The notes under the pieces: generated by a model | What the model was told of the DNA's origin: nothing | What the model saw: the letters and a program-made list of their open reading frames with translations, nothing else | The model's database searches: none | Shown: positions 1 through 64,000 of the stretch, piece after piece | How positions within the stretch are numbered: the stretch's first letter is position 1 | How the letters are laid out: the number at the start of each line of letters is the position of its first letter | Program-made: the position numbers and the translations under genes | Origin: Hysterium pulicare CBS 123377 | Taxonomy: Eukaryota; Ascomycota; Dothideomycetes; Hysteriales; Hysteriaceae | DNA length: 64,000 bases | Direction: 5' to 3' | Assembly (NCBI GenBank): GCA_000467715.1 | Contig: AJFK01000509.1 | Span: forward strand, 84,361-148,360

Positions 1-28
1 TTGTTGCCATACTAATAAACGAGCATAG

Positions 29-1000
29 AAAGCGATTGGAACATAATCCCCTGCCGCATCTACGCCGGGATAATGGAGACCTCCTTGAATGGTCAAGGCT
101 TCTCCCTCACTCTCGGTAACATTTCTGGAATCGCCCGATCAATGTCCCTTTCAGAGGCCGAAATCCTCGAGCTACTCGATGCTCCAACAACAGCGCCCGC
201 CTGGCCAAAGAATGGCTACGCCCCAGCAAAAGAATCAAAAGAGACAGAAGCTCTACGGGAAAAAGCGCACGCAGACGATGAAGCCACAACGGAAGGGAAT
301 AAAGGTCCAGCCAGTACGTATACCACCTTTCCATAGAGAAATGGGAACGAGACTCATATATATCCCAGCTCCACAAACCCTCATCTCAGCCCTTCAGTCA
401 GCCTGCGAAGCAGCCATAAAAGCCGAACCGGACATAACCAAATACGACATGCAAATGGGCGACGGCGACTGCGGCGAAGCCGTCGAAGGCGTCTGCAAAT
501 CCATCCTAAAGAAACTCTCCACCTTATCTTCTTCCTCTCTCCCACCCCTGCTCACCCTCCTCGACGACATAGGCGAGAGCGCCGAGGACGTCGGCGGCTC
601 CCTCGGCGCCATCCTTAGCATCCTGACCACAGCCTTCACAAACGCCCTCCGAGACAACCTCATCAAAGCGCATAAACCCCTCGATATTTCCACGGTAGCA
701 AAATCAGCCACCGCCGGCTTGGAGAATTTGAAGCTTTATACTTCGGCTCGCGAGGGGGATAGGACGGTTATGGATGTTTTGATCCCGTTTATCGAGACTT
801 TGCACCAGAGTGAGGATTTTGAGAAGGCGGTTAAGGTGGCGGAGGAGAAGGCGAAGGAGACGAGTGCGATGAAGGCGAAGTTTGGGAGGGCTACTTATGT
901 TGGGGATGAGAAGGCGGAGAAGGGGGATGCGCCGCCGGATCCGGGGGCTTATGCTGCGGGGGTTTGGTTGAGGGGATTGAAGAGTGGGTTTGGGGCCTGA
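29..1000 (+). CDS. DAK1: Dihydroxyacetone kinase, C-terminal part (5' end outside window)
   Basis: Dihydroxyacetone (glycerone) kinase phosphorylates dihydroxyacetone with ATP in the cytosol for glycerol use and detoxification. Only the 3' part is present. Bases 1-28 look like the end of an intron (branch-like TACTAATA, acceptor CATAG at 28). Exons are 29-313 and 369-1000. The 55-nt intron 314-368 (GTACGT...CCCAG) joins the two reading frames exactly. The first exon encodes the end of the DhaK domain (TSLN...GFSLTL, then EILELLDAPTTAPAWP). After a linker, the second encodes the DhaL domain with the Mg-ATP binding motif GDGDCGEAVEG, a GGSLGA segment and the terminal PGAYAAGVWL helix. The stop is TGA at 998-1000. 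It is convergent with chs7. The family call is strong; the paralogue identity is not. Confidence 0.9.
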
Positions 1001-1345
1001 GGGTAGGGAAGAGTTGGAGGGGATCTCGAGTTTGTTGGAATAGTTGTTTCTTTTCTGAGATGAAGGGGGTTGTGGTTATATTCGTACGCACTTGGTAAAC
1101 AACCTGGAATATCCAGTAGGAATGTTTTCATATGCAGTAGATTGCAATCGATATTGAATTATATATATGTTTTTACTATATACCCATCCCGACGTCCACT
1201 TAAGCTTTCCAAAACAATGACTCACTGGTTCTTACTCCAGCTAACCGAGGAGTATGACAGGTTGACCCAAAACTCCATCCAATGCCATGCAATATAAACA
1301 AATCTTTATTCCCGTCTCTTTCACAAACCCGCCCATCCAAGTCCC
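1001..1345. other. Convergent 3' intergenic spacer
   Basis: Spacer between the stops of the kinase gene and chs7. It should hold both 3' UTRs. The short frames on either strand lack family signal. I see no RNA gene or repeat. Confidence 0.6.
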
Positions 1346-2485
1346 TCAATACCCAACAGCGCTATAATGCGATTGGCGCTGGTGGTGAGATGTCGGGTAT
1401 AAGCTAGGCGTATACTCGGAGTCATTGTAGATGGTGCCTCGTTTATCTTCCTCGGGGAGGAGTTCCTTGACTTCCCAATTGTTTTGCTTGACGCCGACGC
1501 TGAACTCGAGGTCTTCGCGGGTAATGGAGTCCCAGTACTATTTTTAGAAATTTAGTCAGTTTGCTATTTACGAGGGAGGAATAGGGAGGTGGGGTTTGAC
1601 AAACCTTGTAGACCATCATGACACCTAACAAATTGCAGATGGTGGCGAAGAAGAGTCCGTCCAAGTAATGTTGTACGGTGTTGCAAATTGTGTCGCTGAA
1701 GACATAGAGAATGACTTGCCCGATGACGAGGAAGAATACGCCGAATGCGATATCGCCTAATGCCCAACGGTCCTCGAGGGTGCTGACGACGAGAAGGACC
1801 TGACTGCAGATATAGACCAGAAGGAAGAGGCCGTTGAAAATGTATAGCACGACAAACATGCCCACAGTATTTGTCGGCGAAAGGCCAGCCCAGCCTTTGA
1901 ATGTGAGGAGGGATACGGCACCGCAAATGACGAACATGCCGAGAGAGCAGAGCCTTAACAGCCAGACCGAAAGCGTTGTCCCATCCTCATACACCTGAAA
2001 GCCTACGAAGCCGTTGATGAGGAGACAGACGCAGAGAGCTGAGGCGAGACCGTTTTGCGCAGCGGCGAAGTAGGCGAAGGCGCCAGAGCCGGGTGGGACA
2101 ACGCCGGCGTCGAGGATTAGAGAGAACATAGTCAGAAGCATGTAGATGTAGAAGAAGGAGGTGATTTCTTTTCGGCCTGTTGTTGTATTTGTGTCAGCAT
2201 TCCTGGTTTTCGGTCCTATACAGAATTCTACCGCGTGCGCAACGTACCGACGGCAGTGAATTTGGATCGCACGTGGATAATCATGATAGCAGTCATGATA
2301 AGAGCTAGAATGTGCATAACGTCGGTCGCGCCTTGGAAGATGATCGTGTTTGCTAACTCAATTGACCTTGAATAACATGATGCTTGGATCCCCGCTCCGC
2401 CTGTTATCGCGTTCGGCGGCCCTACGAGAGAACATAGCGGTACTGCTGTCTTGTCGCAAATAGTGGTAAAGTCTCCGAAGCCCAT
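1346..2485 (-). CDS. CHS7: Chitin synthase export chaperone Chs7
   Basis: Endoplasmic-reticulum polytopic protein needed in yeast for export of chitin synthase Chs3. Three minus-strand exons: 2485-2248, 2176-1605 and 1537-1346. The introns are 71 nt (2177-2247, GTACGT...CAACAG) and 67 nt (1538-1604, GTTTGT...AAATAG), and give a 333-aa protein, the usual family length. The N-terminus [20 protein letters not shown], the [16 protein letters not shown] segment and the junction FTAVG/RKEIT are Chs7 hallmarks. About seven hydrophobic segments follow. The last exon encodes a soluble tail starting [16 protein letters not shown] and ending SAVGY. Without splicing the frame would run into an unrelated basic tail, so the final intron is well supported. 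Confidence 0.95.
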
Positions 2486-4071
2486 GTTGGGTAGTGGGGA
2501 AGCTCTTGGGGAAGAGGATTTCTTGAAAGGCTGTGTCCGCAGTGAAAGGTTCAGCCTCAGTGGCTGCGATCGCTGGATGGGATGTCGATACTACAGTCGG
2601 GAGAGCACGAGCAGCGAGCGTATGAAAAGGCAAAACGAACGACGGGGAGCGAGAGGCCGCAGTTGGTGGTGCCTTGTGGGAAGGCTTTGAAGTAGTGAGA
2701 GACGTTGGTTGTTGTTTCAGCGTATACAAGAAAGGGCGACGACGCCAAGCTGCTCCTGCAGGTCCGACGCCACTGCCCTTGCAAACCTCGCCTTTTCATC
2801 CTGAACGCCAACATGTAACACCCTTTTGATTTGGTCAGAATATGTTATTTTCGACCATTGCACTCTGTATCAGCCATCAATATACTTGTATCCTCCTTCT
2901 CATCATCAAGCGTATCAGACTTCAATCATTCTCGGCATCCAATATCACGGTCATTGTCCCTAGCAACGATCCGAATGGAGAGCAACAATCACCTCACCAA
3001 CATCCTTCGTCACTCATCTCAAACGTGTTCCAGATTCAAAAGCTTGGTGCGGTCAACTAGAAACATCTGATCCCTTCTCACCATACATTCATCCTCTTGT
3101 ACCTGAAACGATGCATCTGTGCTCCGTATCTCCGATAATAGCCTGTATCCGGGAACCTGGATTCTTGAACTCGGTCTCTGATGGCTGTAACCTCCGATCC
3201 GGCATTGTAGCGGACATTGAATCTTTGATGCCTTGACGTTAACCTTCCTTGCTCAAAGGCGTGCCAGTGGGTATTCCTCATTCTTCAAAGCTCACGTTGG
3301 AATGCCCGAGAGGACTACTGGCAAAGTCAGCTAGGCAACGCAAGAAAGTCCCTTCAATTCGATAAGTGTAAATGTTTCACTCCTAAGAAAAGGAGGCTTC
3401 GCTGTTGTACTCTTCGGTTTACCTTTTTCTTGACAATTTCCCTATATCTGCCACCGACCTATCCCAGGCGCCTCAGGTCATGTCTTCGGAAGTTTTTGGG
3501 TTCGGGTCATCTGCCCTTTTCAATACGAGTATTGTATCTAGAACATGAATGATGGAAATTCCCGCAATTGGGACGATGGTAAGGCTGTCGAACTATCCGC
3601 AAGAACCACCATACTTGGGGTAGGAGGTAAGGTGCATTCGACCCTCATTGCCCTTCTCACCTGCACAGGCAGCCCAGATACTCTTTCCAAGCTCGCTTAC
3701 ACAATTCAAATACGCAAATAATGCGGCTTGTACGCGATCTAAACACTTTCATATGTGTTCAGACAGGTATTCATTTCATTCATTACGGCGCAAACAGCTC
3801 TTCAATCGTTTTTGCTGTCTCCGCTATACTTCTACTACTATCTCTATACATCCCTCGAAAAACAAAACAACCATTTGCATCTCACGCCAGTGAAGTACTC
3901 GCATTTTCAACTTCCCAAATCGACAATCGAAGCTGCACATATCCCGAAGGTCGAACTTTGATCGTCTCTGCCTTAGGCATATCGCTCGATCTCTCCGAAC
4001 GCTGTCAGCCAAGTGTGCAACCATCATTTCGTATCTTCTATGTACCGACAACACCAACATCATCTCTCGAA
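2486..4071. other. Divergent intergenic region (chs7 / unknown gene)
   Basis: A 1.6-kb region upstream of chs7 on one side and of the plus-strand unknown gene on the other, presumably both promoters and 5' UTRs. The frame of the downstream gene stays open back to 3721 and would encode a hydrophobic stretch, but that part looks less protein-like. No recognisable gene, RNA or repeat. Confidence 0.5.
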
Positions 4072-5037
4072 ATGTCTAGCACACCCTCATCTTTATCAGC
4101 TCAACCAACTTCGTCCGCTTCTTCCAGTATTCTTGATCTGCCCAGATGCCAATGGCCTCGTGGTGTAGGAGACGCCTCTCGTAATACCTTGGCTTTGTTG
4201 CGAATCCTGAAACATCCAGATCATCCCGATCACCCCATTGTTGGAATGGCTGCTCAAGAATTCCTCTCTTCCCCATTCCGAAGCGAAATTTACCGGTACC
4301 GCGGCATCCTCCGCCAGTTCTTGATTATACCAACAAATCAGCACCAGAACAACGCCACTCTCGGACCAGAACAAGGGCTACGCAACTGGGAACGAGAGTA
4401 CCCGTCTTCCCTGTTATACGGCCCCGCCATAGATGAGTACTGTACCGAAGCCGCGCGAAATGCGCTCGAGCGTGAGGACGTTCGGACCTTGATCATGGCT
4501 ATTGAGGCGTTGAAATCGCTCTATGAGTATCGACATCATCGAATGAGCCGACATGTATTTGACTTCAGTGAAAGGACATGTCTGGGTGTTGGTGTGCAAT
4601 TTGAGGAAATAGTTAGGTCTATCGAAGAGCGAATACGCGAGCGTGAGGCATTACGCTCCGTGGAAGTGGTCGCTCAGAATGATGGGTGTGCAGACCAAGA
4701 TGTTATTACGGGGCGCAGGATCAGAGCTCCGGATGCTCACGAAGAGACACGAAGAGATGATGAAATGACAGAACCGGAGCCGAGACCCGACTTGGAGGTT
4801 GCAGAGCGATTACGACTGGCAGCTTTCCGGGAATACTTCAAATGTGCCAGGCGGGATAAGCTTTGGGAGACTAATTGGATTAAGGCGAGGGAAACAAGAG
4901 CCATTGGCAGCCCGGCGCGGGCGCAGGCGGAGGCAGTTGGACAAGGAGAAAGCAATGTTGTTGAGATTGAAAGGGGCTCAGCCAGTGATTCTGCGTTAGG
5001 GGACGAACAAGGACAAGGAATAATACGGGCGGATTAG
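4072..5037 (+). CDS. Hypothetical protein, 321 aa, charged C-terminal half
   Basis: Single-exon frame that I do not recognise. I chose the ATG at 4072 (MSSTPSSLSAQPTSS): it has an A at -3 and marks where composition becomes protein-like. The frame continues upstream to an ATG at 3721 (438 aa), which would add a hydrophobic segment, so a longer form is possible. The N-terminal 40 residues are Ser-rich. The middle has aromatic/charged helical character (RSEIYRYRGILRQFLIIP, HRMSRHVFDFSERTC). The C-terminal half is rich in Glu and Arg, with probable amphipathic helices (EEIVRSIEERIREREALR) and a patch FREYFKCARRDKLWETNW. No signal peptide on the short form. Probably a soluble, lineage-restricted protein. 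Confidence 0.55.
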   Translation: MSSTPSSLSAQPTSSASSSILDLPRCQWPRGVGDASRNTLALLRILKHPDHPDHPIVGMAAQEFLSSPFRSEIYRYRGILRQFLIIPTNQHQNNATLGPEQGLRNWEREYPSSLLYGPAIDEYCTEAARNALEREDVRTLIMAIEALKSLYEYRHHRMSRHVFDFSERTCLGVGVQFEEIVRSIEERIREREALRSVEVVAQNDGCADQDVITGRRIRAPDAHEETRRDDEMTEPEPRPDLEVAERLRLAAFREYFKCARRDKLWETNWIKARETRAIGSPARAQAEAVGQGESNVVEIERGSASDSALGDEQGQGIIRAD

Positions 5038-5628
5038 TGTTTGGGGGACGCCGTGTCGTCGCCAGGTTGGGTGCTTGTAAACAAGACTTGAGAATCTGAT
5101 ACGATGCTCTGGTGGCCATTGAAGGTATGCAATGATGAGTGATGTAGAGGCTGTCAAAGTGCCACAGGACGTGGGGAGCGAGATCCATATCCACAATCAC
5201 CAATACTTCGAAAAGCCGTCAATCGACCGGGGAAGTCATCCTAGCGAGAGCCCACGAATGAGTATCGTCGCTCCTACAACATTTAGCGAGTTTAAGCTGA
5301 CCACTCAGTCATATTGTGTTCCTCCCATCTCCTTGCCCCTTCTCCTTCACCATCCCCTCGCGCATCATTTTCCCCGTCTGATTTGGATTGCATCTTCTCA
5401 ACCCCTCATTTACTCAACTTTGCGACTCCTTGCACACTCAATCAGATCATAATCTCGTCTGCTCTCGAGTTTTGTTGGGCTTCTCATCACATTGGCGAGC
5501 ATCTCTGATTTTAGGTGCCTTTCTATTCCCCTTTCGCTTCTCCACCAATCCAGCCCCAGGTCTATCTACAGTCGGCTCGTATCCACCATGTCTGATGATT
5601 CGATACGGTCCGTTCGCGAAGCTCAGAT
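5038..5628. other. Convergent intergenic spacer
   Basis: Between the stops of the unknown gene and the first zincin-like gene. Several overlapping short frames and CT-rich stretches occur, none with a recognisable domain. Confidence 0.5.
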
Positions 5629-7122
5629 TTACTCTTGTTCCAATTGCTCTTCGATCTCTTCGTTTTCGTCCTCTTGCGCTTGCCCTCCTGGCGCGAAGGC
5701 TTGCATTCCTGGCACGTATCCTTGAAAGAATTCAATCATTTTCCCCTCCCACCACCAAATGGAATTTTCATCGATTCCTTCTCTCTTTATCCATCTCCAG
5801 TTGTCACCTTCACCTAGGCGAGCAACACCAACATCAACCAACGGAAACCTAAAGTCGTCACCTGTACCTGCATCAAGCTCATGCCACTTTTTCTTTGTAA
5901 AAAAGCTATACATGTAATCGAGCGGAACGGGGTATCGGATCATGTTCTCTGTATAGGAATACATCCCGTTGGGATATTGAAAGTGGATCTCTGGCCTGGC
6001 CTGCAATCCTACGACACCCTTTTCCGGATGAAGGCGCCAGTGAACCACCGACTTGGTAATATACTCTTCCCACGACCAGCCGATCTCTGGATCGGAAGCC
6101 GTATCGGCTATCCTGGAATGGTAAGGCTCTTTACGCACGGCGGGCGATCTGAATTTCCAATGGTAAAAGGCATGAGCAATCTCGTGAACCACAGTTATAG
6201 CCAGAGTCCAATTGAGACGAAGATCCTGGCATGGTGTCCGCTGCTCCTTTGGCAGCTGAAGGTATGACATAAATTCCTCATGAAGACATATATAACTATA
6301 CTTCTGCTGAGCGTAGGTTACGGGAACTTTATCACATAACGTGGTCACATCACAATCAATCCTCTCGAGGCTGTTGGAGTGATATCCCATCCACTGATAT
6401 CCTTCCATTTCACGATTCGGCCTTCCAAAGAAAAAGTAGATCCGCGATGCAATTGCGTGGAAACGGCTTTGGACCCCTTGATACGCTTTATCGGGAACCA
6501 ACACCTTGCCGCTGTTCTCGATCACGCGCCATTGATTGTGAGGATGCGGTACCTCCTTCCCGTAAAGAACATGCTTCCACCAATCGGACACAGATCGCTC
6601 TGTAAGAAACAAGCTCGCGAGGCGAAGAGCGGGTTGTAGTTCTGTCCAAAGTTCGTCGTCGCCGCTTCCAGACCATCGGATGAAATTCCGGCGGTCGAAA
6701 ATGGGGTGGAGAGGGTTATCGAGATCACCATTCTGCGGGCCGGGGAGTGGGGCTTCATCGAAGCCTGCTTTGCGCAGCTGGCGGCGAAAAGAGAGGAGTG
6801 GGAGATTGGAGTAAAGCAAAGGCTTCTTGATGTTATCTTCCTCGTCGCTGGAGCTGTCTTCTTGTCGGAAGAGGCCGTCAGGAACTTTGGGATATGAACC
6901 GGTAAGGAATTCGTGAAGTTCTACGCCGGGACTCTTAGATCCAGTCAACCCTTTTCCTGGTTTGGCTACAGAGCTCTCCATGCCGTCGTGTTGCTCAAGG
7001 TAATTACAAACATCAGGAGATGAACACATGACGGCATCGTCAAGTTCCTCGTCGGAACTCTCAGATCCAAGCACGTCGTCTACTGCTTTGATTGCATAGC
7101 TCTCCATGATGTAGTAGTTCAC
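5629..7122 (-). CDS. HExxH zincin-like protein, paralogue A
   Basis: Uninterrupted 497-aa frame, start at 7122 or at a second in-frame ATG at 7107. An acidic Ser/Asp-rich N-terminus (about residues 15-95) precedes the region shared with the two downstream paralogues: GDLDNPLHPIF, a LQPALRLASLFLTERS...WWKHVLYGKE block, then the zinc-protease-like motif VVHEIAHAFYHW. About 25 residues later comes PEIGWSWEEY, where Glu could be the third metal ligand as in gluzincins. The C-terminus ends in a Glu-rich tail. No signal peptide or membrane segment, so probably intracellular. I infer a metallopeptidase fold. Substrate and activity are unknown, and I cannot name a characterised relative. It belongs to a same-strand tandem cluster. 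Confidence 0.8.
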   Translation of the reverse strand: MNYYIMESYAIKAVDDVLGSESSDEELDDAVMCSSPDVCNYLEQHDGMESSVAKPGKGLTGSKSPGVELHEFLTGSYPKVPDGLFRQEDSSSDEEDNIKKPLLYSNLPLLSFRRQLRKAGFDEAPLPGPQNGDLDNPLHPIFDRRNFIRWSGSGDDELWTELQPALRLASLFLTERSVSDWWKHVLYGKEVPHPHNQWRVIENSGKVLVPDKAYQGVQSRFHAIASRIYFFFGRPNREMEGYQWMGYHSNSLERIDCDVTTLCDKVPVTYAQQKYSYICLHEEFMSYLQLPKEQRTPCQDLRLNWTLAITVVHEIAHAFYHWKFRSPAVRKEPYHSRIADTASDPEIGWSWEEYITKSVVHWRLHPEKGVVGLQARPEIHFQYPNGMYSYTENMIRYPVPLDYMYSFFTKKKWHELDAGTGDDFRFPLVDVGVARLGEGDNWRWIKREGIDENSIWWWEGKMIEFFQGYVPGMQAFAPGGQAQEDENEEIEEQLEQE

Positions 7123-7433
7123 AACGTGATTACACGCTGGGAAGTGTTGTATCTTAACAGGCTGTTTGGTGGAGGTAAGTAATCAAGGTTAGGGTTAGAG
7201 AAGCTCGGCTTTTCAAAAGGCATTTTACATTCATGCTGATAGTGATCCAGGTATTAGCGAGTCAATTTTGGTATATTCAAAAAGGCATGTGAATTTAAAC
7301 AAGGTAATCTTCATCAAGAAAGGGTTTCCATTCACTGCTTGCTATTCACTAATGCAGTTACGGTTTCTCTCGTTCATTCCATCTGATTCTTCTATTCACT
7401 TTTTCGTCTACTCAGCTCTATTCCGTAACTTCA
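7123..7433. other. Spacer within zincin cluster
   Basis: Upstream region of paralogue A, reaching the 3' end of the truncated copy. Short AT-rich stretches; no gene seen. Confidence 0.5.
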
Positions 7434-8054
7434 TCATCCCTCTCTACGACTGTTCGCGCTGGTCACCCTCCTACCACCTATCACAGACTTTCGTTTCGGC
7501 TTCAAAGTCGACGGGTTCTTATCCTTCTCGGCCTTTTGCTCCAGCACTTTGTCCACGTTTCGTTCAAGGAGCCTCAAATTCATAGACTCCCAGTAGCACA
7601 TGCACTCTTGAGCTTCTTCCTCATTGTCTGGACCCCAATCTCTACGGTCATCCAATTCCCCAGTAACCCACTCCCACTCATCCGCCGAACAAAACCGTGC
7701 AATTCCCACGTTCGGGGGTTGAAAGTAGAAGAATTCCGTCTTGGCATCCCCTTCTAGACCAGCGAGAGCCTCCCAATTCTTCTTCCAGAAAAACTGGTGT
7801 AAGTAATCGGCACTCACTGGATACAAGATACAATTACGACCAAACACGATACGCTCCGTCTCAGTCTTTACCGTAAGTTGAGCATCCTGCACACAGACGC
7901 CTTCCCGAGCAACCAGGGAACCCCATATCTTGGCATTCATGATGCAGTATTCCCACGAATGACCGATTTCGGGCAGGAAGCGAGTAAGTGCGCTGATCAG
8001 AGAGTTGCTTATAAGATATCTTGAGCGTAGCTTTCTGTAAGGAATGATAGTCAA
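7434..8054 (-). pseudogene. Truncated zincin-like paralogue (C-terminal half only)
   Basis: A 206-aa open frame whose part below about 7975 matches the C-terminal halves of the neighbours: LPEIGHSWEYCIMNAKIW (compare PEIGWSWEEY and PEMGVSWECN), then LYPVSADYLHQFFWKKNWEAL, NVGIARF and WEWVTGEL, ending in a basic tail. The HExxH half and the conserved N-terminal GDLDN and WW blocks are absent. The roughly 30 residues in front of PEIGHSWE (starting MTIIPYRKLRSRY) have no counterpart in the other copies. Without the zinc motif it cannot be an active zincin. A truncated duplicate is the simplest reading; expression as a short protein cannot be excluded. Confidence 0.7.
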
Positions 8055-8067
8055 TCATTCTATTATA

Positions 8068-8310
8068 CTATCTAAGATTGATCTTCCTCCGTTTTGATCT
8101 TCCCTGAAGATCGGACCGCTCAGAAGTCGAAATCCAAAGCCACCTCTCCTCCTTATTCTCAAAGTCATAAGCAACACCGGCATCAGCACGGGCAAACATC
8201 TCGTTGTCCCTGCGGCAGCGAGTCGAAGTACTTTTCGTAACTGTCGTTGATATACATATCTCAAAATTGAAGTAAGTTTGTTGCAGCAAGAAAGACTGAA
8301 GCGAAAGCAA
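8068..8310 (-). pseudogene. Decayed relic of a second zincin-like C-terminus
   Basis: This stretch encodes ADAGVAYDFENKEERWLWIS, which lines up with the C-terminal GVARLGEGDNWRWI of paralogue A and the GLVEEDGIWQWIGDARV of paralogue B. Just upstream, in another frame, YINDSYEKYFDSLPQG resembles the preceding block YLHQFFWKKNWEALAG of the truncated copy. The two parts are in different frames, indicating a frameshift. No HExxH region is found. I read it as the remains of another cluster member lying head to tail with the truncated copy. Short matches, so moderate confidence. Confidence 0.4.
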
Positions 8311-8625
8311 GTATGTTGACCTAAACTCTGCCAGTTTATGGTGTCGCTCAATCGACTATTTTGTTCTAGACATATCAGTAAGCAATTTCGGAGTTTGAGC
8401 GGGCAAGCGCTAGTTGACACAATGGGCTTCTTGATTAGGACATGGCAATCTCCAACAATGGAAACTGAATACGGCACAAGGCGGATTGATCTCATGACTA
8501 TCTACCTAAACGTCAACGCTGTACGGCAATATGCAAAACAGACATAAAAGTGAACCAAAAAAGCAGTAAGATTCCCATAAATACCCTTGTAACCGAGATA
8601 GTAATGAAAAAGGACACTGGCTTTG
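8311..8625. other. Spacer within zincin cluster
   Basis: Between the relic and the stop of paralogue B. No convincing reading frame or repeat. Confidence 0.45.
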
Positions 8626-9819
8626 TCATTGCGGACGTGGCCTTAACCTGGCGCTAGACCAAATCTCCTGCTCTGTTCTCTCGTCCATTTTCCGTTTTCT
8701 AGGCGCCCGCCATGAGGGATCCTTCTCGTTCGCCTTCTTCTCTAGCTTGGCTAGATCTATATCTTCTGCATAGATGGCTAACAGAGTCTTCCTGTTTTCA
8801 ATTTCCTCATAAAGTTTCTTCTCAGTTTCTCTATGCAGACCCTCCACCACCCGTGCATCGCCGATCCATTGCCAAATCCCATCCTCCTCCACAAGACCCA
8901 TGGTCATATAGGGCACTTTAAAGCCATCTCTTCCATCTACTCCCGGCAATCCTTGCGCATCCCATGTCGATTTGAACATGAATTTGTGCGCCCAGGTAGC
9001 TTGGATCGGAAACATGATATAGCTGTATAAATACACGGCCGGGCCTCTCGGTAGGTGTATGACTGGATCAGCCAGGTTGGTGATGACCCCTTCAGTCGGA
9101 CTTATATACATGTGGACAGAGGCATCAAGAACATTGCATTCCCAGGATACGCCCATTTCTGGACGCCAATTCTCGGAAAGGGAATGATGTGGCTCCGCCG
9201 CATAGACCTGACCCTTGGCTCGAAAATAGAATGCATGAGCGACTTCGTGAACAAGGGTCGTGGCGAAATTCCAATACCACATCGCATCACGCGATGGAGT
9301 GCGATCTGACGCTTTCTGACTGATATATTCAAGCCAGTTGCTGTGTACGGTAATGTTGTAATTACCGTTTTCACCGGGCTGGAACTGGGCAACGGGCAAC
9401 CGACCATCCTCCTTGATACCCAAATATGCGAAGAGGATAGTAGTCGAGGGGGCCATTTGCCGCAGTTCATCTTGCACAATGTCGTAGGCTTCTGGCAAAT
9501 CTTCGTTTTTATGCTCTTTCAAGTATTCCCTCTCGTCTCTCTCGTCGTATGCAAGCTCGCCATACCACGTGTGTCTCCACCATTTACTTAGCGATCGCTC
9601 TGTAAGATAGAGGCTAGCTACGCGGAGCGCAGGTAGTAAAGCGTGGTATGCCTGTTCACTAAGGTCCCTGAAAGGCCCTTTGTGGGTGAACAGAGGATGC
9701 ACTTCATTGTCCAGATCTCCTTGAGCGGGCCCAGAAAGTTCCACGTCCACCAATCCGTGATCACGCAAATGGCCTTGGATTTGCCACGAAATTGCCAGCA
9801 TGGTGGGATCCTGCTCCAT
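8626..9819 (-). CDS. HExxH zincin-like protein, paralogue B
   Basis: Single-exon 397-aa protein, paralogous to the copies on both sides. In order: GDLDNEVHPLFTHKGPFRDL (residues about 34-53), LLPALRVASLYLTERSLSKWW (about 61-81), the zinc-binding-like motif TLVHEVAHAFYF near the middle, then PEMGVSWE about 27 residues later with the candidate third-ligand Glu, and FPIQATWAHKFMFKSTWD. The C-terminal 60 residues are rich in Lys, Glu and Arg (AKLEKKANEKD) and may be disordered. No signal peptide or membrane helix. Likely a soluble zincin-fold protein; enzymatic function is inferred only from the motif. The start at 9819 fits the N-terminus of paralogue C. Confidence 0.8.
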   Translation of the reverse strand: MEQDPTMLAISWQIQGHLRDHGLVDVELSGPAQGDLDNEVHPLFTHKGPFRDLSEQAYHALLPALRVASLYLTERSLSKWWRHTWYGELAYDERDEREYLKEHKNEDLPEAYDIVQDELRQMAPSTTILFAYLGIKEDGRLPVAQFQPGENGNYNITVHSNWLEYISQKASDRTPSRDAMWYWNFATTLVHEVAHAFYFRAKGQVYAAEPHHSLSENWRPEMGVSWECNVLDASVHMYISPTEGVITNLADPVIHLPRGPAVYLYSYIMFPIQATWAHKFMFKSTWDAQGLPGVDGRDGFKVPYMTMGLVEEDGIWQWIGDARVVEGLHRETEKKLYEEIENRKTLLAIYAEDIDLAKLEKKANEKDPSWRAPRKRKMDERTEQEIWSSARLRPRPQ

Positions 9820-11399
9820 GGTTTACGTATGATTGCGAAAGTTCTTGTTGAAATTTGTTGCTTAGTTGATGAAAATCGAAGTGGTTGCTACAGTGGATTG
9901 GTGGAGGTTGGAAGTGGAGAAAGGAAAGGGATAGGAGTGTAGTAATACTGCAAGAAAGTAATGATTGTAGTTGTTTCATATTGGTAGTACGTTGTGATTA
10001 CATTGGTGATTTGGTGTGAATAAGAACAATAGTATACAGTTTTGGCTTTCAGATGAAACGTGAAGACACGTGATTATACTCACCCCGAACACCTCCCAGC
10101 CTCTTTAAGGTGAGTTGTGCGCACTTCGACAACTTTAGTAAGCCGAATCAGTCCTACACCTAATCATTCCCAGAAACAGTTTGACTTCTTATTCTAGTAT
10201 CGGGCGGGACGAGCTTTATCTTATACCGGTATGAATGAAGTCGAGAAAGAGGAGGCACTAAAGACAGTGAGCTAGATTTGAAACAGAAATTGAACATAGC
10301 GAGAGAGTTGGGGCAGTCAAGTGTGGTCTGTGTATGCTATTCGGATTGTTGCATTGAAGGCTATTCATCTAACGCTGTGTCTTTATAAAGAATGGACTGA
10401 AGGCTCAAAAGGATTGACTGGAGTATATCAGCATTTCACGAGGCCAAGGCACCTTTGATTGGCGCATATCATCAAGTCGATCCTAATATCGAAGTACATC
10501 TATACCGATAACCGATTATCAAGTTCGAGAACTGAAATCTGCTACGTTCAGCCACGCAACTTTTAGGGAAAGAGTCAAATACATGCAGGCAAGATCAAAG
10601 AAGTTGATTCCACCAACGCCGGCCGAGCAGCCTTGAGGCGAGGGTCTCATATCTGACGATCCCAGCTATGATAACCTACCAAGCATCCAAATCCTTCCCG
10701 TCGCCCTCATAAGTTATACAGCACGCGAATTTACTTTCACATCTACTGATGATTGTGATCTAAATCACATACGAGCACATCATCTTCAACCCGAATTTAT
10801 GGATTTGTCATTGATGCTTCGGGTGCCGTGAATTGTCTCCCATACTACGGCAAAAGAGTATTTCCACGGTTAAGGCGTAGCTGAAGTTCGAAATAGTCCT
10901 GGATACAGTACTCCTGGAGCAATCCTAGATCATCGGAGAGGTCGAATAGAACAAGTTATCTCCTTGTCATCAGGTTATCCATCGCATGCAGAAGGCCAGT
11001 ATCAACCATAATTTTAGGGCGTGCTGCAAAGGAAGCGCGTTCGGCATTGTGCTTGAATGTTGTTTGTTATAGGTGAGTTAAGAAGTGCTAGAATAAGTCA
11101 ACAAAGTAAACTGCGTTTGCTCTCAAAGTTAATCCGAGAAGGAAGAGAAACTTTGTGAAGTTACTGATGAGCGAAGGAATGAGATGGATTAAACTAGCCG
11201 TGACTAATACCTTATGATGTCACCCTGTACATGATCCGGGTCCATGAGCTTCCACAGCCCCCAGGGACCTCCTTCCTTGTCTTCGTAAATGACAGATTTC
11301 GCAGTGCATGTCAAAGATCGAGCATTGCGAGAAGAGTTGCGAGATCCGGGCGGTTCAACAAATGGGTTAGGCAACGCGCTTGCGTGTAAAATCTCGCGG
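9820..11399. other. Intergenic region within zincin cluster
   Basis: Upstream of paralogue B. Short stop-ridden frames only, with no recognisable gene, RNA or repeat. Its length leaves room for another lost copy, but only the adjacent 11.4-11.5 kb segment shows any resemblance. Confidence 0.4.
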
Positions 11400-11525
11400 C
11401 AAATCGAAGGGCTCCATCGAATACGAACGCATTCGAAAAACCCGGGTTGTCATCCATCCTTCCATTGTATCTTCGTGGAAGGCAGGGGGAAATGCATGAG
11501 CTATGATTCAGTCGAATGCAGCCTC
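11400..11525 (-). pseudogene. Possible relic of a zincin HExxH region
   Basis: On the minus strand, bases 11491-11520 read like a broken zinc motif: an in-frame TGA where the Glu would be, followed by IIAHAF, comparable with VHEIAHAF in the neighbours. About 45 bases further a different frame gives DNPGFSNAFVFDG, loosely like the E-[MI]-G-x-S-W-E block. The spacing between the two is shorter than in the intact paralogues. Frames are broken, so if real this is an old pseudogene fragment. The resemblance is short and could be chance. Confidence 0.25.
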
Positions 11526-11790
11526 CTGGGAATAGTTAGGAGAGTGTCAATTGGTTGGACTCGTCAGGACTGCTTACTTGGTTTGTAATAAGTTGGGATT
11601 GGATGAAGGCAAAGAAATCGGGGCGATAGAGGTGCTTTATACAATCAAAGAACAGAGATTGTTAGTTGCAGAAGGTAGTGAGAACTCTCGCGCAATAGCA
11701 GCTGAGATTTTGAATTGCCCTAACTAGTATATCGGACGAATAGTCAATCGGAAGCCTGCTCGTCGTTTCGCAAAGTAGAATCATGAAAGC

Positions 11791-12966
11791 CTAAGGATTT
11801 GATGAGTTTCGACGAGAGGTTTGTCGAAGAGGATACTTCTTTCGCACCCCATGCTCCACCGGGTCAGAAGGGTCTGGCTCCCACGGCGAATCAACTTCCA
11901 TTTCCTTCTTCTCTATCTTTGCGAGCTCTTTTTCCTCCTCCATATCGAGTGCCATCGTTTTCAGAACTCCAATGCCGTTATAGAGAATTGTCTCCGATCT
12001 TTCCACATAGCGAGCGATCTTTTTGGGGTCTGAGGTCCATTTCCACTTGTCGTAGGAAAGATATGGATTCCATGATACTAGCCCCATGTTCATATACGGC
12101 AATCGAAACCCATCGTTTGGTAAGCCATCGCTTTCCCATGTTGATTTGAAAAGCATTTTGTGCACCCATAGTGCCTGTACCGGAAATTGAACACAACTCG
12201 CTGCTATCATAGGTGGTCCTTTCGGCACATGTACTACTGGCATATACATGGCGTCTCTGATGCCAAATCGATCACAAATAGTAAAGTTGGTGACGCCGTC
12301 GAGAGTAGCGCGCTCCCAAGAATAACCCATTTCCGCTACATCCTCAGTAAGAATGGCATATGGCTCCGGTATCAGATGTTTCGCAATCCAATGGAAGGCG
12401 TGTGCGACTTCGTGGACCATCGTAACAGCAAACCCCCAGTAAAATATGGCGTCGGCTGAGGGTGATCGATACGATTTATTCTGCTGGATGTATCTGAGCC
12501 ATTTAATGTTGAAGCCAATATCATACTGGTGCTTTCCGCGTCTTCTCCATCGTGCGTGGACCGGACGCTTAAAAGTCTCGAACTTCATGGTGGTCCTATC
12601 GGCCAATTTTTGGAGTTGGTTGTGTACGGCCTTGCTAGCTTCTGCAGATTTCTCCTTCTCGTTCTCCTTCAAATACCACTTGCCGGTTTCGGGGTCTTCG
12701 ATTAGTTCGCCGTAATAAACGTGTTTCCACCAGCCCATAAAGGTCTCCCTAGTAAGATATAGAGTCGCCAAACGGAGCGCTGGGAGAAATGCATTGTATG
12801 TTTCCTCGCTTTGGTGTCTCCAGGGTCCATCTCGAGCAAACAGAGGATGTACATCATTATCTAGATCTCCTTCGGGGTTTCCGCCGAGCTCTACCTCCGT
12901 GAAACCATGCTCCCGCAATTTAGGTTCGCAGGCGAGCTTCAGCCTGTACTCTTCGCAAATTTCCAT
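11791..12966 (-). CDS. HExxH zincin-like protein, paralogue C
   Basis: Single-exon 391-aa protein, closest in layout to paralogue B. Shared blocks: GDLDNDVHPLFARDGPWRHQ, LPALRLATLYLTRETFMGWW, VTMVHEVAHAFHWIAKHL with the HExxH motif, AEMGYSWE with the candidate third-ligand Glu, FPVQALWVHKMLFKSTWESD and LPYMNMGLV. The C-terminus is Lys/Glu-rich, then basic. No secretion signal. Same strand and orientation as A and B, consistent with tandem duplication. Divergence outside the motif blocks is considerable, so the duplications are not recent. Function unknown; a metallopeptidase or peptidase-derived binding protein is inferred. Confidence 0.8.
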   Translation of the reverse strand: MEICEEYRLKLACEPKLREHGFTEVELGGNPEGDLDNDVHPLFARDGPWRHQSEETYNAFLPALRLATLYLTRETFMGWWKHVYYGELIEDPETGKWYLKENEKEKSAEASKAVHNQLQKLADRTTMKFETFKRPVHARWRRRGKHQYDIGFNIKWLRYIQQNKSYRSPSADAIFYWGFAVTMVHEVAHAFHWIAKHLIPEPYAILTEDVAEMGYSWERATLDGVTNFTICDRFGIRDAMYMPVVHVPKGPPMIAASCVQFPVQALWVHKMLFKSTWESDGLPNDGFRLPYMNMGLVSWNPYLSYDKWKWTSDPKKIARYVERSETILYNGIGVLKTMALDMEEEKELAKIEKKEMEVDSPWEPDPSDPVEHGVRKKYPLRQTSRRNSSNP

Positions 12967-15900
12967 AGTCGACGCAGCAGAAAGTGAAAGTCTGGTATAG
13001 TGTGTTGTATCGTTAGGTTTGAGTTGTAGAGGTGTGTGGAGGGAAGCGTTTGATTGTAGGAGTTTCTGGGGAGAGACTCAAGAGACGGTTTTGTAAGCAC
13101 GAGGTTGGTAGTGATTACATTGTGAAGTAGCTATGTGTGGCGCTATCATCGACCAGGTCCCACGTGCATTCGTCGGTGATGCTTTTCATACTGTGCACGA
13201 ACAATGTAGCCCGCTCGTGTGACAAAGTAGCGTCTCCAAATATTGGAGGGCGGCGTTTCTAGCATGATTTCGGGGCAGCTGCATTGTATAATAATATTGT
13301 CCATCATTTTATCGTGTCCTATAAGAGTTGTCAGAGGAGTCCAAGAGGGACCTTGTAGAGGCAACTTATACAGCAACAATGTTAGGGCAGAGTAGGTTCC
13401 TTCGAGTTTCCATCAATGTCCAAGCTGGCTTTGCCAGACACACTCCGATCTCGCTAGAGTAACTTGAAAGCGACAGGAAGCCGCAGAATTCTCGCAGGGA
13501 CAAGTTTTGTTTGCTTTTTGCTGTTTGGGCTGCAGTATTGAAACTGTCGCAGTGTACAAACCCTCCATCCTCTTGGATTGCGGTGCGTCAGAATGGTGTG
13601 TTTCCCCTGGCTGACTGCAGAATCTTCTAGATACGAAGCCGACAAATCAGATCTTGATGACGAAGGTCATGTACCGGCCTGGCATGCCTCTATGCTCCGA
13701 CGACTTGTGGCACCCAGGCGCTGCACCCTTAGAGGATGAGCAGTGCCACCTTCGTAAAATGGTCCTATAACTTCGATATGACTCCAGATGATGAGGATCG
13801 GAGTAAACCAGGCCTCTGTTTTCCATTGCCGACGTATGGGTATCGAATAGTATTAGGATCGCGCCGGAGCTACCGATCTACCAGTCATCATTGAAGACGA
13901 AGGACGACCGACGCCTATAGCGTTTGTAAACTAGAACCTGCATACAATGGTCGGATTGGACCCAGTCGGTCCGTAAAACACTATGTATCGGAGTAAGCTT
14001 GAAGACAGCATTCATAGGTATGCCCATGGACCAGAAAGCGCCGTAAAGCTGATGCTACCGTATAGATGCGGGTTTAGTCTGGGGATGTTTGGTTAACTGA
14101 ATAATAGTCTATCCGACGTTTGATAAAACTTGGGCTCATCCGATACCCCTGTAAGGGACTTAAGTCAGTTACTGTCCTGACACTATTTGCATCTTGGCCA
14201 ACCGTTCGTTTTTCAATTACTTTTCTTCCGACTTTCTGATAGTCCGACAACCTTGAATAGACCGGCTGGATTTGTTTGACGTGTTATACCGACCTTCAAT
14301 CAATTCCGGAAGTCCGATCCGTATCGTTATACCTGGGCCTTTAGCCAAAGCTGTTGTACAATGCTTTGAACAAGAGAGGGGATCAGAAGCTGACATTGTA
14401 CAGATATCCCAACAAATGCCTCCTTGACGGGGGTCTCGAAGGCCTCAGAGGTACAGCCGGTTCTCGAACCAAATGATCGTGTAGATTTAATGCTTTTGAA
14501 TCGTCCACGATCAGCTGGACGCCGAACTATCGCAGAGGTTTTCTTCAATCTATTGACAGGTATTTCATCGGATCCGCATCACCCTGGGGTAGATTTGGTT
14601 GTGCTTTCAAATCGTCGGACAACTTGTCCATTCGACTAAGTCCGGGCGGATGTCAGAATAGCAGTCTAACGTGGTTTCGACCGATGATAGAGCCGTAATC
14701 CTTTCATGAACAGAGATATACGATGTGTCCGACGTCGATATAGAAGCTGCCTGCGAACCATCGCAACTGTTGGGACCCTCTTTGGCTGGAAGTATGCTGG
14801 AGTATCCAAGGCTAATAAATGGAAAAGACCAACGTTTTATGTCGAGAGCATACACCTGCTCGGTCTCGCAATACTCAGTGCCTGGATAGGGTAACCAACA
14901 GTCACAGCCCAGTTCGGTCGAACCTGCTTCTTCACTCAACCAAAGCGAACTATTCGAAGACCTCACTTGGAGTCATTCTAGTAACGGACTTGATAGGACT
15001 TGAGATAAGGAAAACGATCGAATTTAGGTTCGATAACCTAGCGCGATGCAATCGACTGCGGAAAGAAGCTTGAGCAAAGGGCAACTTTTGTCGATTTCAA
15101 AACCAATCGCAGCAATGAGAGTTAAACCATATCTTCGCGCCATCGATAGCGCATAGACGAGGCAAGTTGGGAGTAATGACACTAAGTATAATGACAATAG
15201 AGATAACGATCAAGCAGGATTATACTAAGAGCGAACTACCAGTATTGAGAAGCCAAGGACAGGTACATGCAGAGCGGGCACGCTCTAATTGAGTTGAACG
15301 AAAGAGGGCAGATGCTACCTGTGAAGAGTCAGTATCGGTATAATCAATCCAGGATCGCGACGCCGTTGGCTACTCACAAGCTTGGCGGAGATGTTCCGAC
15401 AAATTAATACGACATTATAGAGACTTAGAATGAGACGTCCGCTCGCTCAACTCAACGATAGAATATAGGATGAAAAGTCGTCCCCTTCTCTAGTATCATC
15501 GAACGTGGAGAATATGTCAAGGCTAGCCGTTCAAGTCGACGTTGTGTGCCTACCGAACTCGAAGCGCTGGATCCGTATGCCTAGCGCCTTCGGTCGAATT
15601 CCTGCTAATGCGCAAGGTCGGAGGCTAAATGAAGGTACGAGCGGAGGCCAACGTAGGCTTATTGATGCTAGCAGAAGAGAGGAAGGCAGTATCCGGAGGC
15701 TAAGCTTTGAGTGTGGAGATGCCGACTAGTTTGCTATCCCCCAGGTCATTTCGAAGGACGATCCGGGAGGGGGGTCTGACGCGACGTGGGTGACCGTAAA
15801 TTTTAGCCCGGCGTGAATCATTAAGGGCTCTGTATTGGTTTTTGTTAGAGAAGGTATGCTGCTAGTAAGCAACTCCTGCGCCCTACCCTAACCAATGAGG

Positions 15901-18888
15901 CAACTGCATGACGAAAATCTCTAAGGCTGGCTACCCTACTTTTCTAAACCATGGCTGCAGCGGCCGCATCGAACACTCTCCGATACTGGTTATGATCTCG
16001 GGAACACAAGACACTGCCTCACACCTGCTATACCAACAGGCAGGAACTGCATGCATAGCAAGAAGTCAGCACTCCATATCTTCCTAGTAGAACTAGGTAA
16101 ACTATTGATGATAAGGGAGACTGGAACTCACCACCGTTGGTCACACCGCGAACTTCGAGACTGACATCGCTTTCCCCGCCTATGGTAGGTCTCTCAACAT
16201 TGGGTTCCTCGGCGGTGGTCGCAGATACAGAAGAATTTAATGGAGCGTTATCTTGCACAAGATAAAACTTTCGTCGCTTCGAGTACTTGTTGTGTTAGAC
16301 AACATTGCTGCCCCGTCCATTCGTCGGGGTTGCATGTCGGGCCGAGGCATCCCCTTTGAGATTGAGCGGAGCTACGTGGTGAGGAAGTTTCTGCAGATGA
16401 AAGAAGCTGGACAAATTTTTTATCGTTACATCAATCACAACGTTGCCCAGTTCTTCTACTAGTAGCTGCTAAAAATCATCTGGCGGTGGGGCATTTCTTG
16501 AAAGCAAATGACTGTGACAAGAGGATCTGAGAAAAAGCCGAAATGACGAGAGCAGTGGATTGCCCATTTGCGTTCCAAGGGTAAGTAGGTTTCGTACCTC
16601 AATGCAGCGTGCGTGTAAGCTTTAAACGTTTCAAGATTGAAGAGACGAATGACGACCACGAAGAAGATGGAGCTAGTGAGAAATTTTTTAGGACAAAGCA
16701 TCCTGGTTCATGAAAATATGAAGATCTTTACCGATGTTAAGGCGGCGTCACTTGTTATGTAGGGCCCTTCCTCTTCTATACGCCTTCTAATCGGTGTACT
16801 ACAATAGTACTCCAACATCCCAACGCCGTATCCAATGTCAAAAACCAGGCACATCAGTATCCTAATCCAGAACAGCCTTTCTTAGGATTAGAGTTGTTAT
16901 GCTGATCCAGAGCCAGACTGTCCAATTTCATGATCGCAGCACACGCCAATGCCTCGACATCCTCTTCAGGTATACTCGCGCAGATGCATCCCTTCGACAT
17001 TGATATCTTTCCATTGTCTTCTCTGACAAAAACAGCAGGGTGGTCTGATGGCGCTTCGTTGAGAAATCTGTCCATAGGGCTTGGATCTTTTGTGCTCCTG
17101 CAAGACCCAGGCTCGAGGTGGATTATGGGACTATGATAGGGACAGTAAGGTGGCTTGCTGTTCGAAGAACATTGCTCTAATGTATGCTCAGTCTTTCTGG
17201 CTAGAGAAGCGCATGTCGCGCGCGGAATAGAGTCTTGCCGGTGTGAGAATGGACTTCTTCGCAGGAATATGGATTAAGCAACGACGTCCGTGGTATGTTT
17301 GTCACAAGCATCGGTGCCTGGGTTTGAGCACTTTCGTTGGAAAGGCGCTTTAGTCCTTCAATCCTCGACGGTGCAATTTTCTCCCTGGGAGGCGGTCAGC
17401 AGCTTAGCGAGCCATACTACGATGCACTTAACTTCTTCTCGGCAGCAGTATTGTTCACGTTCATAGTTATGTGAATGATGAACTGAGATTCAAGAGATAG
17501 GGGGACTGTCCTTTCCTGCGGGAGTCATATGCTTTTCACATCAAGAAAGGAGAGACCACGGTATTCGCCGCGAGGCGATCGAATGAGTGAGGTAAGCTTT
17601 TGAAGCAGGACATGGAAACTACTAGGTTAGAAGAACGCCACTATCGACTTAAAATGAGACCTATTGCACAGCTCATATTTGGCAGATATGGGGCTGTGGA
17701 TATCTATGCTCGAGATCATGCCAAAACTCGATCATGGGGTCAGTGAGCCAGGAAGCGACGTAACAGGCGTTCGACCAGGCCACCAAGCACCCACAGCTTG
17801 ATGAGGTAGGCAGATCACAGTGGCAAAGCCCAGGTACGTGAAGACTGGCGTCTTGTTCATTTCTTGGGATTTTCACTACCTTTCCAAACAGTTTCTTACG
17901 TATCAGGTCGACTTCGCGCAACATTGTCATTTTGAGACAAGTCTCAGTATGATATCGAGGATGCTGACTGTAATAGCAGAATTCCGCTAACACAGGATCG
18001 GATTGATGTCAAAGATGATGAGAGCGGAGCCGTTGTGACAGAGTCGTACTTGGACAGAGGAGGTGCCGAGAAGGTGCCGGACCATTCAACGCGGAACCAT
18101 AGCCCTGGTGATTGGATACGTAAAATCGCTCATTCTCTATTCGAATGTGGGTGCGACAGCCGCCTGCGAGGCGGTTACTACACACTCTGAAGAGACGAAA
18201 GCGTCGCTAAGCAAGAAGTAGTAGAGGAAAGCGGGGAAACAAAATCAGAAGCGGTGTCTGTCACTATGCTTCATCTACCTGCCTTCTTTGGAATCCGGCA
18301 GAAGGAAAAGGCCGCAAATGGATGCTAGGACAAAGAGTATCCCTGGCTTCTAGAAAAACGACTGGGTGAGTAGGAAAGAAAATGAATGATGAGAAGGCCG
18401 ACGCCACAGGCCTCGGTCCAACATTGAAAGCTGGAAGCTACAGAATGAACCCAAGATCGAGTCGTTGAGATGTGTCAAAGCGCTGCATACGTTCACCTAC
18501 CCTACAGCCTCCGTGATAGATAAATGAAGTCAGCGATGAGTGGCTACAGCCGCAGTACATGTCGTCCTCAGCGCGCAGACAGCACGGCCCTTGACAGACA
18601 GTGGCAATCGCATTGGAAGGGCTGCCACAGCTGAATTGCGCGGCACGGGCGAAAGTATATAGGCGGTGAAGGTGGAAGACGTCTGCCTCGCGGGCTGAGG
18701 AGAGATGAAGTGAGGTCGTGGTGGAAGCGCTAATCCCTCTTTCGGCGAGCTAAAACAACTAGCCTCATCCCGTCTTAGCGTTGGTCACATCTTCACATCT
18801 TGGCAAGCAGCCGTCTCTCGCATTGGACGCGGCAACACTTACTTGCCGCCTCAATATGTGACCACCACCTTCCACCTTACTTGAGCCC
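12967..18888. other. 5.9-kb gene-poor region
   Basis: The largest gap in the window. It holds only short frames (up to about 120 codons) on both strands. A few minus-strand pieces look faintly protein-like: around 14607-14966, around 16028-16258 with a possible GTGAGT intron, around 16854-17075 (SMSKGCICASIPEEDVEA) and around 17673-17993. None gives a recognisable domain or a joinable model. Base composition is not obviously AT-rich, so strong RIP is not evident. No terminal repeats were noticed by eye. It may contain decayed genes. Confidence 0.4.
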
Positions 18889-20377
18889 ATGGATGAGGTG
18901 AGCGGGCATATCTCAGCGAAGGTCCAAGCGTTGAGTGACATTGAACTTGCCGCCCTTCTCTGCCTTGTTGCGGACCAGCACTGTATTATCGAAACCGAGA
19001 AAGGCCTGTTGGACGGGCTCGAGGAAGAACTGAGACTTGTAAATTGCTTTTTCACCTTATTTTGTCCACAAAGCTAACCTGGCTAGGTTGCCCACGATGT
19101 TTTTGGCTTGACGTGTGCTGTTCTGGACTGCTCGGAAAGCACCACCCTGGATGAGTTTGGGAATGGGCTTCTTGTAAGAGAGGAGAGCGATGATTATTTC
19201 AACAATCGAAATGGTAAACTTAGAGAAGATGTGAGTGACTGATGCTTCCGGCTGGGTTCATCCAATCCTTTCATGCTCTGTCCCACTAGTCGTCACGTTT
19301 TATTCTGTAACAACGATCTGCGTTCTAAGCATTGTGACAGTATCTGTCTTTCTCTTCGGATTCATCTCGACCATCCGATAGACGTACTTCCAAAAGTCCT
19401 GGGGCATTCGGCGCGCTGGATAGTCGGAGGATTGCGAATGTAGTGATTGCTAAGAATCTTAATGAAACGCATCATCAGGTTCAGATTCAAGCTCTCGAGG
19501 TGGGTGCCTTCGTTCATGTTTCTGCGAAGCAAAAATCTTGCTCACAGGCACATAGTTGATTGGTGGCAAACGAATCTACACTCGGACAGCAGTCCATGCG
19601 GCCCCAAGGCCATTCCTTTTCGTGGCTCTTGTTGCTTCTGAGTCCCCTCGATTGACTTCCCATCTGGTAAGTTAGCAAGCTAAATAGTTCTAACTAGACT
19701 AAGATCTACAGAATGATCAATTCTTCATTTCACATAAACATCACCCGGATGACGGACTGGCAAATGTGGATGATGAATACGCACATAAACCTGCTTCTGA
19801 TGATGGGGAATCGATATCTTCTGTGATTCGCACTCCTTCGACGATTTTCCCATTCAAGAAGCCCTCATCCCCTGTATTCTCTCAAGATGTAAGCATGCGG
19901 CCCGGCCATTTCATTGACAGGCACTAACTTGAGTTTAGGACATTGCAAAGCTCACAGGACTTACAATCGAAGTGAGAATGAGTTCTGAAGTGCGAGCATA
20001 TCTTCACAATATTGTGGTTTTTTTGCGACTCCACCGAGCTGTTGGGGGAGGAATATCAGCAACAGCTACCCGGCACTTTACCGCACTCGTTCGGTAAGGT
20101 TTCTCCTTCATGCTTTTCAACAAGTAAACTCGATACATTCAGAGCTAATTCTAGTAGTGCTTTGGCGCCATTGCATGGTCTTTCTTACGTCTCGCCATCG
20201 CTCGTCGCGCTTGCAGCCCGAAAGATATATCCACATCGAATAGTGCTCACCTCCCCTGAAAATGAACGAAGCATGCAATGGGGTAGTTCATTAGAAGCTG
20301 TAAAGGCAGTATTAGACGGACTTACTGTTGAAGATGTAATTGAGGAAGTGTTGCAATCTGTAGAAGTGCCCTTGTAG
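18889..20377 (+). CDS. MoxR/Mg-chelatase-like AAA protein without P-loop
   Basis: Seven exons: 18889-19038, 19087-19230, 19341-19499, 19556-19666, 19712-19888, 19939-20093 and 20155-20377, giving 372 aa. Introns are 48-110 nt with GT-AG ends, and every junction preserves frame. The protein resembles a fungal family usually labelled magnesium-chelatase-like: SDIELAALLCLVADQHCIIE at the N-terminus, a middle RPFLFVALVASESPRLTSHL / FFISH segment like the AAA+ core strand before the lid, and a C-terminal lid region SYVSPSLVALAARKIYPHRI. No GxxxxGK[ST] P-loop is present, so ATP hydrolysis is unlikely. Fungi make no chlorophyll, so the family name is structural only. Biological role unknown. NAD kinase follows 300 bases downstream on the same strand. 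Confidence 0.75.
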
Positions 20378-20677
20378 TCCGAATATTAAAAGGCTTTCCG
20401 GCGCCACTTTTGATAGAGTACCCGACTGCTTAGGGACATTGGAAGTGATCGATCGAATCTATTGCCGCAAAAATACAACATGCAGTTCAACATGATGAGT
20501 AATTGCTTTGCAAGGAATGCAAGTGTTGCTGATAGATCCCCAAGCGCCTTTTGATTGGCACGAACGTCATTGCCCCACGTTTTTGTCGAAGTCGCGTTGA
20601 ACCTCGCGTTGGAGTACAAAGACAATTCAGTCCGCACCGACTGGATGTTTTTGTGAGACATTTTTTGTTCTTCCGGA

Positions 20678-22443
20678 ATGGATCAACTCAAGCCTGAGGC
20701 TCAGAGTGTCCCTGAAATTGTCACGGCGAATGAGGTAACAGACATCTGCATGCCCACATCTACAATAGCTAACGTCCACTCTGGGGAATCGCGATGATGA
20801 CAATAACAGTGCCAGCGACCATGAGGCGCAACAAGCTCTAGAGGTATGTGAGAGGTCCAGGCATATTATATGCAGCTACTGATTGTCTCGTTACAGGTAG
20901 TATTCGAAAAGGGCGATGGCTACCGCCGAAAATCCTCCATCGTCCCAGCAAATGCACCTCGACCAGAGAACGCTCACCGGAATACCCAATGTTTTGTACA
21001 TTCGCTCCTCGAAAAACATGAAGGGTCTTACTTCACGAATCATACTGCTAGCTATGAAGGACTTTTCCAGGAGCGAAAAATGGATAAGGATGCGGAGGCA
21101 CACCCAGAGAATAGTCATCAGTCAAGACTTCTTACCAAGAAGCAAATATCTGATATGGCTTTTGGGATAAGAGAACTCGCTAAAAAGCTTGCTAATATAC
21201 GGATCAAAATGCGTGTGCATCACGTATTCATTCTAGCGAAAGCTCATGACGAGACCTTGATACATAACGCGCGGGAGATGGCTGAGTGGCTATTGATGCT
21301 GAATGCCGGATATAGAGTGTAAGCCGCCGATGAATCTATCAACCCGTGAAACGACTGATGTTGGAATAGCTACGTGGAGCACACCTTGGAGACCAACAAG
21401 ATTTTCGACGCGGCGGGACTGATAGCGTCGAATCCAACTTTCAAAAGCCGTCTCAGGTTTTGGACTACCGAATTATGCGCACAGAAACCTCAGACGTTTG
21501 ATATAGTACTTGCGGTAAGCTTGAAGTTTTGCACAAATAGGAGAATAGGATTGACCGATGACTAGCTTGGCGGAGATGGAACTGTCCTATATGCAAGTTG
21601 GCTATTCCAACGAATAGTCCCTCCTGTCCTTGCATTCTCATTGGGATCCCTCGGGTTCCTGACCAAATTCGATTATGATGGCTATCCCGTAACGCTGTCT
21701 CGGGCATTTGATGAAGGCATCACCGTAAGTCTAAGGTTAAGGTTTGAAGCGACCGTAATGCGATCGCAAAACATTTCAAACCCAAATCGAGACTTAGTTG
21801 AAGAACTCATCGGCGAGGAGTGCGAAGATAATCATACACACAAACCTGACGGTACACATAACATTCTCAATGAAGTTGTTGTGGATCGTGGGCCAAACCC
21901 AAGTATGTCTCCATCACCACCTGTTCTATGTCGCTAACAGATGACCTAGCAATGTCAACCATTGAACTATTTGGGGACGATGAACACTTCACGACAGTCC
22001 AAGCGGACGGCGTCTGTGTTTCTACCCCCACTGGCTCTACAGCTTACAACCTAGCAGCGGGCGGTTCGTTATGCCATCCCGACAACCCTGTCATCCTTGT
22101 CACTGCAATATGTGCACACACCTTATCATTCAGGCCAATCATCCTCCCAGACACGATAGTGCTGCGAGCAGGCGTACCCTATGATGCCAGGGCAAGTTCA
22201 TGGGCGAGCTTTGACGGAAGAGAACGGTAAGCACTTCCTCAAAATTTGCGTATCATTGGTACTGAATCATCTAGTGTGGAACTCCGACCTGGTGATTATG
22301 TGACGATATCAGCCTCCCGCTTTCCATTCCCTAGCGTTTTGCCAATAGATAGAAAGGGTAAAGATTGGGTAGACAGCATTTCTAGAACGCTTCAATGGAA
22401 CTCGAGACAGCGGCAGAAGAGCTTCAAAGAATGGAATAGTTGA
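20678..22443 (+). CDS. UTR1: NAD kinase (Utr1/Yef1 type)
   Basis: ATP-dependent phosphorylation of NAD(H) to NADP(H). Seven exons: 20678-20734, 20769-20843, 20897-21318, 21370-21514, 21566-21902, 21950-22226 and 22275-22443, totalling 493 aa. All junctions restore family sequence. The catalytic GGDG motif ([12 protein letters not shown]) begins near residue 234. [14 protein letters not shown], the nucleotide-site segment [16 protein letters not shown], the core [12 protein letters not shown] and [14 protein letters not shown] follow. An N-terminal extension of about 100 residues with low complexity precedes the catalytic domain, as in Utr1-type cytosolic enzymes. No clear mitochondrial presequence, so it is not obviously Pos5-like. 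The first intron (20735-20768, 34 nt) is very short, so the first exon is the least certain part. Confidence 0.9.
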
Positions 22444-22731
22444 AGACTTGAGCAAAGATAGATCTAGACATTGTCTCATTTCAAGAATATTACGTTTTTG
22501 TGGCATGGGACTCGGCAGCTAATTGGTTCGCCTCTAGTGAGCGAGTATCAACTGACGAGCTTCACCTGGAAGATTTTTTGAGACGGTGAACTGAAATTCT
22601 TCGTTTGGAACACAGTGCAAAAGAAGCTCTTAGCTCAATCACCCTCGGCTCTCTCTTAGTTATTCTTTTACACCTTCCTTCCGCTTCGCACCGTATGTCT
22701 TTACACCATCAAATCAACATCATCACATAAA

Positions 22732-23679
22732 ATGGATTTGCTCATTGACAGCACTATCAAAGATGGGATTCAAACAGTCCATGAAAAGATAAGAGGAGCC
22801 TTCCGATCGTGTGTCTGACCCTCACGAACTTCCATTTCAGCATGCTGATCGTCTTGCTAGTGGTGCTTACACTGACCTGACGATCACCTGCGGCAACGAT
22901 AATTATCAGATTCACAAGTTAATTGTGTGCCTTCAATCTGAATTCTTCAAGAAGGCAATAGAGTTTGGAAAAGTGAGTAATTTTGCTGCCGAGCACAACA
23001 GCCGTCTCACTCTCGAAAACGCGACACTGACACTGACATCTCCAAGGAGGCCTTCGAAAACCGGATCAATTTGCCTGAAGATGAACCCGCGATTGTCAAA
23101 ATCATGATACAGCATTTCTATTATGTCGATTACGACACATCCCCAGCCAACTCGAATGATGAAGGTCAACTGCTATTGTCTACGACGGAGGGTGCACGAT
23201 CAGAGTTTACAAGTGAAACTAATTATGACGGTGCAGAAATTCGCCTATGTCCCCATGGTTTCAGACATTATTCTTGCCCAGACGATGAGTCGAAAATCAT
23301 AAACGACAAAGCACAAGATCTTATTGTACATGCGAAAGTCTACGCCATTGCCGACAAATACTTCATACCCCAACTGAAAGTGCTGGCAAGACAGAAATTC
23401 AAAGTCGTTGCCCATTACCATTGGAATTCGCTCTCTTTCATCGAAGCTGCGAAGTTTATTTTCACCTCGACCTTGGATAGCGATAGAGGCTTAAGAGACT
23501 TTGTGGTTGAAGTCATTGCGGCGAAGATAGAGTTGATGGGAACGAAGGAGATGAGGGAGGCGGTAGATGAGTGTCCCGGCATGGTGCTTGCGGTCTTGGA
23601 TAAGAAGGCAGAATTCCACGGGTGGTACAAGGCTGAGAAATCTCGTCATCTGAGCCCATGCTTAATGTCTGTGGATTGA
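22732..23679 (+). CDS. BTB/POZ domain protein, apparent frameshift near start
   Basis: BTB proteins mediate dimerisation and often link to Cul3 ligases. The main frame from 22811 encodes HADRLASGAYTDLTITCGND, then YQIHKLIVCLQSEFFKKAIE, a typical BTB start. Intron 22973-23046 (GTGAGT...CCAAG) leads to EAFENRINLPEDEPAIVKIM and a C-terminal helical region (AKVYAIADKYFIPQLKVLAR), ending with TGA at 23677-23679. No ATG lies in frame upstream of the BTB core; that frame closes at 22790. The ATG at 22732 opens another frame (MDLLIDSTIKDGIQTVHEK), which would fit as the N-terminus if the frame shifted by one base near 22800. A pseudogene, a sequencing error or an unseen short intron are all possible. 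Confidence 0.7.
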
Positions 23680-25142
23680 GTCGTTGTGCTCATTGGATGG
23701 GCTCATAATAATTATGCGGCGCCTATTAGCTTCGCCCAGCGTTCCACACCATGTTCTTCACAGGAATGTCTTTGGACGACTTAGAACAAGAGAATAGTAC
23801 CGCATGCTTCGACTGACCCAAACGAAGTAGAGTAAGAATCCAAGTCTCCAGTCTTCGTATGCCAGAAACTGTCAAAGTCTATTACTTTTCTTTACCCTTT
23901 TCCGCGCCTCATGAATCTATAGCGCTATCCACACAAACCTCCCGCCATGTTCCACTATACCAACCAAGAATCTGGATATAGAACAAAGCCCAATTTCCTT
24001 AGTTCAATAGCCCTAGAAAAAAAAAATATTCTTAATCCTTTTTCTTAACTATACTATTCCAGACTCACACCATAACCCTTATCTCTACTGCCAATCCAAC
24101 CTTAACAGTCCAATACCAAGTGGACTGTATCCGGACTAAACTCTTATCCACCATAAAGGTCTGTGCTTGGTGCCGAAAGGCAACCTCTATTTATGTTCCT
24201 AGTTCTGCCGGAAAGCGATTGAGTTCGGCAAGGTATTGCCAAAAAATATTGGTAGACATCCATTTTCTACTCACAGAACCCAAGTAGTCTCAGCGTCCAA
24301 ATTACTTTTGTCAAAAACTGATGCCTAAGTGATGAAGTACTTAATACAATACTTCTAAAGCACCGCTTATATACCTCTAGAGTGAGCTCCGCCCAAAGCA
24401 TCCAATCTTAAGTCGAAATCAGCATAATAGCCACCACCTCAGGCCGTACTAGTTAAAGAATCAACCCAAACGTAAGATTTGTGCCAGACCCTAGTGGGAG
24501 GCGCCACTTTTCTCTCGATCCTCTACCAGTCATTCATGGTTTGGACTCTGCGGGACAAGGACTGAAGAGTCACTAATAACTTACCGTCAAATCTTCGAGC
24601 TAGCAGAAGGATAATTAGCTTTTGCGCCTAGATCGCCAGTAAGAGACGGAGTGTAAGGTGAGTGATGGTGTTATTGCAATTCTGCTTTGAGCATGCGGCG
24701 CGGATGGGGTTTAATATAAGTCTGAGATCGGGTTGGAAGCAGAAATGTTGTGGGTTTTGAGGCGGGGGATCGAGGTATGATGGTATTAACAGTATTTCCA
24801 GTCCCAGTGTTTACTGATGGTGAGGAGGGTTCTTGATGTATTAAATAGAATATTTAGTTATAGGTTTATGGTTTGAGGCATCTTTGAGCTTGGCAAAGAG
24901 CTCTTAACGTCTTTGTTTGCTTTTAGATGATACGAGACAAAAGTATTTCCTTTAACCTATATTTTATGTAGGTGGAATAATTTAAGATTTATAGAATACT
25001 TTTCCACCCTATTAAAAAGTAGACTTGCTCTAAAAAGGATGTTAGAGTAGAGCATAGCTGTGCAACCTGCTTTAGAGGCCCTCCCCAAAACCCAAAGCTT
25101 CTGAACACGCTTAAATTACAGTGATGGACCAGAGTATGCATA
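23680..25142. other. Intergenic region with AT-rich block
   Basis: Bases about 23990-25070 are AT-rich with A/T runs. One stop-free stretch near 24063-24300 encodes Cys pairs (VCAWCRK) but no start or continuation. It could be a decayed mobile element or pseudogene. I cannot identify one. Confidence 0.35.
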
Positions 25143-26660
25143 CTATCCATGTTGAGAAAGCCCTTCATACGCGTCATCGCTGAGCTCGTACCCGCCTCCT
25201 TCATCTGTATCCTCAATATCCCCACTTCCCTGCGAATCTATCAGGTCATATTCGTCCTCCTCTAGTACACTTTCATCGCTTGAAATCTCATCTTTAGTGC
25301 GATCCCCATTGACGGCTTCCCTTTCCCGAAGCTGAGCTCTCAGACCCTCGAGAATGATGTTCATCCTAGACTTCAGATCCGAATTCCAAACCTGCAAGAT
25401 CTGGCTTTCCATTTCTTGAATCATGCTCCGCAGTTCCTTGATTGCGTTCTCATTCTCATCTTCCTCCTCGTCTTCAGGGCTGTCTCTCCCAGGCATTTCC
25501 TCAACCTCAATGCCATTACCAAAGAACTTCGCAAAGTCCTCCGCCATCTTCTTGTTAGTAATCGCAAACACCACTTCTTCAACTCCTTCCCACTTCTCAA
25601 CCTCCTCGCCTCCTCCTTTCCCCTTCCTATTCTCATCTCCAAGCAAAACCTTCCTCCAAAGCCCCGCAACCTCCGCAGCAGGATTCCCATACGCTCCACA
25701 CCCCCAAGCCCCAAGCACTAACCTCTTCACCCCCTTCCTACAACAGATCCTCAACACCCCCCTCATCTTCATCTCCACCACCACTCTATCCTTTCCATCC
25801 ACATACCTCCCAACCCCATCCCTCTCCTCCACCTCCGGAAACCTCAACATACCCGCACTAACAACGTCCACCCACCACCTCTCACTTACCCCCAACTCTC
25901 CGCTTCCTTCTCCTAAGGGGTCGGCATTCCGGAATATGAGAACGTCGGACGTCCATGCGCCGCCGATTTCTGGGAGCCGGTAGAAGGAGTCTTTGAGGGA
26001 GGGGAGGAGAGTTGTGCGGGCGCAGAGGAATTCTTCTTGGGATGTGGCGCCGTTGAGAACGCCGCCGCCGGGACGGAGAGGAGAGGCCATGTTTAGGATG
26101 CAGGTGTTTGTCGTGGGCTTTTTGGAGGGTTTTTGGGTAAGTGAGGTTTGAGATGGGGGAAATGTGAGGTGGTGAGATGCTGTTAGGGTATCGGTATTAA
26201 GGATGCGAATTATAATTGGCTTTTTTCGGGTGTGCTCGTGCGGTTTTGTTGGTGATGATGGAGCGATAGGAACTTCATGCGCTGATAACGAAATCGAGGA
26301 CGATTTATCCCTCCTCCTTCTACCCTGACCTTTTCGCTTCGTATACTCCTCTTCCTCGTAAATCCCCTTTCCACCCCTCACAACGCTCTCCTCGTCTTCC
26401 TCTTTCTTCGCCCTTCGTTTCCCTTTCCTTTTCCCTAATTCCCTTTCACCCACCACATCCCCCTCCAACCCCTCACCTCCCCACTTGAGAGGTGCCGGAT
26501 CAACAATAAGTTCACTCCCCTCAACCCCCTTCCTCGCCCTCGCATTCGAAGCTAGCAGAGCTGGAATGGTCTTATTCACGATGGCACGTGCTTGCTTAGC
26601 GCGGATGTCTTTGCGGATGGAGGGGGGTGCGAGGCCTTGGCTTTGTTCTGTGCGGCCCAT
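25143..26660 (-). CDS. Microbial-type poly(ADP-ribose) glycohydrolase domain protein
   Basis: Single-exon 505-aa protein with the macrodomain-related catalytic domain of bacterial and filamentous-fungal PARG, which cleaves ribose-ribose bonds in poly(ADP-ribose). The signature GGG-x7-QEE is present: PGGGVLNGATSQEEFLCART, with GGG at residues 198-200 and the catalytic Glu pair at 209-210. Upstream MASPLRPGG and downstream LVLGAWGCGAYGNPAAEVA (phosphate-binding loop region) also match. The N-terminal 150 residues are basic and low complexity (RRAKKEEDEE, RKGQGRRRRDK), possibly nuclear targeting. The last 110 residues are strongly acidic (ESVLEEDEYDLIDSQGSGD). The start at 26660 precedes a conserved-looking KQARAIVNKTIPALL segment. 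Confidence 0.88.
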   Translation of the reverse strand: MGRTEQSQGLAPPSIRKDIRAKQARAIVNKTIPALLASNARARKGVEGSELIVDPAPLKWGGEGLEGDVVGERELGKRKGKRRAKKEEDEESVVRGGKGIYEEEEYTKRKGQGRRRRDKSSSISLSAHEVPIAPSSPTKPHEHTRKKPIIIRILNTDTLTASHHLTFPPSQTSLTQKPSKKPTTNTCILNMASPLRPGGGVLNGATSQEEFLCARTTLLPSLKDSFYRLPEIGGAWTSDVLIFRNADPLGEGSGELGVSERWWVDVVSAGMLRFPEVEERDGVGRYVDGKDRVVVEMKMRGVLRICCRKGVKRLVLGAWGCGAYGNPAAEVAGLWRKVLLGDENRKGKGGGEEVEKWEGVEEVVFAITNKKMAEDFAKFFGNGIEVEEMPGRDSPEDEEEDENENAIKELRSMIQEMESQILQVWNSDLKSRMNIILEGLRAQLREREAVNGDRTKDEISSDESVLEEDEYDLIDSQGSGDIEDTDEGGGYELSDDAYEGLSQHG

Positions 26661-27806
26661 TGTGTGGTTTTACTCTTGATTTGGAGTTGTGAAGAGTGAG
26701 GCATCTGAGGAAGGAAATGAGAAGGTGCAGTGATAGTGGTGATAGATGAGTGGCGTAACGAGTCAGAATCTGGAGATCGATGGGTTGAGATGAGTCATGG
26801 ATTTCCGGATTGGGTGGGCTGAGTATAGACTGCACAATTTTTGGAGTCGAAGCTGAAAGGAGGGTTTGAAGATTCTTAGGATATGCTTTGATTATTGATA
26901 GCTTTTTTATAATCTATATGTTATTTATAGTATTCTATAAGTCCTCCCTTTTCCGAACTATCCCAGACTAAGCACGCCGTCTATCATATACACACGCAAC
27001 AACAGCAACGTCCGCCAACATTTTGTGCTCTTAATATGACGCTTGGATGCGTATGTGTCTGTTCGACGACCACAGCCCTATCTCTAAAAACTGATTGAAA
27101 CAGGGAGGATGCAAAAGCTGTTGCATGAAGACATCATCGACGTTCAGGACTTGTTTGGCGATTACGATTTCGATTTCGATTTCAAAAATACTTGTTTCTA
27201 CAATATGCTCCTAAAATTGGTGTATGGTGGACGCCCGTAGAAGTCCCGTTGGAGGCCTCATCTTACGGGCCGCGTTCTAAGCACGGAGCATCTGCTTAAG
27301 TCGCAGTTGCGGAACGCTGCCTCAGAAAAGATCACGATCATGTTTTGGCATCCAGTCAACCTTGAAAATAGTCCCAGATTTGTCCAATAGCAACTCCTTG
27401 TTGAAGAGAGTCGACGGACTTTGCAAAGGGCCTTGAAACCATTGATGACGATCTCCACTGGCCCATTGCGTTGACTATTTACGTTGTCGCGTGCGCTGCA
27501 TTTAAATCTAGCACTAACACTATTCAGATGTTTGTTAATCACCTTTTTTTTGAGTAGGATTTAAGGTAGAAAGTAGGTTGAATATTGGAGCATACCTTAG
27601 ATAGCGGTGGAAGAAACTCAAATGTTTGACTTATGCCAAACCTAACCAAATAATGATCCATAAGCGGTCGCAAGCCGTTTGGTCTTGGTACTACGCCGTG
27701 AATCGCGTTTAGCATCTCGAACTTGGCCCGGTTGTTTCTTAGGTTCTCGAGCCCAATTCTGGGTCTCGGGGAAAGAGGTAAATCAAGTATCCATAGTCCT
27801 TCTTAT
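26661..27806. other. Intergenic region
   Basis: Upstream region of the PARG gene and downstream region of the DnaJ gene. It includes an AT-rich patch at about 26880-26945 and a short 6-base tandem (ATTTCG, about four units) near 27163-27186. No gene recognised. Confidence 0.45.
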
Positions 27807-28919
27807 TCAACTTTCGGCAGCTTCCTCCTGTCGAATTTGTTCTTCCAGTCGCTTCTTTTCGGCCGCCTTCTGCTTCAAGCGCATGAGCGTCACCTCCTCT
27901 AAATTCGGGCTTTGAGGAGAGAATGAGAACGATGGAGTCCCAGTAACCCCACCGTTGGCTTTATGTATCCCGGGGAAGGAGGCGCGGAAAGATTTAGGGG
28001 TAGACGTAGGAGTAGAAGGAGCCGAAAAGTCGGCATTCATGGGTGATTGAATTTCGGGCTCCTTATTAGCCCAGAAAACGCGCTCGAGAAAGTCGAATGT
28101 TCGTTTGGCATCCTCCACGGCTGCGTGAGCGGAGACGATAGAGTTGTACACGACAAATCCAGTTGCAACAAGCTTCTTGTGCTTTTCGCCTTCCAAACGA
28201 GTTTTGCGATCCTTCATGACGCCGACACTCTCGATCTTCCCAAACTTGCCGAACATCTCTGATAGCTTTTCCTTATCCAGTGTTGCTCCGGGACCTTCCC
28301 GTACCCAACGGACTTTTATGGTTCGGTCGATTTCGGCTACCTGGCTGGGTATTCTGGACGCGGATATAGGCTCGGTTTCCTCTTCCATGAATGAAGCTTC
28401 TTCCTCCTCCTTTTCCCGTCGAAGTTTTTGCTCGCGTTCTTTCCGCCGCCTTTTGCCATCCTCTGCGAGCCGCATGATATTTCGAGCTTCCATCTCTTCA
28501 GCAGTAACGTCATCGTCACGTTTCCTCTTAAAAGCCTTCTCTCTATTTTCCAGGGCGTCCTTCATGGCACGGCGCTTGCCATCTAGAAGTTGGTTTTGTA
28601 ATTCCCGTTCTTTCTTCCGGAGCCGGGAGGCATCATAGGCGGACTTAGCCGCGGGATCAAGAAGGACATCGCCTGCAATTTATTAGAAGGGTGGGTGGAA
28701 AGTATCAAAAGTAGGTGACTTACGGGCGATGGCAAGAAGGTGGAACTTTTCCACAACCTCTAAGTTACCGGGATGCTTGTCAGGATGGTATTTCAGACTG
28801 GTTTTCCGGTATGCTCGCTTGATGTCAGATTCGCTACTCTCAAACTCGACACCCAATAATTCGTAAAAATCCTCCTGGGAGGACTTTGCCCTCTCCAGGA
28901 GCTCCTTGTCTTCAGACAT
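27807..28919 (-). CDS. DNAJC17/Cwf23-like J-domain and RRM protein
   Basis: Two exons, 28919-28724 and 28672-27807, joined across a 51-nt intron (28673-28723, GTAAGT...TTGCAG), giving 353 aa. The J domain spans about residues 17-85: DFYELLGVEFESSESDIKRA, YRKTSLKYHPDKHPG with the HPD tripeptide at 45-47, and LLAIARDVLLDPAAKSAYDA spanning the intron. A long charged coiled-coil-like segment follows (LRKKERELQNQLLDGKRR onward), then an RRM-like region (TIKVRWVREGPG, LSEMFGKFGKIESVGV, ATGFVVYNSIVSAHAAVED). This architecture matches DNAJC17 and yeast Cwc23 relatives, which act in spliceosome function. The C-terminus has a Ser/Pro-rich linker and a Lys/Glu-rich helix. It is divergent from HEM3. Confidence 0.9.
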
Positions 28920-29239
28920 AGTGTTTGCGGTCGCGTGGAACAGTAGGCTTTGAATGAGGCCTGAAAGAAAAGAGCCGGATTCTTAGAATAGAAGTGAGTG
29001 GTATGCTCAAACAGGGCTTGGTGATGTGAAAAGTGTGTTGTCGCAAAAGATGAGCGACATGTTGATGGATCGGCGTGATGACTCGCGCGACGCGCTTATC
29101 CGGAAGTGGGGTTAGTAAGGATGATATCACAGGGTCCGGGGGCGGCCACCTATAGAAAAAGTTCGGCCCTCACTTTCGAGGTGTATATCTTCACCGTTCA
29201 CAGTTTCACATTCCTCCAAGAAAGTATACAGTCCAAGCA
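28920..29239. promoter_or_regulatory. Shared divergent promoter (DnaJ gene / HEM3)
   Basis: A 320-base interval between the two start codons must hold both 5' UTRs and promoters. No particular factor site is claimed. Confidence 0.55.
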
Positions 29240-30561
29240 ATGGCTTCCGCGACAGCTGCAGACCTCCAAACTCCATCGGTATCCGTCCCACAGACCACCT
29301 CTTCTGCATCCACCAATTTCCCGCCCGTAAACATCGGCACACGAAGCTCCACTCTAGCCCAAATCCAGGCTCGCGAGGTGGAGAGGACCTTAAAAGATGC
29401 TTGGCCGGATCGGACGTATGTCATTCATGCCGTGCTGGCGCAAGGAGACAAAGATAAAATCACACCATTGCAGCAGCTCTCTCAGGGCGAGAATGCAAAG
29501 AGCTTGTGGACCGGCGAGCTGGAAGACATGCTGTTGAAGGGAGAGCTCGATATGATCGTGCATTGTCTTAAAGGTAATCTGGTCTTTGCGCCATCTCTGA
29601 GTTGGACGCGCCTTTTTGCAGCTTCCTAGGAGATTTCTTGTAAGAAAATGGTGGTCATGCATGGATTTGCTAACGAATTGTATTGATAGATATGCCAACC
29701 CAACTTCCTCCATCACTCACAATCGGCTGCATCTGTCCGCGAGAAGACCCTCGCGACGTCCTCGTCGTATCACGAAAACACGCATCGACCTACAAAAGCT
29801 TGGCACAACTACCAGAAGGTTCCACAATTGGCACGTCCTCAATTCGTCGAGCTGCGCAATTACGGCGTCTGTATCCCGGTCTGAAATTCGCAGACGTCCG
29901 AGGCAATGTCGGAACTCGATTAGGCAAGCTAGACGCAGATGGCTCTCCATTTGTCGCCATCATACTTGCTGCAGCTGGCCTCATAAGATTAGGAATGCAG
30001 GACAGAATCACTCAGTATCTAAGTAAAGATAATGGTGGAATGCTATACGCCGTCGGTCAAGGAGCACTAGCGATCGAAATACGAGAGAACGATACCGCTG
30101 TCAAAGACTTGCTGGCCAAAGTTGGCTGCGAACGGACTACACGTGCCTGTTCTGTAGAGAGAGCTCTTCTACGGGCTTTGGAAGGCGGTTGCAGTGTTCC
30201 AATTGGTGTTGAAACGGAGTGGAGGGGTGGTAAGAAGGGTGTGACGACAGGTGTTCAGCCTGCCAAGGAATACGGTCACGATGGCAAAGCTATTGAACCA
30301 ACCGATGAGGAGAAAGTAAGTCTTGACGACGAAGAACTGCTTCTCCGGACACTGGTAGTGAGCGTGGATGGGAAAGAGTACGTCGAGACAGACATAGCAA
30401 GAAAAGTCCGGTCGGTTCAAGAGGCGGAGACCATGGGACGAGATGTGGCCCAGATACTGATCGAAAAGGGTGCTGATAAAATTCTGGAGAAGATCAACGA
30501 GGAAAAGAAATGGGCTGCGAAAAAACAACTGGAGGCAGTCTCACAATCTCCCGACCGTTGA
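29240..30561 (+). CDS. HEM3: Hydroxymethylbilane synthase (porphobilinogen deaminase)
   Basis: Joins four porphobilinogen units into hydroxymethylbilane in haem synthesis, in the cytosol. Two exons, 29240-29573 and 29690-30561, across a 116-nt intron (GTAATC...TGATAG), give 401 aa. Family blocks: NIGTRSSTLAQIQAREVE, LWTGELEDMLLKGELDMIVH, GSTIGTSSIRRAAQLRR, FADVRGNVGTRLGKLD, AAAGLIRLG and the cofactor loop LEGGCSVPIG, where Cys279 binds the dipyrromethane cofactor. One unusual point is a longer insertion after the cofactor loop (GGKKGVTTGVQPAKEYG and an acidic stretch), common in fungal forms. The intron falls between IVHCLK and DMPTQLP. The intron donor GTAATC is weaker than most here. Confidence 0.96.
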
Positions 30562-30833
30562 TAACCAGGCCTTTGTGCTTAAGTCGATATTTGCAAAGGG
30601 AAAACACGGACTGTAGCGGGATAGAAAAAGTTTTTACAATGATGTCAGGGACTGAAATTCAGTGGGCACTGCAGTCAGCTGGAATGGCGCTTTAGCCTTC
30701 ACTGCAAATGGTTATGCATGCATCAGCTGCCTGGCAAAATTCGTATAGATGCGTTTGTAAAAAATACTCAAATTCAAATCATTAAGTACATGATTTCATA
30801 CTCCCACGTTCCCTCTCAAAGCTCTTTTCCTTC

Positions 30834-31970
30834 TCAAGGCTTCAAAAGCACGTTCTCCCCAAATCCGGCCTTCTCCGCCGCCAAATCGAAAGCCTGCTCC
30901 CAGTCCTCCAGCCTAAAAGTCCCCACAGTCTTCATTCCCGCATCCCTCCCCAATTTCAGTCTTCCCTTCTCAACCATCTTCAAAAGCGCGAAGATGTCCT
31001 CTCTTTCATACATCCATTTCCCTTGAATCCTCAAATTCCAATGCATAACTCTATGATGCGGAATTCCCAAATCACCCTTAATCCCACCCATAAGACTCAC
31101 CCGCCCTCCCTGACGAAGCGCAAGAATTCCAGACTTAATATGCGTTGACGAAGAAGCTGCGGGCGGAGAAATATCAAGGAAAGCATCCACCTCACCATAA
31201 GTGCGTAAAGCCTTCATATCTCTTTCCACATCCCCAGTAATCGGCACTGTCTCAAGCAATCCCGGATCTCCATCCGATTCATGGAAAACCTCTTTCAGTG
31301 CATCGAGCTTCTTCGTATCCCGCCCCATAGCAATAACTCTAGCACCCATAGCCAGAGCCACATGCACAGCCGCACCTCCAAATGCCCCCGTAGCAGGACT
31401 CACAACAACAGTCTCCCCAACCCTAACATCAATATCCCTCAACCCGCCAAACGGGACCAACAACCTCGGAATCTGCGCCAGGTCCTCCATCCCATACCTC
31501 CGACCTTCCACCAACGCCTTCTCGTTCAACAAAATACAGTTTTCAAGCGGAACCTTCACATACTCGGCATAAGTCCCATTCCTCCACTCACCAGACATCA
31601 GCTTCCGACTCCCGTCCGTCATCCCCTCATGGATACCCAGTAGAAACACCTCGGCGGGGTTATCCCGCCCGCGGATCGTCACGTCGATAAGTACCAGATC
31701 GCCTTCTTTTAGCTGTGTAGCGTCGGGGCCGAGAGAGGCGATGCGGCCGATGGCTGAGGCACCCGGGATCAGGGGCGTGGGGTAGGAGTAGGCGCGCGTG
31801 TTGTCGGTGTAGATTTCGCGGGCGTAGCTGAGGATGTTTGCGAGGCTGATACGGACGAGTGCTGAGCCGGGGGTTGGGTGAGGGGTGGGGAGGGTTTGGA
31901 GGGTTAGGGGTTGGTTTTGTGAGGGGAGGTGGAGGGCGCGCATTGTGGGTGGGAGGGTGGATGAGGACAT
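30834..31970 (-). CDS. Zinc-less MDR-family oxidoreductase
   Basis: Single-exon 378-aa member of the medium-chain dehydrogenase/reductase superfamily. N-terminal GroES-like fold: MRALHLPSQNQPLTLQTLPT, then LVRISLANILS, PLIPGASAIGRIASLG and EGDLVLIDVT. The Rossmann fold starts at VVVSPATGAFGGAAVHVALA, followed by GARVIAMGRDTKKLDAL, whose basic residues suggest NADP(H). LRQGGRVSLMGG is the typical late strand. The catalytic zinc Cys near residue 45 and the GHE motif are replaced (SLANILSYA and GASAIG), and the structural four-Cys lobe is missing. Zinc-independent reductase chemistry is therefore expected. Substrate unknown. It is convergent with HEM3, 272 bases away. Confidence 0.88.
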   Translation of the reverse strand: MSSSTLPPTMRALHLPSQNQPLTLQTLPTPHPTPGSALVRISLANILSYAREIYTDNTRAYSYPTPLIPGASAIGRIASLGPDATQLKEGDLVLIDVTIRGRDNPAEVFLLGIHEGMTDGSRKLMSGEWRNGTYAEYVKVPLENCILLNEKALVEGRRYGMEDLAQIPRLLVPFGGLRDIDVRVGETVVVSPATGAFGGAAVHVALAMGARVIAMGRDTKKLDALKEVFHESDGDPGLLETVPITGDVERDMKALRTYGEVDAFLDISPPAASSSTHIKSGILALRQGGRVSLMGGIKGDLGIPHHRVMHWNLRIQGKWMYEREDIFALLKMVEKGRLKLGRDAGMKTVGTFRLEDWEQAFDLAAEKAGFGENVLLKP

Positions 31971-32982
31971 GGTGGGTTGGGATGATTGGATTTGAAAGAG
32001 TGGAAATAGAGGGAATGATTTGAGAGAGGAGATTGAAAGATAATTGACAGAACAACTCCCCTAGTACATCTCAATTCAACAGCGCCATCGTTCTCATTTT
32101 ATACTTCCATCCCTTCTCGCATCCCTCCGCAATCGTCAGAATTCCGCTTTGATTTCACAAATGGAGATTGCATCCTTAACGCCGCCTCTCATTTTCGAAG
32201 GCCGTTAACCCCGAATCGACATTTTCCACAAAACTTTACCTAGGTGTCTGTGGTGTTTATATGTGGTTCGTCAAAACGAAGCTATTCCCAATCCTTCGAA
32301 TGCGGTTTAGCGTCGTTATGCGGAGCGGAGCATCTTACTCGCCGCTTCAGATGCGAACGAAATAACTAATTTCAAGAAGATGACCTTTGGAAGTGGGGCT
32401 TAGAGATGGAGATTGATTAAATTAAAGCTAGTAGAGAGTGTTTGATGTAATGATATATACTAGAATGAAAGCTGATTTCTCTTATCTAGAGAACTACGCT
32501 TTAGGAAATAGGCTTATTGAGGACTATCTAAGAGCGCGGAACGCCCTTTAAAAACATTCCCTTATGGTGGAATATACTTTGTGGACTGTGGTGATTGTGC
32601 TCTAAATGAGTCAACATTCTTCATTAGGACCATGATTTGTAAGGGAGCTGGCTTGGTATAGAGGGCGCAGGGTTTCATAGAGGCTAATAAAAACATCGGC
32701 GTATGAAGAAATGATAGACTTTCAGAATCTTGTGATCAAGACATACAATACATTAAAGACTAAAAGCTAAATGAGCGTGGTATCTCACTCCAACCCACCA
32801 TATAACCAGTTCTCTGGCAATCTTGAACCCGCCTCCTAACGCCTTTGTCTCCCTCTCGTGTATCCGCCATGATGAAAAGCTCCACAGTGACCAAATCCTA
32901 GGCGAAAGCAATACGCGCATTTTAGTAAAAGGGATTAGAAGATAATATCATACGAGTGAAGTAGAAAATGGAAAGGGGATGA
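31971..32982. other. Intergenic region
   Basis: One kilobase between the start of the MDR gene and the stop of the pepsin-like gene. No gene, RNA or repeat recognised. Confidence 0.5.
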
Positions 32983-35367
32983 TCATGAACGGGATTCCGG
33001 ATGTTGCTCAGGATGTTGCTCGGGATGTTGCTCAGGATGTTGCTCGGGATGTTGCTCAGGATGTTGCTCAGGATACTCCTCGGGGTGTGGTTGCAAATGT
33101 TGGTCAGGATACTCCTCAGCGTGTGGTTGCAAATGCTGCTCAGGATGGATCTCCGAAAGCGGCGCTAGAGTAGAGAGAGTATTCTCCTCCGAAGGTGGTT
33201 CGTAAATCTCGCCATGCCCCAATGCCCACGTTTCCAGCTGCTCGGTCGTTGGGTCCGAAATTGCATCCGAGACGGCGGTGAGGGCGCCGCTCGGAATGGT
33301 GCTATTTCCGCTAGGACCGCGACTGTGGACGGGATCAAAATGTTGGCCTTGCACTTGGAACATGCCGTCATCGCCTGGCAATTCGTGCACGTTGGCGAGC
33401 ATCGGTGAGGTTGGGGTCTTTCGCCCTGTTGCACCACGGGAGCCGGATGAGTTCCTTGTTGTTCGTCTCTTATGACGGTCATCGAAGTACTCAGCCATTT
33501 GGCTATTCATGCTTCGTGGGGTTGAGGCCATGCCTGAATCGGAGGGTGGAGATTCCAGCTCTACGACCTCAGGCGGGCTCTCCAGTTCTGAAGGTGGTAT
33601 CTCGTGGATCGGTGGGAATGGGACGTGGTCCTTTTGGTCCCGACCGCCGTAGTATCCCGTCATGGAGGCGCCGGGTGAGCTGGGAGGATTCGAGTCGAGT
33701 TCGCTTGCGCGTCGTTTTCTGCTAACCTCGTCGCCTGCTAGAGTAGTGTCATAGTCGCTAGACTCAATATTTCCCTCTTTGGCCTTTTTATCTCGGCCAC
33801 GCCATCTCCAGAAGCAGAAGCCGCCTAGAACAAGGAGCAGAGCAACTATACCAATAGCTATGCCAACAATTGCAGCTGGCGAGAGACCTGACCCTCCGTG
33901 CCCTGGGTGTTGTGTTGTGGCTGGAGGTGGCGGTTCCACGTAGTTCGCTGAGTGTATCGTCACGATATGAGGTGCTGGCATTGGATCTGAGAAGTTCGCC
34001 GGGGCTACCATGAAATTATTGTGTTCGTAATCGACCACAATGTAGGCCTCCTGGAGAAATGCACGGCCGAGGACATATTCACCAGAGGACGAGCGTCTGA
34101 TTGGGAAGTATTTGGTGGCATTTGTGTAGATAGGAAATGATGCCTCTAAGTCAAAAGCTGAGTATGGAAGGACTATAGATGTGAAGTTGTTGCTAGGATT
34201 TTCACTGCTTCCAATCTTGAACGATACTGTAGCGTTCTGGTCTATATTTTTCGAGTGTGAAGTAGCATTGACGATGTATAGTGCAGTGGACTTGTCGTAG
34301 GTTAACTGGAACACATCGGCGAATTGGTCGCATATCGCCTGAGGTAGCCATAGGTAGGGCAGAGTGGAGTCAATGACGGCAGAAAACCCGCCCGTGGGCT
34401 GGGTTAGGGAAACCACGTTCGACTGGTCATTGGGTGTAACTTCGATTGATTGAACACCGACAACGAGTGAATTATTGGTGGTAGGCATATCTATCGTAAC
34501 GCCATGGGTATTAAATCGGGATTGATCGTAACCTCCTAAGACTAAGCTTGCTAGAACACCTTTGCTGTTGTTACCTAGAAATCATTAGCAACCGCAATAA
34601 TGACTTGAAATGACCATTGCATATTAATCCCTTGATCGATGCTAACACATATTCATCGACAAGAGGCGCGGTCTAGAAACTGTACATGAGACAATGAAGT
34701 AGTACATATGGACATCAAGCCAAGCAAATGCAATAGACAGTAACTCACGATAATAGGCGCCTGCCGTGTAACCATACGACAAGCTTGGTATTTGATTTGA
34801 AGCGTTGTAATCGGCAAGAAAGGTGTTTTTGGGTCCCCCTCCATAATCCACTGGCCGGACCGCTAAACCAAAAGAACCCATGAAGAAGTCCTTGGTATTG
34901 ATCTCGGCGACCAGTTGCTGGGGTAGCTGAAGAGAGTTTTTTGAGTCGGGTCCTAGACCAACGGTGTCAAAGCCGTAGGAGCCATTTGGATTCGAGTCCG
35001 GGGTTAGATCCGGGAAAAAGGGTAGGGACGGCAAGTTGTAGAGGCCGGCTTCCTGCCAGCTTGTGGATGAAGAGGCTTCAAATCCAAGATCTTGTCTTGA
35101 CTGGAATGGCAGAACTCCACGATTAACGGCGCACTTTGTCTGGTCTGGATATGTACACCAATTGGCTTGCAGAGGGACCAGAATTACAGACCCAGAGGTG
35201 GAGATGAGGATCTTGAAGTTTTGTCCAGTAATAGATTGGCCATCGGAGCCAACATTGATAACGAACGTCGACCAGGAGCCATCGTTGCCGTCAAAGTCTC
35301 CACTAGGAGCAAATGAGTAGGGTAACAAGAGAGTGGTCGTGTTCTGGGTTGAGTTTTGGAGGGACAT
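32983..35367 (-). CDS. Membrane-anchored pepsin-fold protein with altered active site
   Basis: Two exons, 35367-34749 and 34574-32983, with a 174-nt intron (GTGAGT...TTCTAG), give 736 aa. Residues about 20-415 follow the fungal A1-aspartic-peptidase-like layout: GDFDGNDGSWSTFVINVGS, FGFD-like GSYGFDTVGLG, FFMGSFGLAVRP, SLSYGYTAGAYYR, LASLVLGGYDQSRF and YVLGRAFLQEAYIVVDYEHN. The first catalytic DTG is replaced by ISTSGS (near residue 56) and the second reads DST (Asp275). At least the first aspartate is missing, so proteolysis is unlikely. One transmembrane helix (about 438-462) is followed by a 270-residue cytoplasmic-type tail rich in Ser, Pro and acids, ending in HPEQ repeats. No classical signal peptide is visible at the chosen ATG, so a further upstream exon is possible. 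Confidence 0.8.
33001..33144. repeat. 12-base tandem repeat encoding HPEQ-like units
   Basis: Six near-identical 12-base units at 33001-33072 (ATGTTGCTCAGG with a CA/CG variant) encode HPEQ on the minus strand. Two 36-base higher-order units follow (33073-33108 and 33109-33144), themselves made of three diverged 12-base units (DQHLQPHPEEYP type). They lie at the extreme C-terminus of the pepsin-like protein. The repeat keeps frame, so copy number can change without frameshift. Confidence 0.9.
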
Positions 35368-36930
35368 GGTGGAGGAGAAGCATGGCGGATTTGGAGGGAA
35401 AAAGAGAGAGCATGCAAGCAGGAGTTAAGGCCTGCGGTCACATAGCTGGAGACGGAAGCATAGCCTAGCTTTGGGGGCAGGATGATAGCTCAAGAAAATG
35501 CGGCTGGAATGCTAGAACAGATGAATAAAAGGAATGCTATAAAGCACGTAAGCTAGCATATCACATGTGGAAGAGGCAGCGGGAGCTGTAGGCTGAGCAG
35601 CTATCTAATTCTGGACTGTGTGTCGAGCCACAAGTTTGCCCCGCCCGCATCCCCGAAGGGTGGGGTTTGGAGCTCATAGGCACGATGTGCAGGTTGTGGG
35701 AGGCACAAGCCATATCACCTGCGGCTGGTCTCTGCCGTGAGTGGATTGCGATGGGCTGCCGCGTTGGAGGCACAGCGATGGCGAGGTGGGGATGCATATG
35801 TGGTGTGGAGAGGAATATCGCTCAGTAGTGGCGGGCACATGTCGTGAACTCAGGTGCGCCGGACATGGCTTAGCCTGGTTTGCTGGTCTAGCTCATTGGC
35901 GGCAAGAGTCAGGGATCGTTCCGTCCCGATGGTGAGGCCTTGCCAAGCCCCGTGTGTTCTCTCGCCGCTCGGCAAACCGACCTCTTACACATCATCGGGC
36001 AGCATCAACGTGTGAATCTGATCCAACCATCAGCCCCCAATATCTCTGTGGCCCCCAAAGAAACACGGGCAGCCATAATAAGCCCGGAGCTGCATCCATC
36101 CTCCACGTCAACACCTTCGTAACAATGCACCCAGCTAGCGTTCTCGGGTTGCTGCATCAACTCGACTTCGCAGCCAAGCAGCCTTCTCCAACTCACCTCG
36201 GATGCCTTCGTCCCCCACGTCCATAGTGCTGCTCGGGATGCTCGTTCTTCTGGGTTCGTCACGTCAGCTAAACACCCCCGCTAGCCTTCTCAACGTCTGG
36301 CGGGGTCATGGGCAACGCCCCTGCCAATCTCCCTACCAGGTCTAGTGAGGCTGTATGTCTGCCCTCATCGAGCTCTGGGCCTATTCATCAATGCCATCGA
36401 GAACCAATTCGCCTTGTGTAAGCTACATGCTCCTCCCTGCCGGACCTCCGCTTTGGCGCCCATTCCCGAGGATGGGACGGTATCATCGTCCTCATGGCTG
36501 AAGCCTTTGCCAAAGGCGGCCAGGTTCCGCTCAAGGCAACTCAATTGGTCACTGCTTTTTGCACCTCTTCCAACTCTTCCAGCTCTTCCAGCTCTTGGAG
36601 CCTTGTCATGCCTTTCATTGCTCTTATACCCTGCGCTTTGCTCTTCGTTGTTTAGGTTTGGAGACCCAATTCATCTCTCCAGCCTTGTGTAAGTTAACTG
36701 TCTCTTTTAATCGTGTGTAGCCTTGTGTCAATCCCCCTGGCCTTGAGTGTCAAGCCTCGATCTCTGTTTACTCTCTGTGTCACCCAGGGCGTAATTCCTG
36801 TACAACTGTCGAACCAATTCATAAGTGTCCATATCGATTGCACAATTTCCTCCATGCGCCTCATCACGTGTTTCAGACTAACCCAGCTCATCTTCAGTCT
36901 TCGGCCCCCTCGGCGACTCGTTAAGCCGAC
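35368..36930. other. Divergent intergenic region
   Basis: Upstream of both the pepsin-like gene and the mucin gene. Contains short frames and CT-rich stretches (for example a repeated CTTCCAGCT near 36575-36595). Presumably holds both promoters and a long mucin 5' UTR. No gene recognised. Confidence 0.5.
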
Positions 36931-39900
36931 ATGGGCATTCTTTCGTTCCCGATGCTTTGTATTCTGACAATTCTCGCCTTTCTCGGCGGAGTGACGGGCA
37001 ACAACGTTTCCATAGGAACCCTACAGCCTTCTACCTCATCGTCCTGGATACCGACATCAGCACCCCCTCCAACTTGTGCAGCACAAACAATCACTCTAGA
37101 GCACACAGTCACATGTACCGAAACACAAACCTCGACATGCACTGAATATCGTACGAAAACGTCCACGTGTACTGAATATAAGACGAAAACGACAACATGT
37201 ACCGAGTATTTCTGGAATACAACCACCGTCTACGCAACTCTGACCGATTATCGGACGAGCATCTTCACTACGGTTTCTACTGATCTAGAATTCAGTACTA
37301 AATACGAGACTGTTCCAACTATCATTTACTCGGTATGTCGCCTCACCTGAGCTCCTTTATCAGGATCTCGATGCTGACATCTCAGACCGATTACTTAACC
37401 AGCATTTTGACTACTGTTTCCACAGACCTGGAATATAGTACAAAATATGAGACTGTTCCAACCGTTATTTATTCGGTAAGTCGCTCTATCCATGCTCTTT
37501 GCTAAAGGCATGAATGCTGATATCTCAGACCGATTATGTGACAAGCGTTTTGACCACTGTTTCCACGGATCTAGAATATAGCTATATCTACTCCACTGAG
37601 GTAAGCTATATCTATTTCTAAGCATTTGCAAATCGGTTATATATTTCATGGGCCTAAGAAGCTGTGCATGCCCGCTCTTAGCAAGTTGAGCGTCGTATGT
37701 CGAGCTTATCCGAGCTCTGGAATAACACTTGAAGGGCCAACTCCGCATTGAGGGCATCACTTATATCATGCCTTTCTCGTCCAAGATTTGGACTAGGAGA
37801 CAATAGGCTTATACCTAGAGTCATGAAATACTCTACATACGGTGCTTTCATTCTGTCTTACCCATGCTAACTTCTCTAGACCGACATTAAAGTATGTTCC
37901 AGGCCTCCGATTATGGTCTCAAGGCCCCTCACCATCTAACTCGACCTCTAGACGGATTTCAAAACGGTACCATCATACATCTACTCGACCGAGGTATGCG
38001 TCAACCACAATACCCTCTCTATTTTAAATTTACATGCTAACTTTCTAAGACTGATATTGAAGTATGTCCCAAATCCTTCAACTATGAAACTACGCCCTCT
38101 AACCTAATATTCAGACCGATTTCAAGACGGTACCCTCATATATTTACTCGACTGAGGTATGCGTCATTTACACCACCTAACATGGCTCTTCTTTAAGCAA
38201 GCTAACTTTTATAGACTGATATTGAAGTATGCATCAGACCTCATAACTACAGAAATCGCTTCCCTAACTCAGTTCTTAGACGGATTTCGTGACGGTGCCA
38301 TCATATGTTTATTCGACTGAGGTACGTATTGATTACAGAACTTACTATGCTAAGTTTCTACACATGCTGACTCTTCTCAGACTGATATTGAAGTATGTTC
38401 ATCCTTGAAACCACGATGTTTTCTCAACTAATGTACTCTTGAGACGGACTTCGTGACAGTGTCCTCCTATATCTATTCTACCGAGGTTTGAGTCTCTTAT
38501 CCTCATGCATGATAGTAATTGGCTAAGAACACGACATAGATTGATACTGTTCCAACGTACATTTATTCGACAGAGGTATTTGTTGACACTCATTTCGGGA
38601 ATTTCCGCTGTGCTAATATGTCTTCAAGACGGACTTCGTGACTGTTTCATCCTATGTGTATTCCACCGAGGTACGGATCCCCGACTTTCGATATAGAAGA
38701 TGAAGCTCAGTTTTAACCACAGATCGATACGGTCCCCACGTACATTTACTCCACAGAGGTATTTGTTATAACCCGTTTCGAAGTTCTAACCGTACTAAAA
38801 TGTATCCAAGACCGACTTCGTGACTGTCCCATCATATGTATTTTCTACCGAGGTACGGGGCTCCTCCATTCGCTGCGGAATTTTAAACTCACTTGTAGCC
38901 ACAGATCGATACGGTCCCAACGTATATATATTCCACAGAGGTAGTTTTTAGCTCAATTCGGAATTCTGACCTTGCTAATTTACCTTTAGACGGATTTTGT
39001 GACCGTCCCATCATACGTCTATTCTACGGAGGTAAGCGTTATGTACTGTCTTACAACCAATGAGAATGAATGTGAGCTAACTTATTGCCACAGATCGATT
39101 ATTCCACAGAGGTACTCCTTCAATCAAATTGCGTTCTGAGTCCCTACTAATGTGTCACGAAGACGGATTATGTGACGGTGCCGTCGTACATTTACTCTAC
39201 CGAGGTATTTCACCTACTTAAAGTTGCCAAACCAATGCGAAGGCTGATTCGGTATATAGATTGATACTGTTCCAACGTATATTTACTCAACAGAGGTAAA
39301 GAAACCCACTATCCTTGTAATTGCCACGCTAAAACGTCTTCAGATTAATACTGTTCCTACATATATCACGGAGGTCAGTTATTCTCATAGAATAGTGTCA
39401 CGACGATCATGACTCATCAACGTCTTGCCTACCAATTCCACCAAATTCATCCATATAACATATAAGTTTGGGTTCGGATGCAAAGACTAATTTACATTGC
39501 AGACTATCCCCACGACCATTGAAGAAACTATCACCACAGCTTTATCGTTCTTTTACACCACGACATCGATTAGCGTGACAACTTATTCGACGACACTGAC
39601 GCAAATCATAATCTACACGACAACGGCTTCAGGAAGTATCGTGACCGTCGTTTCGACAAGCTTTGTGCCAACCGTAATAACGTCGACTTTGACGCAAACG
39701 CTCACGATAGCAACGCCGAGTCCCAGCCCATTTACTATCGAGACACCAGGACCTACCTCTGTTCTTACGATCGAAACTCCAGGCCCTACCTCGATCGAAA
39801 CGGTCGAAACACCTGGCCCAACTTCCTTTATTACGATAACTAGCATTTCTGTGACAACTCTCACGCTTTCCGCTTCAACGATTACGACGACTCAAACGGT

Positions 39901-42314
39901 AACGGAATCTGGATCGACTCGCACGATTATCAGTACTTCAGTCGTTCCTCCGACTACGATAGTATCAACGCTGACCTCCCTGATCACGACGCCCGGACCA
40001 ACTTCCTTCATCACTCTTACGAGCACTTTTGTAACGACTTTAACGCTATCGGGTTCGACAGTCACGACTACTCAAACTATAACTGAATCTGGATCGACCC
40101 GCACGGTCATTTCTACTTCAGTCGCCCCTCCAACCACGATATTGTCTACTCTGACTTCCGTCGTTACGACCCCGGGCCCCATTTCTATCCAAACCGTCCC
40201 GGGCCCGACTTCCTTCATTACCCTTACTAGCACTTTTGTCACAACTTTAACTCTATCCGCATCCACGATCACCACGACTCAAACTCTGACTGAATCTGGA
40301 TCGACTCGCACGGTTATTTCCACTTCAGTCGTTCCTCCAAGCACTATCACATCTACTCTGATTTCACTAATTACGACCCCTGGCCCCACTTCCATTCAGA
40401 CTGTCCCCGGCCCGACGTCCTTCGTAACAGTTTTGAGTACTTTTGTAACAACACTAATTGTACCTCCGTCCACGATCACGACTGTACAGACTATTACGCA
40501 GTCGGGCTCAACGCAAACAATCACTACGACTTCAGTTGTCCCGCCGATTACAATTACATCGTCTTTCACCTCCCTAGTGATTATTCCTGGGCCAACAAGC
40601 ATATTTACTAGCCCTGTCACACTTCCAGGGTCTACTAGGACTATCATTCAGACAACCGTGACCACATTTTTTGTAACTCAAACTCTACCCCCGCAGACGA
40701 TACCCGTCACATCGACAGTAACCGAAGGGGGCTCAACTCAAACGATCACTACGATTTCGATAGTCTCAGCGACCACGATCGTGTCCATATCGGTGTCGAC
40801 TTTGACGATTACTTCTCTTTCCGTTGAAACGCTTCCAGTCACGCAGGTCATCACTCAACTCTTACCTACTACGATTGTCTCTGTTGAGACGGTCGCTCCT
40901 AGTGGACCTGGCTCTTCTGGCTCTTCTGGAGTCGGCTCTATTGGAACTCAGGGCTCTACTGGAGTCGGCTCTATTGGAACTCAGGGCTCTACTGGAATTG
41001 GCTCGACTGGAATTGGCTCGACTGGAATTGGCTCGACTGGACCTAGCACTACTGGACCCAGCTCTTCTGGAATCGCCTCCTCTATATCATGTTCAAGTGC
41101 CTGCCATGTTGATGTGACTGCTACTGAGGTTGCCTATCCCGGCAGTGTCTCAGTGATCACTGTTTCTGTTCCAATCACGAAAGTAATTGTTACGGTATCG
41201 TCGCTCCCTGGTGGTGGCTTCGCTACAATTGGCTCAGCGACTACCACTCAGCCGTTACCCAGCCAAACGTCTTTCTTAACATGGGTCTTTGATTCAGTGA
41301 CCATGTAAGTTTACTACAAAATCAGGCTTTGCAGATAGGTTGACATTCCACAGGACATGGCCGACTACCTATATCGCATACGAGCAATTCAGTCACATCA
41401 CCGTCCGGCCCGTAGCCACTGGATGTGATACATCAACCGGAACGCTACGTCTACCAGCCACAACCGACCCATCATCTTTCGTCTTTCCGACAGCGAGCGT
41501 CACTGAGCCAGGGTCGCCCCCGACGGCTCTCATCAGTTATCTCAACGGTTTATCCACAGTGATCGAACAGCTTGGCGGCCCAATTGGGTCATCCTGCGAT
41601 CCCATTATTCGGGGGACCCACACTGCAAGTACCAGTACCCTAGGCCCAACGATTTATATCACCACCGTGTCTCAATTAGAGGCCGTAACTACCACGACTA
41701 CGGCACAATACGATTTTGCAACTTCTCAAGTCCCGCCTCCTCCTCCGCTAGTTACAACAGCTCAAGGACAGTCACAGAGCAGCAATGGTGGCGGCACTAA
41801 CCCGCAAACTAGCAATCCTCCGCCGCCACCACCACATAGCAGCATCCCTTCGAGCAGCGTCGTACAGAGCAGTTCCCCTCCGAGCAGCGCTCCTGCGCCG
41901 GGTACGTCTTCAGCTCTTTCTCAACCATCATCAGTGGCAATCTCTTCCCTCGCCTCTTCTCCCACTCTCCCATCAACTCAACTCTCATCCGGCCTCATTT
42001 CATCCGGACTTGTGTCTTCAGGAGGTACATCATCACCACCCACTCCTCTCACTCCCATCTCGAGCACTATTCTAACTCTTTTGCGCCTTACAGGTACCTC
42101 GACACTGGTCGCTCCAGGCAGCACCGCCCTCTCAGGCACAAACACAAACGTCATCACGTCCAGGACCTCCTCACCACCGCCATCTCCCTCGTCTAGCTCT
42201 TCCTCAACCCTCTCCGGCAACGCTGCGGTGCGTGCTCGGGGAGAGATCGTATTTGGAGGCGTGGAGGGTTGGTTGCTTGGAGCGGCTGGGTTAGGACTCG
42301 GATGGGGGCTTTGA
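36931..42314 (+). CDS. GPI-anchored mucin-like surface protein with tandem microexons
   Basis: Predicted 1300-aa Thr/Ser-rich cell-surface protein. Signal peptide MGILSFPMLCILTILAFLGG; C-terminal hydrophobic tail (WLLGAAGLGLGWGL) preceded by small residues, as expected for GPI attachment. Twenty-three exons. Large ones: 36931-37332, 37386-37475, 37529-37600, 39503-41304 and 41354-42314. Eighteen tiny exons lie between 37880 and 39373. Exons 1-22 are all in phase 0 up to the final intron, and the total of 3903 nt is divisible by three. The N-terminal domain has four Cys-Thr-Glu repeats (TCTETQTSTCTEYRTKT) and TDY..T..TTVSTDLE units. The array encodes repeats of TDFVTVPSYIYSTE type. Exon 22 holds long Thr-rich tandem repeats. 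The last exon has SSPPSS-type linkers. A wall adhesin or stalk role is inferred. Splice forms need RNA evidence. Confidence 0.8.
37880..39373 (+). repeat. Tandem array of about nine two-exon units (microexons)
   Basis: Exons, all with AG before and GT after: 37880-37891, 37952-37993, 38050-38061, 38115-38156, 38215-38226, 38280-38321, 38381-38392, 38444-38485, 38540-38575, 38629-38670, 38723-38758, 38811-38852, 38905-38940, 38990-39031, 39094-39111, 39163-39204, 39260-39295 and 39344-39373. Lengths alternate 12/42 four times, then 36/42 three times, 18/42 and 36/30. The 42-nt exons encode TDF[KV]TV[PS]SY[IV]YSTE, the 36-nt exons IDTVPTYIYSTE and the 12-nt exons TDI[EK]. Introns are 48-62 nt. 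Every length is a multiple of three. Confidence 0.85.
39824..40611 (+). repeat. Coding tandem repeat of 60-69 residues in the mucin
   Basis: Four diverged copies in exon 22, each starting SF[IV]T, running through TTLTLSASTITTTQT, ESGSTRT[IV]ISTSV, PPTTI.STLTSL and closing with TTPGPT, some with an added SIQTVPGPT. A fifth, more diverged part follows. Almost entirely Thr, Ser, Pro and Val: typical O-glycosylated stalk. Confidence 0.85.
40928..41038 (+). repeat. 33-base and 15-base tandem repeats in the mucin
   Basis: Two identical 33-base units (40928-40960 and 40961-40993), then three identical 15-base units starting GGAATTGGCTCGACT (40994-41038), encoding GVGSIGTQGST and GIGST. The perfect identity suggests recent expansion or strand slippage. 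Confidence 0.95.
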
Positions 42315-42767
42315 TTGAAAAATCCGAGCTCGGGGGCGGAGTTTCTGGTTTTTTTTTTCCGGATACTATCCTTAATCGCATAATGTTTTATGAGGTGTTT
42401 GGATTGGGAGATGAAAATGAGATGAAAATGGGTAATGGTTTGCATATTGGCGCCTTTGGATGTTGATCGGATCGGGTCATTATTTGGGGTCTATTCACTC
42501 ACGTCTCCAGAAAGTAATGGCTGTTAATTTGATCTTGGTTGCGCTATCCATTCTACATGACACGCATGGCCAAATTCCCTCATTCATCTCGCATAACCTT
42601 TGAATCCCTTGACATGTTTGGTTCGGAAGCATCAGATACCTTTTTTTATTCGCCAAGCAATGCAGCTTTTAACCTCGCCTACCCGCAATCTCATCCTAGA
42701 AATCTACCATTTGCGGCGTGTTTCCAACAGAAAACAACCGACTCATTTCGAAAGGAAGCATTTCTTC
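42315..42767. other. Convergent intergenic spacer
   Basis: Between the mucin stop and the MKT1 stop. Contains T-runs and nothing gene-like. Confidence 0.5.
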
Positions 42768-45334
42768 TTATCTTTTGACGGCCAACCAGTCGTTGGTTTC
42801 ATGCCACATCTGCTTATCCTTGATCAGATCACCGGAAGATTTGACGCCGGCATATACCTAGTCATGCAGTCAGCAAGCTGTATGAATGAAACATGAGGCC
42901 TTCCGGTTTGAAACTTACAGCATCCCACAATTTGAACGCGACTTCCAAATCGGAGATCAGATCTTGACACTGCGGGAAGTAGCGAGAGGATGCCGTCTCC
43001 TTGACCGTAGCCTTCGCTTCCTTGGAGGTTGGGTCAGGTTGAACAAGTAGTTCATCCAGGTAAGATTTGACGGCAATTCCAAGAGCGCATGTATTTGGCA
43101 GGAGGAATGGCAATCTGTGACAAGATCAGTAAAGTCATGCTTTTGAAATGGTCATAGATGTATCTTACTGCATGCCCAATTGATAGGGGTCTTGCAAATC
43201 ACGCTTCGCATCACCATTCAGCAGAAGCGCTGTCAAGCTCACTTCAGCGACATCGCGTAGACTGCTACGCACAACATTCACCATCGAGTGGTATGCCAAC
43301 AAATGCCTGCTGAGCGGGCCAGTAAAGCCAATGGGCTTGTGATTGAGATTGCCAAGGCAGGCTACGCGCGAGACCAGGAGATTGTTCCTGCGATCGGTTT
43401 CTAAAATGCGTCAATTAGAGTTTACTCGTCAAAGCACTTCATTTATTCGGTACTTACCTGATCCGCGCATCGGAGCTCCGCCATAAGTATTGAACATATT
43501 TTGCGAGTTGAGAAGGCCAAGGCGGATCATTTCGACCGCTAGAAGGGCTGATTCCTCGAGTTGGGAATGTCCATGGAGTGCCGCCATAGTCGTCGCAAGG
43601 ACCTCACCCCACGGAGTCAGCTTGTGATTCACGTCAACATACTCGCGCAAAGCGAGGAATCGCCAAACTGAATTGCATAAGATCTCGTTGTTTGTCGATA
43701 GCGTCTGGGAGAGTCAGCGCATGATCCCATAAGGAGTTACCGGCTTGCACCAACATTCTTTGGATCCCTGGCAATCATTGTTTTAGCAGCAAATTTAGGG
43801 TCTTTGAGGCATGTAATAGCTGCACCAAGCATTCCTCCCTAGTACGATATTAGCTTCGGCCAAAGCAAAGGAGAAAGTTTCGAACCTGAGCCTTAGCAAA
43901 TGCATCCTTGAAGCTATCCTCTTTCACGTGCCACTTCTCCACTAACGGACGAGGATCATTCAGGTCTCTCATGCTAATGCTGCTCGTGTAGGGCTTTCCC
44001 TGTCCATCATTAAACCAGCATTTCAAGGTCATGTCCTTGTGCTGATAGAAGCGGTGGAGAGGATGTGATAGTAAAGCGATGGCTGAGGTTCTTAGTGGAG
44101 TAAGCTTGGAGCTCACAAGCTTCTTGTACTCTTCCGAGTCACCACCGTCCAAGGGCTGGATCTCTATTATTTCGCCAGAAGTGCGCCAATTGAGAACGCG
44201 AGGGCCGACTATGCCTTTGGACAAGTAATAGTATATCTCATCCGGTAGGCGCTGCGCAATGAACTCATGGACATCATTGGGGGCATGTATCTGGTCCAAC
44301 GGTTCCACCTTACCTTGAATGGTGAGAACAGGATGATGCTTGACGGCAAGCCGGGCCTTTTTATATTTATCCAGATAGTTTATCGCTCGGAATTTTGGGT
44401 CATCCTGATAGTGTTGACAGACGGTGAAACCGCTGCGACCTGTAGTCATAATAGCTTCGATGGCGCCGAGTGGTTTGAGCACCTTCGACCTTGATGCTCC
44501 TTCTAGGTGAGGGAGAGTCGGGAGGAAGTATGTTCCTGCCAGTATGCAAGCATCAACGAACATATCTTCAGAGATGTCACCGTTTCCGGCAAACCTCTTC
44601 AGATCTGCAAGGCACTTCTCACGCTTGATACATTTCATTTCCCCATTCTCCAAGTCCCAAGCTGTAATGAATTTGTCGCAATCGAAAAGGAGGAGTTCAG
44701 AAGATCCAGCAATAGCTTGGATCTGCCCGCGGCAGTGTTTCTCAAGGTACGCTAGCTTTAAGCAAGTCAGCCATAAGTTGTATATTATTTGCAAAGTGTT
44801 CGCTACCTGTGCCCACGCGCTATAAGGAGCAACCTGGAATGAAATCTTGAGGGTGTTCAATGTCGATTGGAGAGCGCGAAACAGGTCCTCTGGTTTGACG
44901 GAATCTAGTTATAAATCAGTTATACTGAAGTATCTGAAGGAATTGGTTATTCCCATACTTGACTCGCCAAACTTAGCAACAGCTTGGTCCGCTTCATGAT
45001 GGTTGTAAAGCTCCCAAGCAGTCCCATTTATTTCTGCAGCCTCGCGAGACTGGCGAAAAGCATCCTCCTCTTTCCCGAAATTCAAGCCGCTGAATATAAA
45101 GAGCGGAGTGATTTTATACGCCCTAAACTTCTCAATATCCGATTCAATGTGATGCCTCATACCGAGAGGAAGACCGCCGAGGGCTGGCAGCAGTGGCTCT
45201 TTCCATTGTGGATGGTTCAGGATGCGGGTATTGATATAGTCAGCAGCTTCGATAGCCACTGTGCAACCGCCCAGTTCCTCCAAACTCGATGTCTCCCCAA
45301 GGTTGTTGTTCCAGCTCTCAAAGTCTCGAATCAT
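42768..45334 (-). CDS. MKT1: Mkt1-like XPG/FEN1-family post-transcriptional regulator
   Basis: Mkt1 acts with Pbp1 in translation and mRNA regulation and has a nuclease-like fold. Eight exons: 45334-44959, 44904-44807, 44755-43886, 43838-43755, 43704-43458, 43400-43169, 43114-42919 and 42857-42768; 730 aa. The N-terminal XPG-like region is clear: SSLEELGGCTVAIEAADYIN, PLLPALGGLPLG and PLFIFSGLNFGKEEDAF. Across introns come KPEDLFRALQ, FQVAPYSAWAQ/LAYLEK and AIAGSSELLLFDCDKFITAW. The C-terminal half holds the Mkt1-specific regions (PWGEVLATTMAAL, GFTGPLSRHLLAYHSMVNVV). The donor of the fourth intron (GTTGGT at 43754) is weak but the only phase-0 choice. The 51-nt second intron is free of stops and in frame, so it could also be retained. 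It is divergent from the 2OG oxygenase gene. Confidence 0.92.
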
Positions 45335-45870
45335 TGCGAAGGGTAGGGCTCAAGGAGCGCAGGAAAACACAGCCTGGAGGGAAATGTGAGTGAGAAAATT
45401 CGAAGGTGAAGGAGGGCCTTAGAGTCAGTTATACCGGCTCAAGGGTTCTGAGAGCTTGCATGGGCTGTTGAGAGACTGCCCAATGACTGAATGGCTTGGT
45501 GTTCGGAAACTCACAGCATTTCCAGAGGTTGAGCTTCACTTTGTGTCTTGGCGCGTTGCGAGGGTTCTGTGGCTGGTGTGTGGGTGTGGCTGGTGTGGCG
45601 CCCGCCGGAAGCTACTGTTCATCCTTCCGCCGATTAGGAGACCTGAGATAAACTACACACCAACGCTCATTCGGATCCTAGCTGAGTCCAAAGGGATTTT
45701 ATACATCTCGTCCTTGTAGCTGGCACTGACGAAAGCCCGGGAGTCTATTTCAAAAGCTCGATATTAGCGCATCTGACGCCAGCACTGAATCCTTATCGGA
45801 TATCTTCGGTTCTTTCTTTGACTCCTTTCCCTTTTCCTTCTCCTTTTCCTTTTAATTCTATATTCTCATT
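45335..45870. promoter_or_regulatory. Divergent promoter region, pyrimidine-rich before oxygenase ATG
   Basis: A 536-base interval between the MKT1 and oxygenase starts. Bases about 45810-45855 form a CT-rich tract (CTTTCCCTTTTCCTTCTCC type) just upstream of the oxygenase ATG, a common fungal core-promoter and transcription-start context. Confidence 0.5.
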
Positions 45871-47315
45871 ATGCCTCACTCAGAAAGCAACGAAGCTGCT
45901 ATTCCTGTCATAGACATCTCTTCTCCCTCTCCAGATGTTGCGCAGAAGATCCTCCGAGCGGCATCCACTTTTGGTTTCCTCTTTATCAAGAATGATGGAA
46001 TTGATATACCTCCAAAAGACATCCAATCAATGTTTGATTTAGTAAGACTCATAATGAGGTAGCAGTATTGTGCAGTATGCCTAACTTCTATCAAAGTCTC
46101 GTACATTTTTCAACTCCCCAACAGAGGTAAAGGAAGAATGCTCCATTCATACGGCTAAGTCAGGGAAGAATCATGGGTATTTATCAATGCATACCGAAAC
46201 TCTTGACCCAGCGAAGCAGAAGGTATAGTGCACCTTTATTATGCCTCCCCAATCCAAAACAGATGCTGATCTAATATCAGCAAGGAGACTTCAAAGAGTG
46301 AGCGAGTGTTTTTCTAACTCGTTCACACCTGTCGCGCTCCTAGTCATCAGCAACTGAGCATCAGAACCAGGGGCTTCAACATAGGCGAATTCGTCAATGG
46401 AAAAGCAAATCAGCCCCTCCCAGCACCTCTCGCCGCAGAAGAATCCCGCATCGACCGTTTCCAGAGTCAATGCCATACCCTCTGCAACAAAATCCTTCAA
46501 CTCGTTGCCACAGCTCTCGATATCCCCGGATCTGAAGGCGGAAAGGACTGGTTTTCGCACCGCCATGATCAGAGCAGAGGACCATCTGGAAGCATATTTC
46601 GTTTGCTTTATGTACGTTCACTGTGATTCTCTTGTACTGCTTAACTAAAAAGGCACTATTTTTTGTTCACTTCATCAGCCACTATACTTACGCCAGAGTT
46701 CTGACTCCCAAATTCACTACACGCTAATTACCTACCTTCCAGTACCCATCCATCTCCATCCCAGAAGGAGAAACAGACATCCGAGCCGGCGCCCATTCCG
46801 ACTACGGCAGGTAAGTTCAATTCAACAGCCACCAGCAGCCTCGAGTAAAGGGCATCCAACACCCCGGCTTATTCAAACCCAGCATAACCCTCCTCTTCCA
46901 GCTCCCCGGCCAACCGGGCCTCGAAATCCTCACCCCCTCCAACACCTGGTCCCCCATCCCCATAAACCCGACCTCCCTCCCCACACCCCCGATCCTCGTA
47001 AACATAGGCGACCTTCTCTCCTACTGGACAAAGGGGCTTTTAAAATCAACCGTCCATCGCGTCATCTTCCCTTCCCATGGACAGGGAGCTAGCATGAGCG
47101 AAGAGAGATACTCCATCGTGTATTTCTGCCATCCGCTCGACGAAGCTGCATTAGAACCCGTGCCTAGTAAGATGGTGAGCGGGTTCAGGAGTAAAGAAGG
47201 AGAAATGCAGAAATTGAAGGTCGGGTATGGGGGTGGGGCGGGGGAGGCTGTTTTGAGTGCTAAGGAGCATTTGGATAGGAGGTTAGCTGCTACATACGGT
47301 GGCTTAAAAGACTAA
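45871..47315 (+). CDS. 2-oxoglutarate/Fe(II) dioxygenase, isopenicillin-N-synthase-like
   Basis: Non-haem iron oxygenase of the DIOX_N/2OG-FeII_Oxy type. Six exons: 45871-46041, 46097-46222, 46281-46297, 46371-46611, 46743-46810 and 46883-47315; 351 aa. The N-terminal domain has IPVIDISSPSPDVAQKILRA and FGFLFIKNDGI. The double-stranded beta-helix has the metal triad His203-x-Asp205 (AGAHSDYGS) and His266 (STVHRVIFP), and Arg283 of RYS binds 2-oxoglutarate. The third exon is only 17 nt, yet supplies QGDFKE, needed to join the frames and to match the family DFKE..N.GEF region. Substrate unknown; fungal members act in secondary metabolism or on hydroxylated acids. It is not part of a visible metabolic cluster. 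Confidence 0.9.
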
Positions 47316-48193
47316 CAGAGATCAAAAAGACAAGAACCTTTTTTTGTGGTAGGGGCTAAGCTTTGCGAGATTCACAACTTTATTGTTTGCAGTGCGTGAG
47401 ATTGGTCGGAATACGGGTCCGGGGGCACACTCTTGGCAGGCACGTATCCACGCCTAGTATCTCATTTTTGTATTTTGATATTTCGAGTCGTAGGTGATGA
47501 GGTACTTGGCGCATCATTGATCCAATTCTTATCATCATCTAACAATATCAAGCCGAAGTCGGCGAGTATACCGTTGAAGGATCTTCGTTTTTCTCTCCTT
47601 ATCGTCACGGTGCATGATAGCTTCAATGTCTCGATATCTGCTCTGGCTTCTCGAGTGGGAATGCATTAGTCTAGTCGCCTTGAGGATCTACCACATAGCT
47701 CATCGGAGTGTCAAAGCATTGTACTTGTCTGGAATTGGGGCCTAGAAGGGGGAATCACGACTCCCTTCACCGTTTCTAAAGACATGGGCCATGGAGGAAT
47801 GAGGATGTCGAGGTATTATCACATCAGCCTAGCTCGGTGACTTGAAGTAATGGGATAAGCGCGTTTAAGTAATTATAGATAAGAGCAGGGGCAGGACCAC
47901 CATTTAGGCCCGCACGAAGTTCAGAAGTCGCGGTAGGTCAATACAGTGTAGTCGTTAGATCAAGCATTAGGATTTTCTGAAGAGTCGTAGGAATAAAAAA
48001 TTGAGCACTGACTTGTAGAAGTCCTTTTGTATGTAGAAGTGGTGAATTTCTCGTGTATATGATTATTGAATTTCTAATCTCTGGATCTAAGGTATAACTA
48101 TAAGATGGGGGTATCTTCCTCGCTCTAGCAACATACCACTCACAAAGTTGCATATACACACACAACATCATGCAAGGGACACAACTACAATCC
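47316..48193. other. Convergent intergenic region
   Basis: Between the oxygenase and DPB11 stops. No gene, RNA or repeat recognised. Confidence 0.5.
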
Positions 48194-50988
48194 TCATAAT
48201 TTCCTTCTCCTTCCAACCCTCCCCGCTAGCCCCTCACTCACGACATCCTTGACAAGACCAATCGGTCCCACAACCCCCAACACTTCCTCAACCTTTCCAC
48301 CCATCTGCCTAATCATCCTCTCCCTCGCCGCCTGTACTTCCGGTCCTTCATAAAGTAAAGACTGCGAGGGTTGATACTCTACAAGAGGGGACTTGCCTCT
48401 CCCCTCTGCATTCCCTTCCAAGTCAAAACTTTGTCCGGCCTTTGCATTCTGCATCTCATCGAGGGAATTCGTCCGCGAGGCAGCAGTCGATGGATCCGAC
48501 ATCCCTGACGTTGCTCTTCCAAGCCGATTACGACGTCGATATCGAGGGTTGTCGGGCAGCGCTGCGCCCAATACGGCTGCCGAAGCAGCTTTCTTCCGTG
48601 CGAGGAGGTCGGCGATAGTTGTGTTAAGGGATTCTTGGTGGGACTCGGACTCGGGTGGGATGACGGAATCGGGTGTTGGACGATTCTCTGGCGCGTGTGA
48701 CGTGGAACGTGATTTAGAGGAGGCATCAGAGCCGGTGTCTGTTGTGTTTGAATTGGAGTTGGACTGGAGCGATGTGGTTGATGGGCGGCGAGGAGAATTT
48801 ACTTCTGGCGCGAGTTCTTGAAGAGGTGTAGATGTGGATGCATGTGCGGATGTCGATGTCGATGCAGGTTCGGATTGATCGAACGAGATAGGTGTTTCGT
48901 TTTCGTCAAAGGAGTTGGGAGTTGGGTCATTTGAGAGTACCAAGTCCAATGTGTTTGCACGTTTGTTCTCATTTCTAACTTTTGGCAATGTCTTTCCCAG
49001 CTTCCGATGTGCAGCAGGCTTCTGCTGTTGGTTATGCTTCATTAGCTTTGCGCTGTCCTCTTCTGATAGGCGTGCTGTCGGGACTTCAGTGAATTCTTTT
49101 GTCGCTCTGGGAGCCCCGCGAGCTTTGATCTTGTTTATGAGATAATCGTCAAAAGGCTGCAATTCACCTGTTCTTAGGCAGTCCCAGAGCCAGTTCGAGG
49201 ACACTGCTGGAATGTTTCGCTCTGTGACATATTGCACCTTCTCCGCATTGGGCGTTCTGGTATTGCATACCAAGACCGATGTTGTGGGCGTTAAGTATTC
49301 GTCGTAGCTAGCACCTATATTGTGTCAACCACAAAACTTTCTAAAAATGAAAATAACTCTTACCCATTAGTTTTACGGCTTTGGAGACTTGCAGTAACTC
49401 GATGCCTGCGAATGACGTTGTGCTAATGATCAGACCACTGAACCCTATCACTAATCAGCTGGTGGACCGAACGCGGGGTCTCACGACATACCATCAATCG
49501 TAAATTTTCTAAATGGTTGACCGAGAGTATACCCCGAGGCTTCTACGAGGGTTTTCCCGTGTAGACATTTCTCGACCCACCAATTTGTGACTTTGCTTAG
49601 CCTTCCCGAGGGTTCCGGTAGCGTCGGTAGGTCGGCCAAGGGCACATCATGCGGAAGGACGACGAAACCTTGTTGGAGATCATCAAGCAAAGTGTCTTCG
49701 AGCTCTGCAGCGACCCGGATCACCTCGGCTCCATTGTTCGACAGATGCTCACGCAAAATACCAGACTGAAATGTGAGACAAATACTGACAAAGGGTTAGA
49801 GGGCCACAAACCTTGACGTTATCAAAACCATGAACATAGACAACCCGTCCTTTGAAAATTCCTTCACATCTTTTTACAAGAAGGCTACGTGTTCGTGGTG
49901 GCTGATTGCCGGGCGCATCGACTTGGTGTTGTGCTTCGCTTTGATTGGCTTCAGAGATCGTTCTAGTCTCCTGTATCTCTGGATCTGCAGTTTCTATGTT
50001 CACCATGCTCTCATTCTGCCACTCATCGTCGTCGTTCCCATGCCTGATTGATCCTCCGGCAGTTATATCAGCCCATATCGATTCATTTTGGCTTCCCAAC
50101 TTTGAACTTGCCGAACGCCTTAATTTTCGTCGAGGATTTAATTCCGCAGCCGACTTGATCTGTTCGGCATCTCGAGCTCTCTTTCCCAAGACAATGGAGG
50201 TACTCGCATCCTCATTCACAGCCCCTTTACCAAGCTTCTCTCGCGGCAGTCTCGGATCATAAAACTCCTCTTCTAACGCCATCCTGCGCTTCAAGCTATC
50301 CTCAAGCCATTCCAACGCCACGACCTTAATCTTCCAGCTCATCGCATACTGGTATTTCTTGCCTGTAGGGGTCGCTGCAATGAGGTGGGTGACGGACTTG
50401 GTCAAATCGCCGTGGTATTCTGCACCGTTACGACTGATGCGCACTGAAATTTCATGTCTCTGATCGACTGTCCATTTTTAGTACTATACGGCTCTCGTGT
50501 TGAGTAGGATGTACATACGATCATCAAAGCCTGTGACGCAAATCCTCAGGCCTTGAAAAGTAGACATGCGATGTTCTTCAGCCAATGCAGCAACATCTGT
50601 GTCACCTCCTTCCAGCCACGATGAGCGGACAGCTTCTAGCCATTCGGGTGTGACTACCGTTACATCTGGCCGTTCCTTCGCAACGTACTTGTACTTCGGG
50701 GTGTCTATCTTGCCAACAAGGAGGTGTGTAACATCGGAGGTGAGATCGAGTTTGTGAGTTGCGCCCATTTGACAAGCGACTTCCGCCAGTTTGGACTGTG
50801 AAGTCTCTTGTCAGCTTTCGATGATCGGTATTAGACAGGCTTTGACCTTACGCGCTCCTCTGGCGGAATTGCAGTGCAGCATAGTATGACACCGGCAAGG
50901 GGGAATTGGTCATTTCCTAGAGAAACATCAGCGCTGTTACAGTGATATGAAACACTCAATACATACCATGTTCCCCATTGTCAGGCAT
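48194..50988 (-). CDS. DPB11: Dpb11/Rad4(Cut5)/TopBP1 homologue, four BRCT domains
   Basis: Scaffold for replication initiation and the DNA-damage checkpoint, binding phosphorylated partners. Seven exons: 50988-50967, 50916-50852, 50795-50519, 50467-49812, 49765-49492, 49444-49364 and 49314-48194; 831 aa. BRCT1 (about 10-100) has LAGVILCCTAIPPEERSKLA and VTVVTPEWLEAV. BRCT2 (about 108-200) has GLRICVTGFDD and KIKVVALEWLEDS. After a linker with a basic patch (GKRARDAEQ, NPRRKLRRSAS), BRCT3 (about 325-420) has FKGRVVYVHGFDN and VTNWWVEKC. BRCT4 (about 422-525) has FSGLIISTTSFAG and PAVSSNWLWDCL. The roughly 300-residue C-terminal tail is Ser/Thr-rich, as expected for a checkpoint-activating tail. 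The first exon is only 22 nt (MPDNGEH). Confidence 0.93.
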
Positions 50989-52768
50989 TGTTGAGAGGAG
51001 GTCTGGTGGTGATGAAGTCGTGTTTAGCTGTAGGTAGTCGCGTCCTTCGAGATCACCAGTTGGCGCGTCTCGATTGCGGGGACCGTTCACGTGACCCGCC
51101 TAAGATTGGAACAAAGCTTAAACTCTCCTCGCCCAAGCCTTGCGCACGCTCATGGTGTGAAACGAATTCGTCGCCACAACAAGGTACATGTTGCGAAGTG
51201 GTGTCTCCAATCTTAACGGTGACGGCATATCCAGTGTGGACTCAAACCTGTCAGATGAAGGCAAAAAAGGCATCTCCTGGTCAAGATGGAATAATCTCGG
51301 ACAGTTAGGTTTGGCCAGTGACAAAACCCTCATGTTGTCGATCCCCGGACCGTTTCCATCCGCGGAAATGGGGCATGGCCGAATGCAGACCCCCCGTTAC
51401 AGATCATTACGCGATCTGGTCGATATCTCAACGGGAATAATTCGCTTGTTTGATGGTCATGAGTGCTTCCGTCTGCCTCACCCGCCCGGGCGCCATGTGC
51501 CTTGGAAACACTCCTCCTTACCTGGGCCGTGATACCTCTTGCATGCTCCCTACATGAACGCCATCGTCTGACCTGGAACTGACTTGTTGCGGCCCGGAAG
51601 TGAGACGGACTGCAGTCTCTTCTTCTTATCGAGGGCATCTCTCATGTCTCCTGCTTAGTCGGCTGTTGTAGTCAGCCGATGTCACTGTTTGATGTTGAAA
51701 TTGAGAGAGAATTGCCCGACTGGGATGCACCGGTCCGAGACGGCTGGCGGAGCATGACCCCGCGCCAGAGACATAGCCTCCGTTGGATCCAGACCTGACT
51801 CGCATGCTTACGAGGAAGAAATAAGGCCCTGGGGGATTTCATCCGCTAGGCCTGAGAGGCCGAAGAGGCAGACAGGTAGATTGGATACGTGATGCCGAAT
51901 AACCCGAAGCCGGATAGTCGTGATGATTTCAGCTAAGGCCGCTCTCGAAGACGTCGAGGCTGTGGCAGGTAGCGCCCACCAGAAACTTGATCGTGTTGCT
52001 GACATCATGGCGCGCTGCTTGCCCTCATTGACCAAACAGAAGAGGGCCAAAACATCGCATTTAACATCGCATTGCTTGTTAGATAGAATCCCTTCTGGCT
52101 TCTGTCGCCCAGCCGTCCCCATCCATCTCCCGCCGAGGCGATCGACCCCATTTAACTCTCCGCGTCATCCGTCTGGTGCGCGGCGCGAGGCCTTTCACGA
52201 TCGTGCATTCTCTCGCGCTGCTATCCTTGTCTTGCCCTGGATCAAATCGTCCTATTGATCGTCAACGGCCACCTCCATTACATCCTGTTTTAACTGCGGT
52301 GAGCCCTGAAACCTTGTTGTTCAGCCAACGCAGCGCAAAAAGCAGGGCGACTCCGCAACTTCCGCCAACTTGGTGCTTGTCACCCTAGACACCGCTCCAC
52401 ATACAGTACCGTGGCATGTGCTTGCTCCTCTCCTTGAATCTCTGTCATGCTTGCTCATATTTCCTCACGCCATTCCTGTAAGTCGCTGTCTCATTTCCCT
52501 TGCCAGACGTGTGGTATGTATCCCTTTGTCCCGACCGCAAACTGTCGGTTACCCACACTCTCCCTTCCTGAACCATCTACGTGGATGACGGTTGTGCGCC
52601 TGCCCACCAGGAAGCCTGCCCTCATTTGCATATGACCTTTTATTAGTTCTACAAAGCCCTTTGTTGCTGCAGTCCTCCTTCTAGACCATTCACAATTGCT
52701 GGGCTTTCACCATCCGCTTACTGCTTCATGCTCTTCATCTTGACCTACGCTTACCGACTGCCTTCGCC
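50989..52768. other. Divergent intergenic region
   Basis: A 1.8-kb region upstream of both DPB11 and the arrestin gene. Several short overlapping frames, none domain-like. CT-rich sequence precedes the arrestin ATG. Promoters and a long 5' UTR are likely. Confidence 0.5.
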
Positions 52769-55265
52769 ATGACAGAGTATTTGCCCGTATATACCGACAG
52801 AGGACGATTACGTTACATACCTGAGAACATCCATCAGTGTCCTGACCCTCCCGGAAGTCTATTTCGACCCCGGAACCGAAGACCTCACCGAATCCACATT
52901 GCTCACGTTGCACCCGAAATCACCAAAAGCCGACGGCGAACCAGAAGTAAAGCTTCCATCATCGTCGAAAAGCTGGCGGGGCCTCGAGAGAACGCCAAAC
53001 GCTTCCTTCGCTCCTTCATTGCTCCCCCAGATCAACAATTGAATTCGGCCTCAAACAGATCCTCAGTAATCAGCACCAGTGATTCTGTTGCCTCTCCTCC
53101 GGAAAGCAGGAGGTGGTCTTGGGCAGACAGTATGCGGACAAGTCCTCGCAACTCGGTTGTAGGCGGCGTTGCGCAAAGACCACCTTTGATCGAGTCTGTC
53201 CGCACGGATTCGGGACGATCTGGCAAAAGCATGGTGTCGAGTGTACGAAGCCTTCCAGAAGAGCGGCCTATAGCTTCTGGCAATGGTATTAATGTTGGAA
53301 TATCTTTGGCTGAGCCGGTTCTGTTTTTGCAAGGTTTCGAACACACGGAGAATTCTGAGAGGAGTACGGCAATGCTTCGAGGAAGCTTACATTTAAAAGT
53401 CTCCAAGGCTTCGAAAGTCAAGGCGATCACTCTAAAATTTCGGGGCAAAGCAACCACTAAGTGGCCAGAAGGTAGGAATTATTCGATTCCAATGACTGCA
53501 AGTCTAACTGCTCCTATTAGGCATACCTCCTAAGAAGGTCGAGTTTGAGGAAACAGACACTATCATGAGCCACACATGGCCTTTCTTTAACGCTCAATTC
53601 CCGACCGCCGAGGCTGGCACCGGCGCCGATCATGTTGAAGTCCCGAAAGCTCCAGCTTCATCAAATCTTAATATTCCCAAAGGACGTGGATCTTTCGATA
53701 TGTTTGCACGAGACTCCCCCAATTCGTCGTCGACAAATCTCAGTACCAAGGAACAGAAACGACTTTCTCTGCAAGTAAGTCAGTCACGAAGTTTTGGAAA
53801 GGGCGAATCTTCGACGAATGGACCCTCTGTCGCACAGAAAGGATACCGAGTGTTCAACCCAGGGGACTACTTGTACAATTTCGAGCTGCCACTGGATAGT
53901 CACCTACCTGAAACGATTGATGTGGAATTGGGATCTGTAAAATATGAACTTGAAGCAACCATCGAAAGGGCTGGAGCCTTCCGAGCGAATCTTGTCGGCA
54001 CCAAGGACGTTACTCTCATACGTGCACCTGCGGAAGGATCTTTGGAGCAAGTGGAGCCCATTGCCATCAGCCGAAGTTGGGAAGACCAATTGCATTACGA
54101 TATTGTCATCTCTGGAAAATCTTTTCCTCTCGGTGCTCAAGTACCAATTGCCTTTAAACTCACGCCATTGGCCAAAGTTCAGTGTCATAGGATCAAAGTG
54201 TTTGTCACGGAAAACATTGAGTATTTTTGCGCAAATAAACGTGTGCACAGGATGGAGCCAACTCGGAAAGTACAGCTGTTTGAGAAGCGAGCAGACGGGC
54301 CTCCAACAAGCACATTCCCTGGGAGTACGATGAGAATCATATCTGGAGGCGGGGTTCCTTATGACCAACGTGTTGCTGCTGCAAGAGGAGAGCAGGTCCA
54401 GGTGTCCGACCCCGGAAATCTCCTTGGTAATCTCCAAGGTGACACGAACATCGGCCCCACTGAGATGGAATTTAATGTCCAGTTGCCTAGCTGTTACCAT
54501 ATGAAAGAGAAGGAAAAGCAAGCAAAGCTGCATTTTGATACTACCTATCAGAACATTCAGGTGCATCACTGGATAAAAGTAAGTCCTCTCGGGGTTTGAA
54601 CCACTAAATAAACAGTTTGTCTAACACAGAAGAATTAGATTGTAATGCGCCTCTCCAAGCCTGATACAAATGACCCCTCCAAACGGCGACATTTCGAAAT
54701 CTCCATTGACTCGCCATTTCACATTCTGTCCTGCCAGGCAACGCAAGCGAATACTGCCCTTCCGGCTTACTCATCACCCGAGACGGCCAACGATGATACC
54801 AGAATGCCTGAGTGTGGCTGCCCAGGTGCTGCCGTTCGACGTAATTCCCCAACTTCATATGTCCCGACGCTCAACTCGTTGAACCGATCACGGGCAAATA
54901 CTGTAGAGACCATTCCTAGCCCTGCGCTTGCACGCCCACAGCAGGCGCACATTGGAGGACCCATCGACACAAGCGTCCAAAGACCGATTCATCTATTACG
55001 AGCTCCGTCTTTTAACCCCCCAGCTTTCGAAGACGAAGAACCACCACCACCACTAGAAACACCTCCACCTGAGTACGACAGTATTGCTTCACCTACATCG
55101 GGACTAGCAGACTACTTCTCTCGGTTATCAGATGCGTATGACGAAGATAGTGAAGGTGAAATCGGAGGTTCTCGCCGGGTAGAAATTCCTCTTACTCCGG
55201 GGAGCCGTGTGAACAGTAGGAGTATGGATGAACGCAGGACATGGCTGCCAGTCGGACATTCATGA
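52769..55265 (+). CDS. Arrestin-related trafficking adaptor (ART)
   Basis: Adaptor that recruits the Rsp5/Nedd4 ubiquitin ligase to plasma-membrane transporters. Three exons: 52769-53471, 53521-54578 and 54639-55265; 795 aa. A 190-residue Ser/Arg-rich N-terminus (SWADSMRTSPRNSV) precedes the arrestin N domain: LFLQGFEHTENSERSTAMLR, HLKVSKASKVKAITLKFRGK, HTWPFF, GDYLYNFELPLDSHLPETID and VKYELEATIERAG. The arrestin C domain begins near ISRSWEDQLHYDIVISGKSF and includes KVFVTENIEYFC and FNVQLPSCYHMKEKE, ending with VHHWIKIVMRLSK across the last intron. The C-terminal tail is proline-rich with a PPEY ligase-binding motif (TPPPEYDS). An LPVY near the N-terminus is PPxY-like. Which yeast ART it corresponds to is not clear. 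Confidence 0.9.
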
Positions 55266-56871
55266 GCCGAATCAAATTGACAGATCTCAAAATGGGTTTC
55301 ATGACGTACGGAACAATTTCAGAATATGGCACTTAGATGGTTTCCACCGCGATGAAGCGGCACTGGTGTATGGATGAAAGCTTTTAGGCATGCAAAAAAA
55401 CCCACGGGCATTTCAAGGCCCAACTTGCATCGAGGCTATCTTGGGCGGCGTTTCCTGGAAAGGCTTCATTTCATGTTTAGTTTGCTTTTGGGCATCTACC
55501 AAATTTGGGTATTGAGCGCGGGCTTTTAGGTGGCGCGACAGTCACAGGGAACAGGTTGCATTTAAAGATTCCCCTAAATCGTACATACATGTACTGTACA
55601 TATCTTACCTGCATCTAGCGGTGTTGACGACAAGTTTTTGAAAAAGACCCGAGAATCGCATTATACTTCTTACTCCGAACTTTCCATGGATGAGTCATGA
55701 TTCGTTGTCTTTGGTGATGCAGAGAGGACGTGCATCCCATTCCAGCACATGACCCTGTCGGAAGAGCCTCCTCGGTGTTCCACGTAGTGGTACCGTGGTC
55801 CAATGATGCTCTTCCTGCAGCTTTGTTTCCTGTGTTCATGTCAGATGGACCCCACGTCCCACGCTGCCTGCTGTCCTCCCTTTGGTTACGTTTCTGATGC
55901 GGCTTGCAGCCATGCACGTGGTTGGCCCACTCCCATCTGTCGGGCCGTGATTAGAGAACGCCGGGCGGAGGAGGAGGAATGGAGTGTTTTAATCTCTTTG
56001 AGTTCTCGCAAAAGCACTGCGTTGCAAGGATGAATGATAAGAGCTAAAGCCAAGCACGATTGCTCCCTGCTGCAAAGAATTCGCGACTTGTTGAACCCGA
56101 TTTAGACCGACCGTATATCTGGGCAAGGACGAGTGGCTTTCATGATTGGCTGTGATACGTAGGCCCAGCAGAAGCCAAGCACTACTAAAGTAACACCCGG
56201 CTGTCGAGCAGACGATAGGAAGAAGTATAAACTCGCCTTAGTCCCCCTCCCCCAATGTGTCTCTGGATCAATCGTAAGATTCCGCGCCGCTGTGATACAC
56301 GAAGGTGCCGAGCGAAACAGACACGCTTCAATCGCAATTGTGGGTGCAATTGACCGTGCTTGGCAAAGAGGCGCACCAACAGCGCTTGCCTTTGACAATT
56401 TCACCTTTCAACTTCCGACCTGTTCCCGATGGTCTGTTGAGCCCGCCGAGCTTATCCCGACTCTCCAAGCTTTTTCAACCACCTTGGAAACCCCAAGGAC
56501 TCAGAGGCCACACACTCTTGTTCGTTGTCCAAATTCCTGCACTGCATATGCCATTCACTGACTGCCTCGTCTAGTTCTAGCACTTACTCAAACAGCGAAC
56601 ACCCAGCCTCATCACCACTCTCTACGTGAACCTTCCGCCACAAGCTTTATATCGCCCGCCGGGGCTTTTGGGAGCGGCGACTGGGCGCGACCGAAACCTA
56701 CATGCAGCGGATTGAGAATCTAGCTTTTCTGGCGAGCGGCGTACATTCAGGGATACTAGATCCCAGGTCCATACTCCTTCCTACATAAGGAAGCCACGCG
56801 ATACCATACCCTCGCAAAAAACTAATTCAAAAGCCTTTCGTGCTATACATCCAACATAAAAATTTGCTACA
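55266..56871. other. Intergenic region upstream of NHA1
   Basis: Contains the arrestin 3' UTR and the NHA1 promoter with a probable long 5' UTR. The short frames lack domains. No RNA gene or repeat recognised. Confidence 0.5.
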
Positions 56872-59800
56872 ATGGCCTGGGAACATCTCGCCGTCACAAG
56901 ACCACACTTGGTCTACATCATCCTGGGTGGCTTCACCAGCTTGTTCATGTTGTGCTCGTCTGTTATTAAGGAGCAATTGTACATTGGTGAAGCTACAGTG
57001 GCGACAATATGCGGCATCATATTCGGACCGCATGCCGCAAACCTCATTAACCCTCTCGACTGGGGAAACACTGATTTGATTACCTTGGAATTTTCTCGCA
57101 TTGTATTGGTAGTACAATGTTTCGCCGTCGGCGTCGAACTGCCTCGCGCATACATGGAGAAACACTGGAAGTCCGTCACATTCCTCTTGATACCGGTCAT
57201 GACGTTTGGATGGCTCATCACAAGCCTTTTCATTTGGTGGATGTTTGGGTCACACCTGGACTGGTTGGACAGCCTCTGTGTTGCAGCTTGTGTCACAGCT
57301 ACTGACCCTGTCCTGGCCTCTTCCGTCGTCGGTAAAGGAAAATTTGCAAAGCGCGTACCAAAACATTTGAGAGATTTGTTGTCCGCAGAATCTGGATGTA
57401 ATGATGGCATGGCTTTCCCATTCATCTACCTCGCGGTCTATCTAATCCGCTATCGACCGGATGCCAAGGCGGTCTCGCTGCATTGGTTCTGTTATACCAT
57501 CCTTTACGAGTGCATATTTGGCTGTATCTATGGTGTATTGGTTGGTTATGCTGCCAGACGTGCTATCCGTGCCGCGCACGAAAGAGATCTCATTGATCGA
57601 GAGAGCTTCCTGGTGTTCTATTTCGTCCTTGCCCTCTTTTGCGCTGGTTCTGGCAGTATTCTTGGCATCGACGATTTGCTCGTCGGGTTTGCCTGTGGTG
57701 TCGGATTTTCGAACGATGGATGGTTTCTCGAGAAGACGGAGGAGGCTCACGTTTCCAACGTCATTGACTTGCTGATCAATTTAGCATTTTTCGTGTATTT
57801 CGGGACTATTATCCCTTGGGAACAATTCAATGCCCCCGTCATTGGCATTGAACCCTGGCGCCTTGTGGTCGTCGGAATCTTTGTTCTGTTATTCCGCCGA
57901 ATACCTATCATGATGGCTCTCAAACCTGTCATACCAGACATCAAAACATGGCGCGAGGCCTTGTTTGCTGGACATTTTGGTCCCATTGGCGTGGGAGCCA
58001 TCTTTGTAGCTATCATGGCTCGGGCAGAATTGGAAACGGAATCGACAACTCCATTGGCTGATCTTCCAGAGCCGGGCTTCGAACATCGCAACATCATCGA
58101 AATGATCTGGCCTATAACAACCTTCCTTGTCATCTGCAGCATCATTGTACATGGCAGTTCAATCGCTGTTTTCACGCTTGGAAAACACATCAATACGCTG
58201 ACGATATCATTGTCATACACGCAAGCGAACGAAGAGGGACCGACTTGGATGGATCGCTTACCGCGAATTCAATCACGCTCAAAATCGTCCATGTCCCTGC
58301 GCCGACCTTCGGAATCTTCACTTGACGAGAAGGAGATCTCAGGATCTGGCCTTCTCCCACCGATTGGTCTTCCCGGCCAATTCTTGCGCCGTCAAAAAGA
58401 GGAGGAAAGCTCGAGTAGGGCAAGCTCTGTTCGCCCGTCTGCTCGCCGTAGGAAGTGGGACGCTGGTCTCGGTCCTGGCGGACCTGTCTCCCAATCTGCA
58501 ATTGCACCGGAGAGAAGGAATAGAGATCATGCAGATGTACCTTCGCCAGCTCAACAAGATTCAGATACAATAGCTGTCGGTAGCGACGAGTCACCTGAGA
58601 GTTCTCTGAAGAAAGAAAAGCGTGGTGGAGGTTCTCCGGAAGGGGAGATCTACGAGGAAGGTGACCAAACAATCATTGAGGATGAGGAAGGGAACGTACT
58701 CGAAGTCAGAGAGAGCCACGGCGAACATGGATCAGAACGACGAAAGCATGAGGTAGCAGAGCTGCGGCGACTGATGCGCGAAAAAGATGTAGAGCATGGT
58801 GTTGCACAGACCGAGCATGGTGGAGAGGTTGAAGAGGCGCCAGGAAAGGCAGTGGAAGCCATAAAAGAAGGGATTGAGCATCCCGGCAGTTCGTGGAAGG
58901 ATAGGACGAAGCGCATGGGTAGAAGAAGACATACTGAAACGGACGAGATAGCACCACCCCCCAAAGCTCATAAACCAGAACCTAAGCGAGGACCGGCATT
59001 GGCGTATCAGTTTGGCAATACCATTATTGTGGAAGACGAGGACGGGGAAGTCATCAAAAAATACGACATTCCAGCTGCTCAGAATCGTCCAGCGGTCGAC
59101 CGCATGTCATCTTTCGCAGCTCAAGGGGGCCGCACCATGCAGAGCTTGAAAAGAATGGGTACTTATGTGGGTATGGGGAAGCCTCATGAGTCTGACGAGC
59201 AGGCTGCTGGGCCTTCAGGTACCTCCGAAGTTACTCCTGAGGATCGCAAGAAGAAGCGGAGGAAGGACGAACCAGATGCTGATGACGATCAAATTCGCTT
59301 TACTGTGACTGCCGGTGGCCGTCGCATGTCGAAATTAGAATTCATCCAGCAAATGCAGCAACTGGATCCCAAAGCCCGCGCGCATCTAGTGGAGAACAGC
59401 GATGTACCCGAAGGTATTAAGCGCGAGGCTCGCAAAGACGCAAAAGAACACATAGCTAGAACGCGGGCGGCCTCATCCGCCAAAGTTCCACCCGTTGTTG
59501 GCGAGGCTGGCGAAGCGCAGATCCAAAAAACCGAAAGCCCAGATGGGAGAAGGAAGGGCCCGGAAGGACTGACACTAGTGGACAGCGATGAGGAAGATAT
59601 TCCCTTCCATTCCATATCTGAGGATCTAGCGCATTACTCCATGGACCGTTCGCACCATGAGACAGCAGCACAACGACGCCGACGCCAAGCATCCCATCCC
59701 TTCCCCCGCGCAGACAACCCTACCGAAGCAGCAGATTCCGCAGACGACGAAGCTCCACCTGAAGAAACAGCCGCCGAGCGTCGTCGCCGTCTCGCCACCG

Positions 59801-60273
59801 TCTCTGGCTCCGAAGCACCGCCTCAGCAAGCTCCCCACCCCACGCACACCTCCCACGCACCCAAATCACACATGGATGAGGGCGAAACAGCCGCAGAACG
59901 TAAACGTCGTTTAGGCGCTATGGGTCTCTTGAAAGACGACTCTCCATCCTCGGATTCAGAAGAGGAGGAAACGGGTGATCCGATGGAGACGGGTCGCGGG
60001 ACGCATCATCAATATAGTCCGACGCATAAGAAACAGCAGGAGGAGAGGCCTAGAGCGCCTGGGATTCGGTTCGCGGATCCACCGCCTAGAACGGACGATG
60101 CGGCGAGTACGGCGGGTGCGAGTGCGAGCGCGAGTGGTCCTGGTCCTGGTCCTGGTCCTGGTGCAGGGGGTGCAGGGAGTGCGGGAGGTGGAGGCAATAC
60201 AGGGGGCACGGGGGGTGGAGGGGTCGGGAGTAGACTTAGATGGGGAGCGAACGTTCGACCGGGGAAGAAGTGA
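56872..60273 (+). CDS. NHA1: Plasma-membrane Na+(K+)/H+ antiporter Nha1
   Basis: Exports Na+ and K+ in exchange for protons and maintains pH and cation balance. Single-exon 1133-aa protein. Residues about 10-440 form the CPA-type membrane domain with some twelve hydrophobic segments. Hallmarks: GEATVATICGIIFGPHAA, CVTATDPVLASSVVGKGKFA, SAESGCNDGMAFPF with the ion-binding Asp region, and GHFGPIGVGAIF. The long charged tail (about 440-1133) contains fungal Nha1-type motifs: a stretch after the last helix (GKHINTLTISLSY), two Glu/Asp-rich EDE(E/D)G boxes (TIIEDEEGNVLEV and IIVEDEDGEVIKKYDIP), and three copies of ETAAxRxRR[LQ] near the C-terminus. It ends in a low-complexity GPGPGP/GGxGG stretch. 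No intron is needed. Confidence 0.96.
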   Translation: MAWEHLAVTRPHLVYIILGGFTSLFMLCSSVIKEQLYIGEATVATICGIIFGPHAANLINPLDWGNTDLITLEFSRIVLVVQCFAVGVELPRAYMEKHWKSVTFLLIPVMTFGWLITSLFIWWMFGSHLDWLDSLCVAACVTATDPVLASSVVGKGKFAKRVPKHLRDLLSAESGCNDGMAFPFIYLAVYLIRYRPDAKAVSLHWFCYTILYECIFGCIYGVLVGYAARRAIRAAHERDLIDRESFLVFYFVLALFCAGSGSILGIDDLLVGFACGVGFSNDGWFLEKTEEAHVSNVIDLLINLAFFVYFGTIIPWEQFNAPVIGIEPWRLVVVGIFVLLFRRIPIMMALKPVIPDIKTWREALFAGHFGPIGVGAIFVAIMARAELETESTTPLADLPEPGFEHRNIIEMIWPITTFLVICSIIVHGSSIAVFTLGKHINTLTISLSYTQANEEGPTWMDRLPRIQSRSKSSMSLRRPSESSLDEKEISGSGLLPPIGLPGQFLRRQKEEESSSRASSVRPSARRRKWDAGLGPGGPVSQSAIAPERRNRDHADVPSPAQQDSDTIAVGSDESPESSLKKEKRGGGSPEGEIYEEGDQTIIEDEEGNVLEVRESHGEHGSERRKHEVAELRRLMREKDVEHGVAQTEHGGEVEEAPGKAVEAIKEGIEHPGSSWKDRTKRMGRRRHTETDEIAPPPKAHKPEPKRGPALAYQFGNTIIVEDEDGEVIKKYDIPAAQNRPAVDRMSSFAAQGGRTMQSLKRMGTYVGMGKPHESDEQAAGPSGTSEVTPEDRKKKRRKDEPDADDDQIRFTVTAGGRRMSKLEFIQQMQQLDPKARAHLVENSDVPEGIKREARKDAKEHIARTRAASSAKVPPVVGEAGEAQIQKTESPDGRRKGPEGLTLVDSDEEDIPFHSISEDLAHYSMDRSHHETAAQRRRRQASHPFPRADNPTEAADSADDEAPPEETAAERRRRLATVSGSEAPPQQAPHPTHTSHAPKSHMDEGETAAERKRRLGAMGLLKDDSPSSDSEEEETGDPMETGRGTHHQYSPTHKKQQEERPRAPGIRFADPPPRTDDAASTAGASASASGPGPGPGPGAGGAGSAGGGGNTGGTGGGGVGSRLRWGANVRPGKK

Positions 60274-61648
60274 TCGAAGGTATAGAGAGGGCATGTGGTA
60301 AAATTGCTTTTTTGTTAATATGTTGGGCGTTATAAGGGGGATCAACACATCTTTTTATCATGGGCAGGCATAATCCCCTTTTCTCCTTTCTTGGCCACTA
60401 TCAACGGCAGCGGACGTTCAAGAAGACTTTTGTTATGTGAGCATTTTCAGGGGTGGGGGAAAATGGGTGGCTTTATCATATATTTTGATGTTGTGTGCAT
60501 GGTGGACAGTATGCGTAGAATAGGATGGTATGGGAAGAGTATGAGAGATATGAGAACGAGGGATGTTTGTTGGTTCGGTTCATGTTCAAGTGACTTCTCG
60601 CCAGTTATACTAGCTGCTCATGTGAGGTATTCTGCTTCGGTGAACAAATGCCTTATAGGGGTAGCAACGAGGACGGGCGTTCGAAGGGTAGATCTCTGCT
60701 CTTGGATATCGAAGTTCAGGTTCAATCATCTTGGGGCTCGAGATTTAGCAATGCATTTTCTCATAGATGAACCTAATAAGAAGGGACCGAAGAAATATAC
60801 CTGCTAGAAAAGCAGCCGGGCTGCGGAAAAACTATGAGCCGGCATGAACGTCTCGTCTCTCGCTCGATTGGGCAACGTACATGCAACATGCCAATCTATT
60901 ACTTCGATCAGGCAAACTCTCGTCGTATCTCGGACTCCGTATATGTGGGCCTCAGTTTCCGTGACCCGATAGGCGCCATATTTAGACTCATGAGCTATAA
61001 CACCACCCGCCTTCATGACTCCCCTAGGGCCATCGTAGATATCTCTTGACGATGACGGGTACGATACAGTTTGTTGCGTTTCGTCTCATCCTTCTTACAT
61101 TCTATTCCATTTTTGCGAAATTCACTGTCATCAGTCCTTTTCCGTGCGCGATATGGATATGTTCTCGATTTCCAAAGGAGTTCCTAAATTATCCCCGATC
61201 ACCGCATCATTTCTTTTTCTCTAAAACGTTCAACGTTCAGTTTTTGATTACTAATCCTAGTCTATGAGGTTTGTCTAAATCTTTAATATCTTCCATCCAG
61301 GTTTTCCTATGATTAAACGTCATGTGAGAAAGCAAGCACTGATTGTCACTCCTCCTTCCCACTCATCCAACAGCATGAGTATTTGCTTTCAGGAGTACGC
61401 GTGATCATGCTGGAGACTACCAGACATGCAAACGCACGTCAGCGGACCATCAAAAGAAGTCCACTGAAAGATTTGATTACGGTATCCAGAAAGCGGTTTT
61501 CCATATGCGTTTCTCTCCCGACTTCAAGCAAACAGCGTTTCTCTACTATAAACCATGGAAGAAACTGGGTCTTCCGCTCTCCTTGCTTTCTCTGAAAAAC
61601 TCCGGAGACAATATTTCGTTTCTGAAGTGCCTCGCATATATCTCTCAG
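60274..61648. other. Intergenic region
   Basis: Downstream of NHA1 and upstream of the next plus-strand frames. Nothing recognisable. The frame of the following small protein is open back to 61505. Confidence 0.5.
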
Positions 61649-62059
61649 ATGTCAGAGCAAGATACTACTCCAGTCGCCCAAAGCGCTGGCCCCAAGTCTA
61701 CAACACCACTGGCAACTCAACTCGCCCCTGAAGCTTCTGCCATGAGTTCCCCATCTCCATTTGATCCAATCATTCACACCATCAACGAATACATCAAGGA
61801 ACTGCCCCCTGATGCTGTTGCCAGGGAGGAGAACATTCTGGTTGCTAAGAAGGTTGTGGAAGTATTGCGGTCTGGCAGGGTGCTTCCAGGGGCACAGCTC
61901 GATAAATCCAAAGAGCTCAGGAGGCTATTTGGACCAAAGACACTAGCCAAATTTGCTCGCCCGAAGATTGTCGAGACCAACGTTTGGCTGAAACGTGTAT
62001 CTCCGAAAGACGCTCAGGAAATGATAATAGCCGACATGAAGGACGAAGAGGCAAGATGA
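61649..62059 (+). CDS. Small hypothetical protein, 136 aa (may belong to the next gene)
   Basis: Starts at MSEQDTTPVAQSAGPKSTTP and ends with TGA at 62057-62059. The first 45 residues are Thr/Pro/Ala-rich. The rest looks like a folded helical piece (DPIIHTINEYIKELPPDAVA, ENILVAKKVVEVLRSGRVLP, RRLFGPKTLAKFARPKIVET). An upstream in-frame ATG at 61505 would add 48 residues with an unlikely composition. The JmjC-like frame begins 11 bases later, so this could be the first exon of that gene if an intron runs from a weak donor here to the acceptor TTGCAG at 62100. I could not find a convincing phase-matched donor. No known domain recognised. Confidence 0.5.
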   Translation: MSEQDTTPVAQSAGPKSTTPLATQLAPEASAMSSPSPFDPIIHTINEYIKELPPDAVAREENILVAKKVVEVLRSGRVLPGAQLDKSKELRRLFGPKTLAKFARPKIVETNVWLKRVSPKDAQEMIIADMKDEEAR

Positions 62060-62070
62060 CCCTTTGATGT

Positions 62071-63080
62071 ATGTTGTATCTCGGGTTGACCGTGTTGCAG
62101 GCTGTACTTTTCTTCCACCCCCGTAAATCTCCCGAAGAAGATGAGATAGCTGCGACTCAGCTCCTCGAAAATTGTTTATCATCCCGGCAAACCGGGACAG
62201 GATTCCTATCTAACGTGCCTTCTCCAAGTCTAGATGAATTGTACTGCATTGATCCCGACTTTACCGACAATCAATTGCGGAAGGCAGACTTTACTGCTAA
62301 CATAGCCCCCCACTTGTGGCTTGTGGATTTGCACCACGGTAAGGTTTTTCTAAGTCTACCCTCACTTCCCCTTTCTAGACCATCTCACACAAGTAGATGT
62401 GGTGGCTAACTACATGAGTAGATGATGGGAACGTAATCAACACCTTACTGATCGGCCGAAAGCTCTGGTTCATCTTCCCGCCTACAAGCAACAATATCCG
62501 GAGAGTCATAGAAGCGTATCGGAGCACCTCTTCAGCACTTTTCTTCGACTATTATCCAACACTCGATAATGGAATTGTCCTCGTTCAGGAAGCCGGTGAA
62601 ACGATATGGCTACCACCGAACTGCCCGCACGCCGTCTTCACTCTGGAAACGAGTATGCTTGGCGGATGCGAAGTTTACACCAAGCCGAAATTCCCAGCCC
62701 GAGTGGCATGTCTCCCTTTATACTTAGCCTACGAAGAGGGCGTGTGTTCAAATAGTATAAAAGAGAAGACAAAAAGAGCCAGAGAACTCTATGAGCATTT
62801 GGGAATGGTGTTGGAGGAAGGGGACGATGACCTATGCAGGACAACGTATAGAGCATGGGCTCTGACTAAAGAGTACTATAAGAGGTGCGCGATTGGGGAC
62901 CTTGGGTATATTGATTGGGCTAAAACGCTCTGGATAGGGTACTTGGAGCATTGCAGATGGGAAACTTGTCCGATGGCTCGCGGGAACAGTTTCTGTACGT
63001 GGAACCCTCCGGCAGACACCGATGACGAGGATAAAGTGTCAAAAGCACTTGTTGAGCATCTCCAGTCGGATCATTTCTGA
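62071..63080 (+). CDS. JmjC-like (cupin fold) protein, start uncertain
   Basis: Two exons, 62071-62338 and 62422-63080, with an 83-nt intron (GTAAGG...GAGTAG), give 308 aa if the ATG at 62071 is used. Near the junction the chain reads LWLVDLHHDDGNVINTLLIG, with H-H-D as a candidate Fe-binding HxD. RKLWFIFPPT and IWLPPNCPHAVFTLETSMLG follow, the last supplying a candidate distal His as in JmjC hydroxylases. The C-terminal 150 residues are helical and charged (KEKTKRARELYEHLGMVLEE) with Cys-rich CRWETCPMARGNSFC. The protein may be a hydroxylase or demethylase relative, but the motif spacing was only judged by eye. The N-terminus may instead come from the upstream frame. Confidence 0.6.
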
Positions 63081-63982
63081 AGGGAAGCGAACGGGATGGT
63101 GAAATTCAGACACCAACTACGTAGTTTCGAGAAAATGATTCCGGGTACGTGCAGATAGGATGTGGACAGTGAAAGGTCTCGTACAATACCGAAGATCAAA
63201 CAACAATCCAGGAAACTGTGAGAAAAAAGCCCCATGGTAACTTCCATGGAGTACTATTGTGACTGGTCCTCATGTCTAATACCCCGAACATCCCGGGTCA
63301 GCCAATGTTGATAGATCAGCTGTTTGTTCTTTCCATCGCCACTAGCATATAATTTGAATACATGCCGCAGGTAGTGTCATGATGGGCCCACAAGCCTAAG
63401 ATGATGCTCGCTTAATATAACCAAGTCTTGCTTTAGGCATACCACCAGGCGTGATTATTGGTTAGATTCCCGGTTCCTTTTTCCTGCTTATACAACAACA
63501 GAAGGTTATGTGTATGACTTTTTAGATGTCCGCCGAGGGCTGGATTCTAGAATTCATATTATCAAGTTCAAACAGCGTATGCGGACAGCAAAGAGGGTCA
63601 TGATGAAATTAGTGCAGAGCCCAGATTCCAACAATTTATGACATTCACTATGGGCAAAGCACGTCAGTCACTGCTGCATCGATTCGAAATAAGCCTCACT
63701 CTCATTCAAAGAACATTTGACTTGGTCATCGTCATATCAGTGTAAGCCGATCGCCTCAAGTGGTTGTATTCTGGGAAGCATATCGATATCTACTTTTTCG
63801 GCTCTCCCTCTCGCATATTCTTAGGTATCCGTGACTATTAGAACCATCAGTTATAAATCTCAGAGTTTTTAAAGACTCAACGTAACCTCAGGCTAGCGAT
63901 TTAGCTTTGGGACGCTATCGTGGGAAGTCTGTTCACGCTAGACTTCTACTTCTTCAGTTTAAAGTTATTGCTTAGTGCTTTT
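63081..63982. other. Intergenic / contig-edge region
   Basis: No reading frame, RNA gene or repeat recognised before the terminal G run. Confidence 0.5.
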
Positions 63983-63997
63983 GGGGGGGGGGGGGGG
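63983..63997. repeat. Terminal run of 15 G
   Basis: Fifteen consecutive G bases three bases before the window end. It may be a real homopolymer, but at a sequence edge it is more likely a sequencing or assembly artefact (for example poly-G read tails). Confidence 0.9.
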
Positions 63998-64000
63998 CCT

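Follow-up and report, generated by a model that had tools for sequence, protein, structure and literature searches.

A gene of Hysterium pulicare CBS 123377 carries 18 consecutive microexons of 12-42 nt between positions 37880 and 39373 of the window (the whole stretch of DNA analysed, 64,000 nt, which corresponds to 84361-148360 of its contig, up to the contig's end, in a 37.2-Mb assembly of 596 contigs). The array is real, selected and unusual; a similar design is known from schistosomes. The best explanation, and a probable one, is that the array arose by duplication of cassettes, that it encodes a conserved repeat domain and that its microexons would normally all be spliced in by intron definition.

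The whole gene model lies on the forward strand, as do all features described here, at 36931..42314 and comprises 23 exons, which when spliced give an open frame from ATG to stop of 1300 codons plus the stop and a predicted protein of 1300 residues. This protein begins with a signal-peptide-like stretch and a Cys-containing N-part with five cysteines. The repeat array and a T/S-rich stalk come next, then a conserved head marked by shared Cys and YPG motifs and, behind it, an S/P-rich tail that runs into a GPI-like end; the signal peptide and the GPI tail were called by eye. The 3' part of exon 1 (402 nt, 36931..37332) is the first copy of a TDY...TVP..IYS repeat, which recurs in exon 2 (90 nt, 37386..37475) and, in shortened form, in exon 3 (72 nt, 37529..37600). 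Intron 3 (279 nt, 37601..37879) precedes the microexon array and intron 21 (129 nt, 39374..39502) closes it, after which exon 22 (1802 nt, 39503..41304) encodes the stalk and the first half of the conserved head, and exon 23 (41354..42314) the second half of the head, the S/P-rich tail and the GPI-like C-terminus. The earlier description of a mucin-like surface gene is supported, and the gene is predicted to encode a GPI-type, T/S-rich cell-surface protein of a Dothideomycete. The array accounts for 192 residues of the protein (576 of 3903 coding nt, about 15%) and differs in composition from the stalk, with 14% Tyr against 1% and 17% Asp plus Glu against 2%. If the C-terminus is GPI-anchored, the repeat region, which lies in the N-terminal half, would be membrane-distal.

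The microexons measure, in order, 12, 42, 12, 42, 12, 42, 12, 42, 36, 42, 36, 42, 36, 42, 18, 42, 36 and 30 nt, and the 18 phase-0 exons that the sequence-only reading had placed at 37880-39373 are all present there, open and flanked by AG and GT. The array opens with microexon 1 (12 nt, 37880..37891, TDIK) and microexon 2 (42 nt, 37952..37993, TDFKTVPSYIYSTE), followed by microexon 3 (12 nt, 38050..38061, TDIE, behind an AAG acceptor), microexon 4 (42 nt, 38115..38156, TDFKTVPSYIYSTE again), microexon 5 (12 nt, 38215..38226, TDIE), microexon 6 (42 nt, 38280..38321, TDFVTVPSYVYSTE), microexon 7 (12 nt, 38381..38392, TDIE) and microexon 8 (42 nt, 38444..38485, TDFVTVSSYIYSTE). The last of these combines a GAG acceptor with a GTTTGA donor, which by eye make up the array's weakest pair of splice sites. 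From microexon 9 (36 nt, 38540..38575, IDTVPTYIYSTE, GTATTT donor) the short exon is longer: microexon 10 (42 nt, 38629..38670, TDFVTVSSYVYSTE, AAG acceptor) is followed by microexon 11 (36 nt, 38723..38758, IDTVPTYIYSTE, GTATTT donor), microexon 12 (42 nt, 38811..38852, TDFVTVPSYVFSTE, AAG acceptor), microexon 13 (36 nt, 38905..38940, IDTVPTYIYSTE, GTAGTT donor) and microexon 14 (42 nt, 38990..39031, TDFVTVPSYVYSTE). An alternative acceptor would start microexon 13 at 38899 and add the residues PQ. The array ends with microexon 15 (18 nt, 39094..39111, IDYSTE, GTACTC donor), microexon 16 (42 nt, 39163..39204, TDYVTVPSYIYSTE, AAG acceptor and GTATTT donor), microexon 17 (36 nt, 39260..39295, IDTVPTYIYSTE) and microexon 18 (30 nt, 39344..39373, INTVPTYITE, GTCAGT donor). 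The short exons are versions of one another: in the unit alignment the 12-nt exons align onto the 36-nt exon with in-frame gaps, microexon 15 aligns as a 36-nt exon less 18 nt, in frame, and microexon 18 is, by eye, a 36-nt exon less 6 nt, or two codons, again in frame. About nine tandem units of 165-185 bases had been described; eight copies of the 42-nt exon are indeed spaced 163-185 nt apart, but the ninth unit consists of 36 and 30 nt, and since it has no 42-nt exon the nine units are better counted as eight full units and one variant. The tight introns of 48-62 nt hold for the 17 introns between microexons, with 279 and 129 nt for the two that flank the array.

Each of the 18 introns within 37892-39502 contains a CTNA branch-like motif whose A lies 8-22 nt ahead of the 3' end, and each has one at 9-13 nt; shuffled introns, searched in the same 8-22 window over 1000 trials, gave a mean of 6.0 and a maximum of 12 of 18. 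The stricter CTAA motif is present in 14 of the 18, against a shuffle mean of 1.9 and a maximum of 8. When eight units are aligned, the GT, CTAA and AG of the first intron of the unit are invariant, as against 1 of its 35 other interior columns, and in the columns after the second donor, a class that still holds the second branch motif, 3 of 42 are invariant. Retention of any single one of the 19 introns in 37601-39502 leads to a stop or a frameshift, with the exception of the 48-nt intron 39296-39343, and the frame stays open if the whole array is left out by removal of 37601-39502. The splice sites are uneven in quality. Acceptors are AAG or GAG, not YAG, in 5 of the 18 array introns, compared with nine CAG, eight TAG, one AAG and one GAG in a control of 19 introns, which are too few for a firm contrast. 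Several donors (GTATTT three times, GTAGTT, GTACTC, GTTTGA, GTAAAG and GTCAGT) depart from the fungal consensus; ranked against a noisy profile from 16 control introns, only GTAGTT, GTACTC and GTTTGA come out low, and GTATTT and GTCAGT do not. The array introns do not look like stwintrons, as no intron shares its donor, branch motif or acceptor with another and an exon lies between neighbours. Decayed exon units were sought in the 279-nt and 129-nt introns with 11 repeat segments, and none of the 22 local alignments scored above the 99th percentile of shuffled sequence. In the 279-nt intron, the final 17 nt belong to the same repeat family as the ends of the array introns.

The substitutions among the copies indicate strong purifying selection on the amino acids that the 42-nt and 36-nt exons encode. 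Across the eight 42-nt copies dN/dS is 0.033 with dS at about 2.5, and the four 36-nt copies have zero nonsynonymous differences with pS at 0.60. Pairwise differences at codon positions 1, 2 and 3 number 40, 26 and 212 in the 42-nt exons (n = 8) and 0, 0 and 31 in the 36-nt exons (n = 4), and variable columns make up 6 of 52 at positions 1 and 2, whereas at position 3 they make up 21 of 26 (Fisher p 2e-9). In the eight aligned units, 22 of the 28 first and second positions of the 42-nt exon are invariant, but only 1 of its 14 third positions. The 12-nt exons, which encode TDIK once and TDIE three times with identical DNA, are too short for selection to be tested well. All differences in exon length are multiples of three; the lengths of the 17 inner introns fall 5, 6 and 6 into the three residue classes modulo 3. 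Reading frame, donor, branch motif and acceptor have survived, as is characteristic of exons and introns that function, and by this evidence selection maintains the microexons as exons that are spliced and translated.

The earlier proposal that units of exon plus intron were duplicated in tandem is supported, and the tandem-cassette pattern already begins before the array, in exons 1-3, with a 143-nt period. Adjacent 42-nt copies are 0.82 identical, compared with 0.72-0.76 for distant ones, as local tandem duplication predicts; the four 36-nt copies follow no such trend, with identities of 0.85, 0.83 and 0.92 when one, two and three units apart. That the introns were duplicated along with the exons stands in part: some pairs of introns are clearly related, but mean identity of the intron interiors, at 0.60-0.63 by class, is near the 0.59 of shuffled sequence. 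Read as versions of one motif, TDFVTVPSYIYSTE, IDTVPTYIYSTE and ..YETVPTVIYS suggest that there was a single ancestral exon plus intron, from which the two-exon unit probably arose as a higher-order repeat. An ancestral exon ending in ..TVPxYIYS(TE) and its short phase-0 intron may thus have been duplicated in tandem, intron included. This would have produced both the 143-nt units of exons 1-3 and the larger unit in which a short exon is paired with a 42-nt exon, and some of the short exons would then have lost 6, 18 or 24 nt in frame. Two other processes find no support. That repeat-induced mutation drove the divergence is not borne out by the third-position changes in the 42-nt copies, which comprise 112 transitions and 100 transversions, although the dinucleotide indices of the array and of the intron interiors look RIP-like in comparison with the window. 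Introner-like elements are near-identical intron copies in unrelated genes of one genome, and multiplication of this kind is not supported, since the DNA of 36931-39502 matches only itself in the 37.2-Mb assembly (E <= 0.001, a threshold that diverged copies would escape).

Given tandem duplication of a phase-0 cassette, the exons must be symmetric, and symmetry is consequently not independent evidence of skipping; any other kind of duplication would disrupt the frame. The suggestion that any subset of the microexons could be freely skipped because all are multiples of three fails as an argument on this point. Splice sites in the Pezizomycotina are paired across short introns, that is, by intron definition (PMC6616335), and exon skipping is comparatively low in fungi (PMC6142364), according to the portions of these papers that were available. 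On the preferred reading, each short intron of the array would be recognised as a unit by intron definition and all 18 microexons would normally be included, yielding a repeat domain of 192 residues, acidic and rich in tyrosine, in which the sequence itself is what selection maintains; the conserved repeat, rich in Tyr and in Asp and Glu, argues against a mere length spacer. The exons with weak sites, 38444-38485 foremost, may be skipped at some rate, and the size of the array would shift mainly by rare duplication or deletion of whole cassettes in the DNA, kept in frame by their phase-0 borders. Two observations count against routine inclusion: first, the 15-nt exon II of Aspergillus niger rtnA is alternatively skipped, in the part of the report available, and microexon skipping does then occur in the Pezizomycotina (PMC6616335). 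Second, the non-YAG acceptors (5 of 18, control 2 of 19) and the several weak-looking donors would fit optional exons.

The strongest competing explanation is programmed combinatorial splicing, in which subsets of microexons would be joined to give surface proteins of many lengths, by analogy with the schistosome micro-exon genes (MEG) and SmPoMuc mucins. The symmetry of all the microexons, the weak-looking donors and acceptors scattered along the array and a frame that remains open when the array is omitted would all suit such a scheme, as would the skipped rtnA exon and the differential splicing that the available excerpts describe for the similarly designed MEG and SmPoMuc genes (PMC10526429, PMC4015677, PMC2576457). 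Nevertheless, this is rather unlikely for several reasons: the symmetry is forced by the mode of origin; no array intron lacks its GT, AG or branch motif, although some sites are weak; the exon copies that could be tested are constrained; and fungi skip exons comparatively little (PMC6142364, in its available portion). Furthermore, the 2^18 possible combinations come down to just 95 distinct lengths, counting zero, and a peptide this well conserved suggests that its sequence matters and not its length alone. From the sequence, routine inclusion of most exons is favoured and combinatorial splicing is held less likely.

Tandem microexon arrays are already known from parasitic flatworms, and the nearest known design found, as far as the accessible part of the report goes, is SmPoMuc of Schistosoma mansoni, in which up to 20 tandem 27-bp exons lie near the 5' end of a mucin gene (PMC2576457, Roger et al. 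2008). In both, the 5' part of a mucin gene holds a tiny exon that is repeated in tandem along with its introns. In the same excerpts, SmPoMuc is an animal multigene family with units of about 1 kb and introns over 94% identical, its transcripts carry from 1 to 100 repeats and trans-splicing was inferred by the authors (PMC2576457). The fungal gene, which also belongs to a different kingdom, differs in having no second copy found, introns of 48-62 nt, exons of 12-42 nt and a two-exon unit, and in intron interiors whose average identity of 0.60-0.63 (shuffled 0.59) contrasts with the over 94% described there (PMC2576457). The MEG, the broader class, are of secreted type and have numerous exons of 6-81 bp, most of them divisible by three and termed 'symmetrical', introns of 100 to almost 5000 bp and microexons that make up as much as 75% of the coding sequence, in the portions available (PMC10526429, PMC4015677). 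The 18 fungal exons of 12-42 nt, all multiples of three, are alike in this respect, but their introns of 48-62 nt are shorter than the 100 to almost 5000 bp of MEG and their share of about 15% of coding nt compares with 'up to' 75%, a typical but not a strict MEG feature. That the array is a fungal counterpart of MEG and SmPoMuc, an old, selected array of uneven splice-site strength with regulated combinatorial splicing under intron definition that evolved independently of animals, would follow the schistosome analogy and is considered unlikely.

Microexons are also present in ordinary fungal genes, as described for the Phanerochaete P450 genes (PMC1184071). These and A. niger rtnA share with the array exons of a few codons between short introns (PMC1184071, PMC6616335), although the accessible parts of both reports describe no long tandem array of homologous microexons. 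The SP7 effectors of arbuscular mycorrhizal fungi were rejected as a parallel: their repeats are imperfect and the first of them is preceded by a conserved intron, with no exon array in the text available. No case of a fungal tandem microexon array was found in the titles and abstract openings of the open-licence literature, and the statement that no such case had been described holds for fungi within that literature but fails for life as a whole, given SmPoMuc (PMC2576457, available in part).

Length could also vary at the level of the DNA, with strains differing in cassette number by unequal exchange and splicing being constitutive. Tandem cassettes bounded by phase-0 borders would permit this, adjacent 42-nt copies are closer than distant ones, and a 159-nt stretch at 38610 is 79% alike to its copy at 38792. 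However, the copies look old: with silent sites near saturation and intron interiors near shuffled identity on average, there is no sign of recent exchange, and the SmPoMuc introns by contrast are over 94% identical in the accessible part of the report (PMC2576457). This account of length variation, as a rival to the preferred reading, is distinctly improbable.

More improbable still is that 37601-39502 is one long intron holding the relics of old exons. Its removal preserves the frame and the array is bordered by introns of 279 and 129 nt, but a dN/dS of about 0.03, together with length changes that preserve the frame in copies whose silent sites are nearly saturated, calls for translation over a long time, and all 18 introns have branch motifs.

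Under a loose rule for chaining exons (AG, an open phase-0 exon of 12-45 nt in a multiple of three, GT, and introns of 45-65 nt) 18 exons of the array chain together. In 200 first-order Markov sequences the longest chain averaged 3.0 and peaked at 7, and outside the gene, on both strands of 248.5 kb of the same genome, it reached 12. A strict rule that required GTR donors and HAG acceptors gave 9 for the array, compared with maxima of 4 in the simulations and 5 in the genome control; the fall from 18 to 9 is due to the exclusion of the GAG acceptor before 38444 and of the donors GTTTGA (after 38485) and GTCAGT (after 39373). That chance or an assembly artefact produced the array is next to impossible: AG and GT are common dinucleotides and the loose chain of 12 lies elsewhere in the 248.5 kb, but the array exceeds the simulated maximum of 7, its codon-position bias is strong (Fisher p 2e-9) and its copies have diverged too far to be assembly duplicates.

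If the array is spliced as the sequence suggests, the fungal spliceosome copes with 18 consecutive exons of 12-42 nt separated by introns of about 50 nt, and the array would, if so, be a natural test of the minimum exon size under intron definition. It also keeps apart two ideas: that symmetric exons serve alternative splicing, and that their symmetry simply results from cassette duplication.

No second copy of the gene was found in the 37.2-Mb assembly with exon 22 DNA, array DNA, the array peptide, the head or P0005 as queries. The N-part as query gave one weak match, at E 0.09, on contig C433 of the same genome. Protein searches recovered six relatives at E <= 0.001 (P0001-P0006) among the best 7999 candidates and, in the other search, one among the best 8000. 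A search with the head only gave no matches among 1622 candidates scored and is judged insensitive because P0001, which carries the head, was missed. Three relatives are named, and all three are fungi: P0002 of Lepidopterella palustris, P0005 of Plenodomus lingam and P0006 of Ampelomyces quisqualis, which are Dothideomycetes; P0001, P0003 and P0004 are without an organism name. The head region is 49% identical to P0002 over 194 residues, the window protein shares with P0001 and P0002 a conserved head (shared Cys, YPG) and a similar C-terminal tail, and P0001-P0006 compared among themselves have a conserved Cys-containing head and a C-terminal tail. By these similarities the gene belongs to an unnamed Dothideomycete family that is T/S-rich, with a conserved C-terminal head and a GPI-like tail. 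Pfam holds no family that matched the window protein or P0001, NCBIfam gave no match for P0001, P0002, P0003, P0005 and P0006, and PDB sequences gave none to an alignment of the head that does not include the window protein.

The array was seen in none of the six relatives; P0001 starts with methionine but looks 5' truncated, and P0002-P0004 start without methionine. The TDFVTVPSYIYSTE repeats are absent from P0005 and P0006, both of which have an annotated N-terminal half. P0002 is labelled partial and starts with VETDFVTQTTALSFF, about where the array joins exon 22 here, which is suggestive, though not proof, of an unannotated array in Lepidopterella palustris. Ordinary gene finders may truncate genes of this kind, as the partial Lepidopterella model, starting about where an array would end, may illustrate.

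Exon 22, which encodes the T/S-rich stalk and the first half of the head, carries intronless repeats of its own at 39737-39819, 39992-40452 and 40919-41071, with periods of 33, 207 and 15-33 nt respectively, and repeats both with and without introns are therefore present within one gene. Upstream of the microexons, another tandem cassette array with a period of 143 nt spans exons 1-3 (37235-37600), and this may represent an older form of the repeat found in the microexons. In P0006, the family relative from Ampelomyces quisqualis, short SLVPTT/SLVRTT repeats lie within the N-terminal half, at about residues 95-135.

Within the microexon array, the intron at 39296-39343 is the only one that is both open and of a length that is a multiple of three; its retention would add 16 residues. 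Tandem acceptors (TAG|CCACAG, 38893-38905) lie directly 5' of the third 36-nt exon, and use of the upstream one would result in an in-frame gain of Pro-Gln.

Elsewhere in the window, three adjacent and apparently related ORFs on the minus strand (5629-13077) each contain a VHE(I/V)AHAF motif, which is suggestive of HExxH metalloproteases. The gene at 32983-35424 (minus strand), judged by eye to be aspartic-protease-like, has a hydrophobic stretch and a run of EQHPEQHP repeats at its C-terminal end.
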